DNA of 64,000 nt from Poseidonibacter parvus. Its GTDB lineage: Bacteria > Campylobacterota > Campylobacteria > Campylobacterales > Arcobacteraceae. Each line of letters opens with the position of its first letter. Positions within the stretch are counted from its first letter, which is position 1. The notes under the pieces are model-generated. The model searched no databases, was not told the origin of the DNA, and saw only the letters and a list, made by a program, of their open reading frames with translations. The stretch covers positions 1,736,001 through 1,800,000 of the forward strand of contig NZ_CP019070.1 in assembly GCF_001956695.1 (NCBI RefSeq), read 5' to 3'. Both the position numbers and the translations under genes were made by a program. Below are positions 1-64,000 of this stretch, in pieces.

Positions 1-71
1 ATAATTAATGTGCAATATTGAAACACACCTTTTTTTGCAGTAAAATTAAACTAAACTTTAAATAGCCCTAA

Positions 72-2318
<2,247 letters not shown>

Positions 2319-2339
2319 TAATTAATTTAAATTGTATAA

Positions 2340-2370
2340 AAAAGGCAAGGCTTAGGTCTTGCCTTTTTTT
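2340..2370 (+). terminator. Rho-independent terminator of icd
   Basis: Arms AAAAGGCAAG (2340-2349) and CTTGCCTTTT (2358-2367) pair perfectly over 10 bp around an 8-nt loop, followed by more T residues to 2370. It lies 22 bases after the icd stop codon. Confidence 0.92.
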
Positions 2371-2399
2371 ATTTAAAGATAAAATAAAAAGGACAAAAG

Positions 2400-2678
2400 A
2401 TGAAACAGATTTTAGAAGTTGAGAATGTAAAATGTAAGGGCTGTGCAAATACATTGATTACATCATTAAAAGAAGAATTTGGTGAGATTGAAGTTGACCT
2501 AAATGTTCAACCTCGAAAAATTACACTAGATTTAGAAGATGAGAAAAAAGAAGCTTTAAAACTTAAGCTAAGGGATTTAGGATATCCTTTAACAACAGAT
2601 GAATTATCAGGTTTACAAAAAGCTAAAACAACTGCTAAAAGCTTTGTTTCTTGTGCAATTGGAAAAATGAATACTTAA
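2400..2678 (+). CDS. Small heavy-metal-associated (HMA-like) domain protein
   Basis: A 92-residue cytoplasmic protein. Its first 70 residues fit the HMA/CopZ ferredoxin-like pattern: beta strand, then the metal-binding-type motif C12-K-G-C15 followed by a helix, an IEVDLNVQPRKITLDL strand pair, and a C-terminal LRDLGYPL helix-turn. The canonical motif is MxCxxC; here it is VKCKGC, so the Met is missing. A lone Cys occurs in the extra C-terminal tail (about 75-92). It is likely a copper chaperone or metal sensor-like protein. No transporter lies beside it, so the substrate is unassigned. RBS AAAGGA sits just upstream of the ATG. Confidence 0.75.
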   Translation: MKQILEVENVKCKGCANTLITSLKEEFGEIEVDLNVQPRKITLDLEDEKKEALKLKLRDLGYPLTTDELSGLQKAKTTAKSFVSCAIGKMNT

Positions 2679-2705
2679 AAAAATAGGCTAAGAAAACACC
2701 ATAAA

Positions 2706-2757
2706 TTAGGCTTTGTCATGTTGTGTCGTGTTTCCTTTCGTAACCGACAAAACCTAA
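2706..2757. repeat. GC-richer inverted repeat upstream of the broken HTH gene
   Basis: Arms at 2706-2717 (TTAGGCTTTGTC) and 2746-2757 (GACAAAACCTAA) are complementary at 11 of 12 positions and flank 28 bases. The segment is clearly richer in G+C than the surrounding intergenic DNA. It ends 7 bases before a TATAAT box at 2765-2770, so it covers the -35 region of the downstream gene. It could be an operator or a relic element boundary. It is not an obvious terminator, because no T-tract follows. Confidence 0.5.
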
Positions 2758-2788
2758 AACTGTATATAATAATACAAAAAGGAATATT

Positions 2789-3191
2789 ATGGGTTTAAAA
2801 GAATTAAGAATTAAAAATAAGTATTCACAAGGAATTAGCTTCTCTAAGTAACTTAAGTACTAGAACAATACAAAGAATAGAAAAAGAGAATAAAGCAAGC
2901 TGTGAATCAATTATCGCGCTAGCTAGTGTATTTAAACTGGAAGTAGATGAGTTTGAAAAATATTTAGAACCTAAAGATGGTAATTTTATAAAAAAAGACA
3001 ATACATCTAATACTAATTTCTTAAACTATTTACAAAATGATAAAAAAACAATTTACTTTTTATTTATAAATATTTTTCTAATTATTATAAACATTAGTAC
3101 AAACTATGAGAATTTATGGTTTCCGTATGTACTAATTGGCTGGGGATTTCCTCATTTTTATAAAAGGTATATTAGCTATAAAAATTTATAA
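2789..3191 (+). pseudogene. Frameshifted XRE-type HTH plus two-TM-segment protein
   Basis: The ATG at 2789 (RBS AAAGGA) opens MGLKELRIKNKYSQ, the start of an XRE/Cro-type HTH, then runs into a TAA after 20 codons. Changing frame at about 2831 restores ELASLSNLSTRTIQRIEKE, the rest of the HTH, then a polar linker and a hydrophobic C-terminus with two membrane segments ending at 3191. The span is 403 bases, that is 3n+1, so one extra G or two lost bases explain it. Family members usually read SQEELA, which favours a 2-base loss. The repaired protein would be about 133-134 residues, an HTH fused to a 2TM domain, a type I associate with self-regulating membrane-tethered regulators. A sequencing error is the alternative. 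Confidence 0.8.
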
Positions 3192-3282
3192 TTAAAAATT
3201 CTAAACAATATATCTATATTAAATTACACAATTAATAAACTTTTATATTATAAAGTACTTTATTAAATATAAAGGATTATTA

Positions 3283-3546
3283 ATGAAAATATTTATTTTT
3301 ACACTTGCAATAGCCACACTACTTTTTGCACTTTTTGTTGGTTTTCAAATATCACCAATAATTACAAGTATTTTTATCTCACCTATTACTTATTTATCTA
3401 GTTTTTTTAATGAGATATTTATAGACTTACCTTTCTTGGCACACTCATTTTTAATAATGATCGCTTCTTTATTTTATTTATCATTATTTATTATAATACC
3501 AAGACTTTTTTTTAAAAGATTTATTAATTACAGACACTATAAATAG
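3283..3546 (+). CDS. Small hydrophobic membrane protein, unknown function
   Basis: An 87-residue protein of mostly hydrophobic residues. I see two or three likely membrane segments: about 4-22, 26-46 (less certain) and 55-75. A basic tail (RLFFKRFINYRHYK) probably lies in the cytoplasm. The RBS AAAGGA is well placed before the ATG. I recognise no family. Its 3' end is shared with a hairpin that probably stops transcription. It follows the frameshifted HTH/2TM gene and may belong with it, but nothing in the sequence proves this. Confidence 0.5.
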   Translation: MKIFIFTLAIATLLFALFVGFQISPIITSIFISPITYLSSFFNEIFIDLPFLAHSFLIMIASLFYLSLFIIIPRLFFKRFINYRHYK

Positions 3547-3567
3547 TGATTAGTCTTTATTTATAGT
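3536..3567. terminator. Hairpin between convergent genes
   Basis: Arms ACTATAAATA (3536-3545) and TATTTATAGT (3558-3567) form a perfect 10-bp stem around a 12-nt loop. It overlaps the end of the upstream gene and is followed by a weak T-rich run. It could serve both converging transcripts. AT-only pairs make it a modest terminator. Confidence 0.5.
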
Positions 3568-3568
3568 A

Positions 3569-4144
3569 TTATTTTAATGATGATAGCAAAGAAGCTATAT
3601 ATCTATCTATCTCTTCTTTTTTAAGACCATTTTCTAAAGCACCCTCTTTAACTTCACCTTCACTAATTTTTACAATTGAACTATCTTTATTAACTTTATA
3701 CACAAAATATTTTGTTTGTGTATCATCAAAAAGATTTAATGCTTTTATTAATTCACCATTTGTATCATTAATCATCGGAATTGATGAGCCTTGATTTAAC
3801 TCTGCAAGTTTTCCATTAACCGCAAGTTTTTTTATAAACCAAGGTGTGTTAGAAATGTTTGCAAGTAAAACAATGTCTTTTCTAGTATTTAATTTTAAAG
3901 TTTCAACTAAAGACAAGGCATCATGATTTAAAACAATAATATATTTCTCTAAACCATCTTTGAATAAATCAGCTTTTTTTGCGTAACCTGAGATTCCAAT
4001 AACTTCAAAGTGCTTTGGAAAGGATGCAGTATTTAATTTGGCATTCACATTTTTATCTAAATTTGCTTGTTCTGGTGCAGTTAAGTATACTAATAATGCA
4101 AATCCAATTACACCTAAAAAAACTATTTTCAAAGTATTTATCAT
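3569..4144 (-). CDS. Membrane-anchored protein with weak thioredoxin-like features
   Basis: A 191-residue protein with an N-terminal hydrophobic anchor or uncleaved signal at about 5-22, so it is probably exported and tethered in the inner membrane. The rest alternates strands and helices. The stretch around SNTPWFIKKL, followed by SIPMINDTNGELIKALNLFD, recalls thioredoxin/redoxin folds, but there is no CxxC, so redox chemistry is not expected. It is the last gene of a three-gene minus-strand run with the FAD oxidoreductase 19 bases upstream. I do not recognise the family, and the fold call is inference. Confidence 0.45.
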   Translation of the reverse strand: MINTLKIVFLGVIGFALLVYLTAPEQANLDKNVNAKLNTASFPKHFEVIGISGYAKKADLFKDGLEKYIIVLNHDALSLVETLKLNTRKDIVLLANISNTPWFIKKLAVNGKLAELNQGSSIPMINDTNGELIKALNLFDDTQTKYFVYKVNKDSSIVKISEGEVKEGALENGLKKEEIDRYIASLLSSLK

Positions 4145-4163
4145 TTCTTATTTTTCCTATTAA

Positions 4164-5345
4164 TTAATTATTTTTTTGTTTTTTAGCCCATCTTTTAAAT
4201 AAACGATAAGTTGAGATTGATTCATCAATTTCTTTAGCATTTATTATGTGCTCCACTAATTCATTTGCTAAATATGGTGATAATACAAAACCTCTACCAC
4301 CTACACCATTTAAAATATAAAGGTTTTCAATTTTATCAAGCATTTTTTCTTTTATATGCGTTCCATTTTTTAAATGTGGGAACTTTTCAAAACTCTTTTT
4401 TGAATCAATCAATTTCCCTAACATTGGAAAATAATCAGGACTTGAAGCTCTAGCACCTATTTTAACATCAACAACTTTTACATCATTAAGTTTTACAATA
4501 TTATTAGCTAGTTTTATTAATTCTTGGCAATCTTGATTTACTATATTTTCTGTATAACACTTAGAACAATCATTGTTAAGGTTTGCAACTTCAACACAAT
4601 AATTACAAATATCTTTATTGCAATTAAACCTATGATGTGTTGCACCTATTGATAACTTGAAAAGGTTTTCTTTATCTGTTTTAACAGCTTTAGATATAGA
4701 ACATGCTTTATGGTAGTTAAAACCTACACAAGTACTTGATAAAACATCAATTTTTTGACCCCAAACTGCTCTAATATCAAAATATTTTTCTTCTATTAAT
4801 TTTGTATTAGCACCTGTACAAAGTATAAGATTTTTTGTTTTTATTTCATTGTTTAAAAACCAAACATCATCTTCTTTTATAATTGTATCAATACTATAAT
4901 TTAGCTTTTTCTTGATATTTTCAACTAATAAATTACAAACTTCACTAGGATTAATCCAAGAACCAATATCAAAGAAATATCCATCATCTAAAGCTTTATA
5001 TTCAAAATCCATATATGGAATATATGATTTAAACTTTTCTCTATCTTCTTCATTTTTTGGTATTCTACACACCCCATTATTTTGAAAAGATATACTATTT
5101 ATTTCTTTATAAAAGCTAGTTGAAAACTTTAAAGATTTTGTTATTAAATCTTTAAATACATTTGGTTTTCCTAAAAGTGGAGATAAAAAAGCACCAGCTG
5201 CTCCACTTGCTCCAAAGGCTATTTCTTTATTTTTATCTACTAATAAAACAGATTTAGAATACTTAGATAAAAAATATGCCGTACTACATCCAGCAATTCC
5301 AGCTCCTACTATAACATAGTCAAATTCTTCATAGTTATTAAGCAT
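4164..5345 (-). CDS. FAD-dependent oxidoreductase, MnmC C-domain (DAO) type
   Basis: A 393-residue flavoprotein. The Rossmann motif GAGIAGCSTAYFLSKYSKSV lies at about 14-33, followed by FGASGAAGAFLSPLLGKPN (about 44-62), as in the oxidoreductase half of MnmC. A C-terminal GVGGRGFVLSPYLANELVEH matches the FAD-contacting end of that family. The MnmC oxidase converts cmnm5(s2)U34 to nm5(s2)U34 in tRNA. The methyltransferase half is absent, so this would be a stand-alone MnmC2. An unusual feature is a cysteine-rich stretch at about 242-275 (CNKDICNYC, then CSKC and a further C), which could bind zinc. It overlaps the rhodanese-like gene by 8 bases. A generic DAO-family role is the alternative. 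Confidence 0.7.
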   Translation of the reverse strand: MLNNYEEFDYVIVGAGIAGCSTAYFLSKYSKSVLLVDKNKEIAFGASGAAGAFLSPLLGKPNVFKDLITKSLKFSTSFYKEINSISFQNNGVCRIPKNEEDREKFKSYIPYMDFEYKALDDGYFFDIGSWINPSEVCNLLVENIKKKLNYSIDTIIKEDDVWFLNNEIKTKNLILCTGANTKLIEEKYFDIRAVWGQKIDVLSSTCVGFNYHKACSISKAVKTDKENLFKLSIGATHHRFNCNKDICNYCVEVANLNNDCSKCYTENIVNQDCQELIKLANNIVKLNDVKVVDVKIGARASSPDYFPMLGKLIDSKKSFEKFPHLKNGTHIKEKMLDKIENLYILNGVGGRGFVLSPYLANELVEHIINAKEIDESISTYRLFKRWAKKQKNN

Positions 5346-5664
5346 TTTTATCCAATTCTTCTAATAATTGATAATTAGGTCGCCAATACCCTCTTCCACC
5401 CCTTAAGCTAATACATTTATAATCAGGGAATTTCTTTTTATAAAAGTTGAGTCTTTCTTTTGTTGTTTTTCCAGTATCACAATAAAACACGAAAACTGTT
5501 CCCTTAGGCATCAATTTCATTTCATAAGGATTATAAGTAATAGTTTCAATTTTATCAAGTGGTTTTAATATTGTATCTATTAAAACTACTTTAATGTTTT
5601 TATCTTCTAGCTGTTTTGAGTATTTATATAACTCTTGTTGAGTCCACTCATCTTTTTCAAACAT
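5338..5664 (-). CDS. Rhodanese-like protein
   Basis: About 108 residues from the ATG at 5664, which has GGA upstream. The longer frame to 5709 has no Shine-Dalgarno sequence and a start that adds only basic hydrophobic residues. The core has a strand GTVFVFYC with a cysteine at the loop start (CDTGKTTKER), then a helix and the CISLRGGRGYW turn, as in rhodanese domains that carry persulfide sulfur. It overlaps the MnmC-type gene by 8 bases, so the two are translationally coupled. A sulfur-related or tRNA-modification role is plausible but inferred. Confidence 0.6.
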   Translation of the reverse strand: MFEKDEWTQQELYKYSKQLEDKNIKVVLIDTILKPLDKIETITYNPYEMKLMPKGTVFVFYCDTGKTTKERLNFYKKKFPDYKCISLRGGRGYWRPNYQLLEELDKNA

Positions 5665-5788
5665 TGTAATCCATTTAATTTTAATTAATAAAATCCTAAC
5701 TAAATACATAGAAAATAAGGCTTAAACACTAAAGTTTTTCATACTAAATCATCAAAATAGTAGTATAATTGCTAAATATATTTCAAAC

Positions 5789-5809
5789 CTTGATTGACTT
5801 TGACTCAAG
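5789..5809 (+). promoter_or_regulatory. HAIR operator (HspR binding site)
   Basis: CTTGATT (5789-5795), 7 bases, then ACTCAAG (5803-5809). This differs at one base from the known HspR-associated inverted repeat CTTGAGT-N7-ACTCAAG. It overlaps the -35 box of the cbpA-hspR promoter, which fits autorepression by HspR, encoded in the same operon. Confidence 0.85.
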
Positions 5810-5822
5810 TTTTAGATATAAT
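5794..5822 (+). promoter_or_regulatory. Sigma-70-type promoter of cbpA-hspR
   Basis: TTGACT at 5794-5799, a 17-bp spacer, and TATAAT at 5817-5822, about 45 bases before the cbpA ATG. The -35 box lies inside the HAIR element, so HspR binding would block RNA polymerase. Confidence 0.85.
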
Positions 5823-5866
5823 TAAGACTTAAAAAAGAAATAGTTTATAATAATATAGGAAAAAAT

Positions 5867-6727
5867 ATGGCGAAAAGTTTATACGAAACACTAGAAGTAA
5901 ATGAAAATGCATCAGCTGATGAAATAAAAAAAGCATATAGAAAATTAGCAAGAAAATATCATCCAGATGTGAATAAAGATCCAAAAGCAGAAGATAAATT
6001 TAAAGAAATAAATGCAGCTTATGAAGTATTAAGTGATGAGCAAAAAAAATTACAATATGACCAACATGGAGACTCTATGTTTGGTGGTCAAAACTTCCAT
6101 GATTTTGCACAAGGACAAGGTTCAAATGTAGATTTAGATGAAATGCTAAGACAAATGTTCGGTGGTGGCGGAGGCTTTGGAGGTGGAGGTTTCTCTCAAA
6201 GTGGTTTTGGAGGCTTTAATGAACCAGATTTAGATACTAGTGCACAAATAACAATTGCATTTGATGTATCTATTTTAGGTGGAAAACAACATATTTCATT
6301 AAATAATGATTCATTTGATATAAAAATTCCAGAAGGGATTCAAGATGGTCAAAAAATACGTGCAAAAGGAAAAGGTAAAGCATATCAAGGACAAAGAGGT
6401 GACTTAATTTTAAAAATTAATGTTGCTCCTAGTCCTGAATATGAAAGAGAAGATGATACATTAATCAAAACTTTTGATATACCTCTAAAAACAGCACTAT
6501 TTGGTGGAAAGATTGAAATAAAAACAATTCACAAAACAATAACATTAAAAGTTCCAAAAAACACTAAACAATATCAAAAATTTAGAGTTAAAGAACTTGG
6601 TGTTTTAAATAGAAAAGCAGGTGTTAAAGGTGATTTATATTTAAAAGCAAATATAGTATTACCAAAGATTGATGACTTAGATGAAGAGTTTGTAAAAATT
6701 CTTGAAGAGAAACTTCCTGAGAATTAA
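5867..6727 (+). CDS. cbpA: CbpA-type DnaJ-family co-chaperone
   Basis: A 286-residue Hsp40 that stimulates DnaK. The J domain spans residues 1-70 with HPD at 32-34. A glycine/phenylalanine-rich linker follows at about 80-118 ([11 protein letters not shown]), then the two-part DnaJ C-terminal substrate-binding domain at about 120-286. It has no CxxCxGxG zinc-finger repeats, so it is CbpA rather than DnaJ. It is the first gene of a two-gene operon with hspR, 12 bases apart, the order known in Helicobacter and Campylobacter. Expression should be repressed by HspR through the HAIR element upstream and relieved on heat shock. Confidence 0.95.
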
Positions 6728-6739
6728 AAGGATTGATTT

Positions 6740-7132
6740 ATGGAAACAAATAGTTATATTGAACCAGTTTTTTTAATCTCAGCCGTTGCAGAGATTTTAG
6801 ATATTCACCCTCAAACACTAAGACAATATGAAAGAGAAGGTTTAATAACTCCTTCTAGAACAAATGGTAAAATTAGACTTTATTCACAAAAAGATATAGA
6901 TCATATAAAGTATGTACTAACACTAACTAGAACACTTGGAGTTAATTTAGCAGGTGTTGATATGATTTTACAGTTAAATGAGAAAATAAGCCTATTAGAA
7001 GAAGAAATACATACATATAAAACAAAAATTAAAAATATAAATAATTTAGCAGTCGTTCCAGATACAAAAGCACTTGTTGTGCAACAAACGTCTTTTGATA
7101 TTGTTATTGTAGAGAAAAAAGAAGAAGATTAA
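6740..7132 (+). CDS. hspR: Heat-shock repressor HspR (MerR family)
   Basis: A 130-residue regulator. A MerR-type winged HTH occupies about residues 10-75 (LDIHPQTLRQYEREGLI, then RLYSQKDI). A short coiled coil (about 78-103) and a hydrophilic end follow. HspR represses chaperone operons by binding HAIR sites, and one lies in front of its own operon. It lacks the cysteine metal ligands of metal-sensing MerR proteins. Its last codons form one arm of a bidirectional terminator shared with ftsZ. Confidence 0.93.
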   Translation: METNSYIEPVFLISAVAEILDIHPQTLRQYEREGLITPSRTNGKIRLYSQKDIDHIKYVLTLTRTLGVNLAGVDMILQLNEKISLLEEEIHTYKTKIKNINNLAVVPDTKALVVQQTSFDIVIVEKKEED

Positions 7133-7147
7133 TTCTTCTTCTTTTTT
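7115..7147. terminator. Bidirectional terminator between hspR and ftsZ
   Basis: A 13-bp perfect stem: A6 then GAAGAAG at 7115-7127, and CTTCTTC then T6 at 7135-7147, with a 7-nt loop. A-tract and T-tract flank it on the two strands, so it can stop both convergent transcripts. It overlaps the last codons of hspR. Confidence 0.9.
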
Positions 7148-8276
7148 AAAATTGATATTGTACTACGTAGTCTCTCATTAAAGGTGGTACATCTAAATAG
7201 TTATCATCATCAGTAGAAATTGCACTTTGTGTTCCATCTTCTGAACTTTCAGATGTTTCTTCATGTTCATCGTTTTTAGATTCAAAACCAGTTGCAACGA
7301 TAGTTATTTTAACTTCATCAGTTTCAAGCGTTGAATCAGATGTAGTTCCAAAAATAATCTCAGCATTTGAATCCATTCTATCATTTATAGTTCCCATAAC
7401 ATCATTAATAGCAAATAATGACACTTGTGGATGAATATTAAAGTGAATTAGAATACCTTTTGCACCATTTAATGATACTTTATCAAGCAAAGGAGAGTCA
7501 ATAGCATCTTCTAATGCTCTTTGAGCAGCATCTTCACCTTTAGCTTTACCAATTCCCATTAAAGCCATACCACGATGTTGCATGATAGTTTTAACATCAG
7601 CAAAATCTGTATTAATATCTGAATTTCCTGGATTTAAAATTACTTCAGACATTCCGTTAACTGCTTGGAATAAAATATTATCAATAATTTTGAAAGCGTC
7701 TTTCATTCCAACATTTTCATCAATAATTTCTAATAACCTATCATTTGGTACTACAATAATTGAATCAGATACTTTCTTAAGTTCTTCTAATCCAAGATTT
7801 GCTAAACCTGCTCTTTTTTTACCTTCCCATGTAAATGGTTTTGTAACAACAGAAACAGTTAATGCTCCTATTTCTTTTGCAGCTTTAGCAATAATAGCAG
7901 CAGCACCAGTTCCAGTACCACCACCAAGACCAGCAGCAATAAAAATAATATCAGCACCTTTTAGTGCAGTTTTTATATCTTCGTATGATTCGACAGCTGA
8001 ATCTCTACCAATTTCAGGTTTCATTCCTGCACCTAAACCTTTAGTAAGTTTAAGTCCAAGTTGAATCTTCTTTGGAGCTTTTGAAATATGAAGTACTTGT
8101 AGGTCTGTATTAGCTGCGATTAAATCGATTTTATGAGAACCTTCTTTAATCATGTGGTTAATCATATTACAACCACCACCACCAACTCCAATTACTGCAA
8201 TTTTTGCTACATTATCTGATAAAACTTTATTTGGCATATCCACTTTTATATCATCCACTTTAAATAAATTATCCAT
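7146..8276 (-). CDS. ftsZ: Cell division GTPase FtsZ
   Basis: The tubulin homologue that forms the division ring. The ATG at 8276 is preferred: it overlaps the ftsA stop by one base (TAATG) and has GGAG 8 bases upstream, whereas the longer frame begins at a GTG (8285) inside that RBS region. The 376-residue protein carries the tubulin signature GGGTGTG at 118-124 and the VGGGGCN loop at about 31-37. An acidic serine-rich linker follows the core. The conserved C-terminal peptide is DVPPLMRDY, a variant of the FtsA/ZipA-binding tail. It is co-transcribed with ftsA. Confidence 0.96.
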   Translation of the reverse strand: MDNLFKVDDIKVDMPNKVLSDNVAKIAVIGVGGGGCNMINHMIKEGSHKIDLIAANTDLQVLHISKAPKKIQLGLKLTKGLGAGMKPEIGRDSAVESYEDIKTALKGADIIFIAAGLGGGTGTGAAAIIAKAAKEIGALTVSVVTKPFTWEGKKRAGLANLGLEELKKVSDSIIVVPNDRLLEIIDENVGMKDAFKIIDNILFQAVNGMSEVILNPGNSDINTDFADVKTIMQHRGMALMGIGKAKGEDAAQRALEDAIDSPLLDKVSLNGAKGILIHFNIHPQVSLFAINDVMGTINDRMDSNAEIIFGTTSDSTLETDEVKITIVATGFESKNDEHEETSESSEDGTQSAISTDDDNYLDVPPLMRDYVVQYQF

Positions 8277-9661
8277 TAAAACCACTCCGATACTTTACTC
8301 CAAAATTTTGAAACACCTTTTTTATTATCTTTTCTAAGAGGTGTTAAAATTGTTGGGTCATCATTTTTTAAGCTTAAATCTGATTTTTCATTTGATTCAG
8401 ATTTAGTATTAATTGAATTATTGTTTATTGTTTTTTCTTCAACAATAGCCTGTTGTTTCTTCACTGGTTTCATTAATTTTTTACTTGAATCTAATTCGTA
8501 GTTTCTATTAATTCCTAGAGAATAAACTAATAGACCAACTATTGTTGACATTCGTGAATCATCAAAACTCATATATCCATTTTCAATATTTTTAGGGTTT
8601 GATACTGAAATTGGAATTCCATCATAGATTTTTTCAGCTAAAGCTTTTATACCTTCTAAATTACTCATACCACCTGTTATTACAATTCCAGAACCAGCAT
8701 TATCTAAGATACCGCTTTTCTTTAATTTGTTTTTTACAAGTACAAGAATTTCTTCAACTCTTGCATGAATAATAGTTTGAATATAATCTAATGCAACTTC
8801 AGAGTGAGTATCTTCATCTCCAATTCTTGGGATTTTAACTTTTGTAACACCAAGTTCATTTGAAGCAGAAAAGTTTTTTGTTAAAGAACCATATTCTGTT
8901 TTAATTTTCTCAGCAGCTGCTGGAGGAGTATGAAGCATTACAGATAAATCATTTGTAATATGGTTAGAACCAACTGGTATAAAACCATTAAAGATTAGTG
9001 AGCTTCCTTTGTAAGATACAAATTCTGTTGTTGTAGAACCTATATTAATTACAGTTGCTCCAAACTTTTTTTGCTGTTCATCTAAAACAGAAATAGCTGA
9101 TGCATAACCATCTAAAACAAATCTAGTAATATCAACACCTGAAATTTTAAGAGCTGATTTAATATTTGTAAGAGCTGTTCTTTTTGCAGTAACAATATAA
9201 ACTGAAACTTCAAGTCTTGAACCATTCATGTTAAGAGGATTATCAACATCAACAGAATCATCAACTTTAAAGAAAATAGGTACAACATGAACTACTTCAT
9301 ATTCAGGAACAATAGTTGCATTATAAAGGGCCATTTGCATTACTTGGTTGATTTCAGTTTCAGTAATCAAACCATTAGGAACATTTACAGAACCTGAGCT
9401 TCGAATACTTTTTGTATAACTACCTGAAATAGAAACAACTGAAGTTTCAATAACCTCTGTTGTACTTCTTTTCGCTATATTTATTGCATCTTTTATAGCT
9501 TTTGAAGCTTCTTCTATATTTATAATTATACCCTTATTAACACCCTCACTCTTTTGTAAGCCAGTACCAAGGATATTAATATTTGATTCTAAATCATGCT
9601 TTGCTATAACTGCTGTTATAGAAGATGAACCAATATCAATTGCTAAAAGAGTATTATTCAA
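8276..9661 (-). CDS. ftsA: Cell division protein FtsA
   Basis: Actin-like membrane tether for FtsZ, 461 residues. It starts with TTG at 9661, with AAGGAA about 5 bases upstream inside the end of the preceding gene. The phosphate-1 motif AIDIGSSSITA is at about 7-17. Further motifs are NIGSTTTEF (about 206-214, phosphate 2) and VITGGMSNLEG (adenosine). A long charged and Asn/Ser-rich linker leads to a C-terminal amphipathic tail (KFWSKVSEWF) that should anchor it to the membrane. The stop overlaps the ftsZ start. Confidence 0.95.
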   Translation of the reverse strand: MNNTLLAIDIGSSSITAVIAKHDLESNINILGTGLQKSEGVNKGIIINIEEASKAIKDAINIAKRSTTEVIETSVVSISGSYTKSIRSSGSVNVPNGLITETEINQVMQMALYNATIVPEYEVVHVVPIFFKVDDSVDVDNPLNMNGSRLEVSVYIVTAKRTALTNIKSALKISGVDITRFVLDGYASAISVLDEQQKKFGATVINIGSTTTEFVSYKGSSLIFNGFIPVGSNHITNDLSVMLHTPPAAAEKIKTEYGSLTKNFSASNELGVTKVKIPRIGDEDTHSEVALDYIQTIIHARVEEILVLVKNKLKKSGILDNAGSGIVITGGMSNLEGIKALAEKIYDGIPISVSNPKNIENGYMSFDDSRMSTIVGLLVYSLGINRNYELDSSKKLMKPVKKQQAIVEEKTINNNSINTKSESNEKSDLSLKNDDPTILTPLRKDNKKGVSKFWSKVSEWF

Positions 9662-9663
9662 TT

Positions 9664-11127
9664 TTATTCCTTTGTTTCTATAGAAGATTGAATTTCAAAA
9701 GTATTTTCTAGTCTTTTTACTAGATTATTCATTAATTCTTCACTTTGTAGTTGAATTAGTGTACTTTTTACTGATTCTTCTTTTGTTTTATCATTAGCTC
9801 CTAATTTTGAAGCATTGATTTTGTAAAGTACTACCTTCCCATTTAATTTAATAGTTCCAGTTTTTTCATTTACTTGAAATAATTGACTTAAGAAATTAGA
9901 AGCTTCTTGTGGACTTAAACCAGTAATTTTATCAATTGATTGTCTTGAAACATTTTTAGCTTCAATACCACTAAAGTTTTCTAACTCTTTTTTAGCTAAT
10001 TCATCAAGCTTTTTATCTTTTGCAACAACTTCATACGAAGCTTTTACATCTTCTAAAGCTTTTTCAAAAGAAAGAGGTTTTGATTGATTAATCTTAACTA
10101 CTTTAACGATAATGTATTTATTATCTTGTAAAAATGGTTTTAATAAATCTCCTTGTTTTGCTGCAATAATTCTTTGATTGTTTTCAGCATTAAACTTAAG
10201 CTTACTTTGGTCAAGAATTGCTGATGAAGTTAATTTTTCTTCATCTTTTTTAATTTTAAGATATTTCTTTAAAGCTTCTTTTTTAGTAAATCTAGCATCT
10301 AACTCTTTGATAACCTGAGCTTTAGCTTCTTCATAAGACTTTAATTTTCCATCTTCTTTTTTGTAATCAGTTTTAAACTTTGCATGATGTTTTTTTATAT
10401 CTTCTTCTGAAGAGTTAGCAGATACAACAGGAACTTCAGTTGTTTGAAATTCATAAGAAATTTCTGACATATAAGCATTTTTATTTGATTCCCAATGTTT
10501 TTTTAATTCATCTTGTGTAGGAGTTACAATAATATCTTTTGCTTCTAAAATTTTGTATGTAATGTCATCTTCAACAAATAGTAATTTTGTTAAGTTTTCA
10601 ACTTCAACACTGTTTGGAGTAACATCAAATAATGTTTGAACTTTTTGAAGTAAAATATTTCTTTTTAATGATTCTTCAAATTTTACAGGTGTTGTTCTAT
10701 TTTGAGACAAAACTTTGATATATGTTGGTTTATCAAATTTTCCATCTTTTAAGAATGCGTTATATTTTAACAATTCTTTTGCAATATCTTGATCTGTAAT
10801 ATCTAAACCTAAAGTATCAGCATACGATAAAATTAAATTCTTTTGAATAACTTGCTTATAAGCAACATCTCTTAAATTTAATTTATTAGCCATTTCTTCG
10901 TTAAAAGTTTCACCAAATAGTCTTGAATATTGATCATAAAGGTTTGAATACTCTTGTTGATATTCTTCTATTGAAACTTCTCTATCTCCAACGACAGCTA
11001 CTGTTCCACCCTCTTTTCCATAATCATAAGAACCCCAGCCGACAAAGCCTGCTCCTACAAATGCGATGGTACTTATCCAAATAGTAATAACAAGCCATCT
11101 TTTATGTCTTTGCATCCACGTAATCAT
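9664..11127 (-). CDS. PpiD/SurA-like periplasmic folding factor
   Basis: A 487-residue inner-membrane-anchored chaperone. After MITWMQRHKR there is one membrane segment (about 11-31, WLVITIWISTIAFVGAGFVGW). A SurA_N-type helical domain (VAVVGDREVSIEEYQQEY and onward) follows, and then a PPIC-like region with weak conservation. The gene order PpiD-like, ftsA, ftsZ matches what I recall for Helicobacter pylori HP0977-HP0979. Prolyl isomerase activity is not certain because the parvulin core is divergent. It would assist folding of outer-membrane and secreted proteins. Two bases separate it from ftsA. Confidence 0.8.
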   Translation of the reverse strand: MITWMQRHKRWLVITIWISTIAFVGAGFVGWGSYDYGKEGGTVAVVGDREVSIEEYQQEYSNLYDQYSRLFGETFNEEMANKLNLRDVAYKQVIQKNLILSYADTLGLDITDQDIAKELLKYNAFLKDGKFDKPTYIKVLSQNRTTPVKFEESLKRNILLQKVQTLFDVTPNSVEVENLTKLLFVEDDITYKILEAKDIIVTPTQDELKKHWESNKNAYMSEISYEFQTTEVPVVSANSSEEDIKKHHAKFKTDYKKEDGKLKSYEEAKAQVIKELDARFTKKEALKKYLKIKKDEEKLTSSAILDQSKLKFNAENNQRIIAAKQGDLLKPFLQDNKYIIVKVVKINQSKPLSFEKALEDVKASYEVVAKDKKLDELAKKELENFSGIEAKNVSRQSIDKITGLSPQEASNFLSQLFQVNEKTGTIKLNGKVVLYKINASKLGANDKTKEESVKSTLIQLQSEELMNNLVKRLENTFEIQSSIETKE

Positions 11128-11185
11128 TAAATATAATCCTCTTAAAAATTTTAGATATATTACTAAAGATTTGCTTGTATTTTAG

Positions 11186-13504
11186 TTAAAGATCTATTAG
11201 TTTATTTTTAATGTCTGGCTTAGATAATAAATCGTTTATAACTGACTCTCTAATCGTTATTTCTAACTTTTTACAAGCACTTACAAATGCTTCTTCTTCA
11301 CCAACAATAAAACACATTTTTTTAGCTCTTGTAATTGCTGTGTAAAGTAGCTTAGTATTATGCATAATATAGTGAGAAAAACTCATTGGAATTAAAGCAT
11401 TTTCATACTCCATTCCTTGAGTTTTGTGAATTGTTAAACAATATGCTAAAGATAATAAAGATGAGACATTATCCAAGTCATAAAATACTACCATATCATC
11501 ATTAGGATATAAAACAATACATTTATTTTCATCAAAATCAAGCTTTATAATAAGTCCTAATTGTCCATTAAACACCCTTTTTTCTAAAAAATCACTTGAA
11601 CCATTTTTATACATACTCATTGTTTGAGCTCTCATGTTTTCATTTTTAATATGTATTACTTTATCAGTTATTTTATACTCATAAAGTTTAGTTGCATAAG
11701 CTTTACCTTTTGTATGATTAAATAGTTTTTGTAACTGCATATTTAGATTCTCAACACCTAACAAACCACCTTTCATAGGCGTAATCACTTGAAATAATGT
11801 AAGTGCTTTATTTATTTTTTTCTCTTTTATTAAATCAAAATATTCTTGAATATAACCTGCTGAAATATTTAATATATTATTTAATATAAACTCAGAATTT
11901 TCTCCTCTAATATCAGCAAATTCATTTGATGAGTTAGAATTTTTTTGTGCATAATAATTTGAAATTGAGACATTAATAAACTTAAAATCTTCATACTCTT
12001 CATTATATTTTGGGACTTCACCTTTTCTAATATCATTAGCAATTAATGCAATTGCTTGGTTTTCATTTTGTCTATATATTTTTGTTAATTTACAAATAGG
12101 AGCTAAGTCATATTTAATTGAATCAGCAAGGATATTCCCAGCACCAATAGCAGGTAACTGACCATCATCACCAACTATAATAAAAACTGTATCATCATCA
12201 ATTTTTGAAATAATCTGATAGAAAGTTACTGAATTTACCATTGAAGCTTCATCAAGTAAAATAACTTTATAAGGGAAAAAATCTTTTTCTTTATGTTTTA
12301 CCAATAGTGATTGAATGGTTGCAGAGTTATAGCCTGTTGTGTCAGAAATCCTTTGTGATGCAATTCCACTTAAAGCAATTGTAATAATATCGTCATAAGA
12401 AACAACTTCTTCTAATAGTTGTAAAATAGCCTTACTTGATGTAGATTTACCTGTTCCTGCATATCCAATTAAAAAAAGTGTTTTATGTCCATCATTTACA
12501 AGTTCAACTGCTTTTTTTTGTTCACTACTTAACTCAAAACCTAAAGTAAGCTGCTTTTTTACTAAATAATCATCAAAAGTAGCAATTATTTTACGATTCA
12601 AATCATTTTGTCTTCTTTGAAAAAATTCTAAAGTTCTTTTTTCTGCATAATACAGAATAGAAGGAGAATAACGATTTTCTTTTGTAACAAAAATTTCTTC
12701 CTCAACAAGCATTTTTGTAAGTGACTCTTCGTATAAATCATTTTTATCGCTAAAACGTAAGGAATCGTCTAAAAGTTTGTACAGATGTGATTTATCAATT
12801 GATGAGTTACCATTGTTGTCACAATATTCTCTTAAAGTATAGTTTAAACATGCCATTATTCTAAACTGGGAGAAAGGATCAATTCCTAAAGCTTTTGCAA
12901 TTTCATCTGCACGCTTGAACCCAATTCCTTTTATATTAATTAAAAGATACGGATTTTTTTTGATTTTTTCAATTAAGTTATCTACTTCACCAAGTGATGA
13001 GTAAATTCTTGTAATTAAATTTGAAGTCACTCCAAATTTTGCAAGAAAAGAACCTAATTCACGCAAGTGTTTAAATTTTTGCCAAGAGTTTACAATCATA
13101 TTAAGTTTTTTTTCTTTGATGCCTTTAAATGTTAGTAGCTCTTCAGGATTGTCGTTTAATATTTTTACTAATTCATCTTCAGTATATTTTTCTAAGAGTT
13201 CTTGTGCAAACTTTTTGCCTACACCTTTTACAATTTTTGTAAGAAAAAAGAATATTTCGGCTTCTTTGAGCTCTAAAGTATCAAATTCAAATTGAACTCC
13301 ATATTTTTTATGTGTAGTCCAATTACCGTTTAATACAACTTCTTCACCTACAATTTTTTCTATTTCAGTATCAAAATATGCACCACAAATTTTTTGATTG
13401 TTTTCTAAAACAGCGATTACATATTTTGTTTCTTCATTTGTATAAAGAACTTTTTTTATAACTCCTGTGAGTTTGAAGCTTTTATACTCTTCTTGCTTTG
13501 CCAT
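11186..13504 (-). CDS. recD2: RecD2-like ATP-dependent DNA helicase
   Basis: A 772-residue SF1B helicase. N-terminal OB-like region, then tandem helix-hairpin-helix elements (around residues 90-230), a Walker A GYAGTGKST at about 345-353, Walker B LLDEAS at about 415, a Q-rich GDDGQLPAIG motif III, and a C-terminal TIHKTQGMEY plus YTAITRAKK, motifs V/VI. RecD2 unwinds 5' to 3' and acts outside RecBCD in repair or replication. The ATG overlaps the stop of the small gene upstream (TAATG). No RecB/RecC is seen in the window. Confidence 0.92.
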   Translation of the reverse strand: MAKQEEYKSFKLTGVIKKVLYTNEETKYVIAVLENNQKICGAYFDTEIEKIVGEEVVLNGNWTTHKKYGVQFEFDTLELKEAEIFFFLTKIVKGVGKKFAQELLEKYTEDELVKILNDNPEELLTFKGIKEKKLNMIVNSWQKFKHLRELGSFLAKFGVTSNLITRIYSSLGEVDNLIEKIKKNPYLLINIKGIGFKRADEIAKALGIDPFSQFRIMACLNYTLREYCDNNGNSSIDKSHLYKLLDDSLRFSDKNDLYEESLTKMLVEEEIFVTKENRYSPSILYYAEKRTLEFFQRRQNDLNRKIIATFDDYLVKKQLTLGFELSSEQKKAVELVNDGHKTLFLIGYAGTGKSTSSKAILQLLEEVVSYDDIITIALSGIASQRISDTTGYNSATIQSLLVKHKEKDFFPYKVILLDEASMVNSVTFYQIISKIDDDTVFIIVGDDGQLPAIGAGNILADSIKYDLAPICKLTKIYRQNENQAIALIANDIRKGEVPKYNEEYEDFKFINVSISNYYAQKNSNSSNEFADIRGENSEFILNNILNISAGYIQEYFDLIKEKKINKALTLFQVITPMKGGLLGVENLNMQLQKLFNHTKGKAYATKLYEYKITDKVIHIKNENMRAQTMSMYKNGSSDFLEKRVFNGQLGLIIKLDFDENKCIVLYPNDDMVVFYDLDNVSSLLSLAYCLTIHKTQGMEYENALIPMSFSHYIMHNTKLLYTAITRAKKMCFIVGEEEAFVSACKKLEITIRESVINDLLSKPDIKNKLIDL

Positions 13505-13740
13505 TAATATTCATCATTAAATTTTTTATGTTTATGTTTATCTTTACTATATGACTGACTTTTTTTCTCTTTTTGTAAAAGATTTGCATCTTTTAGTAAA
13601 ATTGCTCTTTCATTTTCAAAAGTTTTTGAATGTTCATTTACAAATTGCATAGTTTTTTCTATAAAGTTTTTTACATCTGTCATATATGATGAATAAAGTT
13701 CTATTTCTTCAGCTTTTTGCATCTCTTCATAATTTTTCAA
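13504..13740 (-). CDS. Small charged coiled-coil-like protein, unknown; start uncertain
   Basis: At least 78 residues from a TTG at 13740 (AAAGAAC upstream). The protein is helical and rich in K and E, with a lysine/histidine tail (KDKHKHKK). The same frame stays open for another 40-odd codons towards the arsC-like gene, reading through protein-like sequence such as RYIRVLEKFFTRTVSLL, yet contains no ATG, GTG or TTG there. The gene may start at a rare codon, or the extension may be chance. Its stop overlaps the recD2 start, so expression is coupled to RecD2. I recognise no family. Confidence 0.5.
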   Translation of the reverse strand: MKNYEEMQKAEEIELYSSYMTDVKNFIEKTMQFVNEHSKTFENERAILLKDANLLQKEKKSQSYSKDKHKHKKFNDEY

Positions 13741-13847
13741 AGTTCTTTTTTTAAATAATTCATGATCAAAATTTTCTAATTTTAATAAAGATACAGTTCT
13801 TGTAAAGAATTTTTCTAAAACCCTTATATATCTAATTCTTATTTGTT

Positions 13848-14207
13848 TTACGTGTATTTCTTTAATAATAACTCCAAGTTCTCAATAGGTCTAGCAATTA
13901 CAGCTTCATTACCAATTATAATTATCGGTCTTTCAATTAATTTTGGGTTCTCGTACATTGCAGTAATTAATTCATCTTCATTATCGATATTTTTTAAATC
14001 TAATTCTTTATAGATTTTTTCACCAGTTCTTAAAAGATCTTTTGCACTAATTTTTAACAATTTTAAAATATTTGTGATTTGTTCTTTTGAAGGATTTTCT
14101 TCTAAGTATTTAAATACTTTTTTATTTATATTTTTTTCTTCTATTAAGTTTAATGCATTTCTTGATTTTGAGCATCTAGGATTATGCCAAATTGTTATAT
14201 CTTCCAT
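13848..14207 (-). CDS. arsC: ArsC-family reductase (glutaredoxin-dependent type)
   Basis: A 119-residue thioredoxin-fold protein. The ArsC active-site motif NPRCSKSRN (Cys at 12) is followed by the family's helical insertion, and the RPI segment (about 92-95) and the later ARPIENL match the substrate-binding end. True ArsC reduces arsenate using glutaredoxin, but many family members (YffB/Spx-like) have unknown substrates. No ars operon genes sit next to it, so an arsenic role is not assured. Confidence 0.8.
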   Translation of the reverse strand: MEDITIWHNPRCSKSRNALNLIEEKNINKKVFKYLEENPSKEQITNILKLLKISAKDLLRTGEKIYKELDLKNIDNEDELITAMYENPKLIERPIIIIGNEAVIARPIENLELLLKKYT

Positions 14208-14297
14208 ATTTAAATAAACCTTTTTCTATAATTATTATGATTATAGCTAAAAGTTTTTTATAGTATATAAAATTATTACATTTTGTAATGTTTAATA

Positions 14298-15221
14298 TTA
14301 AAAAGTACTACTTAAAGTTAGAGTGGGTCCTGCAAATTCAAATTTAGAACCATCATTATCAATTGTTCTATTTTTATAACCTGCCTGAATTACTAAATCA
14401 TCATTTTTAAATATTTTGTATCCTAAAGTTATATAATATTCATAAGCATATTTTACATCAGAATTTCTTCCATAAGATAAACCGTATTCAACTTTTAGAT
14501 TTTCATCAGAATTATTAAGATGTAATTCTGCTGAAGGGAAATTTTGTTTGTCATCACCATAAAAGTAGAAACCACTATACAAATAATTCCATTTTATTTT
14601 ATATCTATTGTATGCTAAACCAAATTTTGCATTTTGATACTTATATAAATAAGATAATTTATACAAAGAAGCCTTTGTATATAAATCTTCTCCACCAATT
14701 ACTACATTATCATAAAATGTTTTTGTACTAAACCCTTCAACTTTTACAATATTATTTTTATACTCAATAGAAATTTCTGGAATAACAACATTATCTTCAT
14801 CTTTTAAATCTACTTTACCAGAATGATATCCGTTAACTTGCATATATGAATAAGTAAGTCTAGGAGTTATTGAAAAGTTTTTGTTAAAAGTGTCTTGAGT
14901 GTTTTTAATATTAGTATTTAAAATATTTTCTTTTTTATATTCTTTTATAGCTTCACTGTTTTTAATATTTACAGTATTTTGAGATATTTGTTTTCTAATT
15001 TGACTTTTTTTAATTAGATTTGCTTCATTAGCTTTTTTATAATTTCTAATTTGTGTTTTCTTGATTTTTTTTACTTCTGGAATTTTTTCATTACTATTTT
15101 TTTCAATTTTAATAAAGTTATATTCAACTTGTTTTTCTTTTGAAAATTTGCTAAAAGGTACATAATCTGAGCTCGCAAATAAGCTTGCACCAATTGAAAG
15201 TAATAAAAATCCTCTAATCAT
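14298..15221 (-). CDS. Predicted outer-membrane beta-barrel protein, paralogue A
   Basis: About 307 residues from the ATG at 15221, which has CGGAG 8 bases upstream; a GTG at 15230 abuts that site and is less likely. There is a signal peptide (about 1-17). It is followed by the signature DYVPFSKFSKEKQVEYNF and a long lysine/asparagine-rich linker. From about residue 125 to the end, alternating aromatic strands (YSYMQVNGY, ISIEYKNN, LSYLYKYQ) end in STF, a typical barrel C-terminal Phe. The N-terminal signature recurs in the protein at 29269-30363. Function unknown. Confidence 0.65.
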   Translation of the reverse strand: MIRGFLLLSIGASLFASSDYVPFSKFSKEKQVEYNFIKIEKNSNEKIPEVKKIKKTQIRNYKKANEANLIKKSQIRKQISQNTVNIKNSEAIKEYKKENILNTNIKNTQDTFNKNFSITPRLTYSYMQVNGYHSGKVDLKDEDNVVIPEISIEYKNNIVKVEGFSTKTFYDNVVIGGEDLYTKASLYKLSYLYKYQNAKFGLAYNRYKIKWNYLYSGFYFYGDDKQNFPSAELHLNNSDENLKVEYGLSYGRNSDVKYAYEYYITLGYKIFKNDDLVIQAGYKNRTIDNDGSKFEFAGPTLTLSSTF

Positions 15222-15274
15222 ATAAAACACTCCGTAATAAAAAATTTTAAGATTCTATCATAAAAATTATTAAA

Positions 15275-15649
15275 TCATAATTTTGGAAGTAAAGCATCAA
15301 AGTTTTCTAAACCTAAATCATTTGCATCTAAGTGGATTTGACCCATTTTATATTTTTTATTATTTAAAACTATTGGAGAAAAAGTATTCAAAGAATTGTC
15401 GTTATTATTAGTTTGAAGAACAAACACATAATAAATAGAAATATCACTTATTTCATCTATTTCTAATTTGCAAATAAATTCATCTGGCAAAGTGAAGATT
15501 ATATTTTTTAAAGCTCCAAAGCTCATTAATTTAATCTCTTTTTCATTTTCTACACCTGTGATTGTAGAAAAGAAATCATCTAGTTTTTGAAAAAAGAACT
15601 CTTTTTCATTTTCAAAACCATCAATAGGAATAGTAACCTCATATTTCAT
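15275..15649 (-). CDS. fliW: Flagellar assembly factor FliW-like
   Basis: A 124-residue protein similar in length and layout to FliW, which binds flagellin and CsrA to couple flagellin synthesis with assembly. The recognisable pieces are IPIDGFENEKEFFF at the N-terminus, the middle IFTLPDEFICKLEID, and the late SPIVLNNKKYKMGQIHL, which match the family's PF.L.PDY and PIVVN....GQV patterns. It is divergently placed from the FliK-like/FlhB-like pair, agreeing with a flagellar role. Similarity is moderate. Confidence 0.7.
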   Translation of the reverse strand: MKYEVTIPIDGFENEKEFFFQKLDDFFSTITGVENEKEIKLMSFGALKNIIFTLPDEFICKLEIDEISDISIYYVFVLQTNNNDNSLNTFSPIVLNNKKYKMGQIHLDANDLGLENFDALLPKL

Positions 15650-15743
15650 CTAAAAGCCTTAGAATAATTTTGTTCTTCTTATTGTATATTAAAAGTTCTT
15701 AATATAAAAAGTATAATTTATTCTATTATGTTATACTACAAGT

Positions 15744-17720
15744 ATGGTAGTATCACAAAACCCAACACTAAATATACTCATAGCAAAAGAGAATAAAGCT
15801 CTTGAAACTGTACTAAAAGAAGCAGATACAAAAACCCTTCAAAATATGGTACAAAACAAATCATCCTCTCCTGCTGATGTATTAAAAAATTTATTTGAAC
15901 AGGCAAAAAGTGGTGCTAAATCAAATACAAATATAGAAAGTATGTTAAAAAACTCATCTGCATTTAAAGATTTAGGTTCTTTTTCAAGTTCTACATCAAC
16001 ATTGTTAGATCAAATTGATGAAGATAGTAATTTAAGTAAATTCAAACCTTTGTTACAAAACTTTTTAAAGAACATGAACAGCTTAGATGAAAACACTTTA
16101 AAAGAACAAATAAATAAATCAGGTGTTTTTCTTGAATCAAAAATAGCTCAAAACAGCTCAAATAATTCAAGTTTACCAAATAAGGTTGAGCAGTTATTAA
16201 ATCAAATACAAAATATTACAAAAGATTTAAATACAACTCAAGCTAAAGTGGTTAATGATTTGATTACAAAACTTACACAAAATACAAATTCAAATAGCGA
16301 TCAATTAACAAATATGAAAACACTACTTACTTCTTTACAAGATTTAAGTAATAGTTTATCGAGTAAAACAACTCAAAACCTATCAAATTTAACAAATCAG
16401 CTTAGTTCCATGATTGATAAAGCAAGCTTAATCGAATCAAAACTTCAAAATACAAACTCAAATCAATTATTAGATAATAAAAATACAATTAATAATCAAG
16501 CAAAAGAGTTATTATCACAAATTAAAAATGAAGTTTTAGGAAACAATCCTTCAAATCAAACTAAAAATCTTTTAAGTCAAATAGATACTTTAATTAAAAC
16601 AAATGATTTATTTGCTAAAAATGATAAGTTAATTGAGCCAAAAGTTTTACTTAATCAATTGATGAACTCAAGTGATATAAAAAATGCTAGTAATTTAAAT
16701 TCTAATATCTCTTCTTTAGTTTTAAATTTAAAAAATATTACAAATGATATTAATAATCTTGAGCAAAAAGTTTTAAATTCACAATCAATTGTAAATGATA
16801 AAGCATCATTGATTGATAATTTAAAACAAAACTTATCACAATTAAAACTTGAACTATCAAATATGAGTGGTCTTGATAGTAAAGCAGCTAATCAAATGAT
16901 TTCAAAACTAGAAAATATTACAACACTTTTTTCAAAAATTGATAATCCAATTTCTAATTTACAAAGTAATATTGCTAGTAATATTAGTACTTTTACAAGT
17001 AATTTCTCATCAAATCTAAATACATTATTAATGTCAATGAAAGAAGATATTACAAATTTAGCTACTAACCAAAATAACAATAATGCACAAAATAACTTAT
17101 TAAAAGCTATTGATAAAATTGAAGTTATATTAAAAGAAAATATTATAAATCCAAATACACAAATGATTTCAAAAAATGAAACAAATCCCTTATCAAGTGA
17201 TATGAAATCAATTTTATTACAAATGAGCGATGAATTAGCTTCTAAAACAGATGCAAAATCACAAGAGATGTTTAAGCAAGTTGACAAAATGATTACCCAG
17301 ATTGATTACCATCAGCTTTTATCTCATACAGGAAATTCAAATAGTGTTTATGTACCTTTTTTGTGGGATATGCTAGAAGATGGTTCTATAAATATGAAAA
17401 AAACTGATGAAGAAAAATTTTATTGTCAAATAAATTTAACATTAAAAGATTTTGGAAAAGTTGATTTAATGCTTGCCATGTATGATAAAAATAAAATTGA
17501 CATTACAATTTCTGCTCAACGAGATCATTTTAAAACAGCAGTAAAAGAGAACCTTCAAAATCTTAAAATTGCTCTTAATGAAGTAGATTTAATTCCAGTT
17601 AATATTAAACTGCTTGATTTAAAAGAAGAAAATGAAAAAAGTCAAACAGATATAAAAACTGAAGCATTTGTAAATCCATATAACAATCAAAACTTGACTA
17701 GTGTTGATATAAGGGTTTAA
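15744..17720 (+). CDS. fliK: FliK-like flagellar hook-length control protein
   Basis: A 658-residue hydrophilic protein. Residues about 50-490 are Asn/Ser/Gln/Leu-rich and strongly helical, with many heptad-like leucines. They give an extended ruler-like body of low complexity. The C-terminal 130 residues form a compact domain (YCQINLTLKDFGKVDLMLAMY, split by my spacing as INLTLKDFGKVDLML) that follows the FliK C-domain pattern LxLxPxxLGxVxVxL, and then the helix and strand DLIPVNIKLLDL. It is followed 2 bases later by an FlhB-type gene, FliK's known partner in export-substrate switching. Body length is variable in this family. Confidence 0.7.
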   Translation: MVVSQNPTLNILIAKENKALETVLKEADTKTLQNMVQNKSSSPADVLKNLFEQAKSGAKSNTNIESMLKNSSAFKDLGSFSSSTSTLLDQIDEDSNLSKFKPLLQNFLKNMNSLDENTLKEQINKSGVFLESKIAQNSSNNSSLPNKVEQLLNQIQNITKDLNTTQAKVVNDLITKLTQNTNSNSDQLTNMKTLLTSLQDLSNSLSSKTTQNLSNLTNQLSSMIDKASLIESKLQNTNSNQLLDNKNTINNQAKELLSQIKNEVLGNNPSNQTKNLLSQIDTLIKTNDLFAKNDKLIEPKVLLNQLMNSSDIKNASNLNSNISSLVLNLKNITNDINNLEQKVLNSQSIVNDKASLIDNLKQNLSQLKLELSNMSGLDSKAANQMISKLENITTLFSKIDNPISNLQSNIASNISTFTSNFSSNLNTLLMSMKEDITNLATNQNNNNAQNNLLKAIDKIEVILKENIINPNTQMISKNETNPLSSDMKSILLQMSDELASKTDAKSQEMFKQVDKMITQIDYHQLLSHTGNSNSVYVPFLWDMLEDGSINMKKTDEEKFYCQINLTLKDFGKVDLMLAMYDKNKIDITISAQRDHFKTAVKENLQNLKIALNEVDLIPVNIKLLDLKEENEKSQTDIKTEAFVNPYNNQNLTSVDIRV

Positions 17721-17722
17721 TC

Positions 17723-18052
17723 ATGGAAGAAAAGAATATAAATGAAATAAATAATGTAACAACTCAAAAAGCAGTTGCACTTAAATATGACATGGAAAAA
17801 GATAGTGCTCCAAGTTTAGTTGCAAAAGGAAAAGGTCAAACTGCTACTAATATTATTAAACTTGCAAATGAACATGATATTCCTATAAAAAAAGATGAAG
17901 ATTTAGTTGAACTTTTATCACAAATAGATATAGATAAAGAAATACCTGGGAGCATGTATAAAGCAGTTGCTGAAATATTTTCTTTTATTTATGATTTATC
18001 AAATAAAAATAAACAGTTCCAAAAAAATTATGAAGATAAGAACAAAATTTAG
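17723..18052 (+). CDS. FlhB C-terminal-domain homologue (FlhX-like)
   Basis: A 109-residue protein made of only the cytoplasmic domain of FlhB. AVALKYDMEKDSAPSLVAKG (about 16-35), the HDIPIKKDEDLVELL helix and IPGSMYKAVAEIFSFIY match FlhB after its autocleavage site. The NPTH self-cleavage motif is missing (NNVTTQ instead), and there is no membrane part. Such FlhX proteins can substitute for the FlhB C-terminus. It lies directly after the FliK-like gene, so it may help set hook length or substrate switching. The full-length flhB is not in the window. Confidence 0.85.
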   Translation: MEEKNINEINNVTTQKAVALKYDMEKDSAPSLVAKGKGQTATNIIKLANEHDIPIKKDEDLVELLSQIDIDKEIPGSMYKAVAEIFSFIYDLSNKNKQFQKNYEDKNKI

Positions 18053-18053
18053 T

Positions 18054-18082
18054 TTGAATATAACTATAAGATTCTTTATAAT
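18054..18082 (+). promoter_or_regulatory. Sigma-70-type promoter of mreD-like/mrdA
   Basis: TTGAAT at 18054-18059, a 17-bp spacer, TATAAT at 18077-18082. It sits in the 67-base gap between the FlhX-like gene and the mreD-like gene, 38 bases before the ATG. Confidence 0.7.
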
Positions 18083-18119
18083 ATAATCGCGATAAATTAA
18101 TCAAAAGTACTATAATATT

Positions 18120-18560
18120 ATGACTCGAAACAATTTAGATAATCCTATATTTCTATTTACATTTTTATTAGTTGCAATTACTATTAATACAATATCTTCG
18201 ATTCATTTTTTATTGATTATGCTTGCAGGAGTGACTTTTGTTGCATTTTATACGTGTTTGAAAAGAAAATACTTATATTCATTGTTATTTGTAGTACTCA
18301 CATTCTTTTTTATTGAAATTAATTCAGGATTAAAACCCTTTTCTTTGACCTTGTTGTCACTATTTATTTATATATTTATTATTCCAAAGACACATAGAAT
18401 TATGTCTTTTAGCTCTTTAAATGAATATATTTATATTTTAATTTTTTATTTAGGTGTTTTTTTTATTTGGGTAATGACAATTGGAATGTCTGATAGTTTT
18501 ATTGCTATAATATTTGTTAATATTATAATCGACTTATTATTTTTTGGAGTGTTTATTTGA
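18120..18560 (+). CDS. mreD: MreD-like small integral membrane protein
   Basis: A 146-residue protein with about four or five membrane segments and few charged residues (FLFTFLLVAITINTI, IHFLLIMLAGVTF, LYSLLFVVLTFFF, YIYILIFYLGVFF). Sequence identity to known MreD is low by eye. The call rests on size, topology and tight coupling to mrdA: its TGA overlaps the mrdA TTG start. MreD normally works with MreC, RodA and PBP2 in cell elongation. No MreB or MreC is present here. Confidence 0.55.
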   Translation: MTRNNLDNPIFLFTFLLVAITINTISSIHFLLIMLAGVTFVAFYTCLKRKYLYSLLFVVLTFFFIEINSGLKPFSLTLLSLFIYIFIIPKTHRIMSFSSLNEYIYILIFYLGVFFIWVMTIGMSDSFIAIIFVNIIIDLLFFGVFI

Positions 18561-20335
18561 CTAATAGATTAAACCTAATTTTTATTTTTATTTTTGTAAT
18601 TATGATTACTCTTTTATCAAGAGTATATTTTTTAAGTATTAAATCAAATACTTATTATGAAGAGTTATCAAAAAGAAATTATATAAGTAGAGTTAAGAAA
18701 ATTCCTGTTCGTGGTATTATTGAAGATAGAAATGGCAATAAGTTAGCTGTAAATCAAATGGGATTCTCAATTTTGATAAAACCTCATTTAAAATCTAAAA
18801 AAAATAAAGAAAAATTAAATGATGCAATAGATTTAATAGTAGAACATTTTCCAAAACAAGAAAAGAAAAAACTTTTAAGAGCCTATAACAGAAAAGATTC
18901 AGCATACAATCATGATTTTGTAAAAGTAGTAGATTATCTGCCATATCAAGAGTTTTTCCCAAAATACACTCTATTTTCATCAAAAGATACTATTAAAGTA
19001 GAGTCTGCTGTAAAGAGATTTTATCCATATAGAAAAGCAGCTTCTCATGTTATTGGTTATGTTGGAAAAGCTTCAAGATTAGATATTTTAAAAAATGAAC
19101 TCTCAGCTCATAACGGAATAATTGGTAAAAATGGTTTAGAAAAATTCTATAATGATAAGCTTCAAGGGGAAATTGGTTACAAAGATGTAAAGGTAAATGC
19201 TTTAAATAAAGAGATTGAAACTTTAGATGAAAAAGAACCTTCAATTGATAATAGTATAAAAATTTCACTTGATATTGAACTTCAAAAATATATACAAAAG
19301 ATATTTGGTAAAAGAAGTGGTGCTATTATAGTTATGGATGCAAATAATGGTGAAATTTTATCTGCTACATCTATGCCTGAATTTGATAATAATATTTTTG
19401 CATCAGGAATTTCCGTAAAAGAGTGGAATATCATGAGAAATGATTTAAATCATCCTTTTACAAACAAACTAATAAATGGATTATATCCTCCTGGATCTAT
19501 TATAAAAATGGGTGTTGCATTATCTTTCTTAGAAAATGGTTTAGATGAAAACTTTACTGTTCAATGTTCTGGTTCTATACGAATTGGAAATAGAAATTTT
19601 AGATGTTGGAAAAGTTCAGGTCATGGAAAAGTGACTTTTAGAAAAGCAATAAGAGAGAGTTGTGATGATTTCTTTTATAAAGGAAGTTTAGAAGTAGGTA
19701 TTAATAAAATATCTCAAACATTAGATAAATTTGGTTTTGGTAAGCAAACAGGAGTTGACCAAGTAAATGAGTTTTTTGGTGTAAACCCAAATAAATTATG
19801 GAAACAAAAGAAGTTCAAACAACCTTGGTATGTAGGTGAGACTGTAATTACGTCAATAGGTCAAGGGAATATGCTTGTAACTCCAATGCAAATGGCAAGA
19901 TATACTGCATTTTTAGCTACAGGAAAACTTCCAAAACCACACTTTTATAAAGCAAATTATGAAGAACCTGAAGATTTAAAAATACCAGAAAAAGAGCTTA
20001 GTATGCTAAGACAAGGGATGCATGATGTAACACATCATGCTAAAGGAACTGCAACAAGACATATAAAATCAAAAATTACAATTGCAGGGAAAACAGGAAC
20101 AGCTCAGGTTGTAAGTATTCCACAGTCTGAGAAAGTAAGAATGAAAGAAAGTGAACTGAAATACTTTCATAGATCACACGCTTGGCTTACTACTTATGGT
20201 CCTTATAAAAACCCCAAATATGTTGTAACTGCATTAGTTGAACATGGAGGTCATGGTGGTGAAGCTGCAGGTGGAATTGTTAGTAAAATATATGACAAAC
20301 TTTATGAGATGGAATATATCAAAAGTAGAGACTAA
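18557..20335 (+). CDS. mrdA: Penicillin-binding protein 2 (peptidoglycan transpeptidase)
   Basis: A 592-residue periplasmic transpeptidase anchored by one N-terminal segment (about 7-24). It starts with TTG at 18557, with GGAG 8 bases upstream and 4-base overlap with the upstream stop. After a dimerisation domain (RGIIEDRNG at about 53-61) come the SxxK motif in PPGSIIKMG (about 310-318), and KTGTAQV at about 511. PBP2 cross-links side-wall peptidoglycan with RodA and the Mre proteins. Family length is about 600. Confidence 0.95.
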   Translation: MTNRLNLIFIFIFVIMITLLSRVYFLSIKSNTYYEELSKRNYISRVKKIPVRGIIEDRNGNKLAVNQMGFSILIKPHLKSKKNKEKLNDAIDLIVEHFPKQEKKKLLRAYNRKDSAYNHDFVKVVDYLPYQEFFPKYTLFSSKDTIKVESAVKRFYPYRKAASHVIGYVGKASRLDILKNELSAHNGIIGKNGLEKFYNDKLQGEIGYKDVKVNALNKEIETLDEKEPSIDNSIKISLDIELQKYIQKIFGKRSGAIIVMDANNGEILSATSMPEFDNNIFASGISVKEWNIMRNDLNHPFTNKLINGLYPPGSIIKMGVALSFLENGLDENFTVQCSGSIRIGNRNFRCWKSSGHGKVTFRKAIRESCDDFFYKGSLEVGINKISQTLDKFGFGKQTGVDQVNEFFGVNPNKLWKQKKFKQPWYVGETVITSIGQGNMLVTPMQMARYTAFLATGKLPKPHFYKANYEEPEDLKIPEKELSMLRQGMHDVTHHAKGTATRHIKSKITIAGKTGTAQVVSIPQSEKVRMKESELKYFHRSHAWLTTYGPYKNPKYVVTALVEHGGHGGEAAGGIVSKIYDKLYEMEYIKSRD

Positions 20336-20401
20336 AGTCTTGAAATCATGACTTAATTGTTTTTTTGATATTATTATTTTAATTTTTACATAGGAATTTT
20401 T

Positions 20402-21130
20402 TTGAAACTATTATTAACATTATTACTTTTTACTGTATATGCATTTGCAGAAGATACAGCACCTATTGTAAATCTTTCAGTTGCAGCACTTGATGATCCT
20501 GCACAATTTGTAAAAACAATCAATATTGCAATTATTTTAACTCTATTTGTACTAGCACCTTCACTTATTTTAATGGTAACATCGTTTACTAGAATCGTAA
20601 TTGTTTTTTCACTGCTTAGACAAGCAATGGGACTTCAAACTACACCACCAACTCAAATTGTAATTTCTCTTGCTTTGATATTAACTATTTTTATTATGGA
20701 ACCTTATGCAAAGAAATCTTGGGAAGATGGTGTTGCTCCTTATATGGAAAAAAAGATTGGTTATGAGTTAGCTTTTGAGCGAGGAATTAAGCCTTTTAAA
20801 GAGTTTATGATAAAAAATACAAGAGAATCAGACATTGCCCTATTTTACCGTATTAAAAAAGAACCAAATCCTAAAAATATCGATGATGTGCCATTAACTC
20901 TTTTAATGCCTGCATTTATTGTAAGTGAGCTTAGGACTGCCTTTGAAATAGGCTTTTTGATATTTTTACCATTCTTAGTAATAGACATTATTGTAGCTTC
21001 CATTTTAATGTCTCTAGGGATGATGATGTTACCGCCTGTTATGATATCCTTACCTATAAAAATCATCTTCTTTATTGTAATAGATGGATGGCAGTTAATT
21101 ATTGGAAATCTAGCCCAATCGTTTAAGTGA
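20402..21130 (+). CDS. fliP: Flagellar type III export protein FliP
   Basis: A 242-residue export-gate subunit. It begins with TTG at 20402 after AGGA. A cleavable signal (LLLTLLLFTVYAFAEDT) precedes four membrane segments. Family signatures are present: SLILMVTSFTRIVIVFSLLR (about 58-77), GLQTTPPTQI, PAFIVSELRTAFEIGFLIFLPF and the final membrane loop. FliP pairs with FliQ and FliR, which are not nearby. It is a lone flagellar gene after mrdA, ending before a terminator at 21228-21261. Confidence 0.96.
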   Translation: MKLLLTLLLFTVYAFAEDTAPIVNLSVAALDDPAQFVKTINIAIILTLFVLAPSLILMVTSFTRIVIVFSLLRQAMGLQTTPPTQIVISLALILTIFIMEPYAKKSWEDGVAPYMEKKIGYELAFERGIKPFKEFMIKNTRESDIALFYRIKKEPNPKNIDDVPLTLLMPAFIVSELRTAFEIGFLIFLPFLVIDIIVASILMSLGMMMLPPVMISLPIKIIFFIVIDGWQLIIGNLAQSFK

Positions 21131-21227
21131 CGATTTTATGATACGTACAGAGATTTTAGCAATCGAAATTCCACTCAATTATTAACACCATTTACTTGCT
21201 AAAATGAAGATACTTTTATAGCAGTAT
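21131..21227. other. Start of the 471-base gap after fliP
   Basis: I see no gene here. The gap 21131-21601 holds, in order, this featureless stretch, a terminator (21228-21261), a repeat-rich promoter-like zone (21291-21338), and about 260 bases of AT-rich leader-like sequence with two TTGACA-like hexamers near 21514-21535. No frame longer than 30 codons has a credible RBS. Confidence 0.4.
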
Positions 21228-21261
21228 AAACACTCAATTTCGTATGATTTTGGGTGTTTTT
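21228..21261 (+). terminator. Rho-independent terminator after fliP
   Basis: AAACACTCAA (21228-21237) pairs with TTGGGTGTTT (21250-21259), a 10-bp stem with one G-T wobble and a 12-nt loop. T residues follow. Confidence 0.85.
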
Positions 21262-21290
21262 CACTAATTACAGCACACTTTCATCACATT

Positions 21291-21338
21291 CTTAACACTC
21301 TGTTAAGAGTCCAAATAGAACTCTTAAATCTATATAAT
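21291..21338 (+). promoter_or_regulatory. Overlapping palindromes/direct repeats before a TATAAT box
   Basis: CTTAACA-CTC-TGTTAAG (21291-21307) is a perfect inverted repeat, and TTAAGAGT (21303-21310) mirrors ACTCTTAA (21320-21327). Read another way, TTAACAC and TTAAGAG repeat with an 11-base period, the spacing used by OmpR/PhoB-type regulators. A TATAAT follows at 21333-21338. It is a candidate regulated promoter for the surface-protein cluster, whose first ATG is about 260 bases downstream. Confidence 0.45.
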
Positions 21339-21601
21339 AGATACTTTATAGCTCTCATATTTTAAGAATAACATTCTCCTAACTTACTATTTTCATACAT
21401 CAAGATAGCTTCAGTTAAAAAATATTTGAAATTTTAATACTTATTGTTATACTAAAATAACTAAAAAAATACACTACTCATAACAAATAGTTGTATAAAT
21501 TACATCATGATGATTTGACATGTAATTGACATAAGAAAATGATATTCTTAAAGTTATTTAATTAGATATACTTATACACAAAATAGACAATAAGGTAATG
21601 A

Positions 21602-23227
21602 ATGCAAAACTTCAAAAACATACTGATTTCTAGTATAACTGCATCTTTCTTGATAGCTTGTGGAGGTGGTGGAAGTTCTTCATCAAGTTCTTCATCACTC
21701 AAATCTTTATCAGGTACGATTATTGATGGTTACATCAAAGATGCTACTGTTTGCTTAGATATAAACTCAAATGGATTATGTGATACAACTGAACCATTAA
21801 CACAATCACTCGAAGATGGAACTTTTACTTTTAAAGATGTAGAAGTGGAAACAAACAAACTTTACCCTGTAATTTCAATAGGTGGTATTGATACGGCTAC
21901 AGGAAAAGCTTTTGATGGTGAGTTAAAGAATGTTTTTGATTCAAATACTATAAATAGTGGTGAATCTTTGACTATTTCACCATTAACTGATTTAGTAGCT
22001 ACTTCTTTTTTACAAAGTACTACAAAAGATGAATCAGCTTTACTTAGCTCAAGAGATACTATATCTACTGCATTAGGATTAACTACAGCTCAATTAGATA
22101 ATGATCCTATGAAAAACACAGAAGTTTTTGCAAAAGCTCAAGAGATTCAACAAATCAAAGAGTTAATAAAAACTAGTTCACAAAAGAATCTAAGTACACA
22201 ATTAACTATAGAGCAACAAAATAGTATCACAGAAGCATTGGTTAAACAAATAGCAGAAACTAATACAATTGATATTTCAAAGGTTTTAACTAATATTGAA
22301 ACAGATTTATCTATAACTATTCCAAGTAATGAGAAAACTTTTATAGTAGAACAATCAGATGAGATAAAAACAAATTTAACTATCTTATCAACTGATACAA
22401 CGATTGATATAACAAAATTAGACGAGATTCAGAATGCATTTGAAATACAAATGAATGATGCCTATACTATAATCAATAATGCTACAAGTACTGATATATT
22501 AACAAAGGTTACAATACCAGATGTAAGTACTTTACTTAACCAAGGTGAAGCTATAGCTACAAATACAGCACCCTATTTTCTAAATGGTACAGATAAAATC
22601 ACTTCAAAAACTATTTCATTAGATGAAAATGCTACTTTAGATTTATCTATCTTGGCAAAAGATGATGATAGTGACACTTTAACTTATACTCTAAGTGGAG
22701 TAGATAAAAATCATTTTGCATATAACAGCACAACATCAAAGTTAACATCTATTTCATTTGATCATGAGAACGCAATGGATGCAAACAATGACAATGTTTA
22801 TAATCTACAATTAATAGTAAATGATGGTAAAGAGAGATCATCTTTAAACTTATTACTTACTATTAATAACCTAGATGATAATACACCAATAATGAATGAC
22901 TTAGCAGATATTACTTTAAATAAAAATGATTCAGTTTATACATTAACACTAAATGCAACAGATTTAGATGGAACAGAAGTATCATATACAGCTGCATCAC
23001 AAAATACTGATGATTTATATACTCTAGCAGTAGAATTAAATGTATTAACAATCACACCAATAGTAAACAAATATGGAACAGATGTTATATCAATAACGGC
23101 TAGTTCAAATGGTAAATCAGTTACAAAAGCATTTAACTTAACTATCAAAGATACAGGTGCTTTAGTAATACCTACAAATACAGTATTACCACAACCACCA
23201 ATGATGCCAACACTACAAGGAAATTAA
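21602..23227 (+). CDS. Surface lipoprotein with cadherin-like domain
   Basis: A 541-residue exported protein. The lipobox FLIAC (Cys at about 20) is followed by GGGGSSSSSSSS, a flexible lipoprotein linker. Residues about 40-100 form a carboxypeptidase-regulatory-like beta domain (SGTIIDGYIKDATVCLDINSN). A helical region (about 120-300) follows. At about 310-420 there is a cadherin-like repeat with the calcium-site pattern LDENATLDLSILAKDDDSD and FDHENAMDANNDNVY, then a second beta-sandwich. It begins the accessory surface cluster and sits 3 bases from the next gene. Ligand unknown. Confidence 0.65.
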   Translation: MQNFKNILISSITASFLIACGGGGSSSSSSSSLKSLSGTIIDGYIKDATVCLDINSNGLCDTTEPLTQSLEDGTFTFKDVEVETNKLYPVISIGGIDTATGKAFDGELKNVFDSNTINSGESLTISPLTDLVATSFLQSTTKDESALLSSRDTISTALGLTTAQLDNDPMKNTEVFAKAQEIQQIKELIKTSSQKNLSTQLTIEQQNSITEALVKQIAETNTIDISKVLTNIETDLSITIPSNEKTFIVEQSDEIKTNLTILSTDTTIDITKLDEIQNAFEIQMNDAYTIINNATSTDILTKVTIPDVSTLLNQGEAIATNTAPYFLNGTDKITSKTISLDENATLDLSILAKDDDSDTLTYTLSGVDKNHFAYNSTTSKLTSISFDHENAMDANNDNVYNLQLIVNDGKERSSLNLLLTINNLDDNTPIMNDLADITLNKNDSVYTLTLNATDLDGTEVSYTAASQNTDDLYTLAVELNVLTITPIVNKYGTDVISITASSNGKSVTKAFNLTIKDTGALVIPTNTVLPQPPMMPTLQGN

Positions 23228-23230
23228 TCA

Positions 23231-25543
23231 ATGAAAAAGATATTTTTATTAACAACTATATTAGCTGGATCTTTATTCTCAGCAACATTCAATGTAAGTA
23301 CAACACCAGAGCTTAGAACTGCACTTAGCACTGCTTCTACAAATGGTGAGAATGATACTATTATTTTAGCTGATGGTACTTATAAGACTACAGATGATGG
23401 AGAGGGTACATTTGTCTTTTTAAATCAAGATTGTAAAAATATATCCTTAAGAGGAAGTGATGATAATGAAACTTTTTTAGATGGTAATTCAACAAATAGA
23501 GTTATAGAATTCTTAGGTGAATGTCAAAGTAATATTCATATAGAAAAACTTAGTATTCAAAATGGTAATGGCAATAATAGTGGTGCTGCAGGTATTTATT
23601 CTACACACGATATTTCTATAACTTCAAGTACCATAAATAATAATATAAATGCATTTGTAGGTGGCATACAAGCTAAAAATATTATAATTAGAAATTCAAA
23701 AATTTTAAATAATATAGGAGATAATACAGGAGGGGTATATACTGAATATAGTAAAAATTTTGAGATATATGATTCTAATATTTCTAATAATAAAGCTACA
23801 TCAACTCACACTGGGTCAAATGCTACTGGTGGTTTGAAGAATGTAGATAAAGTTTTTAATTGTTATTTTGAATCTAATGAAGTTTCTACAACTAATGCTA
23901 ATGCAGCAGTTAGCGCTACAACTATAGAAAATTCTTATTTTATTAATAATAAAGGACCACAAAGTTCATATACTGGTACAGGTAATTTATATAATTCTAT
24001 TGTAAAGGACAATGATAACATTGGATTTGCTGGTAACTCTATTAATAGTCTTTTTATTAATAACTCAACAGGATTGAAATTATGGGATGATGTCTCAATT
24101 GGGAATATTTTTATAGATAATCAAACAGCTATACAGACACTTGGTTCTGCAACAATTAAAAATACATTTTTTAGTAATGAAACTTATGATATTTTCAATG
24201 GATCAGATTCTAGCTTTCCAACAGTCTTGTTTAGTAATCTCAACTCCGAAAAAGTTATGGGTTCATTTGTTGAAAATTATCATACAATCTATACCACACT
24301 AGGCTTTGTAGATGAAGACAATGGAGATTATCATTTAACTCCAACATCAGACCTAATAGATGCAGGAACTACGACTATAGAAGGGCTCAATCTACCTACA
24401 ACAGACCTAGATGGAAAGGCCAGAATAGTTGGAGCTAGTATTGATATAGGACCATATGAGTTTAGTACAACAAGACCAACTATTAATTCATTTACATACA
24501 CTGGTAATACGCAAGAATTAAACGAACTTACTTTCACTACAAATTACACTTTAACAGATGGAAGATATATAAACAGTGTATCTTATGACTTTGAAAACAA
24601 TGAGACATGGACAACATCAAATACTCATACTTACAATACTGCTGGAACTTATACAGTAAAAGTAAAAATTACAGATAGTGAAGGCGAATTCTCAATACAA
24701 TCAAAAGAAATCATAATTACTGAACTTGACTTTGCAAGTATGACAAATGAACAGAAGCTGATAAAAGCTATTGACTCTCAATATTATGATGAAATAATAG
24801 CTATTATAAGTGATAAAGAATCTACATCTACAAGTTCAGGAATAACAACAGGTGAAAATAACGTAACTTCCGATCCTTCATCATATAATTTAATTACTAA
24901 AGCACAATCTGATAGCTTAGTTTCTTTATCTCAAACAAGTGGATACAATGATGGATTAATCGCTGGTAAACAATATGCACAAGATAACTTAGCTGAATTT
25001 AATCTAGTAACTACAACAACAAGAGATGCTGATGTTCAAGCTGCAACTACTTCTGGAATTACAACTGGTAAACAATATGTTCAAGACAACTTAACTGAGT
25101 TTAATTTAATTACAAAAACAGCTAGTGATATAGCAATTGCTAGTGCTATTACAACTGGTCAAGCTAATGTTACAGCCAATCCATCTACATTTGGACTTAT
25201 TACTATTGCTGACAAAGATACAGCTGTTAGTAGTGCAGTAGAACAAGGTAAACAGATAGTTCTTTCAAGTCCATCATCATTTGGATTAGAATTAAAAGAA
25301 CCATTAACAAAAGCTAAAATAGATGCTCTTTCAAGTGGTTGGCATAATATTTCAAGTCCTAGTGAAATTATGGACTTAACAATATTTGATAATGCTTCAA
25401 TAGTATGGATTTTTAATAGTACAAGTAACTCATGGGAAGCTTATTCATCAAATAGTACGTATATAAAACAAATAGAAAATGATTCAACTATAAAACTAGC
25501 TACAAAAATAAATGCTGCTGCTGGTATTTGGGTATTAAAATAA
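23231..25543 (+). CDS. Secreted beta-helix/PKD/repeat surface protein
   Basis: A 770-residue exported protein with a signal peptide (MKKIFLLTTILAGSLFSA). Residues about 20-390 are Asn/Ser/Ile-rich with regular short strands, as in right-handed parallel beta helices. They close with DLIDAGTTTIEGLNLPTTDLDGKARIV (split here for length) and IDIGPYEF, the choice-of-anchor-Q type end. A PKD domain follows (about 415-495, YDFENNETWTTSNTHTY). Five degenerate tandem repeats span about 537-690. The end has a compact W-rich domain (GWHNISS, IVWIFNSTSNSWEAY, GIWVLK). It may bind or process polysaccharide or adhere to surfaces, but no catalytic residues are recognised. Confidence 0.65.
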   Translation: MKKIFLLTTILAGSLFSATFNVSTTPELRTALSTASTNGENDTIILADGTYKTTDDGEGTFVFLNQDCKNISLRGSDDNETFLDGNSTNRVIEFLGECQSNIHIEKLSIQNGNGNNSGAAGIYSTHDISITSSTINNNINAFVGGIQAKNIIIRNSKILNNIGDNTGGVYTEYSKNFEIYDSNISNNKATSTHTGSNATGGLKNVDKVFNCYFESNEVSTTNANAAVSATTIENSYFINNKGPQSSYTGTGNLYNSIVKDNDNIGFAGNSINSLFINNSTGLKLWDDVSIGNIFIDNQTAIQTLGSATIKNTFFSNETYDIFNGSDSSFPTVLFSNLNSEKVMGSFVENYHTIYTTLGFVDEDNGDYHLTPTSDLIDAGTTTIEGLNLPTTDLDGKARIVGASIDIGPYEFSTTRPTINSFTYTGNTQELNELTFTTNYTLTDGRYINSVSYDFENNETWTTSNTHTYNTAGTYTVKVKITDSEGEFSIQSKEIIITELDFASMTNEQKLIKAIDSQYYDEIIAIISDKESTSTSSGITTGENNVTSDPSSYNLITKAQSDSLVSLSQTSGYNDGLIAGKQYAQDNLAEFNLVTTTTRDADVQAATTSGITTGKQYVQDNLTEFNLITKTASDIAIASAITTGQANVTANPSTFGLITIADKDTAVSSAVEQGKQIVLSSPSSFGLELKEPLTKAKIDALSSGWHNISSPSEIMDLTIFDNASIVWIFNSTSNSWEAYSSNSTYIKQIENDSTIKLATKINAAAGIWVLK
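24842..25302 (+). repeat. Five degenerate coding tandem repeats
   Basis: Units of about 30-38 residues in the beta-helix protein share the core (I/V)-T-T-G-x-x-x-V, an N/D-P-S or Q-D-N step, F/Y-x-L-I/V-T-K and a helix rich in A, S, D. The units begin near ITTGENNV, AGKQYAQD, TTGKQYVQD, TTGQANVT and QGKQIVLS. They look like a stalk or a binding array. Confidence 0.7.
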
Positions 25544-25617
25544 TATTGACTATAAAAGCGAAGCAAAAATTAGATCATTAGGGATAATAATGATTACATC
25601 AAACACAAGGAAAATAA

Positions 25618-28053
25618 GTGAAAATATTAAATAGTTTAATTTTATCAACAATAACTGCAGGTCTATTAATAGGATGTGGAGGTGGAGGTAGTGATGGAAG
25701 TAGTTCTTCTTCTATCACATCTAGTACAGGAACTCTAATTGATAATACTGTTTCAGGTGTTAAATATATAAATGGTTCAGATACAGGCTTTACTGATACA
25801 GATGGTAAATTTCCATATACATCTGGTTTAGTAGAATTTTACTTAGGTGGAATAAAAATTGGAGAGTTAAACTCTATGACTTCTGATAATAAAGTCTTTC
25901 TTCAAGATTTAATTGGACTTGAAAGAACAAATACTACTGATTCTAAATTACTTAAAATAGCTAATTTACTTCAATCATTAGATTCTGATCCTTTAACAGA
26001 TGAAATTGAAATTTTAAAGAGTGATTTTGATAAGTTTGAAAGTTCAACACAAAGTATTGATGCACTTGATGTGAATACAGTTCTTACTAATAATGGATTT
26101 ACTCCACTATCAGATGAAGATGTAAAAACACATATTGAGAATTCTTTAAAACAATTTGGTGAGATATCAGATACTACTGAACCTGAATTAATTAGTAGTT
26201 CAATTGTAAATGGAACTTTTGGTGTATCGATTAAACAATCAATAGTATTAACATTTTCAGAAACTATTCCAAAAGAATATATTACAAATGAATATTTTAT
26301 ATTAACAAATGATTTAAATAGTTCTAATGTTGATATAAAAATAGAAGCTAAAAATAAAGTAATTACAATAACACCAAGAAGTGACTTAGATTATTCTCAA
26401 TCTTATGAATTTGTAATTAGTTCAAAACTAAAAGATTTTGCAGGAAATACTTTATCAAATGATGGTGGGAATACTGATATTTTAATTGAATTTTTAGTTC
26501 AAGATGAACCAGATACTATAGCTCCAGTATTTACTTCACAATCAAGTATAAGTGTTGATGAAAATCAAACCTCAGCGTTAACAGTTACAGCTACAGATAA
26601 TTCATCAATAATATATGGATTAAGTGGTTTAGATGCCACTTCCTTTCGTATAAATTCAATCACTGGGGAGATATCTTTTATTATTTCACCTGACTATGAA
26701 ACAAAGAATTTATATTCTATTGATGCAATAGCTACTGACAGTTCCAATAATCAATCAACTCAAAATATCACTCTTCATATCAATGATGTTAATGAGATTA
26801 TTCCAGATACAACAGCTCCAACTTTAAGTAGTACAAATAAGACATTTAGAACTATAGTTGGAACTTCTTTAGCTTATGAGAGTGTTACAGCAACTGATAA
26901 TAATGACAACATTACCGTTTCATCACATGAAATAGTTGATTTTAATACTGCAGGAATATATGAAATAGAATATAGTGCTACTGACTCTTCCTCTAATAAA
27001 TCTTCTATTATACATACCTATGAGGTTTATGATATAGTAAATTCAGACATAACTGGAAAAACTTGGTTAGATAGAAATATTGGAGCAAAAGAAGTTTGTA
27101 ATGACATTTCAAATATCTATAATTGTATTGGTGATTACTTCCAATGGGGTAGATCTTCTGATGGACATGAGAAAACTTCAAGTCCTATATCTTCTTCATA
27201 TTCTGGACCATTAGCTACAACATTATATAATTTAGATAATACATTCATTCGTTCTGATAGTGATTGGATTATAGGAGGTGTAGATAGTGATGGATCACTA
27301 CGAAGTGATTTTTGGTCGCAAACTGATGGTACTTCTGTTTGTCCTTCTGGATTTAGAATTCCTACAAATGAAGAGCTTAGATTTGAATTAGTAACAGAAG
27401 ACATTAGAATAAATACAAGTTCTATTTATTCAATGGTACTAGGAAAAACTGATGTCTTTAATAGTTTTCTTAAGTTACCAAGTGGTGGTATGAGATGGAG
27501 ACAAAGTGGTACAGTATTACAGTTTGGGCATTATGGATATTATTGGACAAATAAAGGAATGTTATATTTTTCAGATGATCTAATATCGTCTATGAGTAAA
27601 GCGACAGATTATGCAAGAGGTATGAATATTAGATGTATTAAAGATGATGCCATAGTATATGAACCAAATGATTATTCTTCTATCTTACCAATGGAGGAAG
27701 TTGGTTCTTCAAAAAGTATTTCTTCTGCAACAATCAATACTACAACTACTGTTACATTAGCGGCAGGTAGTCAATTATACTTTAAAGTATCCAATATCTT
27801 AAATAGAAATTTCATTGTAAACAAATTCGAAATAAAAAGCTATTATAACAATGTCGAAACAATAAGATCTTCAACAAGTGATTTAGCTTTACTTAATAAT
27901 GGAATATTAGAACCTTATGAATCTATTCAATTAGGATATACATTAAACAATAATGAAACAGCAAACTATTGGACTGGTATTTATACATTAGTTGATAGCT
28001 ATACAAATGAAACTATTACAAGAAGTTTTATTTGGGATGGAACCAACTATTAA
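25618..28053 (+). CDS. Surface lipoprotein with Ig-like, cadherin-like and FISUMP domains
   Basis: An 811-residue lipoprotein. It starts with GTG at 25618 after AAGGAAA. Lipobox LLIGC (Cys at about 20), then GGGGSDGSSSSS. Residues about 200-300 form an SbsA-type Ig-like domain (LTFSETIPKEY, SYEFVISSKLKDFAGNTL), 305-390 a cadherin-like repeat, and 395-475 a HYR/DUF5011-like Ig domain. Residues about 478-680 match the Fibrobacter-type major paralogous domain: TWLDRNIGA, CPSGFRIPTNEEL, LPSGGMRWR, YYWTNKG and NIRCIKDD. A final beta domain follows. Probably an adhesin or a carbohydrate-linked surface protein. It is the last gene of the surface cluster. Confidence 0.7.
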   Translation: MKILNSLILSTITAGLLIGCGGGGSDGSSSSSITSSTGTLIDNTVSGVKYINGSDTGFTDTDGKFPYTSGLVEFYLGGIKIGELNSMTSDNKVFLQDLIGLERTNTTDSKLLKIANLLQSLDSDPLTDEIEILKSDFDKFESSTQSIDALDVNTVLTNNGFTPLSDEDVKTHIENSLKQFGEISDTTEPELISSSIVNGTFGVSIKQSIVLTFSETIPKEYITNEYFILTNDLNSSNVDIKIEAKNKVITITPRSDLDYSQSYEFVISSKLKDFAGNTLSNDGGNTDILIEFLVQDEPDTIAPVFTSQSSISVDENQTSALTVTATDNSSIIYGLSGLDATSFRINSITGEISFIISPDYETKNLYSIDAIATDSSNNQSTQNITLHINDVNEIIPDTTAPTLSSTNKTFRTIVGTSLAYESVTATDNNDNITVSSHEIVDFNTAGIYEIEYSATDSSSNKSSIIHTYEVYDIVNSDITGKTWLDRNIGAKEVCNDISNIYNCIGDYFQWGRSSDGHEKTSSPISSSYSGPLATTLYNLDNTFIRSDSDWIIGGVDSDGSLRSDFWSQTDGTSVCPSGFRIPTNEELRFELVTEDIRINTSSIYSMVLGKTDVFNSFLKLPSGGMRWRQSGTVLQFGHYGYYWTNKGMLYFSDDLISSMSKATDYARGMNIRCIKDDAIVYEPNDYSSILPMEEVGSSKSISSATINTTTTVTLAAGSQLYFKVSNILNRNFIVNKFEIKSYYNNVETIRSSTSDLALLNNGILEPYESIQLGYTLNNNETANYWTGIYTLVDSYTNETITRSFIWDGTNY

Positions 28054-28357
28054 GAAATACGTTTATAATTATATCCATTCTTCTTCTTAGGAGTTTGGAT
28101 ATCTTAATCCCATTCTAAATCACATTAACACTTGACTGTCAAGTGCAATCCAAAAACAACCTTCATAATCTTTTTCTATTCTAGCAATTGTTGTTTTTTC
28201 ATTTTCATCTAATGAGTAGGTTTTATATTTTTCTATTACTAGTACTGATTTAGTAATATTTTGAAAACTATATCACAATATATTATAAAGCAAAATACTC
28301 ACTTAGGGATTAGCAAAATGTATAAGTAACGATTTTACAAACCTTTTTGCTATGAAG
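28054..28357. other. Gap between surface cluster and djlA, with a possible gene remnant
   Basis: A 304-base gap. On the minus strand a frame of 51 codons (28272 to 28120, including stop) reads like real protein, for instance SLDENEKTTIARIEKDYEG, then CFWIALDSQVLM, but has no ATG/GTG/TTG start near its beginning and no RBS. It may be a decayed gene tail. The rest is AT-rich with no clear promoter or terminator. Confidence 0.3.
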
Positions 28358-29161
28358 TTATTTAAATTTATCTTTAATAACTTGATATGCTTGGTTTATT
28401 TCTTGAGTTTTAGCAGTTGCTTCTTCTAAATATGATTCATCTTTATCTTGTGAACTTATAATATCAGGATGATACTGTCTAACTAGCTTTCTGTATTGCT
28501 TTTTGATAGTATTCATATCATCACTAGGATTTACACCTAAAACCTTATATGCTTCTTCAATACTCATAGTTTGAGCTTTTGCATTTTTCATATTTTCAAA
28601 CTTTTGAACCATGTTGTCATAAGCTTGAGAAGTTATATTTAAATGTTGAGCAATTTCACGTAATACTTTGTCTTCATCGCTACTAATTCCATTATCAACA
28701 AAAGCTAACTGTATTAAGAAGCCCATAAATTGTCTTCTTTTAAGTAGTGTTCTTCCTAGTTTTTTATTTAAAGCTTGGGCTAATTGTTCTGTATCGCCAA
28801 CTTTTAATTTTTCTTCATTGAAAATCTCTTTCATAATAGCTCTTGCTTTTTCTTTTTCATTAAAAAGCTTTGAAATATCATCAAACATATTACTAATAAG
28901 TTGAGCTTCTAATTCTTGAACTCGGCCGTCTGCTTTTGCAACTTTTGCAACAAGTGCAATAAAAAGTCCTAATTCATTTTGTCTAAATAACTCTTTTGAA
29001 TTAACTAACTTATTTAATTTAAATTTTGAATAAAATTTATATACTTTAAAAGCAATATAAAGTCCAAAAATCACTGATAGTGTTACAAGGGTATTTACAA
29101 TAAATGCATAGTAAAATATTACTAATAATATTGATATAAATATCCATTTTTTTAATTTCAT
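28358..29161 (-). CDS. djlA: DjlA-like membrane-anchored TerB/J-domain protein
   Basis: A 267-residue protein. An N-terminal double hydrophobic stretch (about 4-43) anchors it. A TerB-like helical domain (about 65-180, AKADGRVQELEAQLISNMF, IQLAFVDNGISSDEDKVLREI) precedes a C-terminal J domain (about 200-267) with HPD in RQYHPDIIS. This is the DjlA order. It probably recruits DnaK at the membrane, with a role in envelope stress. It is divergent from the barrel gene at 29269. Confidence 0.88.
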   Translation of the reverse strand: MKLKKWIFISILLVIFYYAFIVNTLVTLSVIFGLYIAFKVYKFYSKFKLNKLVNSKELFRQNELGLFIALVAKVAKADGRVQELEAQLISNMFDDISKLFNEKEKARAIMKEIFNEEKLKVGDTEQLAQALNKKLGRTLLKRRQFMGFLIQLAFVDNGISSDEDKVLREIAQHLNITSQAYDNMVQKFENMKNAKAQTMSIEEAYKVLGVNPSDDMNTIKKQYRKLVRQYHPDIISSQDKDESYLEEATAKTQEINQAYQVIKDKFK

Positions 29162-29268
29162 TGAAGTTCTCTTTTTATTTCTATTATATATTTATTACAC
29201 TTTAATAATTATAATTAAAACAAGTAATTTATGGTAAAATTTGAGGTTTTAGAAAATTGGAGAAAATA

Positions 29269-30363
29269 GTGAAAAAAACCTTACTAATAAGTACTACAAT
29301 ACTAAGCTTAAGTGCAAATAATAATTATATACCTATAAGTAAAATTTCAAAAGATAAGCAAGCAGAGTATAAATTTTCAAAACTAAATAATAATACAGTT
29401 GTTAATAAAAAAGAAGTGACACAAAAAATAATCATTGAAGATAATCAAGAGTACACAAGGGTTTCTAAACTAAAAGATGAAACATTCTTCAATAATAAAA
29501 ATACAAAGATAAAACTATCCTTATCAGATTTTAATTCTAAATCAGAACAATACATTTACAACGGACCAAATGATCGAAAAATAAGTCAATTAACATGGGA
29601 AGCAAATAATGTAAAACTTCTTGGATTTGGAATTGAACACAAGACTAAAGACTTAGGTTTATATTTTAATTATAAAACAAATATTAAAGATGGCAATGGT
29701 GTAATGGATGATTATGATTGGTTATATGATTCCCAACCAAATACTTGGACAGATTGGTCACATCATGATAATACAGTAGTAGAAGATGTTAACATCCTAG
29801 ATTTAGGAATAAATAAAGAATTTACTATCTATGATAAAACAAAACTAATAATGAGCCTAGGTTATAAATGGGAAAAACAACTTTTTAAAGCTTATGATGG
29901 TTCTTATATTTATTCAGGTTCAGATTTACCTTCTGAATTACGAGCTTATACTGGTACATTTAGTGGAAAAGGTATAACTTATGAACAAGTATACAAAGGG
30001 TTTTATTTAGGTGCAGAACTAGAAAAAAAGTATAAAGATTTATATTTTATACTAAATACAAAATACACACCTAACATGCAAGTTGAATTTACAGATACAC
30101 ATCATATGAGAGTTCCATCATTTACTGATTATACTTCATTTAATGACACATCAATGCTATCTTTAGGTCTTGGGATTGATTATAATATGCATAGGAATCA
30201 AATACTATCTTTTTCATACGACTATACAAAATATTTTTATAAAAGAGGAGATAGAGTAAGATCATATGTAACAGGTTATAATTGGGAACTTCCAGGAACA
30301 GTTGGAGTTGAAAGTGAAAATAATCTAATTAATTTAGAATATAAATATAGATTTTTTCTTTAA
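29269..30363 (+). CDS. Predicted outer-membrane beta-barrel protein, paralogue B
   Basis: A 364-residue protein. The GTG at 29269 is chosen as start: GGAG lies at 29259-29262, 6 bases upstream, and gives a clean signal peptide (KKTLLISTTILSLSAN). The longer frame to a TTG at 29257 would place the RBS inside the gene. The mature end begins NNYIPISKISKDKQAEYKF, near identical in pattern to paralogue A (14298-15221). The C-terminal two thirds have alternating aromatic strands and end YKYRFFL with a terminal aromatic/Leu, typical of barrels. Function unknown. Confidence 0.65.
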   Translation: MKKTLLISTTILSLSANNNYIPISKISKDKQAEYKFSKLNNNTVVNKKEVTQKIIIEDNQEYTRVSKLKDETFFNNKNTKIKLSLSDFNSKSEQYIYNGPNDRKISQLTWEANNVKLLGFGIEHKTKDLGLYFNYKTNIKDGNGVMDDYDWLYDSQPNTWTDWSHHDNTVVEDVNILDLGINKEFTIYDKTKLIMSLGYKWEKQLFKAYDGSYIYSGSDLPSELRAYTGTFSGKGITYEQVYKGFYLGAELEKKYKDLYFILNTKYTPNMQVEFTDTHHMRVPSFTDYTSFNDTSMLSLGLGIDYNMHRNQILSFSYDYTKYFYKRGDRVRSYVTGYNWELPGTVGVESENNLINLEYKYRFFL

Positions 30364-30857
30364 ATTAAATCACCACTTGGTTTTGCTATATAATAGCCTT
30401 GTGAATAATCAATTCCAAGTTCTGTAAGTAAATCTTGTATATCTTTATTTTCTACATATTCAGCTATTGTTTTAATATCTAACTTAGCACATAAGAAGAT
30501 AATACTTTGTATTAAAAGTAATGACTTTTCATCATCAACTATATTTTTGATTAATGAACCATCAATCTTTAGATAATCAATATATTCACTCATTTTAATT
30601 ATATAATCAAAGTTTGAGTAACCACTTCCAAAATCATCAACTGCAATTTTACAACCTAAAGATTTAACTTTTTTCAAAAATGAATAAAACTCATCATAAT
30701 CATCTATATTTTCTTGCTCAACTATTTCAAGAACTAGTTTTGAACCAATATTATGTTCTTGTATTTTTTTTATCAAATATTCTGAAAAACTTTTATTTAA
30801 AATATCAATGATACTTATGTTTATTGAAAATTCATTTTCATCATTTATTCTTGTCCT
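30360..30857 (-). pseudogene. 5'-truncated EAL domain remnant
   Basis: The frame is open from 30857 back to a TAG at 30858-30860 and reads as the last two thirds of an EAL domain: FSINIS, LVLEIVEQE, AVDDFGSGYSNF, YLKIDGSLI, TIAEYVEN and QGYYIAKPSG. The family's opening ExLxR motif and any GGDEF or sensor domain are missing. A TTG inside the frame (30776) is the first possible start. Without the first glutamate ligand it cannot hydrolyse c-di-GMP. It is best read as a decayed gene; an expressed c-di-GMP-binding fragment is the alternative. Its 3' end overlaps the barrel gene by 4 bases. Confidence 0.75.
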
Positions 30858-30933
30858 CTAAATTTTCTACTTTTATAACAACGTTATTATATAATAAATA
30901 CATGATATTTAGACTACTTTTTTAATTATTTAA

Positions 30934-31356
30934 TTATAACAAGGAATCAATTTTAACTTTATAATCTATATCTTTACCTGCTAAAGGATGATTTAAATCA
31001 ATAATTACTTCTTTTTCATTTATCTCTTTTACTATTAACTGAATGGGTTCTGCATTTTCATCTTCACCTTGTATTTGCATTCCAACTTTTAAATCTTCTA
31101 TACCTGCAAAATCTTCAATTGGTAAAACTTGAATCGCACTTGGGTTATATTCTCCATAAGCTTCAGCAGCTGGGACTCTAAAACTTGCAGCTTCTCCCGC
31201 TTTCATATTTATAATTCTTCTTTCAAGTCCGGGTATTAACTGACCAACTCCATAAGAAAATTCAAAAGGTTTTTCACTTCTACTTCCATCAACTAATTCT
31301 CCATTAATTCTAACCTCAAATAAAATCTTTACTGTTTGATTTATTTCAATAGGCAT
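30934..31356 (-). CDS. slyD: FKBP-type prolyl isomerase, SlyD-like
   Basis: A 140-residue cytoplasmic FKBP. FEVRINGELVDGSRSEKPFEF, then the FSYGVGQLIPGLERRIINM segment (two pieces), then EAYGEYN and a beta-rich insert-in-flap domain (about 70-120) give the SlyD two-domain plan. The histidine-rich metal-binding C-terminal tail of E. coli SlyD is absent. It catalyses proline cis/trans isomerisation and chaperones nascent proteins. ATG start. Confidence 0.88.
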   Translation of the reverse strand: MPIEINQTVKILFEVRINGELVDGSRSEKPFEFSYGVGQLIPGLERRIINMKAGEAASFRVPAAEAYGEYNPSAIQVLPIEDFAGIEDLKVGMQIQGEDENAEPIQLIVKEINEKEVIIDLNHPLAGKDIDYKVKIDSLL

Positions 31357-31579
31357 ATTTTGCCCCTTCTATTTAAATTTATAAACTATATTATATTTAA
31401 GGTAAAATATCAATTTTAGAAAATATTTCTGCTAAAAAGCCAATTAGAATAAGTATAAATTATAATATAAATAAAAATAATATATATAACTTATTTTTAT
31501 AATTAAAAAATGGTATTATTACTACTTATTTTGTTTAAACCTTGTATAATCACCCTAAAATTACTTAGGAAAATATTAT
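31357..31579. promoter_or_regulatory. Divergent intergenic region, slyD / efflux operon
   Basis: A 223-base AT-rich region serving both directions. On the + strand a TATAAT (31545-31550) lies about 30 bases before the TolC-like ATG, with no strong -35. I see no regulator binding motif or adjacent regulator gene. Confidence 0.4.
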
Positions 31580-32950
31580 ATGAATAAGATGTTCTTATCA
31601 TTATTGCTAATAACTTCAGCTTATAGTCAAACATTGAATTTTGATGAAGCTTTAAAACAAACATTTAAAAATAATAAAGACTTGAAAAATCACAAACTTG
31701 ATATTGAATTATCTAATCTTGATATTGAAAAAATAAACTCTATTTCTTATGGAACATTATCTTTTGAAGAACAAATAAACAGAACAAATCATTCAGGTTA
31801 TGTTTTTAATTCTAAGTTATCTTCAAGAGAAGCTAGCTTTAATGATTTTGGAGCAATTCAATATGATGGAACATCAAGTAGTTTAGATATAACACCTGAT
31901 AATCTAAATAATCCAAAAGCTAGAAACAACTTTAACACAAAACTAAATTATGATATTCCATTATTTACAGGATTTAAACTATCTAATCAAAAAGATATTT
32001 TAAAATTGAAAAAAAAGATATATGAAATAAAATATAATTCCAAAACAAATGAACTCTCATATGAAGTCTTAAAAGCTTACAATGCAGCAGTAGTTGCAAA
32101 AGAGTTTATAAAAGCGGTTAATAAAGCAAAAGAATCTATAAACCTTGTAGTTAAAACAGCAAATGCTTTTCATAAAGAAGGCTTAGTTACAAAAATAGAT
32201 GTAAAACAAGCAAAGGCTTATAAATTAAGTATTAATTCGAAAAAAATACAAGCAGAAAATAAATATGATTTAGCCTTACAATACCTAAGATTTTTAACAT
32301 CAAATGATGAAATAACAGATGTAAAAGAATTGAAAAATATAAATATTTCTGATTTGGATTATGATGTTTTATACAAAAATGCATTAGATAATAAAAACAG
32401 TTTAAAAATGCAAGAGCTAAACAAAAAAATAAGAAAAAAGAATATTGAAGTAGCTAATTCGCAGTTTTACCCAAATGTATATTCGCATTTAGAATATGGG
32501 TTTAACGATGATAAATTCACACTATCAAATGAAAAAGATTATTACAATGCAGTTATTGGATTAAAATATACTATTTTTGATAATACAAGAAATGCTGAAA
32601 AAGAAAAAAAGAAAATTCAATATAAGCAAGCAAATTTAAATTATGAAAAATTAAAAGATTATACAAAACTTCAATTACAAAAAGCATTATTAGAATATAA
32701 AGCAAAAGAAAAAATACTAAAAGAAAGAAAAGAAGAAGTTCTTTTAGCAAGTGATATTTATAAACAATCTGAATTAATGTATAAAAACCAACTAATTTCA
32801 ATGACAGAATTATTAAAACAAGAAGCAAATTTAAGAAATAGCAAGGCTGAACTTATCCTTGCAAAATATGAAAAGTCTTTAGCTAAAGCAAATATAGCTT
32901 TAATCTCTGCTAGTGATTTTACACAAGAAACAAAAAAGGTGAAAAAATGA
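31580..32950 (+). CDS. TolC-family outer-membrane efflux channel
   Basis: A 456-residue protein with a signal peptide (MNKMFLSLLLITSAYS). Long alpha-helical hairpins repeat twice (about 25-240 and 250-450) with short strand segments, the TolC pattern. LNFDEALKQTFKNNKDLKN (about 18-36) and the mirror region in the second half are typical. It forms the outer-membrane exit of the pump encoded by the next three genes, and overlaps the adaptor gene by ATGA. Confidence 0.87.
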   Translation: MNKMFLSLLLITSAYSQTLNFDEALKQTFKNNKDLKNHKLDIELSNLDIEKINSISYGTLSFEEQINRTNHSGYVFNSKLSSREASFNDFGAIQYDGTSSSLDITPDNLNNPKARNNFNTKLNYDIPLFTGFKLSNQKDILKLKKKIYEIKYNSKTNELSYEVLKAYNAAVVAKEFIKAVNKAKESINLVVKTANAFHKEGLVTKIDVKQAKAYKLSINSKKIQAENKYDLALQYLRFLTSNDEITDVKELKNINISDLDYDVLYKNALDNKNSLKMQELNKKIRKKNIEVANSQFYPNVYSHLEYGFNDDKFTLSNEKDYYNAVIGLKYTIFDNTRNAEKEKKKIQYKQANLNYEKLKDYTKLQLQKALLEYKAKEKILKERKEEVLLASDIYKQSELMYKNQLISMTELLKQEANLRNSKAELILAKYEKSLAKANIALISASDFTQETKKVKK

Positions 32951-33705
32951 TAAAAAACTTACTACTAATTTGTATTACATCTATTTATATTTTTGCAAAT
33001 GATATTGAGTTATCAGGTTCTGTAATCTCTGATAATGAAAAAATTATAACAAGCAGGAATATGGGGTTAATAAAAGATGTCTATGTAAATGAAGGCTCTT
33101 TTGTAAAAAAAGGACAATTATTATATGAAATTGATTCATCAAATATTGACTCACTTAAACAAGAAGCATTATTAAATATAAAAATTCAAGAAAATAATCT
33201 TGCAAATATCAATATTAATTACAATAGATATAAGCGTTTGTACAAGCAAGATTTAGTTCCCAAATATGATGTTGAACAATTAAAATTAAATCTTGTAAAT
33301 ACAAAAAACATGCTTTTAATTGCAAAGGCAAAATTAAAAGAAGTAAACTCTCAATACAGTTATTTAAAAATAAAAGCTCCAAATGATGGATTAATTATAA
33401 AAAAATCTATAAAAGTAGGAGAAATGGCAATGCCTTTGGTTCCAGCTTTTATATTAACAGACCTTTCAAGTTTAAAAATAAAAACTGATATTTCAGAAAG
33501 TAATTTAAGTAAAATTAAACTAAATCAAGAAGTTGATGTAAATATACCTTCTATAAATTTAAATACTAAGGGTCAAATTTCTGCAATTATTCCAAATGTT
33601 AATACTATTACACATTCCTTTATTTTAAAAGTTTCTTTTGATAAAAAAGATGCCAGAGTTTACCCAGGTATGTATTCAAAACTATTAATAAAACCACTAA
33701 ATTAG
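32947..33705 (+). CDS. RND periplasmic adaptor (membrane fusion protein)
   Basis: A 252-residue adaptor, short for the family (usually 350 or more). Signal peptide, then a lipoyl-like half (YEIDSSNIDSL), a coiled-coil hairpin (about 70-130) and a return half (YLKIKAPNDGLIIKKSIKVGE), then a beta-barrel stretch to the end. The membrane-proximal domain seems reduced. It bridges the TolC-like channel and the RND permease. Its ATG overlaps the TolC-like stop. Confidence 0.87.
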   Translation: MIKNLLLICITSIYIFANDIELSGSVISDNEKIITSRNMGLIKDVYVNEGSFVKKGQLLYEIDSSNIDSLKQEALLNIKIQENNLANININYNRYKRLYKQDLVPKYDVEQLKLNLVNTKNMLLIAKAKLKEVNSQYSYLKIKAPNDGLIIKKSIKVGEMAMPLVPAFILTDLSSLKIKTDISESNLSKIKLNQEVDVNIPSINLNTKGQISAIIPNVNTITHSFILKVSFDKKDARVYPGMYSKLLIKPLN

Positions 33706-33712
33706 GTTAATT

Positions 33713-35299
33713 ATGAGTAATAAAGAGTTTTCAAAAAGCATAGATAAAGATTTGAATATTGCAGGTAAGTTATCACTTGCATTTATAAATCACCCTCTTA
33801 CTTTTATATTTGGTATGTTTATTTTAATACTTGGTTATATCTCACTTGTATTTATGCCAAGAGAAGAAAATCCACAAATTAAAGTAAGTGGAGGAGCTGT
33901 TATTGTAGCACTTCCAGGAGCAAGTCCAAGTGAAATACAAAAAGTTATAATTGAACCTTTAGAAAAAAAGATAAAAGAGATAAAAGGTGTTGAAAATATT
34001 TATTCTTTTGCAAAGGATTCTGTTGGAATTGTGCAAGCTCAGTATTTTATAGGACAAGATAAAGAAGAGTCAAATTTAAAGCTTTATGATCAAGTTATGA
34101 GAAATATGGACCTAATGCCAAGTGGTGCAATGCAACCAATTGTAAAAACAATGGATATTGATACAGATATTCCAATTGCTACAATTGCTTTTTATTCAAT
34201 GAAAGAAGATGGAAAAGATTTAATATCTCAAACACAACTTTATAAAGAAGTAAATAAAATAACACGCCAAATAAATAAAATACAAAATGTTGCATTAATA
34301 GATTTAAAAGGTGAGAAAAAAGAGCAATACAATATTTTAATAGACCCAAATAAAATATCAGCTTATAACCTTTCAATCGCTCAAGTTATGAAGCAAGTGC
34401 AAGCACTATCTTATAAAACTCCAAATATCAAAGGAAATACAAAAGACTCTAATATTGTACTTTTTGGAGTAAAAAATGCAATACAAAGTGAAAAAGACAT
34501 TGAAAATATAATAGTTTCATATGCTAATAATGTAGCAGTCTATTTAAAAGATATAGCAAAGGTGCAAAGAACTTATGATATTCAAAACGATAAAGAAGCA
34601 CAAATATATCAAAAAAATCAAAATGGTGTGTTTGAAGAAATAAATCAATTAACAATGAGTATTTCAAAATTGAATGGTTCAAATTCTGTAATTATAAATG
34701 AAAAGATATTTGAATATATGTCTTTAAAAAAAGATGATTTATTAGAAAAAAATATTGCTTTTACAATTACTAGAGATGATGGATATACAGCAAATGAAGC
34801 GGTAAATTCACTTGTTCAAAACTTACTAATTTCAATTGTTATAATTGCAATATTGCTTATATTTACACTAGGATTTAAAGAAGCTATGATTGTATCACTT
34901 GCTGTTCCTATGATTTTGTCACTTACATTATTTACAGGTTTTTTACTAGATGAAACAATAAATAGAATTACACTATTTGCGCTTTTAGTTTCTTTAGGAA
35001 TGCTAGTTGATGCTGCAATTATTGTAATAGAAAATATTCATAGACATAGAAAAGAAAACAAAGATATAGATATAACAGTACTTTCAATAAATGCAACAAA
35101 TGAAATAGGAAATGCAACAAATATTGCAACACTAGCTATTATAATGACTTTTATACCTATGTTTTTTGTAGGTGGAATGATGGGTCAATTTATGCACCCT
35201 CTTCCTGTATTTGTTTCAATATCACTTGTAATGTCTTTATTTGTAGCTTACTCTTTTACTCCATATTTAATTAAAAAAATTTATAAGGCTAAAAAATGA
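33713..35299 (+). CDS. RND efflux permease, N-terminal half
   Basis: A 528-residue half permease. TM1 at about 32-52, a periplasmic porter part with LPGASPSEIQKVIIEPLE (about 69-86), then five membrane segments (about 365-525) with the proton-relay motif MLVDAAIIVIENIHRH (about 430-445). The single Asp in VDAA resembles metal-type and PREENPQ-type RND pumps more than AcrB. In normal pumps a second set follows in the same chain. Here the chain stops after TM6, and the next gene supplies TM7-12. The two genes overlap by ATGA. Confidence 0.9.
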   Translation: MSNKEFSKSIDKDLNIAGKLSLAFINHPLTFIFGMFILILGYISLVFMPREENPQIKVSGGAVIVALPGASPSEIQKVIIEPLEKKIKEIKGVENIYSFAKDSVGIVQAQYFIGQDKEESNLKLYDQVMRNMDLMPSGAMQPIVKTMDIDTDIPIATIAFYSMKEDGKDLISQTQLYKEVNKITRQINKIQNVALIDLKGEKKEQYNILIDPNKISAYNLSIAQVMKQVQALSYKTPNIKGNTKDSNIVLFGVKNAIQSEKDIENIIVSYANNVAVYLKDIAKVQRTYDIQNDKEAQIYQKNQNGVFEEINQLTMSISKLNGSNSVIINEKIFEYMSLKKDDLLEKNIAFTITRDDGYTANEAVNSLVQNLLISIVIIAILLIFTLGFKEAMIVSLAVPMILSLTLFTGFLLDETINRITLFALLVSLGMLVDAAIIVIENIHRHRKENKDIDITVLSINATNEIGNATNIATLAIIMTFIPMFFVGGMMGQFMHPLPVFVSISLVMSLFVAYSFTPYLIKKIYKAKK

Positions 35300-36954
35300 G
35301 ATTAGAAAACTTTATATTAAGTATTTTAGAAAGTAAAACAAAATCTTTTTTAGTTTATTTTATTACATTTATTTTATTTGTTCTAAGCATTGCAACTTTT
35401 CCCACAGAAATTATAAAAGCAAAAATGCTTCCAGGAAAAGATTCTAATACTTTTTCTATTTATGTAGATTTAAAAGATGGTTCTAGTAAATTTCAAACAA
35501 AAGAAGTTACAAGATGTATTTCTAAAAATCTTCAAAAAAATGAGCTAGTTACTAATATTTCAGTATTTATAGGAGAAGGACAGCCTTTAGATTTTGCAGC
35601 TTTAGTTAAACAAAGTGCTTTAAAAGACAAGCAATCACAAGCTGAAATAATGGTAAATATCAAAAAAGCTCAAGATAGAGATATTACAAGTTATAATCTA
35701 ATAAGTAATATAAGAGAGCAAATACAATCAAACTGTTCACTATATGATGCAAATATCAAGTTCATTGAACTTCCTGCTGGTCCTCCTGTTTTAGCTTCTA
35801 TTGTTGCTGAAATATATGGTGGTAAAAATTTTGAAAACAGAAGAGAATTTTCAAAGAAAATTGCAACTATTTTAAAACAACAAGCCTCACTAGTTGATAT
35901 TGATATTATGGCTGATAAAGATTATATAAAATATGATTTAGTTCTTGATAATAATAAAATTGTAAAAAGTGCTGTGAGTTTAGAACAAGTTAAAAATATA
36001 CTTTATTTAGCTTATGAAGGTATGGAAATTTCTGTTGTAAATGAGAATAATGCAGAAAATCAAATACCTATATTTTTAAGACTTGATGATTCAAGATTAT
36101 TAAAAGACTCAAGTATAGATAGTTTAGAAAATAAATTACAGATGTTAAAAGTTGTAAATAGTAACGGAAACATGATTGCAATTTCCTCTTTTGTAACAAT
36201 TAAAAAGGTAATAAAAGAGCCAACACTTACATCAAAAAATTTAAATATGATGATAAATGTAATTGCTGAAACAAATAAAGATAGCCAGATATATCCACTT
36301 TTAGATGCAAGAACACAAATGCTTGAAGATTTGAGTAATGAGTATATTGTAAGTAAAACAGATATGTTAAACCTATCATTTGAAAATAAAACTACAAGTG
36401 AAAAATTCGATTTAGTTTTTGATGGTGAATTAAAAGTTACTATTGATACTTTTATTGATTTAGGAGGGGCTTTTATTATTGCATTAGTTTTAATATTTTT
36501 CTTAATGGTAATGTATTACAAAAGTTTTGCACTTTCAGGAGGAATAGTTCTTGCTAGTTTTATCTCTATTGTAGGAGTAATATTTGCTCATGTAATTATG
36601 GATTTAATAACAGCAGATATTTTCTATTTAACAGCAACATCTCTTATTGGCTTTATTGGACTTATTGGAATAAACTCTAGAAACTCAACTCTAATAATTG
36701 ATTTTTCAAAGCAGTTAGTAATTGAAAAAGATATGAGTATAAATCAAGCAATTGCAAAAGCAACAGCAACACGTTCTAAGCCAATTATACTTACAGTTCT
36801 TACAATGGTTTTTGCATCTTCATTACTAGCAACAGATGCTGTTTTTGGTGGACTAGGAGTTGCGTTAATAGGTGGAACATTGATATCTTATATTGTATCA
36901 ATGTTCTTTGTTCCTGTAATTATAAAGAATCAAATAAAAAAGATAATTAATTAA
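35296..36954 (+). CDS. RND efflux permease, C-terminal half
   Basis: A 552-residue half permease. TM7-like segment at about 17-38, then a periplasmic half (MLPGKDSNTFSIYVDLKDG), then a five-segment bundle (about 385-548) with GLIGINSRNSTLIIDF and ATRSKPIILTVLTM, which are the TM10-TM12 signatures of RND pumps. It must associate with the product of the preceding gene to build one protomer. The ATG sits inside the stop of that gene, so output should be about 1:1. The substrate is unknown. Confidence 0.9.
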   Translation: MRLENFILSILESKTKSFLVYFITFILFVLSIATFPTEIIKAKMLPGKDSNTFSIYVDLKDGSSKFQTKEVTRCISKNLQKNELVTNISVFIGEGQPLDFAALVKQSALKDKQSQAEIMVNIKKAQDRDITSYNLISNIREQIQSNCSLYDANIKFIELPAGPPVLASIVAEIYGGKNFENRREFSKKIATILKQQASLVDIDIMADKDYIKYDLVLDNNKIVKSAVSLEQVKNILYLAYEGMEISVVNENNAENQIPIFLRLDDSRLLKDSSIDSLENKLQMLKVVNSNGNMIAISSFVTIKKVIKEPTLTSKNLNMMINVIAETNKDSQIYPLLDARTQMLEDLSNEYIVSKTDMLNLSFENKTTSEKFDLVFDGELKVTIDTFIDLGGAFIIALVLIFFLMVMYYKSFALSGGIVLASFISIVGVIFAHVIMDLITADIFYLTATSLIGFIGLIGINSRNSTLIIDFSKQLVIEKDMSINQAIAKATATRSKPIILTVLTMVFASSLLATDAVFGGLGVALIGGTLISYIVSMFFVPVIIKNQIKKIIN

Positions 36955-36956
36955 TT

Positions 36957-37796
36957 TTAAAAACCTTCTTTACTTAGAACTTCATAATATTTACAAGCTT
37001 TCTCATATCCATAAGAGCAAGCTTGTTTAAATAAGTTTTTAGCAGTTGTTTTATTTTTAGAAATACCTCTTCCTTCATAATAAGATACACCTAAATTCAT
37101 ACAACTATTACCAAAGCCACCATCACAACCAATTTTATACAGTTTGTTGGCTTTAATTATATCTTTTGTAACTCCTAAACCTTTTGCATATAAAAGTCCT
37201 AAATTATAACAACTTATCGATACTCCATCAAGACATGCTTTTTCATAAAGAATTTTAGCTTTTTTATAATTTTGTTCTATACCTCGTCCATGTTTATATA
37301 AAACACCTAAGTTCATACAAGCTTGAGATAAACCGCCTTCGCATGCTTTGTCATATAAAGAAATCGCTTTTGAATAATCTTGCTTAACAGCACCGATACC
37401 TTTTTCAAATAAATATGCAGCATTATGACAGCCTCTAAAAACATCTCCCTCACAAGCTTTTAAATATAACTTACTTGCTTTAATATAATCAGTTTTTAGA
37501 CCTTTTCCTTTTGCGTAAAGTAAAGCTAAATTATAACAACTATTATAAACATCTCCACCATCACAAGCTTTTTGATATAATTTGGCAGCTTTATTATAAT
37601 CTTGTTTTACACTTTTCCCATTTTGATATAAAAGAGCTAAATTATAACAAGCTACATATCTGTTCTCATCACAAGAATTTTTATATAGTTCTCTAGCTTC
37701 ATTATAATTCTGTTTTATATATTCATGATTACCTTTAGTTAAATCACTTGCATTTAATATAGAAAACATAATCAAACATAATATTACAAATCTCAT
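36957..37796 (-). CDS. Hcp-like secreted Sel1-repeat protein
   Basis: A 279-residue protein with a signal peptide (RFVILCLIMFSILNAS) and seven Sel1-like repeats of about 36 residues. Each has the core A-x-x-L-Y-x-x-A-C ... C-x-N-L-x-x-L-Y, with a cysteine pair predicted to form a disulfide per repeat, as in Helicobacter cysteine-rich proteins (Hcp). It probably works in the periplasm or outside as a protein-binding scaffold. Some Hcps bind beta-lactams weakly; no activity is claimed here. It is convergent with the RND operon, 2 bases away. Confidence 0.85.
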   Translation of the reverse strand: MRFVILCLIMFSILNASDLTKGNHEYIKQNYNEARELYKNSCDENRYVACYNLALLYQNGKSVKQDYNKAAKLYQKACDGGDVYNSCYNLALLYAKGKGLKTDYIKASKLYLKACEGDVFRGCHNAAYLFEKGIGAVKQDYSKAISLYDKACEGGLSQACMNLGVLYKHGRGIEQNYKKAKILYEKACLDGVSISCYNLGLLYAKGLGVTKDIIKANKLYKIGCDGGFGNSCMNLGVSYYEGRGISKNKTTAKNLFKQACSYGYEKACKYYEVLSKEGF

Positions 37797-38015
37797 AGTT
37801 TCTCCTATTAAAAATTATTATCTTTAATAATACTACAATTATTTTTTTATTTAAATAATATAATATGAAATTTAATGATATGTATGTTAGTTATAAAGTT
37901 ATTATGATTTTTATACACAATTTAAAAAAAGGCTAAACTTGTAAATTATACTTTAATATTATTTTAAGGTTTTAAATTTTACAAAAAAAATGTTTTTATA
38001 TGTTGTAGAATTTAA

Positions 38016-38047
38016 TAATTAGAAAAATTTATAAATTTCTCTAATTA
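38016..38047 (-). terminator. Imperfect hairpin after the minus-strand lpt/his gene run
   Basis: TAATTAG (38016-38022) and CTAATTA (38041-38047) pair, with an inner AAATTT/AAATTT stem (38025-38030 and 38033-38038). It follows the last gene of the minus-strand run. No clear T-tract follows on that strand, so terminator function is uncertain. Confidence 0.35.
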
Positions 38048-38056
38048 TTTGGTTTT

Positions 38057-38518
38057 TCAAAGATCAAAAACCATCGCAATTTCGTCACAAATTGGGAAAT
38101 GTTTACATCTAATACAATCTGCCCAGATTTTATGTTCTGGAATTGCTTCTTTTTCAATTACTCTAAAACCAGATTTTTCAAAAAAGCTTTTTGCATATGT
38201 TAAGGATAGTACTTGCTCTAATTTATACTCTTTTGCTTCTTTAATACATTCATCAACAAGTTTATTTCCAAGTTCAAAACCTCTATATTGTTTTGATACA
38301 ACTAAACTTCTTACTTCTGCTAATCTTGCAGAATGTATATGTAAAGCAGTAAATCCTGCAATTTTACCATCTACTTGCACAATAATATAAGATCTAATAG
38401 TATTTGCCATTTCATCTTCTGTTCGTAAAAGAATATTACCGTTTTCAACTTCTGCTTTTACTAGCTCTTGCATAGCAGGAATATCAGTAACATTTGGCTT
38501 ATAAAACTTAATTTCCAA
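38057..38518 (-). CDS. GNAT acetyltransferase, ArgA-like (N-acetylglutamate synthase type)
   Basis: About 153 residues from the TTG at 38518, with CGGAG upstream inside the end of ysxC. A longer frame to 38551 starts earlier but lacks such a site. GNAT core: AEVRSLVVSKQYRGFELGNKL (split as AEVRSLVVS and YRGFELGNKL), LSLTYAKSFFEKSGF. A conserved tail IWADCIRCKHFPICDEIAM marks the short ArgA class used for arginine biosynthesis in bacteria without classical ArgA. It would make N-acetylglutamate. The overlap with ysxC is 11 bases. Confidence 0.7.
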   Translation of the reverse strand: MEIKFYKPNVTDIPAMQELVKAEVENGNILLRTEDEMANTIRSYIIVQVDGKIAGFTALHIHSARLAEVRSLVVSKQYRGFELGNKLVDECIKEAKEYKLEQVLSLTYAKSFFEKSGFRVIEKEAIPEHKIWADCIRCKHFPICDEIAMVFDL

Positions 38519-39110
38519 ATAAGTACTCCGTAATTTTATTTTGAAGGTCAATTACACCTTGTTTTTTTAAGTTAGAAATAAATATACCGTCAGGATTATT
38601 TCTTTTTAATTTTTGCAAATCATTCTTTTTTAATTTGTCAATTTTTGTAAAAGCATTGATGATAATTTGATCACCTCTTTTTGTTGCTTTTAAAAACTCA
38701 TCAACATTTTTATCAATTTCTAATCCAATATGTCTAGAATCAATTAAATGTACAAAAATTTGTAAACATGGTCTTTGTTCTAAATATCCAGTTAAATTAC
38801 TATTCCAATCTCTTTTTAAGCTTTTTGAAACTTTCGCATAACCAAAGCCTGGTAAATCAACAAACCTTGCATATAAAAAAGGCATTGCTTCTTTATCTGT
38901 TTTAAACTTAATATTAAAGTAGTTTATTAGCTGTGTTTTTCCAGGAGTAGAAGATGATTTAGCTAAACCTTTTCTATTTGTTAATGTATTTAGTAAAGAA
39001 GATTTACCTACGTTTGATCTACCTAAAAAAGCTACTTCAGCTTTGTCTGGGCTTGGAGAGTCTTGTATACTTTGAGCTGACTCCATAAAGTTTGCTTCAA
39101 CTATTCTCAT
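38508..39110 (-). CDS. ysxC: Ribosome biogenesis GTPase YsxC/YihA (EngB)
   Basis: A 200-residue TRAFAC GTPase needed for late 50S assembly. G1 GRSNVGKSSLLN (about 30-41), G2 TPGKTQL (about 55-61), G3 DLPGFGYA (about 83-90) and G4 TKIDKL (about 157). It is inside a run of envelope genes, as commonly seen in Campylobacterota, and its last codons host the start of the acetyltransferase. Confidence 0.95.
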   Translation of the reverse strand: MRIVEANFMESAQSIQDSPSPDKAEVAFLGRSNVGKSSLLNTLTNRKGLAKSSSTPGKTQLINYFNIKFKTDKEAMPFLYARFVDLPGFGYAKVSKSLKRDWNSNLTGYLEQRPCLQIFVHLIDSRHIGLEIDKNVDEFLKATKRGDQIIINAFTKIDKLKKNDLQKLKRNNPDGIFISNLKKQGVIDLQNKITEYLFGN

Positions 39111-39122
39111 TTAATATTATCC

Positions 39123-39608
39123 TTATTTTTCTGAGCCACGCTCAACATTTATGATAAATCTAACAGGTTTTTTATCACTTCCATTAACTTTGGCTTCACC
39201 TGATAATTGATTTACATAAATTTTATCACCATAAATTTTTCTATCATCATTTTTCTCTTGTAAAAATCCATTTCCCATTACAGTATATTCTTGTTTTAAT
39301 GGAGAATATATAATTTTATCACCATTTCCCACGTAATGTTTTGTATCTGTAACTATTTCAAAATCTACTTTTCCTGTTGCTATATATTTTGAAGGAACTT
39401 TGTTTGTACTTCCTTTTCTATTTACAAAAAACATTTCAACTTTTTGTGCGTTTAATTTATCTTTTCCCATTTGGATTTTTACATTTCCTGTAAATACAGA
39501 AATACCTTTTTTATCATTTGCCTCAAAGTTTTTTGCATCAATAATAAGCTGTTGCGTTTGTGCTAATAAAAATGTCGAAAACATTAATAAACTTAATACA
39601 AGTTTCAT
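39123..39608 (-). CDS. lptA: Lipopolysaccharide transport protein LptA
   Basis: A 161-residue periplasmic protein. Signal peptide about 1-16 (LSLLMFSTFLLAQ). An OstA-like jellyroll follows (AKNFEANDKKGISVFTGNV, GNGDKIIYSPLKQEYTV). LptA bridges LptC to LptD and carries LPS across the periplasm. It lies directly after lptC, 9 bases away, in the lptC-lptA order. Confidence 0.9.
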   Translation of the reverse strand: MKLVLSLLMFSTFLLAQTQQLIIDAKNFEANDKKGISVFTGNVKIQMGKDKLNAQKVEMFFVNRKGSTNKVPSKYIATGKVDFEIVTDTKHYVGNGDKIIYSPLKQEYTVMGNGFLQEKNDDRKIYGDKIYVNQLSGEAKVNGSDKKPVRFIINVERGSEK

Positions 39609-39617
39609 TTTTTACCT

Positions 39618-40151
39618 TTATTTTTTATTTTTTACTTCAATTTCAAAATGTATATTGTCTGACTTCATATTACTATTAAAAGCATCTAAATATAAATTTG
39701 TACCCTTTACATAGTTATTATAATAATTACCATCATAAGCTACACTATTTTGAGCTAATCGTGTTTTTAAATTATAATTTAATTCATTAGTATTTAAAGT
39801 TATAAAATCATCTCTTTTATATTTAACATCTCTTCTTAAAGTTAAATCATCACCTTTTTTAATAATAACTTGTGCTTTTAAAGTTTCTATTTTAAAATTT
39901 TTTTCTTTTAAGTTATTACGTAAAAAAACATCTGCATCAAACATTTCATCTCGTGTTTTATATCTAATGACATGACTTGCATTTACTGTTCTTGAAACAT
40001 TTTGCTCATTTAAAGTATGCATAATTGGTTTTTCAAATATTACTAAAGGGATGTCTTTACTATCATCATCTTTTATTACATTATCTACAGGTATAAAATA
40101 TGCACCTGCAGCCAAGATAAGTAATGAATAATTGAAAAGTTTTATATCCAT
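39618..40151 (-). CDS. lptC: LPS export protein LptC-like
   Basis: A 177-residue protein with one N-terminal membrane segment (about 7-22) and a beta-rich LptC/OstA-type periplasmic domain (FEKPIMHTLNEQNVSRTVNA, split by FEKPIMHTL and SHVIRY; TLRRDVKYKRDDFITLNTNEL). It would pass LPS from the LptBFG ABC transporter to LptA. Overlaps kdsC by 10 bases. Sequence is divergent, so the call leans on topology and order. Confidence 0.82.
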   Translation of the reverse strand: MDIKLFNYSLLILAAGAYFIPVDNVIKDDDSKDIPLVIFEKPIMHTLNEQNVSRTVNASHVIRYKTRDEMFDADVFLRNNLKEKNFKIETLKAQVIIKKGDDLTLRRDVKYKRDDFITLNTNELNYNLKTRLAQNSVAYDGNYYNNYVKGTNLYLDAFNSNMKSDNIHFEIEVKNKK

Positions 40152-40639
40152 GCGTTTAAAAAATCCTCTTCTATACCATCTTCTTTACAAATGTATTCAA
40201 TCATTTCTCTAACAGCTCCACTTCCACCAGGGGCTGTACAAACTACATTTACAAACTCTTTTAAGTATTGCGTTCCATTTGCAGGAGTAAATGATAAACC
40301 AGCTTTTTTAAGCATTTTATAATCATTTAAATCATCACCAATTGCTGCAACTTGATTCCATGAAAGTTCTTCTTTATCTAAAATACTTTGAAGTACTTCA
40401 TCTTTATTATGAATTCCTTGGTGTAGGTGTTCAATTTTTAAATCCCCAGCTCGTCTTTCAACTATTAAAGAGTTTCTTCCTGTAATAATCGCAGCTTTCT
40501 TGCCAAGTTTTTTTGTCCAAGTAGCAATAGCTAAACCATCTGCAACATCAAAAGATTTTAATTCATCACCATTATTTGTATAAGTAATCTGACCATTTGT
40601 CAAAGTTCCATCAACATCAAGTACAATTAATTCAATCAT
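40142..40639 (-). CDS. kdsC: KDO-8-phosphate phosphatase KdsC (HAD family)
   Basis: A 165-residue HAD phosphatase without cap domain, as for KdsC. HAD motif I VLDVDGTLTNG (about 5-15), motif II IITGRNS, motif III with K at about 84, and motif IV IGDDLNDYKML. It removes phosphate from KDO-8-phosphate in LPS inner-core synthesis, matching the lpt genes beside it. Start overlaps the hisB stop by 4 bases. Confidence 0.93.
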   Translation of the reverse strand: MIELIVLDVDGTLTNGQITYTNNGDELKSFDVADGLAIATWTKKLGKKAAIITGRNSLIVERRAGDLKIEHLHQGIHNKDEVLQSILDKEELSWNQVAAIGDDLNDYKMLKKAGLSFTPANGTQYLKEFVNVVCTAPGGSGAVREMIEYICKEDGIEEDFLNAWI

Positions 40640-41208
40640 AAAACACCCTTAGTACTAGGGATTCCTAATCTTTCATTTTTAACTAGTGCACGTCTTAAAG
40701 CAACTGCAAAAGCTTTAAATGATGCTTCTAAAATATGATGTTTATTTCTTCCTCTATCTTGAATAATATGAACAGTTAATCCAGCATTTCCACTTAATGC
40801 ATGAAAAAATTCCTCAGCTAATTCAACATCAAAATCTCCAACCTTACCACTTACATTTACATCATAAACTAAATATGGTCTATTTGATAAATCTAATGCA
40901 CATGTAGTTGCTGCTTCATCCATTACAACAGTTGCATTACCATATCTTTCAACTGCTTGTATTGGAAAGATTTCTTGTTTTAAAGCTTTCCCCATTACAA
41001 TTCCACAATCTTCTACTGTGTGGTGTGCATCAATATGTAAATCACCTTTACAAGATAATTCTAAATCCATTCCACTATGCTTAGAAAGAGCTTCTAACAT
41101 ATGATCAAAGAAGCCAACTCCTGTATTAATATTAGATTTACCAGTTCCATTTATATCTAACTTACATTTGATATCTGTTTCTTTTGTTTTTCTATTTTGT
41201 TCTACCAT
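40636..41208 (-). CDS. hisB: Imidazoleglycerol-phosphate dehydratase
   Basis: A 190-residue monofunctional HisB (no phosphatase domain). Manganese-binding motifs: FDHMLEALSKHSG, DAHHTVEDCG and HHILEASFKAFA (about 150-170). It performs the sixth step of histidine synthesis. It is a lone his gene inside an envelope run and overlaps kdsC, so its expression is tied to LPS genes. Confidence 0.96.
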   Translation of the reverse strand: MVEQNRKTKETDIKCKLDINGTGKSNINTGVGFFDHMLEALSKHSGMDLELSCKGDLHIDAHHTVEDCGIVMGKALKQEIFPIQAVERYGNATVVMDEAATTCALDLSNRPYLVYDVNVSGKVGDFDVELAEEFFHALSGNAGLTVHIIQDRGRNKHHILEASFKAFAVALRRALVKNERLGIPSTKGVL

Positions 41209-41216
41209 TTTTAACC

Positions 41217-42104
41217 CTATCTTCTAATTATAACTGCATTATTTAAGCCATTTAAATCTTTAAACATTTGTGCTTGATTACGAGAGTTAAACCCTCTAAT
41301 CAATACTTTATGCAAAAACCTATCATTTGAAACTACTTTTACAATATCTACTTTATATTGATTATTTAAAATACTTTCATATTTTCTTTTTGTTGTTATT
41401 GCACCATCAAGTTTAGAAAAAGCTCCCACTTGTATATTAAAATTATCATTAACTAAAGTTTCTTCTTTTATTTGAATAGGAGCAATAGGCTTTATTTTTT
41501 GAACAACTTTTCTAGGTTTTGCTACTTTTTTATATGCTTGTTTAACAGGTGCATTATAATTTTGTATTTCCCCATTATATCCTAAAACTGTAACTTTTAC
41601 TCTTGCAGTTCCTTTTCTAACCATATCAATTTCATGAGCAGCTGTATTTGATAAATCTATGATTCTTCCATCAACAAAAGGTCCTCTATCATTTACTCTT
41701 ACAATTACACTTTTCCCATTCTCAAGATTATCAACTCTTACAACAGTATTCATAGGTAATGTTTTATGAGCAGCTGTTAAATCATACATATTATAAGTTT
41801 CACCATTTGAGGTTTTTTTAGCATGAAAGTTTGGCCCATACCAAGAAGCAATTCCTCTAAATTCATCATCAATATTTGGAATAAAAGGATAATACTTTTC
41901 ACCAAAAACTGTATATGGACGTAATGTTGCTCTATGCATTGCTTTTGAATTTCTAATATTACTATTTGATGTATCTTTATATATTTTATTAATATCTGAT
42001 CTATTTACTACATGCTTTTTAGATGAACAACCTGTTATTAAAAGTGCTCCAGCTAATAAACCTGTTGTCAAACCATATTTAAAAAACTTATTTATATATT
42101 GCAA
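41217..42104 (-). CDS. rlpA: RlpA septal lytic transglycosylase/lipoprotein
   Basis: A 295-residue lipoprotein from the TTG at 42104, with GGAG 6 bases upstream inside mltD. An earlier TTG at 42116 would place the RBS within the gene. Lipobox ALLITGC. Double-psi beta-barrel domain (about 85-180) with GIASWYG, FHAKKTSNGETYNM, VRVNDRGPF and IIDLS. A C-terminal SPOR domain (NFNIQVGAFSKLDGA) binds denuded septal glycans. It cleaves naked glycan strands during division. It overlaps mltD by 17 bases. Confidence 0.92.
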   Translation of the reverse strand: MQYINKFFKYGLTTGLLAGALLITGCSSKKHVVNRSDINKIYKDTSNSNIRNSKAMHRATLRPYTVFGEKYYPFIPNIDDEFRGIASWYGPNFHAKKTSNGETYNMYDLTAAHKTLPMNTVVRVDNLENGKSVIVRVNDRGPFVDGRIIDLSNTAAHEIDMVRKGTARVKVTVLGYNGEIQNYNAPVKQAYKKVAKPRKVVQKIKPIAPIQIKEETLVNDNFNIQVGAFSKLDGAITTKRKYESILNNQYKVDIVKVVSNDRFLHKVLIRGFNSRNQAQMFKDLNGLNNAVIIRR

Positions 42105-43470
42105 TTTTATCTCCAACTTTTATTTTATTTGATTTTAACTTATTATCTTTTTTTAGCTTTTTTATACTTACTTTAAATCTATAAGAAATTCCACTTAGAG
42201 AATCTCCATTTTTTACTTTATATATTTGTCTTTTATATTTTTTACTAACTTTTTTTACTTTATTATTATAAATTGGTATTACTAATTTTTGTTTTAATGA
42301 TAGTTTATTTGTTTTTAATTCATTAAACTTTTTAATAAAAGAATACTTTACTTTAAACTTATTACCAATACTAGATAAAGTATCACCTTTTTTAACACGA
42401 TATATTACATAAGAATCACTTCTAATCTTATTTTTATTTTTATTATATCTTTCTAATTTTAAATAAGGAATATTGATATCATATTTTTTTACATCACTAG
42501 GAATTATATATTGTTTGATATGTAAATTCATTTTTGCTAATGTTGAAAACTTCATATTTAAAACACTTGCAATACTTCTTAAATGTAAGCCACCTTTTGC
42601 TTTTACAGTTGTTAAAGTAGAGTTTATATCTCTATCAAAGATATATCCCTTTTTTAAGAAATTTCTATTTGCAATCATTGAAAGAACAACAATTTTTCGT
42701 AAATATGCTCTACTTTCTCTTGGAAGATATTGTCTGTCTAAATTGCTTTGAACTGTTAAAAGGTCTCTTGCTGTTAAAGGAATATTTAATTTTTTAATCT
42801 TTTTATAAATTTTATTAATTTTATAAAAATCTTTTTTTGTTCTTAAATATTCTTTAATTGTTTTTCTATAGTCTTTTATCTTTTTACTATTTTCTTTGTT
42901 TGGATAAATTCTAATATATTTGTCAATGCTTGCACGTGTAATTGCTTCAATTACTCTTCCTTCACCACAATTATAAGCAAGTATTGCTAAATACCATTTA
43001 TCAAATCTTTTATGGTGATGTTTTAAGTATTTTGAAGCAGCATGTGTTGATTTAACAAAGTCTAATCTTTCATCAACATATTCATCATTTCGTAAATTAT
43101 AAATTTTTGCAGTACTTGGCATAAATTGCCATAAACCTAATGCTCCAGTAGAAGACCTTACATCTAATTTAAAATTTGACTCTGCCATAGAAAGATATAA
43201 AAAACTTGAAGGTAATCCTTCTTGGTTTAAAACTTCTTTTATTTTCGATATATAAATAGATGAATTTTTTAAATTTCTTTTATAAATATGAAAATGATTT
43301 CTATCTGATAATTTATTATATAAGTCTTGAAGATGTTCATCATGAGTAAAAGATTTTTCTAAGTTTAAGTCTTTTAAAACTTCATAATCTTTTTTATTAA
43401 AATTTAAAGCATTTGCGCTAGTAAAAATAGAAGCTAAACATAAAAATACAATTAGTAATATTTTATTCAA
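42088..43470 (-). CDS. mltD: Membrane-bound lytic transglycosylase D with LysM repeats
   Basis: A 460-residue periplasmic enzyme. Signal peptide about 1-21. SLT domain (about 90-210) with the catalytic glutamate in SMAESNFKLD, and GALGLWQFMPSTA and LAILAYNCGEGRV, as in MltD. Two LysM domains at about 350-400 and 415-460, each starting Y-x-V-K-x-G-D-[ST]-L-S-x-I, bind peptidoglycan. It cleaves glycan strands to 1,6-anhydro products. It precedes rlpA in the same run. Confidence 0.92.
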   Translation of the reverse strand: MNKILLIVFLCLASIFTSANALNFNKKDYEVLKDLNLEKSFTHDEHLQDLYNKLSDRNHFHIYKRNLKNSSIYISKIKEVLNQEGLPSSFLYLSMAESNFKLDVRSSTGALGLWQFMPSTAKIYNLRNDEYVDERLDFVKSTHAASKYLKHHHKRFDKWYLAILAYNCGEGRVIEAITRASIDKYIRIYPNKENSKKIKDYRKTIKEYLRTKKDFYKINKIYKKIKKLNIPLTARDLLTVQSNLDRQYLPRESRAYLRKIVVLSMIANRNFLKKGYIFDRDINSTLTTVKAKGGLHLRSIASVLNMKFSTLAKMNLHIKQYIIPSDVKKYDINIPYLKLERYNKNKNKIRSDSYVIYRVKKGDTLSSIGNKFKVKYSFIKKFNELKTNKLSLKQKLVIPIYNNKVKKVSKKYKRQIYKVKNGDSLSGISYRFKVSIKKLKKDNKLKSNKIKVGDKIAIYK

Positions 43471-43507
43471 GTAAATTCCTATCTTTAGTATATTATAGAT
43501 ATTTTAT

Positions 43508-44296
43508 CTAAGATAGACTAGAAAACTCTTTAAATAATTTAATTGCATTTTTTGTAGTAATTGTTTCTATTTCTTCTCTTGATATTTCAAGAATTTCAGC
43601 CATCTTATCAGCTACAAAAACTGTATAATATGGTTCATTTCTTTTACCTCTAAAAGGATGTGGAGTAAGGTAAGGACCATCTGTTTCTATAATTAATTTA
43701 TCTTGAGGAATTTTAGGGAGGATGGCAACTAGTTTCTTTGCATTTTTAAAAGTTACAACTCCACCAATTCCAAAATAAAAGTTATGTTCACTTAAAGGAA
43801 GTAAATGTTCACTTGCATTAAAGCAGTGTAAAACACCACCAACTTCTTTTGCGTTATAATCCATTAGAATTTGTCTAGAGTCATTTGAAGCCTCTCTTAC
43901 ATGAACAATTAAAGGTTTTTTTACTTTTTTTGCAAACTCTATTTGTGCAATAAAAACTTCTTTTTGTTTTTTAACATTGGCGATTTTTTCTTCTTCATCT
44001 TCTGGAAGCCTAAAATAATCTAAACCACACTCACCTACTGCAATACATTTTGGATGATTTATATATTTTTCTAAAACAGTTTCATCATACATGTCTATAT
44101 CATAAGGATGAATTCCAACTGCGAAAAAAACTTCATCATATTTTTCGGCAAGCTTTATTGCTTGTGGTAAATCATTAAAATCTGCACCAGGGATTAAAAA
44201 ACCTTTAACCCCATGTGATAGTGCATTTTGTATTACTTCTTCAATATCATCATAATATTGTTTGTTGTCTAAGTGACAATGAGTATCTATTATTAT
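43508..44296 (-). CDS. tatD: TatD-family metal-dependent nuclease, apparent AUA start
   Basis: A TIM-barrel metallo-hydrolase acting as DNase in repair or D-aminoacyl processing. The obvious ATG (44092) gives only 194 residues and omits the N-terminal metal site. The same frame continues upstream to 44296 and reads IIIDTHCHLDN then AVGIHPYD, restoring the HxH ligands and the usual 262-residue length. There is no ATG, GTG or TTG in this stretch. The frame is blocked by TGA a few codons upstream. Three ATA codons sit at 44296-44288, with AAGG about 8 bases upstream, so initiation at AUA is likely. Later motifs: GECGLDYF, HVREAS, GVLHCFNA, ETDGPYL. Confidence 0.8.
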   Translation of the reverse strand: MIIDTHCHLDNKQYYDDIEEVIQNALSHGVKGFLIPGADFNDLPQAIKLAEKYDEVFFAVGIHPYDIDMYDETVLEKYINHPKCIAVGECGLDYFRLPEDEEEKIANVKKQKEVFIAQIEFAKKVKKPLIVHVREASNDSRQILMDYNAKEVGGVLHCFNASEHLLPLSEHNFYFGIGGVVTFKNAKKLVAILPKIPQDKLIIETDGPYLTPHPFRGKRNEPYYTVFVADKMAEILEISREEIETITTKNAIKLFKEFSSLS

Positions 44297-44598
44297 ACTA
44301 AAAACCTTTTTTCAACTAAGTTTAATAAACCATTTATTTCAGATAAATCAGAAGCTATAATCCAAGCGTCAATTCCAAAATTTTTAAAAGCATCATAATC
44401 TGTTTCATCTTCAATTATTGCAATTGAAACGAACTTTTCTTTTCCATGCTCACTTTTGTTTTCTTCAAATTCAAAAATAGAATCTATATTTATAATAAAA
44501 ATATCAGCTTCTTGTGATACTCCACTATGAAAATATTCTACCTTATGTTCATCATTGAATAAGTTATCATCTAGTTCACAGAATGTAATTATATTCAT
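44293..44598 (-). CDS. Small acidic protein, unknown
   Basis: A 101-residue acidic protein with alternating strands and helices (ADIFIINIDSIFEF, VSIAIIEDETDYDAF, AWIIASDLSEINGLL), slightly like a degenerate receiver fold, but without the usual phospho-aspartate set. A good AGGAG RBS precedes the ATG. Its stop overlaps the presumed AUA start of tatD, and it lies after hslU. No family recognised. Confidence 0.55.
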   Translation of the reverse strand: MNIITFCELDDNLFNDEHKVEYFHSGVSQEADIFIINIDSIFEFEENKSEHGKEKFVSIAIIEDETDYDAFKNFGIDAWIIASDLSEINGLLNLVEKRFLV

Positions 44599-44658
44599 AT
44601 AAAATCTCCTAAATTTGTTTAATAGTGTATTCTATCTAAAAAATTATTAAATACAAAG

Positions 44659-45987
44659 TTATAGAATATAACGGGCAGTATCTTCGTTATCTACAATCTC
44701 ATCAAGTTTTTCTTCAACTAAATCTTTAGATACAATTATCTTTTCACCCTTTTTCTCATCAGCTTCAAAAGAAATATCTTCAATAACTTTTTCAATAACA
44801 GTATGAAGACGTCTAGCACCAATATCCTCAGTCATTTCATTTGCTGTTACAGAATATTTAGCAAAAGCTCTAATTGCACTATCATCAAATTCTAAGTCTA
44901 CTTCTTCAACAGCTAATAATGCTTTATATTGCTTTAATAGTGAATTCTTTGTATTAGTTAAAATTTTATATAAAGCTTCTTCATCTAATGATTCTAACTC
45001 AACTCTTAAAGGAAATCTTCCTTGAAGTTCAGGTAATAAATCACTTGGTTTTGATACATGAAAAGCACCAGCAGCAATAAATAAAATATGATCAGTTTTA
45101 ACTTGACCAAACTTTGTTTGAACAGAACTACCTTCAACAATTGGAAGTAAGTCTCTTTGAACACCCTCTTTACTTGGGTCTTGGTTTTGATTAGTTTTTC
45201 CTGATGCAATCTTATCAATTTCATCTAAGAATATAATTCCACCATTTTGAGCTCTTTTAACTGCTTCAATTTTAATAGCTTCTTCATCTAATAAAGAAGA
45301 ACTAGCTTCATCTCTTAATAAAACTTTTGCATCTTTAATACTTACTTCTTTTTTGATTTTGTCTTTATTAAGTCCACCTAACATTTTATTTAGGCTTTCT
45401 TGCATTGATGACATATCCATAGGCATATTCGAATCTAAGATCTCAACATGAGCTTTTTTAGGAACTTCTATTTCAATTTTTTTATCATCTAAAGAACCAT
45501 CTAAAAGTTTCTTTTCCATAACATTATATGTTTTAATAAAAGATTCTTTAGCATTTTCACTAGCAGTATCAGGAAGAGGTGGAACTAAAATTTCTATAAT
45601 TTTCTTATGAACTTCATCTTGAATTTTATCTTTAATTTTATCTTCATATTCACGTGTTACTATATTTATTGATTCATATACTAAATCTCTAATCATAGAT
45701 TCAACATCACGACCTACGAATCCAACTTCAGTGTATTTACTAGCTTCAACTTTTACAAAAGGTAAAGACATCATTTTTGCTAATCTTCTAGCAATTTCAG
45801 TTTTTCCAATACCAGTACTACCAATCATTAGAATGTTTTTAGGCATTATTTCTTCTTGTAAAACTGGTTCTACTTTCATTCTTCTGTATCTATTTCGTAA
45901 AGCTAATGCAATTGTTTTTTTAGCATTATTTTGTCCAATAATATAATCATCTAAGTATGCAACAATTTGCTTTGGTGTTAAATCCAT
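44659..45987 (-). CDS. hslU: HslU ATPase of the HslVU protease
   Basis: A 442-residue AAA+ unfoldase. Opening MDLTPKQIVAYLDDYIIGQ, Walker A GSTGIGKTEIARRLA (about 53-67), intermediate domain (about 110-230), Walker B GGIIFLDEIDKIA (about 250), sensor QGRFPLRVEL, and a C-terminal IARYIL-type hexapeptide (TARYIL) that docks into HslV. Unfolds substrates for HslV. It is 6 bases from hslV. Confidence 0.97.
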   Translation of the reverse strand: MDLTPKQIVAYLDDYIIGQNNAKKTIALALRNRYRRMKVEPVLQEEIMPKNILMIGSTGIGKTEIARRLAKMMSLPFVKVEASKYTEVGFVGRDVESMIRDLVYESINIVTREYEDKIKDKIQDEVHKKIIEILVPPLPDTASENAKESFIKTYNVMEKKLLDGSLDDKKIEIEVPKKAHVEILDSNMPMDMSSMQESLNKMLGGLNKDKIKKEVSIKDAKVLLRDEASSSLLDEEAIKIEAVKRAQNGGIIFLDEIDKIASGKTNQNQDPSKEGVQRDLLPIVEGSSVQTKFGQVKTDHILFIAAGAFHVSKPSDLLPELQGRFPLRVELESLDEEALYKILTNTKNSLLKQYKALLAVEEVDLEFDDSAIRAFAKYSVTANEMTEDIGARRLHTVIEKVIEDISFEADEKKGEKIIVSKDLVEEKLDEIVDNEDTARYIL

Positions 45988-45993
45988 ACTTTT

Positions 45994-46530
45994 TTAATCC
46001 TCTAATTTTAATAATTTAATATTTTGATTTGTATATATACAAAGTTCACCTGCAATCATTAGTGATTCTTTTACTACAGCTTCTTCATCTAAATCTGAAT
46101 GCTTTGCAAGTGCCCTAGCTGCTGAAATTGCAAAATTTCCACCCGAACCAATTGAAGCGATACATCCATCTTCAGGTTCAACTACATCGCCATTTCCACT
46201 TAAAATAAAAATATGATCTTTATTAAGTACAATCATCATAGCTTCTAAACGTCTTAGGACTTTATCTTTTCTCCACTCTTTAGAAAATGCAATAACAGCT
46301 TTTAATAAATCACCTTTTGTTGATTCTAAATGAGTTTCAAACATATCATAAAGATTAAAAGCATCGGCAGTACTTCCAGCGAAACCTGAAAGAATTTGAT
46401 CTTTATAAAGTTTTCTAATTTTTGTAGCATTACCTTTTAAAACTGTATTACCAAAAGTAACTTGACCGTCACCTCCAATTACAGCTTTATCTTTACCTTT
46501 ATATGCAAGTATAGTAGTAGCGTCAAACAT
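45994..46530 (-). CDS. hslV: HslV peptidase of the HslVU protease
   Basis: A 178-residue proteasome-like peptidase. [12 protein letters not shown] places the catalytic Thr-Thr after a four-residue leader rather than just Met, a short propeptide I recall for this phylum. [17 protein letters not shown] and [11 protein letters not shown] match HslV. Forms the peptidase core with HslU, and sits between rplI and hslU. Confidence 0.96.
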
Positions 46531-46534
46531 CTAA

Positions 46535-46981
46535 TTATTCTCCAATAATTATTACTTCTAGGTTTGCATGAACTGCATGTCCTAATTTACAATCAACTGT
46601 AAAAGTACCTTCCGATTTAATTTTTTTCTCTAATGAAAGATTCTTTTTATCAACTTCAATACTAAATTGATTCTTTAATTCTTCAGAAATTTCTTTATTT
46701 GTAACAGAACCAATTAAATGTCCATTTGCACCAATTTTGTGTTTGATAGTAAGTTTAGTTGAGTTTAATTTTTCTGCTAATTCATTTGCGCTTGCAATTT
46801 CTTCTGCTTCTTTTGCTTCTTTTCTTTTTTGTTCTGCTTTATATTTTGCTAATACTTCATTTGTTGCATGTAAAGCTAAACCTTTTCCAATTAGAAAGTT
46901 TTTTCCATATCCATCTTTAACTTCTTTAACTTCTCCAGCTTTTCCTGTACCTTGTACGTCTTTAATTAATAAAACTTTCAT
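46535..46981 (-). CDS. rplI: Ribosomal protein bL9
   Basis: A 148-residue 50S protein. The N-terminal domain [21 protein letters not shown] (first 10 and then [20 protein letters not shown]) is the bL9 signature, joined by a long lysine/glutamate helix (about 45-75) to the C-terminal domain ([22 protein letters not shown]). It stabilises the L1 stalk region. First gene of the run rplI-hslV-hslU; GGAG precedes the ATG. Confidence 0.97.
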
Positions 46982-47043
46982 ATTTTCTCCATGTATATAA
47001 ATATTTTGTATATTACTATAATTTGAATTATCAGCAGTTTAAC

Positions 47044-48243
47044 TTAATGATTAATTATAATTTTAAATATATTATTATCATCAATATACTCATATTCAAA
47101 CTCATAATTATGCATATTCAAGATAGATTTAACAATATAAAGTCCTAGTCCCATTCCATGGTTTTTAGACTCAACATCATTATGAAAGGGCTTAAAATAT
47201 TCATTGATGTCTTTTTGTAGTTTAACTCCCTTTGAAATAAAGATAATTTCATTCTCATTTTGTTTAATTTTCACTTTTCCATCACTTGAATATCTTAAAG
47301 CATTATCAATAAGATTTTTAAATACCATTGACATCAAAGATAAATCAGCTTTTACCTTTTTTTCTTCTTCTAAATTTAAAAATATTTTGTCATTACTATT
47401 TTCTAATAATAATGATTTAAAAGCATCATCAAAAATCAATGATAATGAAATGATTTGCTTAGTGATTTTATAATTTTGAGAAACAACTTGTTCTACTTTT
47501 GAAAAATCATTGATTAAAAAATCAAGTCTTTTAAAAATATTTACCATTCTTCCTTTTTGTTTCTCATCATCAATTAATTCACTAACAATTCGTCCTTTTG
47601 CAATAGGAGTTTTAAGTTCATGCATTATTGTTCGTAAAAACAATTGTCTAGAGTTAAGTAATAATTCAATTTTTCTCACTGCTTTATCAAATTCATTTGA
47701 TACATCAGCAATTTCATCTTTTTTATCACTTTTACAGTTTATTGATAAATTACCTTGAGAGAAACTTGTAATATTTGTTTTTAAATCTTTTAAAGGTTGT
47801 AAGCTTCTAATTAACCAAATATATAAAGAAATCAAAAGTAGTAATAAAAAAACAAAAATAATATAAGAATAATTTGAAAATGAGTACATATTTAAATCTT
47901 TAAACAATACTTGAGTGAAAGGTGTTTTAATATGAAAGTACAAAATATCTTTATATTCTAATAAATCATATTCTCTTTTCATTATAATTGAATTACTATT
48001 TTCCAATACTTCTTTTGGCTTTTCTACAATTTCAAAAGGCAAACTTTTCATATGATTTATCAAATCATATTTATCCATTCTATGTTCTTTTAAATATTTT
48101 GTAATATTTTCATAATATCTTTCGACAACAACATATTTTCGTTTCTTTTCATAATCAATATAAAAAAAGAACAAAGCAATTAAAATAGATATAGAAATAA
48201 GAAAAACAAGAGATATTTTACTAGTTATTGAGTTTAAATTCAT
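47044..48243 (-). CDS. Sensor histidine kinase, ArsS/RacS type
   Basis: A 399-residue two-TM kinase. TM1 about 10-27 and TM2 about 125-145 flank a short periplasmic sensor domain (about 28-124, charged). A HAMP-like linker precedes the H box FLRTIMHELKTPIAKGR (His about 206), N box KNLIDNALRYS (about 308) and G box GMGLGLYIVKS (about 370). The FLRxIMHELKTPI style matches Helicobacter ArsS and Campylobacter RacS. The stimulus is unknown; ArsS responds to acid. The gene overlaps its regulator by 4 bases. Confidence 0.88.
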   Translation of the reverse strand: MNLNSITSKISLVFLISISILIALFFFYIDYEKKRKYVVVERYYENITKYLKEHRMDKYDLINHMKSLPFEIVEKPKEVLENSNSIIMKREYDLLEYKDILYFHIKTPFTQVLFKDLNMYSFSNYSYIIFVFLLLLLISLYIWLIRSLQPLKDLKTNITSFSQGNLSINCKSDKKDEIADVSNEFDKAVRKIELLLNSRQLFLRTIMHELKTPIAKGRIVSELIDDEKQKGRMVNIFKRLDFLINDFSKVEQVVSQNYKITKQIISLSLIFDDAFKSLLLENSNDKIFLNLEEEKKVKADLSLMSMVFKNLIDNALRYSSDGKVKIKQNENEIIFISKGVKLQKDINEYFKPFHNDVESKNHGMGLGLYIVKSILNMHNYEFEYEYIDDNNIFKIIINH

Positions 48244-48905
48244 TGTACTAACTTATAGCCTAAATTACGAATCGAAAATAAGTATTTAGGATTTTTAGAA
48301 TTATCATTTAATTTACTACGTAATCTTCCTATAATTACATCTAAACTCTTACTATAACTATCACTTAAACTTGAACATTGATTTACGATTTGTTCTCTTG
48401 AGACAATTGCATTTTTATTTTCAATTAATGAACTTAAAACCTCATATTCAGCTTGCGTTAAAATAAGTTCGTCATTTTTAAAAGTGATTTCTTGTTTTAT
48501 TTTATTTAAAATGAAATTACTTTTTTCTTCTTCTGGTTTATTATTCTTATTAATTCGTCTTAATAAGCTTTGTATAACTGCATACATCTCTTTTGGATCA
48601 TAAGGTTTAGGTAAATAATAATCAGCACCAGTTTGCAGTCCCATAATCTTATCAGTAATATCAGCTCTTGCACTTGAAATAATAATAGGAATATCATATT
48701 TTGATGATATTTCCTTACAAACGTCAAGACCATCCATACCAGGAAGAGTTAAGTCTAAAATTAATAAATCATAAGAAGAAATCCCAGCACTAAGTCCTAA
48801 ATAAGGATCTTCATAATTTGTAATTTTTATATTATATTTTTCTAAATATTCACCTAAAAAAACTGAAAACTCAGGATCATCTTCAATCATTAAAATATTA
48901 GTCAT
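48240..48905 (-). CDS. OmpR-family response regulator
   Basis: A 221-residue transcription factor. Receiver domain 1-115 with acidic pair EDD (8-10), phospho-acceptor Asp in LLILDLTLPGMDGLDV (about 52), Thr/Ser and Lys in the switch (KPYDP). Winged-helix DNA-binding domain about 130-221 (LTQAEYEVLSSLIENKNAIVSREQI, split at LTQAEYEVL and AIVSREQI; SIRNLGYKL). It pairs with the kinase that follows. Its targets are unknown. The repeated elements at 21291-21327 have the spacing such a regulator could use, but no link is shown. Confidence 0.9.
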   Translation of the reverse strand: MTNILMIEDDPEFSVFLGEYLEKYNIKITNYEDPYLGLSAGISSYDLLILDLTLPGMDGLDVCKEISSKYDIPIIISSARADITDKIMGLQTGADYYLPKPYDPKEMYAVIQSLLRRINKNNKPEEEKSNFILNKIKQEITFKNDELILTQAEYEVLSSLIENKNAIVSREQIVNQCSSLSDSYSKSLDVIIGRLRSKLNDNSKNPKYLFSIRNLGYKLVQ

Positions 48906-48994
48906 TAAATATCCTCATTTTATTTATAAATAGTATATATCACTATAATTAATATTAGTTAAATATAAAGTAAATGAAAGTAAATACAGATATA

Positions 48995-49027
48995 CCTTGA
49001 TATAGTAATTAACTTGCTATATCAAGG
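48995..49027. repeat. Perfect 11-bp inverted repeat at the end of the recombinase-like gene
   Basis: CCTTGATATAG (48995-49005) and CTATATCAAGG (49017-49027) pair perfectly around an 11-nt centre. The right arm encodes the last codons of the recombinase-like protein. On the minus strand it is not followed by a T-tract, so terminator function is unclear; it could be a binding or former crossover site. Confidence 0.7.
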
Positions 49028-49650
49028 GTATTAGGCAAATTTTGTCTAATGTTCCTTTTTTTAACGTAATTATTTAAACCTATATGATTGTTATATCCTA
49101 ATAGTTTTGCAATTTTTCTAACAGAAAGACCAACAGAAAGCAATTCTTCGATTTTATCTCTTTGTTTATCAAACTTAGATTTTTGTATTGTTCCAACTGG
49201 TTTACCTAAACTAACACCTGAAAGTTTTTTAGCAGTAAGAGCTTCTTTTGTTCTTAAACTCATAAGGTCTTTTTCTAAATTAATAGTCATAGAAATCATG
49301 CCTAAAATCATTTGAGTTAACATATCTTTATCGTCTACTAATTCTAAGTTTTGATTAACTACTAATATTTTTATTTTATTAGATAAAAGAAATTTTACAA
49401 TCTCTAAAATTGTTTCAATTGTTCTTCCAAATACGTTCAAATCAGAAACAATAATTGTAGAGTTTTTTTCACAATTTCTAAGTAATTCTAGGATGTTTTT
49501 TTCATCACTTGGCATACTAATATCTATTTCAATATTTTTGTATATATCAATTTTATGTTTATTAACATAATTATCTAATATATCTTTTTGTTCCTGTGTA
49601 TACTTCTCATTATTTTTGTTTAATCTAAGATATGTAAAAACATTTGACAT
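49009..49650 (-). CDS. Catalytically degenerate serine-recombinase homologue
   Basis: A 213-residue protein with resolvase layout: N-terminal catalytic fold (1-125), long helix, then a C-terminal HTH region (about 165-205, EELLSVGLSVRKIAKLLGYN). Aligned without gaps to gamma-delta resolvase, Arg8 is kept (R9) and Arg71 is kept (R76), but the nucleophile Ser10 is Asn11, Arg45 is Glu50, Asp67 is Asn72 and Arg68 is Val73. So DNA cleavage is not expected. It may act as a DNA-binding regulator. An 11-bp inverted repeat overlaps its 3' end. No partner recombinase or mobile element is nearby. Confidence 0.78.
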   Translation of the reverse strand: MSNVFTYLRLNKNNEKYTQEQKDILDNYVNKHKIDIYKNIEIDISMPSDEKNILELLRNCEKNSTIIVSDLNVFGRTIETILEIVKFLLSNKIKILVVNQNLELVDDKDMLTQMILGMISMTINLEKDLMSLRTKEALTAKKLSGVSLGKPVGTIQKSKFDKQRDKIEELLSVGLSVRKIAKLLGYNNHIGLNNYVKKRNIRQNLPNTLDIAS

Positions 49651-49894
49651 GATTTATTCCTTAACATAAAGTATATTTTTAATATATAAGAAAACATAGT
49701 GTTTATTTATATATATTTAAATATTATACATAATGTTATCAAGATACAAATTAAAATAAGCTTAAAAATTAATCAAATTAATGATATATCTTACTTTTAA
49801 ATAGTATGTATTTACACATATACTTATACAATTTGAATTAAAAGCCATTTTTGGATAATATCTTTTTTCATATAGAAAATAAAAAAGGTATCTT
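49651..49894. promoter_or_regulatory. Divergent intergenic region, recombinase-like gene / ubiX operon
   Basis: A 244-base AT-rich region. On the + strand TTGAAT (49833-49838), 17-bp spacer, TAATAT (49856-49861) is a good promoter for the ubiX operon, 33 bases before the ATG. The minus-strand promoter for the recombinase-like gene is not obvious. No palindrome matching the 48995-49027 repeat is seen here. Confidence 0.6.
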
Positions 49895-50449
49895 ATGAAA
49901 ATTACTGTAGCAATATCAGGAGCTAGTGGTGCTAGTTTAGGACTTAATTTTGTTAAAAAAATTCCTTCAAATATTGAAGTTTTTGTAGTGCTTTCAAAGA
50001 GTGCAAAAATTGCATTAAAATTAGAAAATGGAATTTCTGTAAAAAAAACTTTTGAAGATTATAAAAATGTAACAATATTTCAAGACTCCAATATAGCAGC
50101 ACCCATTGCATCTGGTTCTTTTGAGGTAGATAAGATGATAGTGATTCCTTGTTCAATGAATACACTTGCAAAATGTTCTGTTGGAATTTCTGATTCACTA
50201 ATTACAAGAGCCTTTACAGTAATGCTAAAAGAAAACAGAGATATTGTTTTAGCTCCTAGAGAAATGCCTTTTAATTCAATTGCATTAGAAAATATGTTAA
50301 AATTATCTAAACTTGGAGTAACGATAGCTCCTCCTATTCTTGGATACTATTCAAGCCAACAAACCTTAGAAGAAATGGAAAATTTTTTAATAGGAAAATG
50401 GTTTGATTTATTAAAAATTGACAATAATTTATATAAAAGATGGAAATAA
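49895..50449 (+). CDS. ubiX: Flavin prenyltransferase UbiX
   Basis: A 184-residue flavoprotein that makes prenylated FMN, the cofactor of UbiD decarboxylases. Motifs: VAISGASGASLGLNFVKK (about 4-21), APIASGSFEVDKMIVIPCSMNTLA (two pieces, about 68-91), and APREMPFNSIALENMLKL (about 128-145). It is the first gene of an operon ubiX-coaD-tmk-hisS-speA-cysE, an order I recall from C. jejuni. Its end overlaps an alternative coaD start. Confidence 0.93.
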   Translation: MKITVAISGASGASLGLNFVKKIPSNIEVFVVLSKSAKIALKLENGISVKKTFEDYKNVTIFQDSNIAAPIASGSFEVDKMIVIPCSMNTLAKCSVGISDSLITRAFTVMLKENRDIVLAPREMPFNSIALENMLKLSKLGVTIAPPILGYYSSQQTLEEMENFLIGKWFDLLKIDNNLYKRWK

Positions 50450-50451
50450 AA

Positions 50452-50943
50452 ATGCCTAGAAATATTACAGAAAGACAATCTCATCAAAAAGCGATATATA
50501 GTGGGACTTTTGACCCAATTACGAATGGACACTTAGATATTATTTCAAGAGCTGCAAATATATTTGATGAAGTAATTATAGCAGTTGCACAAAGTGAATT
50601 AAAAGGGCCTATGTTCTCTCATGAAAAAAGAGTAGAATTTGTAAATGCAGCAACGCATCATCTTCCAAATGTTCGAGTTGAAGGTTTTGATACATTGCTT
50701 GTAGACCTTGCAACCCAGTTAAATGTGAACACTATCATTAGAGGTTTACGAGCAGTTTCTGATTTTGAGTTCGAACTGCAAATGGGTTATGCAAATGCTT
50801 CAATAAACGATAAAATCGAAACAGTATACCTAATGCCTACACTTGAAAATGCTTTTGTTTCATCTACAATTGTAAGAGAAATTATAAGATTTGATGGTAA
50901 ATTTCAGCATCTAGTACCTAAAGAAGTTTTAAAATGTATGTAG
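50452..50943 (+). CDS. coaD: Phosphopantetheine adenylyltransferase
   Basis: A cytoplasmic CoA-biosynthesis enzyme, about 163 residues. I prefer the ATG at 50452 because GGAA lies 6-8 bases upstream; an ATG at 50440 in the same frame would add four residues and overlap ubiX. Nucleotidyltransferase motifs YSGTFDPITNGHLDII and LVPKEV, and RGLRAVSDFEFELQM. It transfers AMP to 4'-phosphopantetheine. It overlaps tmk by 10 bases. Confidence 0.93.
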   Translation: MPRNITERQSHQKAIYSGTFDPITNGHLDIISRAANIFDEVIIAVAQSELKGPMFSHEKRVEFVNAATHHLPNVRVEGFDTLLVDLATQLNVNTIIRGLRAVSDFEFELQMGYANASINDKIETVYLMPTLENAFVSSTIVREIIRFDGKFQHLVPKEVLKCM

Positions 50944-51500
50944 TTGTCGAAGGTATTGATACAGCAGGAAAATCAACACAATTAGAACTTTTACAAAAGA
51001 AACATCAAAATGCAATTTTTACAAAAGAACCAGGTGGTACAAATATTGGAATAAAACTTAGGCAAATGGCTTTAAATGGGGAAGCAAAATCAAAAATTGC
51101 TGAAATGTTCTTATTCTTAGCAGATCGAGCTGAACATATTGAAGAAGTAATAGTAACAAATAAAGAAAAAACTGTTATTTCAGATAGATCTATGATTTCA
51201 GGTATTGCATATGCATCATTGTTTCCTTTAGAAAAAATGATTGAACTAAATTTATTAGCTACAAATAATATTTTACCTACACATGTAATTTTATTAGAGT
51301 TAAGTCCACAAGAGCTTAAATATAGACTATCGCAAAAAGAAAATGATGCTATTGAGCTTAGAGGTATTGATTATTTGATCAATATACAAAATAGAATGAA
51401 ACAAACGATAACAAAACTAGGCATTAATCATATTTTTATTGATGCTTCTTTAAAAATTGAAGAAATAGAAAAACAAATAGAGGATTTTTTAAATGAGTAA
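50934..51500 (+). CDS. tmk: Thymidylate kinase
   Basis: A 188-residue kinase. P-loop VVEGIDTAGKSTQLE (about 4-18), TKEPGGTNIG, the DR motif in VISDRSMISGIAYA and a LID region without the E. coli-type arginines (LSQKENDAIELRG). It makes dTDP from dTMP. It overlaps coaD (10 bases) and hisS (8 bases), so translation is coupled along the operon. Confidence 0.95.
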   Translation: MYVVVEGIDTAGKSTQLELLQKKHQNAIFTKEPGGTNIGIKLRQMALNGEAKSKIAEMFLFLADRAEHIEEVIVTNKEKTVISDRSMISGIAYASLFPLEKMIELNLLATNNILPTHVILLELSPQELKYRLSQKENDAIELRGIDYLINIQNRMKQTITKLGINHIFIDASLKIEEIEKQIEDFLNE

Positions 51501-52728
51501 ACAAGAAAACAAGGGCACTATTCAAAGTCTTAGAGGAATGAAAGATATTGTAAATGAAGAAAGTACATTATTTACATATTTTGTTGATAATGCCTCTGCT
51601 ATTGCAAAAAAATATGGATTTTCTTATATGGAAACACCAATTTTAGAAGAAACAGCTTTATTTAAAAGATCAGTAGGTGAAAGTTCTGATATTGTTAACA
51701 AAGAAATGTATAATTTTACAGATAAAGGTGAACACGAAGTTTGCCTAAGACCAGAGGGAACAGCAGGTGTTGTAAGACATTTTGTTGAAAAAAAACTTGA
51801 CCGTGCTGGGGGAACTCAAAGATGGTATTATTATGGTCCAATGTTTAGATATGAAAGACCTCAAAAAGGAAGATTAAGAGAATTTCATCAGTTTGGTTGT
51901 GAAGTATTTGGTATAGATTCAGTTTATGAAGATGCAAATATTATAATGATGATAAAAGATATTCTTGACTTCTTTAAAATTGGCTTTAAATTACAGTTAA
52001 ACTCCCTAGGAGACCTTAATTGCATGCCTCAATACAAAGAAAATCTTGTACAACATTTAACTGGCTTTAAAGATGAACTATGTGAGGATTGTCAAAAAAG
52101 AATAACTACAAATCCAATTAGAGTGCTTGATTGTAAAAATGAATCATGCCAAGCAAAATTAGTAAATGCTCCTAAAATTACTCATAACTTATGTGAGTCT
52201 TGTAATACTGATTTTGAAAAGTTAAAAGAAATTTTAGAATTTAATGGCGTTGAATTTGAAGTTGATACTAACTTAGTACGAGGTTTAGACTACTATTCTA
52301 AAACTGCTTTTGAATTTGTATCAAATGAAATTGGTGCGCAAAGTGCTATTGCTGGTGGAGGTAGATACGATAGACTTGTAGAATTCCTTGGAGGTCGTCC
52401 TACACCTGGAATTGGTTTTGCTATTGGAATTGAAAGATTATTAGAACTTGTAAAAATGCAAGAATCAAAAGAAGATATTGTTTATATTGGTGCTTTAGAT
52501 GAAGCTTCATTGAACACTGTATTAAAAACTGCTAATTCTAAAAGAAAAACTACAAAAACAATTATAGAATACACTCCAAGAGGTTTTGGTAAGCATTTTA
52601 AGCTTGCAGAAAAATCAGGTGCAAACATAGTTGCATTAATTGGAGAAAAAGAGCTTCTTGAGCAGACAATATATGTTAAAAATATAGAAACAAGAGAAGA
52701 AAAAACTATTAAAATAGAGGAATTCTAG
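51493..52728 (+). CDS. hisS: Histidyl-tRNA synthetase
   Basis: A 411-residue class II synthetase. SLRGMKDI then motif 2 YYGPMFRYERPQKGRLREFHQ (about 111-131, split at RYERPQKG and REFHQFGCEVFG), HisA signature LVRGLDYYSKTAFEF, and motif 3 GGGRYDRLVEFLGG (about 285). The C-terminal anticodon-binding domain is present (about 325-411). Four Cys in CEDCQKRITTNP and CESCNTDF mark a ribbon-type insertion seen in many bacterial HisRS. Confidence 0.97.
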   Translation: MSKQENKGTIQSLRGMKDIVNEESTLFTYFVDNASAIAKKYGFSYMETPILEETALFKRSVGESSDIVNKEMYNFTDKGEHEVCLRPEGTAGVVRHFVEKKLDRAGGTQRWYYYGPMFRYERPQKGRLREFHQFGCEVFGIDSVYEDANIIMMIKDILDFFKIGFKLQLNSLGDLNCMPQYKENLVQHLTGFKDELCEDCQKRITTNPIRVLDCKNESCQAKLVNAPKITHNLCESCNTDFEKLKEILEFNGVEFEVDTNLVRGLDYYSKTAFEFVSNEIGAQSAIAGGGRYDRLVEFLGGRPTPGIGFAIGIERLLELVKMQESKEDIVYIGALDEASLNTVLKTANSKRKTTKTIIEYTPRGFGKHFKLAEKSGANIVALIGEKELLEQTIYVKNIETREEKTIKIEEF

Positions 52729-52729
52729 A

Positions 52730-54535
52730 TTGAATAATTATGGAATTAATATTTGGAGTGATGATAACTTCATAATTGAAGATGGAGAAGCAAAAATAAA
52801 TTATGCTTCAAAACCATCTTTAATATCAATAGTAAAAGAAGTAAGAGAGCAAGACTTTAAAGGTCCTTTACTTTTACGATTTCCACATATAACAAATAAG
52901 CAAATAAATACCTTATATTCAACTTTTAATGACTGTATAAAAGAGTATAAATATAATGGAAGTTTTAATGCAGTTTTCCCTTTAAAGGTAAATCAACTGC
53001 CAATGTTTGTTAAACCTCTTATACAAAATGGTAAAGAATTTAATTATGGCTTAGAAGCTGGAAGCAAAGCTGAACTTATCATTGCAATGTCATATAATAA
53101 TCTTAATTCCCCTATAACAGTTAACGGCTTTAAAGATAAAGAAATGATTCACTTAGGATTTATTGCTAAAGAAAAAGGCCATAATATAACACTTATTATT
53201 GAAGGTCTTAATGAATTGGAAACAATAATAGAGGTTCAAAAAGAAACTTCTTTGTCTTGTCCTAATATTGGATTAAGAGTTAGACTTCACAGTGGAGGTA
53301 GTGGAATTTGGGCAAAAAGTGGTGGTATTAATTCTAAGTTTGGATTAACTTCAACAGAGATACTTCAAGCCTATAGATTAATAGCAACAAACAATATGAG
53401 TGAATATCTTACAATGATTCATTTTCATATTGGTTCTGCTATGAATTCTATTAAACCTTTGAAGAAAGCATTAAGAGAAGCTGGACATATTTATGCTGAA
53501 CTTAAAAACTTAGGTGCTAGTAGTTTAAACAATATAAATATAGGTGGAGGTTTAGCTGTTGAATATTCTGCTTATGAAAGAAGTAGATTTTATTCATTAA
53601 GAGAATTTGCAAGTGATGTAATCTTTACATTAAAAGATATTGCTAAACAAAAAGGTGTTGATGAACCAAATATTTTCACTGAATCAGGAAGATTTATATC
53701 TGCAGCTTCAACAGTTTTAATTGCTCCAGTTTTAGAATTATTTTCATCTGAACATAATATAAAAGATTTAAATCTAAAAAAAGACAATCCTCCTTTAATT
53801 ACAGAATTAAATGCACTATTTAAACATATGACTAAGAAAACATCTTATGAATATATGCATGATGCAATTGATCATATGGAATCCTTATTAACTCTATTTG
53901 ATTTAGGTTATATTGATTTACAAGATAGATCAAATGCAGAAGTTCTAGTTCACCAGATTATAAAAAAAGCTATATCTCAACTTGAAGTTGAAGATTATGA
54001 AGAATTAAAGAAACTTGATGAAAATATTCAAGAAAAATATCTAATAAACTTTTCTATCTTCCAATCACTTCCTGATTACTGGGGAATAGATCAAGAGTTT
54101 CCAATAATGCCATTAACACATCTTGATAAAAAACCAACAAGATCTGCATCTTTATGGGATATCACATGTGATAGTGATGGAGAGCTTCCGTTTGATTCAA
54201 AAAAACCTTTGTATTTACATGATGTTGATCTTAATAAAGAAGATTATTTTCTAGGTTTTTTTAATGTTGGCGCATATCAAGATACTTTAGGGATGAAACA
54301 TAATTTGTTTTCTCATCCAACTGAAGTAAATGTAGTGTTTAAAGATGGAGTTGTAATGTTTGATGAAATTAATGAATCTCAAACAATTATGGATATTTTA
54401 GAAGATATTGATTATGATCCAAGTGATATTAAAAAAAGACTTAAAGAAAATTTAGATATAAACACATACAAAATACTAGAGAAATATTTAAATGATAATT
54501 CTTACTTAAAAACAATTTGGAGTTATAATGACTAA
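52730..54535 (+). CDS. speA: Biosynthetic arginine decarboxylase SpeA
   Basis: A 601-residue PLP enzyme of the SpeA type that makes agmatine from arginine for polyamines. It starts with TTG at 52730 after AGAGG, just past the hisS stop. The PLP lysine lies in AVFPLKVNQ (about 85-93). HFHIGSAMNSI and NIGGGLAVEY (glycine-rich phosphate site) follow, then FTESGRFIS, and the C-terminal barrel with CDSDGELPFDSKKP. Overlaps cysE by 8 bases. Confidence 0.95.
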   Translation: MNNYGINIWSDDNFIIEDGEAKINYASKPSLISIVKEVREQDFKGPLLLRFPHITNKQINTLYSTFNDCIKEYKYNGSFNAVFPLKVNQLPMFVKPLIQNGKEFNYGLEAGSKAELIIAMSYNNLNSPITVNGFKDKEMIHLGFIAKEKGHNITLIIEGLNELETIIEVQKETSLSCPNIGLRVRLHSGGSGIWAKSGGINSKFGLTSTEILQAYRLIATNNMSEYLTMIHFHIGSAMNSIKPLKKALREAGHIYAELKNLGASSLNNINIGGGLAVEYSAYERSRFYSLREFASDVIFTLKDIAKQKGVDEPNIFTESGRFISAASTVLIAPVLELFSSEHNIKDLNLKKDNPPLITELNALFKHMTKKTSYEYMHDAIDHMESLLTLFDLGYIDLQDRSNAEVLVHQIIKKAISQLEVEDYEELKKLDENIQEKYLINFSIFQSLPDYWGIDQEFPIMPLTHLDKKPTRSASLWDITCDSDGELPFDSKKPLYLHDVDLNKEDYFLGFFNVGAYQDTLGMKHNLFSHPTEVNVVFKDGVVMFDEINESQTIMDILEDIDYDPSDIKKRLKENLDINTYKILEKYLNDNSYLKTIWSYND

Positions 54536-55304
54536 AGAGAACAGTTCTGAAAAAGAAATAGACAGTAATAAAGAAATTAATAAAAATAAAATATCATTTT
54601 TTAAACAAATAAAAGAAGACTTTAATGTACCGAAATTAAATGACCCTGCATTAGAATCAAACCTAGAGCTTTTCTTTAACTACCCAGGTGTTTGGGCTAT
54701 AATGAGTCATAGAGTTACAAATAAACTATATTTAAAAGGCTGGAAAAGAACAGCTAGAGTTTTAGGTGGAATTACTTCACTATTTACAAAAACAGATATA
54801 CATCCAGCAGCAACTATAGGACGACGTGTATTTATTGACCATGCTATTGGTGTAGTTATTGGAGCAACTACAATAATTGAAGATGATGTACTTATATATC
54901 AAGGTGTAACACTAGGTGGTGTTAGCTTAGATAAAGGAAAACGACATCCTACTATTAAATCAAACTCGGTAATAGGAAGTGGTGCAAAAGTTTTAGGAAA
55001 TATTACTATTGGAAAAAACTCAAAAGTTGGAGCAAACTCTGTAGTAGTTTGTGATGTTCCTAAGAACTCAACAGCAGTTGGAGTTCCAGCAAAAATTCTT
55101 AAAAGAGATAATAAAAATTGTAAATTGGCACATGCAGATTTACCTGATATTAATAAAGAGATGTTTAAATATTTAATTGAAAGAATTCATGTTTTAGAAA
55201 CTGCATTAAAAGAAGAAGATGGAATTGATGTAAGCCAAAAAGATAAAAAACTTGAAGAAGATTATAATAAATTCATTAATGCAATGAATTCAATAAGAAA
55301 ATAA
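54528..55304 (+). CDS. cysE: Serine O-acetyltransferase
   Basis: A 258-residue CysE. A charged N-terminal extension (about 1-35) precedes the usual helices, then a left-handed beta-helix of hexapeptide repeats (about 95-185): HPAATIGRRVFIDHAIGVVIG (two parts), LIYQGVTLGGVS, KVLGNITIGKNSKVGANSVVV and VPAKIL. It makes O-acetylserine for cysteine synthesis. The charged extension is not a feature of E. coli CysE. It overlaps speA and is followed by a TauE/SafE transporter. Confidence 0.92.
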   Translation: MTKENSSEKEIDSNKEINKNKISFFKQIKEDFNVPKLNDPALESNLELFFNYPGVWAIMSHRVTNKLYLKGWKRTARVLGGITSLFTKTDIHPAATIGRRVFIDHAIGVVIGATTIIEDDVLIYQGVTLGGVSLDKGKRHPTIKSNSVIGSGAKVLGNITIGKNSKVGANSVVVCDVPKNSTAVGVPAKILKRDNKNCKLAHADLPDINKEMFKYLIERIHVLETALKEEDGIDVSQKDKKLEEDYNKFINAMNSIRK

Positions 55305-55313
55305 AATTTTAAA

Positions 55314-56045
55314 ATGTATGATTTAGCTGCTTTTGGAATTATAACTGGTTTTATATCAGGATTCTTTGGTGTTGGTGGAGGTTTGATTTTAGTGCCAATG
55401 CTTTTAGTATCTGGATTTATAATGAAAGAAGCTGTTGCTATTTCTATTATGCAGATGGTATTTTCATCAATATATGGTTCATTTCTAAACTCTAAAAAAG
55501 CAACAGGAGTTCTAAAAGATGGAATAATCATTGGAATTGGTGGTTTTGTTGGAGGTTTACAAAGTGGATATATTGTAACAAACGTCTCTAATGAAATACT
55601 TCAATATGTATTTATTGTAATACTTGTTTATTCTATTATAAAAATATTTATAACTCCAGCTGAACATGACTGCGATCAAAAATCAAAAAGTAAAGTGACT
55701 TTATTTATTATTGGTTTCTTTACAGGACTAGTTGCTATGAGTATTGGTGTAGGTGGTTCTGTGATATTAACACCTATTTTAGTAGGTTTTTTAAAATATG
55801 ATTTAAAAGCAGCAACAGCACTTGGATTATTCTTTGTAATTTTTTCTTCAATTGCTGGGTTTACTTCACTTTCATTAAGTGGACACATGCTTTTTACACA
55901 AGGTGCTATTGTAGGTGTTTGTTCATTAATAGGTGTTTATTTTGGAATTATGCTAAAAAATAAAGTTCATTCAAACTCATATAAAAAATATATTTTACTT
56001 CTAAATACTCTAATTTTAATAACTATGCTTTACAAAACTTTTTAA
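55314..56045 (+). CDS. TauE/SafE-family membrane transporter
   Basis: A 243-residue inner-membrane protein with about seven segments and two inverted halves. Each half has the family loop: GFFGVGGGLILVPMLLV (about 16-32) and SIGVGGSVILTPILVGF (about 142-158). TauE/SafE proteins move sulfoacetate, sulfite or related organic anions. It follows cysE by 9 bases, so a sulfur substrate is plausible but not shown. It ends before a terminator. Confidence 0.88.
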   Translation: MYDLAAFGIITGFISGFFGVGGGLILVPMLLVSGFIMKEAVAISIMQMVFSSIYGSFLNSKKATGVLKDGIIIGIGGFVGGLQSGYIVTNVSNEILQYVFIVILVYSIIKIFITPAEHDCDQKSKSKVTLFIIGFFTGLVAMSIGVGGSVILTPILVGFLKYDLKAATALGLFFVIFSSIAGFTSLSLSGHMLFTQGAIVGVCSLIGVYFGIMLKNKVHSNSYKKYILLLNTLILITMLYKTF

Positions 56046-56098
56046 TTGTAATCATTTTGTAATTGATGTAATTTATAATTACGCATAGACATAATAAA

Positions 56099-56122
56099 AA
56101 AAGATTACGCGAACAATCTTTT
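56099..56122. terminator. Terminator of the ubiX-TauE operon
   Basis: AAAAGATT (56099-56106) and AATCTTTT (56115-56122) form an 8-bp perfect stem with an 8-nt loop and A/T flanks on both sides. It lies 54 bases after the transporter stop and could also stop the converging transcript. Confidence 0.7.
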
Positions 56123-56128
56123 ATCTTC

Positions 56129-56158
56129 TTTCAAATACAACTGCAATTGTATTTGAAA
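56129..56158. terminator. 12-bp perfect hairpin, six-nt loop, 3' of the aconitase-like gene
   Basis: TTTCAAATACAA (56129-56140) and TTGTATTTGAAA (56147-56158) pair perfectly. It lies 8 bases past the stop of the aconitase-like gene on the minus strand. The minus-strand loop is TTGCAG. It probably terminates that transcript, although the following T-tract is poor. Confidence 0.7.
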
Positions 56159-56165
56159 CTTGTCT

Positions 56166-58646
56166 TTATTTTAAATTATCTTTTAAAAGATATTCAACTG
56201 CCCCACCCTTTTTATAATATTCAACTTCTAAACTATTTTCTAATTTTGATTGAAAAGTAATAACTCTTACCTCATCATTTTTTACAATTTTTATATCAAT
56301 TTTATCATTTGCTTTTATTCTATTTGTATCAATACTTAGAAGTTCATTACCTTCTAATTTTAAAGAGTCAATATCATCTTCAATAAATTCTAAAGGTAGA
56401 ATACCAACTTTTACTAAATCATTCTTGTATCTATTAGAAAAAGATTTTGCAATAACAATTTTTACACCTAAAAGCTTTAAACCTTTTACTGACCAATCAT
56501 TAATTTTTCCAAGTCCAAATCTATTTCCAGCAATTACTACTAAAGGAGTTTGATTCTCTTTCATTTTAAGACTAAAATCATACATAGTCATAATTTCACC
56601 ACTTATAAAATCTTTTGTATATCCACCTACTTTTGGATAAACTATTCTATTTTTTAATTTTAAATTAGAAAGAATTGATCTTATCATTACATAAGCATTT
56701 GCATGTCTATTTTCATAAGTATTAAACTCATCAGGTCTAAGACCAAGTGATTTAAGATATAAAGCACAAGGAGAATAAGAACTGATATTTCCAAGAGGAG
56801 ATAAATCTTCTGTGTTTATATTATCATCTAGTAAAGCTAATATCTTTGCATTTGAAATATTTATACTCTCTTTATTTTTAATATTAAAACTATCTATTTT
56901 ATTAACATAAGTAGCATTTTTTTCATAATCATAATTTAAAGACTCACTTGTTTTAATATCTTTCCATTTTTCATCACCTGTAAATACATCTGTATATAAC
57001 TCTTTATATATAGAAAAATCTAATTTCTCTATATATTCATTAACCTCGTGCATACTAGGCCAAATGTCACTTAGGTATATATCTTGAACTAAACTTTCTT
57101 TTGTTATTTCAAAATTTGTATTTCCTTTTAGAGAGTAAGCTATTACTAAAGCAGGTGACATCATCCAATTTAATTTAATTAAGTTACTAAGCTTATTATC
57201 TTTAATTCTTTTACTATTACTTACACAAACTACATTCAAATTAAATTTTTCAATATCTAAAGCAATACTCTCACTTATAGTAATTTCATCTTTATCAATA
57301 ATTTTAAAATTAAGCTTTTCTAGATATTTTAGTAAATCAAGTTTTTCTAAATATTGTTTTTGCACTAAAGAATCAAAAACAATAAACTTACTAATATCTT
57401 TGTTTATAAATATTCCAAAATCACTGGCTTTCTTTGCAATAAGACAAGCTTGTATTAATAAAGAGATACTCTTTTCAGTAGACATATCAATAAGTGATAA
57501 AACAATTTGATTGTCTTGTACAAACTTACCTTTTTTAAACGTTTTTAATTTAGCAGATAAATCTTTTATAAAAATTTCTTCTTCAATTGTTTTTAAAAGA
57601 ATTGTAATAGGTTTAAGTGTCGATAAATCAAGATTAATACTTTCATCATATTTTATATTTGAAAAGCCTTGATATAAATCTTGTTTCTCATAATACATTT
57701 TGATTAATGAAGCATCGACACCTCTTGTTTTTTCTATATAAGAAATTGTATTATCATCAATAGGGAAATAACCACTTAATCCTTTACACTCAATTACTAA
57801 ATTAGAAAACAACACTCTATCTTCAATAGATATGTTTTTTAAACCATCTCCATAAAACTCAACAATTTTTCCATTAATGTTTTTGTTTATTAAAATGGTT
57901 TTTAAATTTTGTATTACATCTTTAAAACTAAGACCTTGTGAGAGTGAACCTTTAATTTCAATACCTATAACATTAGGAAAATCAAAAGTAACATAAGAGT
58001 CAAAAATTGTACTTTGCAATTGTAATCTTCCAACATTAAGTCCCAAAACACCTAATGAATTAATTATAGTACTATGTTCATCTGTTCCACATAAAACTTC
58101 AGGAAAAAGAAAAACTTTGTTATTGATACTACTTAAGCTTATCATTGTCGATAAATATTCTAAATTTATTTGAGAATTGTTTATATTGGGAGGAATTATG
58201 GATATATTTTTATATTTATTGGCTACATACTTTAAGAAGGTATATCTTTCTTTATTCTTTTTTTCATTTTTGTCTATATCTTCATCAAGGTTATCTACAA
58301 TAACATCAATCATAACTTTTGGCTGTATTAATTTGCTAGATATATTTTTAATATTAAAGTAATCATTTATACTATCAAAGTCTACAAGTAAAGGAACAGA
58401 GTTCAATTCATTTAAAACTATTCGATTAGAAATAAATTTTATTTGACTTAAAGAGCTTCTATTTGCGAAAACATTAAGAACATCATCTATTTTATTTTCA
58501 TCTGTATTTCTAATATTTTGTTCTAGTAATATTTTTAAAGTATAAGGTAAGTTTCGTAATTTTGGAGAAGCTTCAAATATTTTTTTTAAATCACAATAAT
58601 TGTAGCTATTACTATTAAACTCAAAACTATTTACAAATTTATTCAA
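56166..58646 (-). CDS. Aconitase-A-like pseudoenzyme without [4Fe-4S] ligands
   Basis: An intact 826-residue protein with the full AcnA/IRP fold (E. coli AcnA has 891). The aligned order is kept: LPYTLKILLEQNIR, KERYTFLKYVANKY, INLEYLSTM, EVLCGTDEHSTIINSLGVLG, EFYGDGL, SPALVIAYSLKGN, NTEDLSPLGNISSY, PLVVIAGNRFGLG and GILPLEF. The key residues are gone. The SCTNTS cysteine region reads DMSTEKS, and the GCTTCIGNSGPL pair reads DEITISESIAL. TDSH is TDEH, the ICHQVN histidine is lost and GSGSSRDW is GLGKINDW. So it should neither bind the cluster nor convert citrate. RNA binding, as by apo-aconitases, is one guess. It follows the katA-ankyrin pair. Confidence 0.88.
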   Translation of the reverse strand: MNKFVNSFEFNSNSYNYCDLKKIFEASPKLRNLPYTLKILLEQNIRNTDENKIDDVLNVFANRSSLSQIKFISNRIVLNELNSVPLLVDFDSINDYFNIKNISSKLIQPKVMIDVIVDNLDEDIDKNEKKNKERYTFLKYVANKYKNISIIPPNINNSQINLEYLSTMISLSSINNKVFLFPEVLCGTDEHSTIINSLGVLGLNVGRLQLQSTIFDSYVTFDFPNVIGIEIKGSLSQGLSFKDVIQNLKTILINKNINGKIVEFYGDGLKNISIEDRVLFSNLVIECKGLSGYFPIDDNTISYIEKTRGVDASLIKMYYEKQDLYQGFSNIKYDESINLDLSTLKPITILLKTIEEEIFIKDLSAKLKTFKKGKFVQDNQIVLSLIDMSTEKSISLLIQACLIAKKASDFGIFINKDISKFIVFDSLVQKQYLEKLDLLKYLEKLNFKIIDKDEITISESIALDIEKFNLNVVCVSNSKRIKDNKLSNLIKLNWMMSPALVIAYSLKGNTNFEITKESLVQDIYLSDIWPSMHEVNEYIEKLDFSIYKELYTDVFTGDEKWKDIKTSESLNYDYEKNATYVNKIDSFNIKNKESINISNAKILALLDDNINTEDLSPLGNISSYSPCALYLKSLGLRPDEFNTYENRHANAYVMIRSILSNLKLKNRIVYPKVGGYTKDFISGEIMTMYDFSLKMKENQTPLVVIAGNRFGLGKINDWSVKGLKLLGVKIVIAKSFSNRYKNDLVKVGILPLEFIEDDIDSLKLEGNELLSIDTNRIKANDKIDIKIVKNDEVRVITFQSKLENSLEVEYYKKGGAVEYLLKDNLK

Positions 58647-58714
58647 AATTAATTCTTTCTACTGTTTTAATTTTCTATTAATTAAAAAGTATCTAAATAA
58701 ACTTTAATTATTAA

Positions 58715-59188
58715 TTATTTAAATAGACTTTTTATATAAAACATAGATGTATTAAGCCATGTATAAAATTTATTTCTCTTATTATTTGTTAAATACTCAT
58801 AAATATCTTTATGTCCAAATAAAGAAGCAAAAGTAATTGGTGTTGTTCCCATTCCATTATTGGCATATTTATTTGCACCATTTTCTACAAGTATTTTTAC
58901 AATATTTAAATACCCTTTAAAACAAACACCAGCAAGTGGTGTTTGTCCTCTATCATTTCTCTTATCAATTGAAGCATTATTTTGTATTAAGTAAGTTACT
59001 ACCTCTTCTTGATTATTATAAGAAGCTAACATTAATAAAGTATTACCTTTTGTATCACACAAATCAATATTTAATCCTGCATCAATCATTTTTGATAATT
59101 CAAAAACATTTCCATGTCTTGCAAAATCTAATGCCATTTCTTGTAGTTGTAAATATCTTTGTTCTTCATCTTGAGTAATTGAAATCAT
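58715..59188 (-). CDS. Ankyrin-repeat protein linked to catalase
   Basis: A 157-residue protein with about three or four ankyrin repeats (about 35-140): DTKGNTLLMLASYNNQEEVV, NDRGQTPLAGVCFKGYLNIV, and NGMGTTPITFASLFGHKDIY. A basic tail follows (KSLFK). It has no signal peptide. It lies 11 bases after katA. In C. jejuni, KatA is likewise followed by an ankyrin protein (Cj1386) reported to help haem reach catalase. The same role is inferred here from order and fold. Confidence 0.85.
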   Translation of the reverse strand: MISITQDEEQRYLQLQEMALDFARHGNVFELSKMIDAGLNIDLCDTKGNTLLMLASYNNQEEVVTYLIQNNASIDKRNDRGQTPLAGVCFKGYLNIVKILVENGANKYANNGMGTTPITFASLFGHKDIYEYLTNNKRNKFYTWLNTSMFYIKSLFK

Positions 59189-59199
59189 ATTTCTTGTCC

Positions 59200-60627
59200 T
59201 TATATTCCTAAAGCTTTTTTTACACCACTTGCGTAAGCAGGTGTTACTTTTTCAAAGTGTGCTAATTGTCTATTTATAATCTCCATAGGTACTCCATCCA
59301 TTGAAGCTGCTATATTTGAAAATAGTTGTTCTTTTTGCGATTCATTCATTAAATTAAATAAATCTTTTACTTGTGAGTAATTGTCATTGTCAATGTTGTG
59401 ATCATATCTGTTAGCATCACCATAAATTTTTAAATCAGGTTCTGCATAACTTGAATCTTCAACTGCTCCACCAAAACTATTAGGTTCATAATAAGCATTT
59501 GTAACTTCTTTTTTCTCATAATTCATAGAACCAGCTGTGTGATAAGTATTTACTTCATTAAGAGGTCTATTTACAGGTAAATTTTCATAATGAGTCCCTA
59601 CTCTATATCTATGCGCATCTGGGTATGAAAAAATTCTAGCTTGTAGCATTTTATCAGGTGAGAAACCAATTCCAGGAACTACATTAGAAGGAGAGAATGA
59701 TGCTTGTTCAACTTCATTAAAGTAATTCTTTGGGTTTTCATTTAAAGTCATAACTCCTACATCAATTAATGGATAATCACTATGAGGCCAAACTTTTGTT
59801 AAATCGAAAGGATTAAATTTGAAATTTAAAGCTTGTTCTTCTGTCATAATCTGGATTTTTACATCCCATTGTGGAAAATTAGATTCTTCAATATTTTCAT
59901 ATAAATCTCTTTGATTACTTTCTCTATCATTTGCAACAATCGCTGCTGCTTCTTCATTTGTTAAAGTTTGTATTCCTTGTTTTGTTTTAAAATGAAACTT
60001 AACCCAATATCTTTCATTTTTATCATTTACTAAACTATATGTATGTGAGCCATACCCATTTACATGTCTATAACTTTTAGGAATTCCACGATCTGACATT
60101 AAAATTGTCACTTGATGTAATGATTCAGGGCTTAATGACCAAAAATCCCAAGCTGCAGTGTTTGAACGTAAATTACTTGCTGGATGTCTTTTTTGAGTGT
60201 GAATAAAATCAGGAAACTTTTGAGGATCTCTAATAAAGAAAACAGGAGTATTATTACCAACTAAATCCCAATTTCCTTCTTTAGTATAAAATTTTAATGC
60301 AAAACCTCTTACATCTCTTTCTGCATCTGCCGCTCCTGCTTCACCTGCAACAGTTGAAAATCTTAATAATAGTTTTGTTTTTTCACCTTTTTGCAATACT
60401 TTTGCTTTTGTAAATTCTGATATATCATTTGTTATCTCTAATTCTCCAAAAGCAGCACTACCATTAGCATGAACAACTCTTTCTGGAATTCTTTCTCTAT
60501 TTTGATGTGCAAGTTTTTCAATTAATTGATAATCTTGCATTAATACAGGACCTCTTTGTCCTGCTGTAATTGAGTTTTGGTTATCACTAATTGGATTACC
60601 TGCTGTTGTAGTCATAATTTTTTTCAT
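59200..60627 (-). CDS. katA: Haem catalase KatA
   Basis: A 475-residue clade-3-sized catalase. Distal His in [12 protein letters not shown] (about 51-62), [11 protein letters not shown] (about 123-133, with the distal Asn), haem-binding Tyr in [14 protein letters not shown] (about 333-346). It turns hydrogen peroxide to water and oxygen. It heads a minus-strand set with the ankyrin gene and the aconitase-like gene. A palindrome at 60702-60722 upstream could be the site of a peroxide regulator. GGAG RBS. Confidence 0.96.
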
Positions 60628-60701
60628 TCTTTCTCCTTATGGATAATTTTTTTCTGTTGAGAAAGTTTATTAGTATTTTACTTAAATAGAACTGAATTTA
60701 T

Positions 60702-60722
60702 AAAGGAAATTAATTATCCTTT
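60702..60722. promoter_or_regulatory. Candidate operator upstream of katA
   Basis: AAAGGA (60702-60707) and TCCTTT (60717-60722) pair around an AT centre with partial symmetry (16 of 20 positions pair). On the minus strand it covers the expected -35 area of katA, upstream of a TAAAAT-like -10. PerR or Fur control is typical of such genes, but this site is not a clear match to either. Confidence 0.4.
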
Positions 60723-60803
60723 GATATTTTTAATATTTTTAATAAACAATTAGCAAACACTATATTATAATATGAGCTTCAAAAATTTAAAGGCTATATA
60801 ATT

Positions 60804-63617
60804 ATGACAGATACTATTAAAATATTTAATGCAAAAGAAAATAACTTAAAAAATATTAATTTAGAAATACCAAAAAATAAACTTATTGTATTTACAGGAT
60901 TATCAGGATCTGGTAAATCAACTCTTGCTTTTGATACTTTATACGCAGAAGGTCAAAGAAGATACATAGAATCACTATCTGCTTATGCAAGACAGTTCTT
61001 AGACAAGGTTGGAAAACCTGATGTTGAAAGAATTGAAGGTTTAACACCTGCTATTGCTATTGATCAAAAAACAACATCTAAAAACCCGCGTTCAACTGTT
61101 GGAACAATTACAGAAGTTTATGATTACCTAAGATTACTATATGCAAGAATTGGAAAACAACATTGTCATAAATGTGGGGAACCAATTTCGCAAATGAGTG
61201 CTTCTGATGTAATTTCTCAAGTTTTAACACTTCCTGAAAACTCAAAAATTGTAATATTAGCACCATTAATTAATAGAAAAAAAGGTACTTTTGTTGATTT
61301 ACTTGAATCTTTAAGAGGTAAAGGTTATGTGAGAGCTATGATTGATGGAGTTATGGTTAGACTTGATGAAGAAATAGAACTTGGTAAATCAAAAATGCAT
61401 ACAATCAAAGTTGTAATTGACAGAGTTGTTGTAAAAGAAGAAAACAAAGAAAGAATTGCACAAGATGTTGAAAAAGGTTTAAAAGAAAGTTTTGGAGAAT
61501 TAGAAATTGAAATTTTAAATCATGAAGATGTTGGAGTTGAAAAACATATTCATTACTCTGAGCATATGGCTTGTTTTGATTGTAAAATCTCTTTTGAACC
61601 ACTAGAGCCATTATCATTTTCATTTAATTCACCAAAAGGTGCATGTTCATCATGTGATGGTTTAGGTATTAGATATGCTCTTGATATGAAAAAAGTAATT
61701 AATGAAGAATTGCCAATTGAAGAAGGAGCCGTAAGAGTAATATACGGCTTTAACAAAGGTTTTTACTTTAAAATGCTTACTGCTTTTTGTCAAGCAGCAG
61801 ATATTGATACTACAATCCCCTTTAAAGAATTACCAGAACATCAAAGAAAAGCAATACTTCATGGTGGAATTGAAGAAGCTAAATTTGTATGGAAAAAACA
61901 TTCACTAAAAAGAAAATGGGAAGGTGTTGTAAAAATTGCCTATGACATGATAAAAGATGAAAAAGAGATGGCTGAGTATATGACTGAAAAAGCCTGCTCT
62001 GATTGTAATGGAAATAGATTAAAACCCTCTTCTCAAAGTGTATTTGTAGCAAATAAAACTATTGGTGATATTTTAAATGTTCCAATTGAAGATGCACACT
62101 CTTTTTTCCAAGATGAAAAAAACTTCAAATATCTTTCAGAACAAGGGCAATTAATTGCAAAACCAATTTTAAAAGAAGTAAAAGAGAGAGTTTATTTTTT
62201 ATATGATGTAGGACTAGGATATATTACATTAGGACGTGATGCTAGAACTATTTCAGGAGGAGAAGCACAAAGAATTAGAGTTGCTTCTCAAATAGGTTCT
62301 GGACTTACAGGTGTTATGTATGTTCTTGATGAACCTTCAATTGGTTTACATGAAAGAGATACAAGTAAACTTATTAAAACTTTACGAGCACTGCAGGAAA
62401 AAGGTAATACTGTAATTGTAGTTGAGCATGATAAGGAAACAATTGAAGCAGCAGATTATATTGTTGATATTGGTCCAAAAGCTGGAAAATATGGAGGAGA
62501 AATTGTTTTTGATGGAACGCTTGATAAAATGTACAAAGCAAAAACATTAACTGCAAAATATTTAACAGGTGAAAAGAAAATCGATTATGTTCACAATCGT
62601 CCTCAAGAAGAGTTTATTGAAATAAAAAATGTAAGTATTAATAATATCAAAGACTTAGATGTACGAATTCCATTAAAGAACCTTTGTGCAATTACGGGTG
62701 TTTCAGGAAGTGGAAAATCTTCACTTATATTACAAACTCTTTTACCAGTTGCAAAAGAACTTTTAAATCATGCCAGAAAAGTTAAAAAAGTTGATGGTGT
62801 AGAAATTGCAGGTTTAGAAAAACTTGATAAAGTAATCTATCTAGATCAAAGTCCAATAGGAAGAACTCCTCGATCAAATCCAGCAACATATACAGGATTA
62901 ATGGATGAATTAAGACTTTTATTTTCTAAAACAAAAGAAGCAGAAATAAGAGGTTATAAAATAGGACGTTTCTCTTTTAATGTAAAAGGCGGACGTTGTG
63001 AAAAATGTCAAGGTGAAGGTGAAATCAAAATTGAAATGCACTTCTTACCAGATATTATGGTTAAATGTGATGATTGTCAGGGACAAAGATATAATGCTCA
63101 AACCTTAGAGATTTTATACAAAGGAAAAAGTATTTCTGATGTGTTAAATATGAGCGTTGATGAAGCAGTAGAATTCTTTGTTAAAATTCCAAAGATACAT
63201 GCAAAACTTCAAACATTAAGTGATGTAGGACTTGGATATATTACTCTTGGTCAAAATGCTATTACACTTTCAGGTGGGGAAGCACAAAGAATTAAACTAA
63301 GTAAAGAGTTAAGTAAAAAAGATACTGGAAATACTTTATATATTTTAGATGAACCTACAACTGGACTTCATTTTGCAGATGTTGATAGACTTACAAAAGT
63401 TTTACATCATTTAGTTGATTTAGGAAACTCAGTACTTGTAATTGAACATAATTTAGATGTTGTTAAAAACTCTGATTGGGTTATTGATATGGGTCCTGAG
63501 GGTGGAAATAAAGGTGGATTATTAGTTGATGAAGGAACACCTGAACAATTAGCAGCAAATCATAAAAAATCAGGTTCACATACTGGTTATTATTTAAATA
63601 AAGAGATAAATCAATAA
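60804..63617 (+). CDS. uvrA: Excinuclease ABC subunit A
   Basis: A 937-residue damage sensor of nucleotide excision repair. Two ABC ATPase halves: Walker A GLSGSGKSTLAFDTL at about 32-46, GVSGSGKSSL at about 632-641. Signature loops TISGGEAQRIRVASQIG and TLSGGEAQRIKLSKEL. Zinc-binding cysteines CHKCGE, CSSC and CEKC, CDDC. Forms UvrA2B with UvrB. RBS AAAGG upstream; TATAAT at 60766-60771 gives a probable -10. Its stop overlaps the DUF309 start (TAATG). Confidence 0.98.
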   Translation: MTDTIKIFNAKENNLKNINLEIPKNKLIVFTGLSGSGKSTLAFDTLYAEGQRRYIESLSAYARQFLDKVGKPDVERIEGLTPAIAIDQKTTSKNPRSTVGTITEVYDYLRLLYARIGKQHCHKCGEPISQMSASDVISQVLTLPENSKIVILAPLINRKKGTFVDLLESLRGKGYVRAMIDGVMVRLDEEIELGKSKMHTIKVVIDRVVVKEENKERIAQDVEKGLKESFGELEIEILNHEDVGVEKHIHYSEHMACFDCKISFEPLEPLSFSFNSPKGACSSCDGLGIRYALDMKKVINEELPIEEGAVRVIYGFNKGFYFKMLTAFCQAADIDTTIPFKELPEHQRKAILHGGIEEAKFVWKKHSLKRKWEGVVKIAYDMIKDEKEMAEYMTEKACSDCNGNRLKPSSQSVFVANKTIGDILNVPIEDAHSFFQDEKNFKYLSEQGQLIAKPILKEVKERVYFLYDVGLGYITLGRDARTISGGEAQRIRVASQIGSGLTGVMYVLDEPSIGLHERDTSKLIKTLRALQEKGNTVIVVEHDKETIEAADYIVDIGPKAGKYGGEIVFDGTLDKMYKAKTLTAKYLTGEKKIDYVHNRPQEEFIEIKNVSINNIKDLDVRIPLKNLCAITGVSGSGKSSLILQTLLPVAKELLNHARKVKKVDGVEIAGLEKLDKVIYLDQSPIGRTPRSNPATYTGLMDELRLLFSKTKEAEIRGYKIGRFSFNVKGGRCEKCQGEGEIKIEMHFLPDIMVKCDDCQGQRYNAQTLEILYKGKSISDVLNMSVDEAVEFFVKIPKIHAKLQTLSDVGLGYITLGQNAITLSGGEAQRIKLSKELSKKDTGNTLYILDEPTTGLHFADVDRLTKVLHHLVDLGNSVLVIEHNLDVVKNSDWVIDMGPEGGNKGGLLVDEGTPEQLAANHKKSGSHTGYYLNKEINQ

Positions 63618-63961
63618 TGTATGATAAAACAAAATTTACACAAAATTTAGCAATTGATAGATTTATTTTTGCTGTGAAAAATAATTTTTTTGTGGAAGCA
63701 CATGAGTTATTAGAAGATGACTGGAATTTATATAAGAAGCAAGGTGAAAAGAAAAAGGCTTTAGTTTTAAAAGGTCTTATTAACGGAGCTACTGCTTTAG
63801 CCTTATATTTTGAGAAAAAAAGACCTGCTGGATATGAAAAAGTTTGGCCTGTATTTTATAAGTACGTGCCCTTACTTGATGAAGTAGATTTAGATAATAA
63901 AGATAGATTTTATTTTGCAAAAGAATTATTAATTGAAAAAAATAAACTTGTTAATAATTAA
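63617..63961 (+). CDS. DUF309-family protein
   Basis: A 114-residue helical protein. The DUF309 core appears as AHELLEDDWNLYKKQ, then VLKGLINGATALALYFEKKRPAGY, with the paired acids and KGLI-type helix of that family. Its function is not established. It starts inside the uvrA stop, so it is translated with UvrA. A DNA-repair link is only an inference from order. It ends 39 bases before the window edge. Confidence 0.75.
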   Translation: MYDKTKFTQNLAIDRFIFAVKNNFFVEAHELLEDDWNLYKKQGEKKKALVLKGLINGATALALYFEKKRPAGYEKVWPVFYKYVPLLDEVDLDNKDRFYFAKELLIEKNKLVNN

Positions 63962-64000
63962 AATAATATGAAATGTGCTATAATATATTTGAATATAAAA

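Follow-up and report, generated by a model that had tools for sequence, protein, structure and literature searches.

A predicted cleavage-dead resolvase homologue conserved in Arcobacteraceae, with operator-like repeats over its own promoter

The minus strand of the window (the whole 64-kb stretch of DNA that was analysed) encodes a 213-amino-acid homologue of serine recombinases that has lost key catalytic residues. We consider it likely that this protein is a domesticated, cleavage-dead resolvase that acts as an autoregulating DNA-binding protein, with DNA binding, dimerisation, repression and the control of a second gene all deduced from sequence. A preliminary sequence-only reading had already proposed a DNA-binding, domesticated protein. 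Its family-wide vertical inheritance, purifying selection that bears hardest on the helix-turn-helix (HTH) domain, a largely fixed locus, and conserved operator-like repeats in common with transposon res regions all argue in favour of that proposal. The further suggestion of a regulatory role is kept here as a prediction.

The host genome is a single contig of 2.87 Mb, and its closest named relatives, judged by this protein, are Poseidonibacter species (92% identity). In agreement with the original assignment, the Pfam Resolvase domain matches residues 5–146 of the protein (E 2.7e-16), and an AlphaFold2 model built from 24 sequences (mean pLDDT 84) finds its best PDB match by Z-score in 1gdt, a structure of the complete gamma-delta resolvase bound to DNA (Z 14.2 and rmsd 6.2 over 182 residues). 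The Pfam match and the comparison with 1gdt reveal the fold of the superfamily, with the resolvase catalytic domain, the long helix E and the C-terminal HTH. Its catalytic set of Ser, Arg8, Arg68 and Arg71 is incomplete, since Ser10 is replaced by Asn and Arg68 by Val. The best NCBIfam model, that of the Mpi-family invertases (serine-type recombinases; NF009949), is matched over the full length (E 1.4e-26), but the score of 93.5 bits falls short of the model's cut-off, 272, and the catalytic residues are lost in the window protein. The analysis also corrects annotation, because genes of this kind match recombinase models and a name taken from these would be misleading. The gene had been called single-copy, and this holds for the orthologue; two other Resolvase-family genes are present in the genome, one ordinary and intact (L001) and one a UGA-recoded large serine recombinase (L002). 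No Rfam matches or tRNA genes were found within the 64-kb window.

For analysis of the active site, 81 distinct orthologues were aligned, with gaps, with eight relatives bearing the catalytic Ser. The position of the nucleophile Ser10, N11 in the window protein, is Asn in 74 orthologues, Ile in three, Ser in three and a gap in one. The position of Arg68, V73, is Val in 79, Ala in one, Ser in one and never Arg, while the eight relatives have Arg (seven) or Lys (one). Arg119 corresponds to K127, which is Lys in every orthologue; Arg8 (R9), Arg71 (R76) and Arg125 (R133) are kept in 81 of 81. The changes of Ser10 to Asn and Arg68 to Val and the retention of Arg8 and Arg71, first read from a gapless comparison with gamma-delta resolvase, are thus borne out, and in no alignment does a Ser of the window protein fall on the nucleophile site. 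The change of Asp67 to Asn also exists (N72; Asn in 77 of the 81) but is a weak marker, because six of the eight Ser-bearing relatives have Ser there. In contrast, the reported change of Arg45 to Glu was an alignment slip: a two-residue gap pairs Arg45 with K51, which is Lys in 55 of the 81 orthologues and otherwise variable, and the Glu is the neighbouring E50, invariant in all 81. Tyr17 is present in 80 of 80 orthologues and missing from active relatives, and helix E, through which members of this family oligomerise, has a conservation of 0.87 in the alignment. The C-terminal HTH survives as noted earlier, with 35 of the 59 linker and HTH positions invariant in the 81 orthologues.

A few orthologues do have Ser at the nucleophile site. 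Some make up a nested subclade of three species (L033, L212 and L213) that has Lys for Arg119 and likewise lacks Arg68; the others belong to genus g7, which evolves fast. The Ser looks secondary in both groups, because the subclade is nested within the Asn-bearing clade and the Ser of genus g7 is accompanied by a change of Arg8 to Lys; judging from the aligned residues, the full active site is restored in neither. The orthologues of genus g7 (L087, L088 and L089; genomes of 1.3–1.5 Mb) are 40–43% identical and keep the DNA-binding domain, and the promoter repeats described below were not found in front of them.

In resolvase–DNA structures, Arg8 and Arg68 touch the scissile phosphate, and the S10A form of an activated Tn3 resolvase variant (NM S10A) does not cleave DNA but retains DNA binding and synapsis (PMC4499144). 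Loss of cleavage is expected here and loss of binding is not, because the nucleophile and Arg68 are changed and S10A Tn3 resolvase still binds (PMC4499144). The family-wide loss of both residues supports the view that the protein is probably cleavage-dead.

Homologues are present in 46 of the 49 sampled Arcobacteraceae genomes, three of these 46 being from the divergent genus g7, and in 29 of the 31 genomes of one further-sampled genus. Among 150 genomes of the order, matches of at least 190 bits were confined to Arcobacteraceae; other matches reached at most 142 bits, and those outside the family whose N-terminus was inspected have the catalytic Ser. The orthologues form one clade with a support of 100/100. 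Median dN/dS within the genus and its sister genus is 0.10 for the catalytic domain, 0.07 for helix E and 0.04 for the DNA-binding domain, values that indicate strong purifying selection, most stringent on the HTH domain. Taken together, the sampled sequences support a vertically inherited core gene of nearly all Arcobacter-type bacteria.

At the locus that most genomes share, ubiX-coaD-tmk-hisS-speA points away from the gene on one side and rplI-hslV-hslU follows it on the other (names from sequence); at three loci (L031, L032 and L072) it lies away from the ubiX and rplI-hslVU neighbours. No adjacent tnpA transposase is present, the neighbours being ubiX and rplI-hslVU, and the lack of a transposase together with the mostly fixed locus supports the original statement that the gene is not a mobile element. 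Its position next to a two-component system, also remarked on at the outset, is real in the window but incidental: the pair occurs at the locus in some species only, as a variable insertion missing from most syntenic loci. The C-terminal tail DIAS is kept across many genera though the residues preceding it vary, is absent in genus g10, and could be an interaction or degradation signal. The inverted repeat with which the gene ends is probably a terminator; it was rejected as a binding site, being kept among close relatives only and more terminator-like.

Table 1. Positions in the window of the gene, its promoter elements and its neighbours
Feature	Position	Strand	Basis or remark
Serine-recombinase homologue gene, predicted cleavage-dead, 213 aa	49009..49650	-	ORF, Pfam, model, alignment
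Linker and HTH DNA-binding domain, residues 144-202	49045..49221	-	alignment, dN/dS
C-terminal tail DIAS	49012..49023	-	kept as protein in many genera, codons differ
Inverted repeat, gene 3' end	48992..49031 (arms 48992-49005, 49017-49031)	.	sequence
Asn11 codon, position of catalytic Ser10	49618..49620	-	alignment
Val73 codon, position of Arg68	49432..49434	-	alignment
O1, TAACATTATGTATAA, best conserved promoter repeat	49724..49738	-	overlaps TATAAT at 49723-49728
S1, 31-bp palindrome TGTATA...TAAACA from O1 and O2, proposed dimer site	49700..49730	-	sequence
O2, AAATAAACACTATGTTTTC, second promoter repeat	49690..49708	-	sequence
O3, AATATACTTTATGTTAAGGA, third promoter repeat	49658..49677	-	overlaps ribosome-binding site
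TTTAAG-N5-TTTAAT direct repeat, HP1043-motif-like, candidate site	49750..49766	-	21 bp upstream of TATAAT
ubiX-like gene, conserved divergent neighbour	49895..50449	+	synteny, named from sequence
Histidine kinase and response regulator genes, variable neighbour outside conserved locus	47044..48905	-	synteny

The promoter of the gene contains conserved repeats (Table 1). Of 59 distinct upstream regions, nearly all contain the motif TAACATTTTGTATAA, typically near -88, with more repeats near -55 and -20 in a fixed layout; half-site matches number 117 in the upstream regions versus 21 in mononucleotide shuffles. In most genomes, TGTATAA of the first repeat and an inverted half-site of the second bound a palindrome of 29–31 bp with TGTATA ends. 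The first repeat is retained even at the three loci where the gene lies away from ubiX. The best 15-mer conservation is 13.4/15 in this promoter, versus 12.6 and 12.5 in the control promoters of rplI and ubiX, respectively. Part of the promoter conservation could be explained by the -10 element and the HP1043-like box, a direct repeat of the TTTAAG-N5-TTTAAT type being the motif of HP1043, an essential regulator of Helicobacter pylori (PMC5253667). Conserved operator-like repeats over its own promoter are what an autoregulating repressor would be predicted to have.

The best full-length matches on plasmids are recombinases with 37–42% identity to the window protein. Four of the six plasmid relatives inspected adjoin a Tn3-family transposase, and the plasmid relatives have intact catalytic motifs and a DNA-binding domain near-identical to that of the window protein. 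On these comparisons, the nearest relatives outside Arcobacteraceae are judged to be intact TnpR-type resolvases of Tn3-family transposons (the family of gamma-delta and Tn3), the nearest being those of Legionella fallonii, Moellerella and Ca. Megaera plasmids. The fold, domain order and DNA-binding domain are shared, and tnpR too has a divergently oriented gene in front of it, the two being separated by an array of palindromes with TGTATA ends. Unlike TnpR, the Arcobacteraceae protein lacks Ser10, Arg68 and Arg119, has no transposase and no CG core in its sites, and is encoded at a fixed chromosomal locus.

From position and symmetry, we infer that the regions upstream of the transposon recombinase genes are res regions. 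The Moellerella region contains the 16-mer TTAACATTATGTATAG and its inverse (p 0.001), and that of Cardinium one copy of the 16-mer module (p 0.006). A 30-bp palindrome, TGTATA...TATACA, is present in the Legionella fallonii region (0 of 300 shuffles), and the regions of L. israelensis and Cardinium contain palindromes of 30 and 34 bp, respectively, with TGTATA ends (p 0.03 each). A significant match is absent from the upstream regions of Megaera, Providencia, Persicobacter and Spirosoma, which makes at least four of the nine transposon regions. The Arcobacter sites share ends and spacing with the transposon regions but lack the CG-containing core AACGNNCGTT that several of those have at the presumed crossover site. 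Searches of phages returned distant homologues only, viral contigs contained no relatives of the Moellerella TnpR, and no plasmid DNA resembled the window promoter at the nucleotide level. The Moellerella region itself has relatives of about 70% identity in Providencia and Cardinium; the two on Providencia plasmids (L243:1196-1320 and L244:1193-1320) have no recombinase gene annotated or open directly behind them and are perhaps solitary res remnants.

Further sites were sought with a 33-bp, AT-rich pattern with TGTATA/TATACA ends. The 2.87-Mb genome matches it without mismatch at a single place (G000:C1:1248581-1248613), 537 kb from S1, and the reversed control at none. This place lies between a DUF389 gene and the gene for a 138-aa protein that belongs to no Pfam family. 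In this genus and its sister genus, most orthologues of the latter gene are preceded by a comparable palindrome in the corresponding position, separate from a -10-like block; the palindrome was not seen at L128 of this genus, and in more distant genera the gene is present and the site absent. A genus-wide motif search was weakly above its control, and motif searches gave further candidate places (L160, L161, L165, L168, L171, L172, L176, L180, L182 and L183). The genome has about two strong sites, and because single-motif searches of it remained at background level, the regulon may comprise two sites at most. A large common regulon is unsupported, because the 33-bp pattern has no clear family-wide enrichment, and a large regulon was rejected given the background-level searches and a single perfect extra site.

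In the mechanism that we propose, the ancestor would have been a resolvase related to TnpR of Tn3-family transposons. Cleavage would have been lost early in Arcobacteraceae through the changes Ser10 to Asn, Arg68 to Val and Arg119 to Lys, with vertical inheritance as a core gene since. The two HTH domains of a dimer, held together by the retained long helix E, would read facing TGTATA half-sites about 30 bp apart. Occupancy of the site array from about -90 to -15 before the gene's own start, covering the -10 element and the ribosome-binding site, would bring about self-repression, much as TnpR represses from res (PMC7157771). In this genus, at least one other gene, that of the 138-aa protein, would probably be controlled too.

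The main rival to self-repression is a mainly architectural role, in which cleavage-dead dimers at distant sites would form tetramers that loop or bridge the chromosome, autoregulation being secondary. The good conservation of helix E, the synaptic complexes still made by the dead Tn3 resolvase NM S10A (PMC4499144) and the distance of the strongest second site from the first are all consistent with such a role. However, about two strong sites are few for it, and the synapsing mutant bears activating mutations (PMC4499144), the wild type synapsing poorly without accessory sites. We regard this explanation as unlikely, and see a similarly slim chance that the family-wide core protein pairs distant chromosomal sites as a non-cutting synapsis machine for gene regulation or chromosome architecture.

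Cutting might also persist, either through another residue, such as the invariant Tyr17 that active relatives lack, or with an active recombinase as partner in a mixed complex. The invariance of Arg8, Arg71 and Arg125 and the intact L001 in the same genome would fit this. Against it stand the loss of Arg68 and Arg119, the absence from the sites of the CG-containing core of transposon sites, and the different subtype and dissimilar DNA-binding domain of L001, and we hold residual cutting to be quite improbable. A partnership with the two-component system is suggested by adjacency in the window and contradicted by synteny, the pair being missing from most syntenic loci and the gene kept there; we consider it very improbable. 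Least credible of all is a functionless, decaying remnant: the lost catalytic residues point that way, but dN/dS values of 0.04–0.10 contradict it, reading frames are open across the family, and HTH residues are invariant at high synonymous divergence.

Cells often reuse transposon proteins, and TldR, for example, descended from the transposon nuclease TnpB. A domesticated, autoregulating resolvase would resemble TldR as a transposon enzyme turned transcription regulator; TldR proteins differ in being RNA-guided transcription factors (PMC13418256) and in their unrelated fold. Another conserved, catalytically dead serine-recombinase homologue is F16 of vaccinia virus, listed as a predicted inactive serine recombinase (PMC11980589), which differs in being viral and nucleolus-targeted, with no link to a res-like operator. 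Passages of a review on mobile-element reuse name DNA inversion and integration/excision as functions for which serine recombinases have been reused, give a role in chromosome segregation as lacking evidence, and contain no mention of a non-cutting serine resolvase (PMC8987985). In the open-access literature we found neither a description of the Arcobacteraceae protein nor any account of bacteria that have retained a serine resolvase as a non-cutting DNA-binding protein along with res-like promoter sites. The protein would be a naturally occurring separation-of-function variant of a textbook enzyme, and about a hundred orthologues and a precise predicted binding site make the idea testable.

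Elsewhere in the genome, the L002 frame (G000:C1:2236642-2238219, minus strand; L002:382-1959) corresponds to a large serine recombinase of 525 aa, and 22 in-frame TGA codons are the only stops in it. It is open if TGA is read as Gly, in which case its Gly codons are 22 TGA, four GGA and three GGT. Relatives in two other Arcobacteraceae genera (L246 in G088 and L247 in G093) are 60–62% identical with 23–24 TGA codons each, and TGA stands opposite TGA or GGN in 99 of 134 comparisons. The codon pattern of L002 suggests a gene in which UGA has been recoded to Gly, as it is in Gracilibacteria/SR1, within normally coded chromosomes; no tRNA gene was found near it. In L234:5283-11632 (~2233282-2239631), the apparently recoded recombinase is flanked by a gene for a Hachiman-like helicase (HamB, E 9.5e-73) on one side and by a candidate defence gene of the PDC-S01 type (E 9.5e-137) on the other. 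A 271-aa gene follows the HamB-like gene, and a tyrosine-integrase-like gene is located in the same region.
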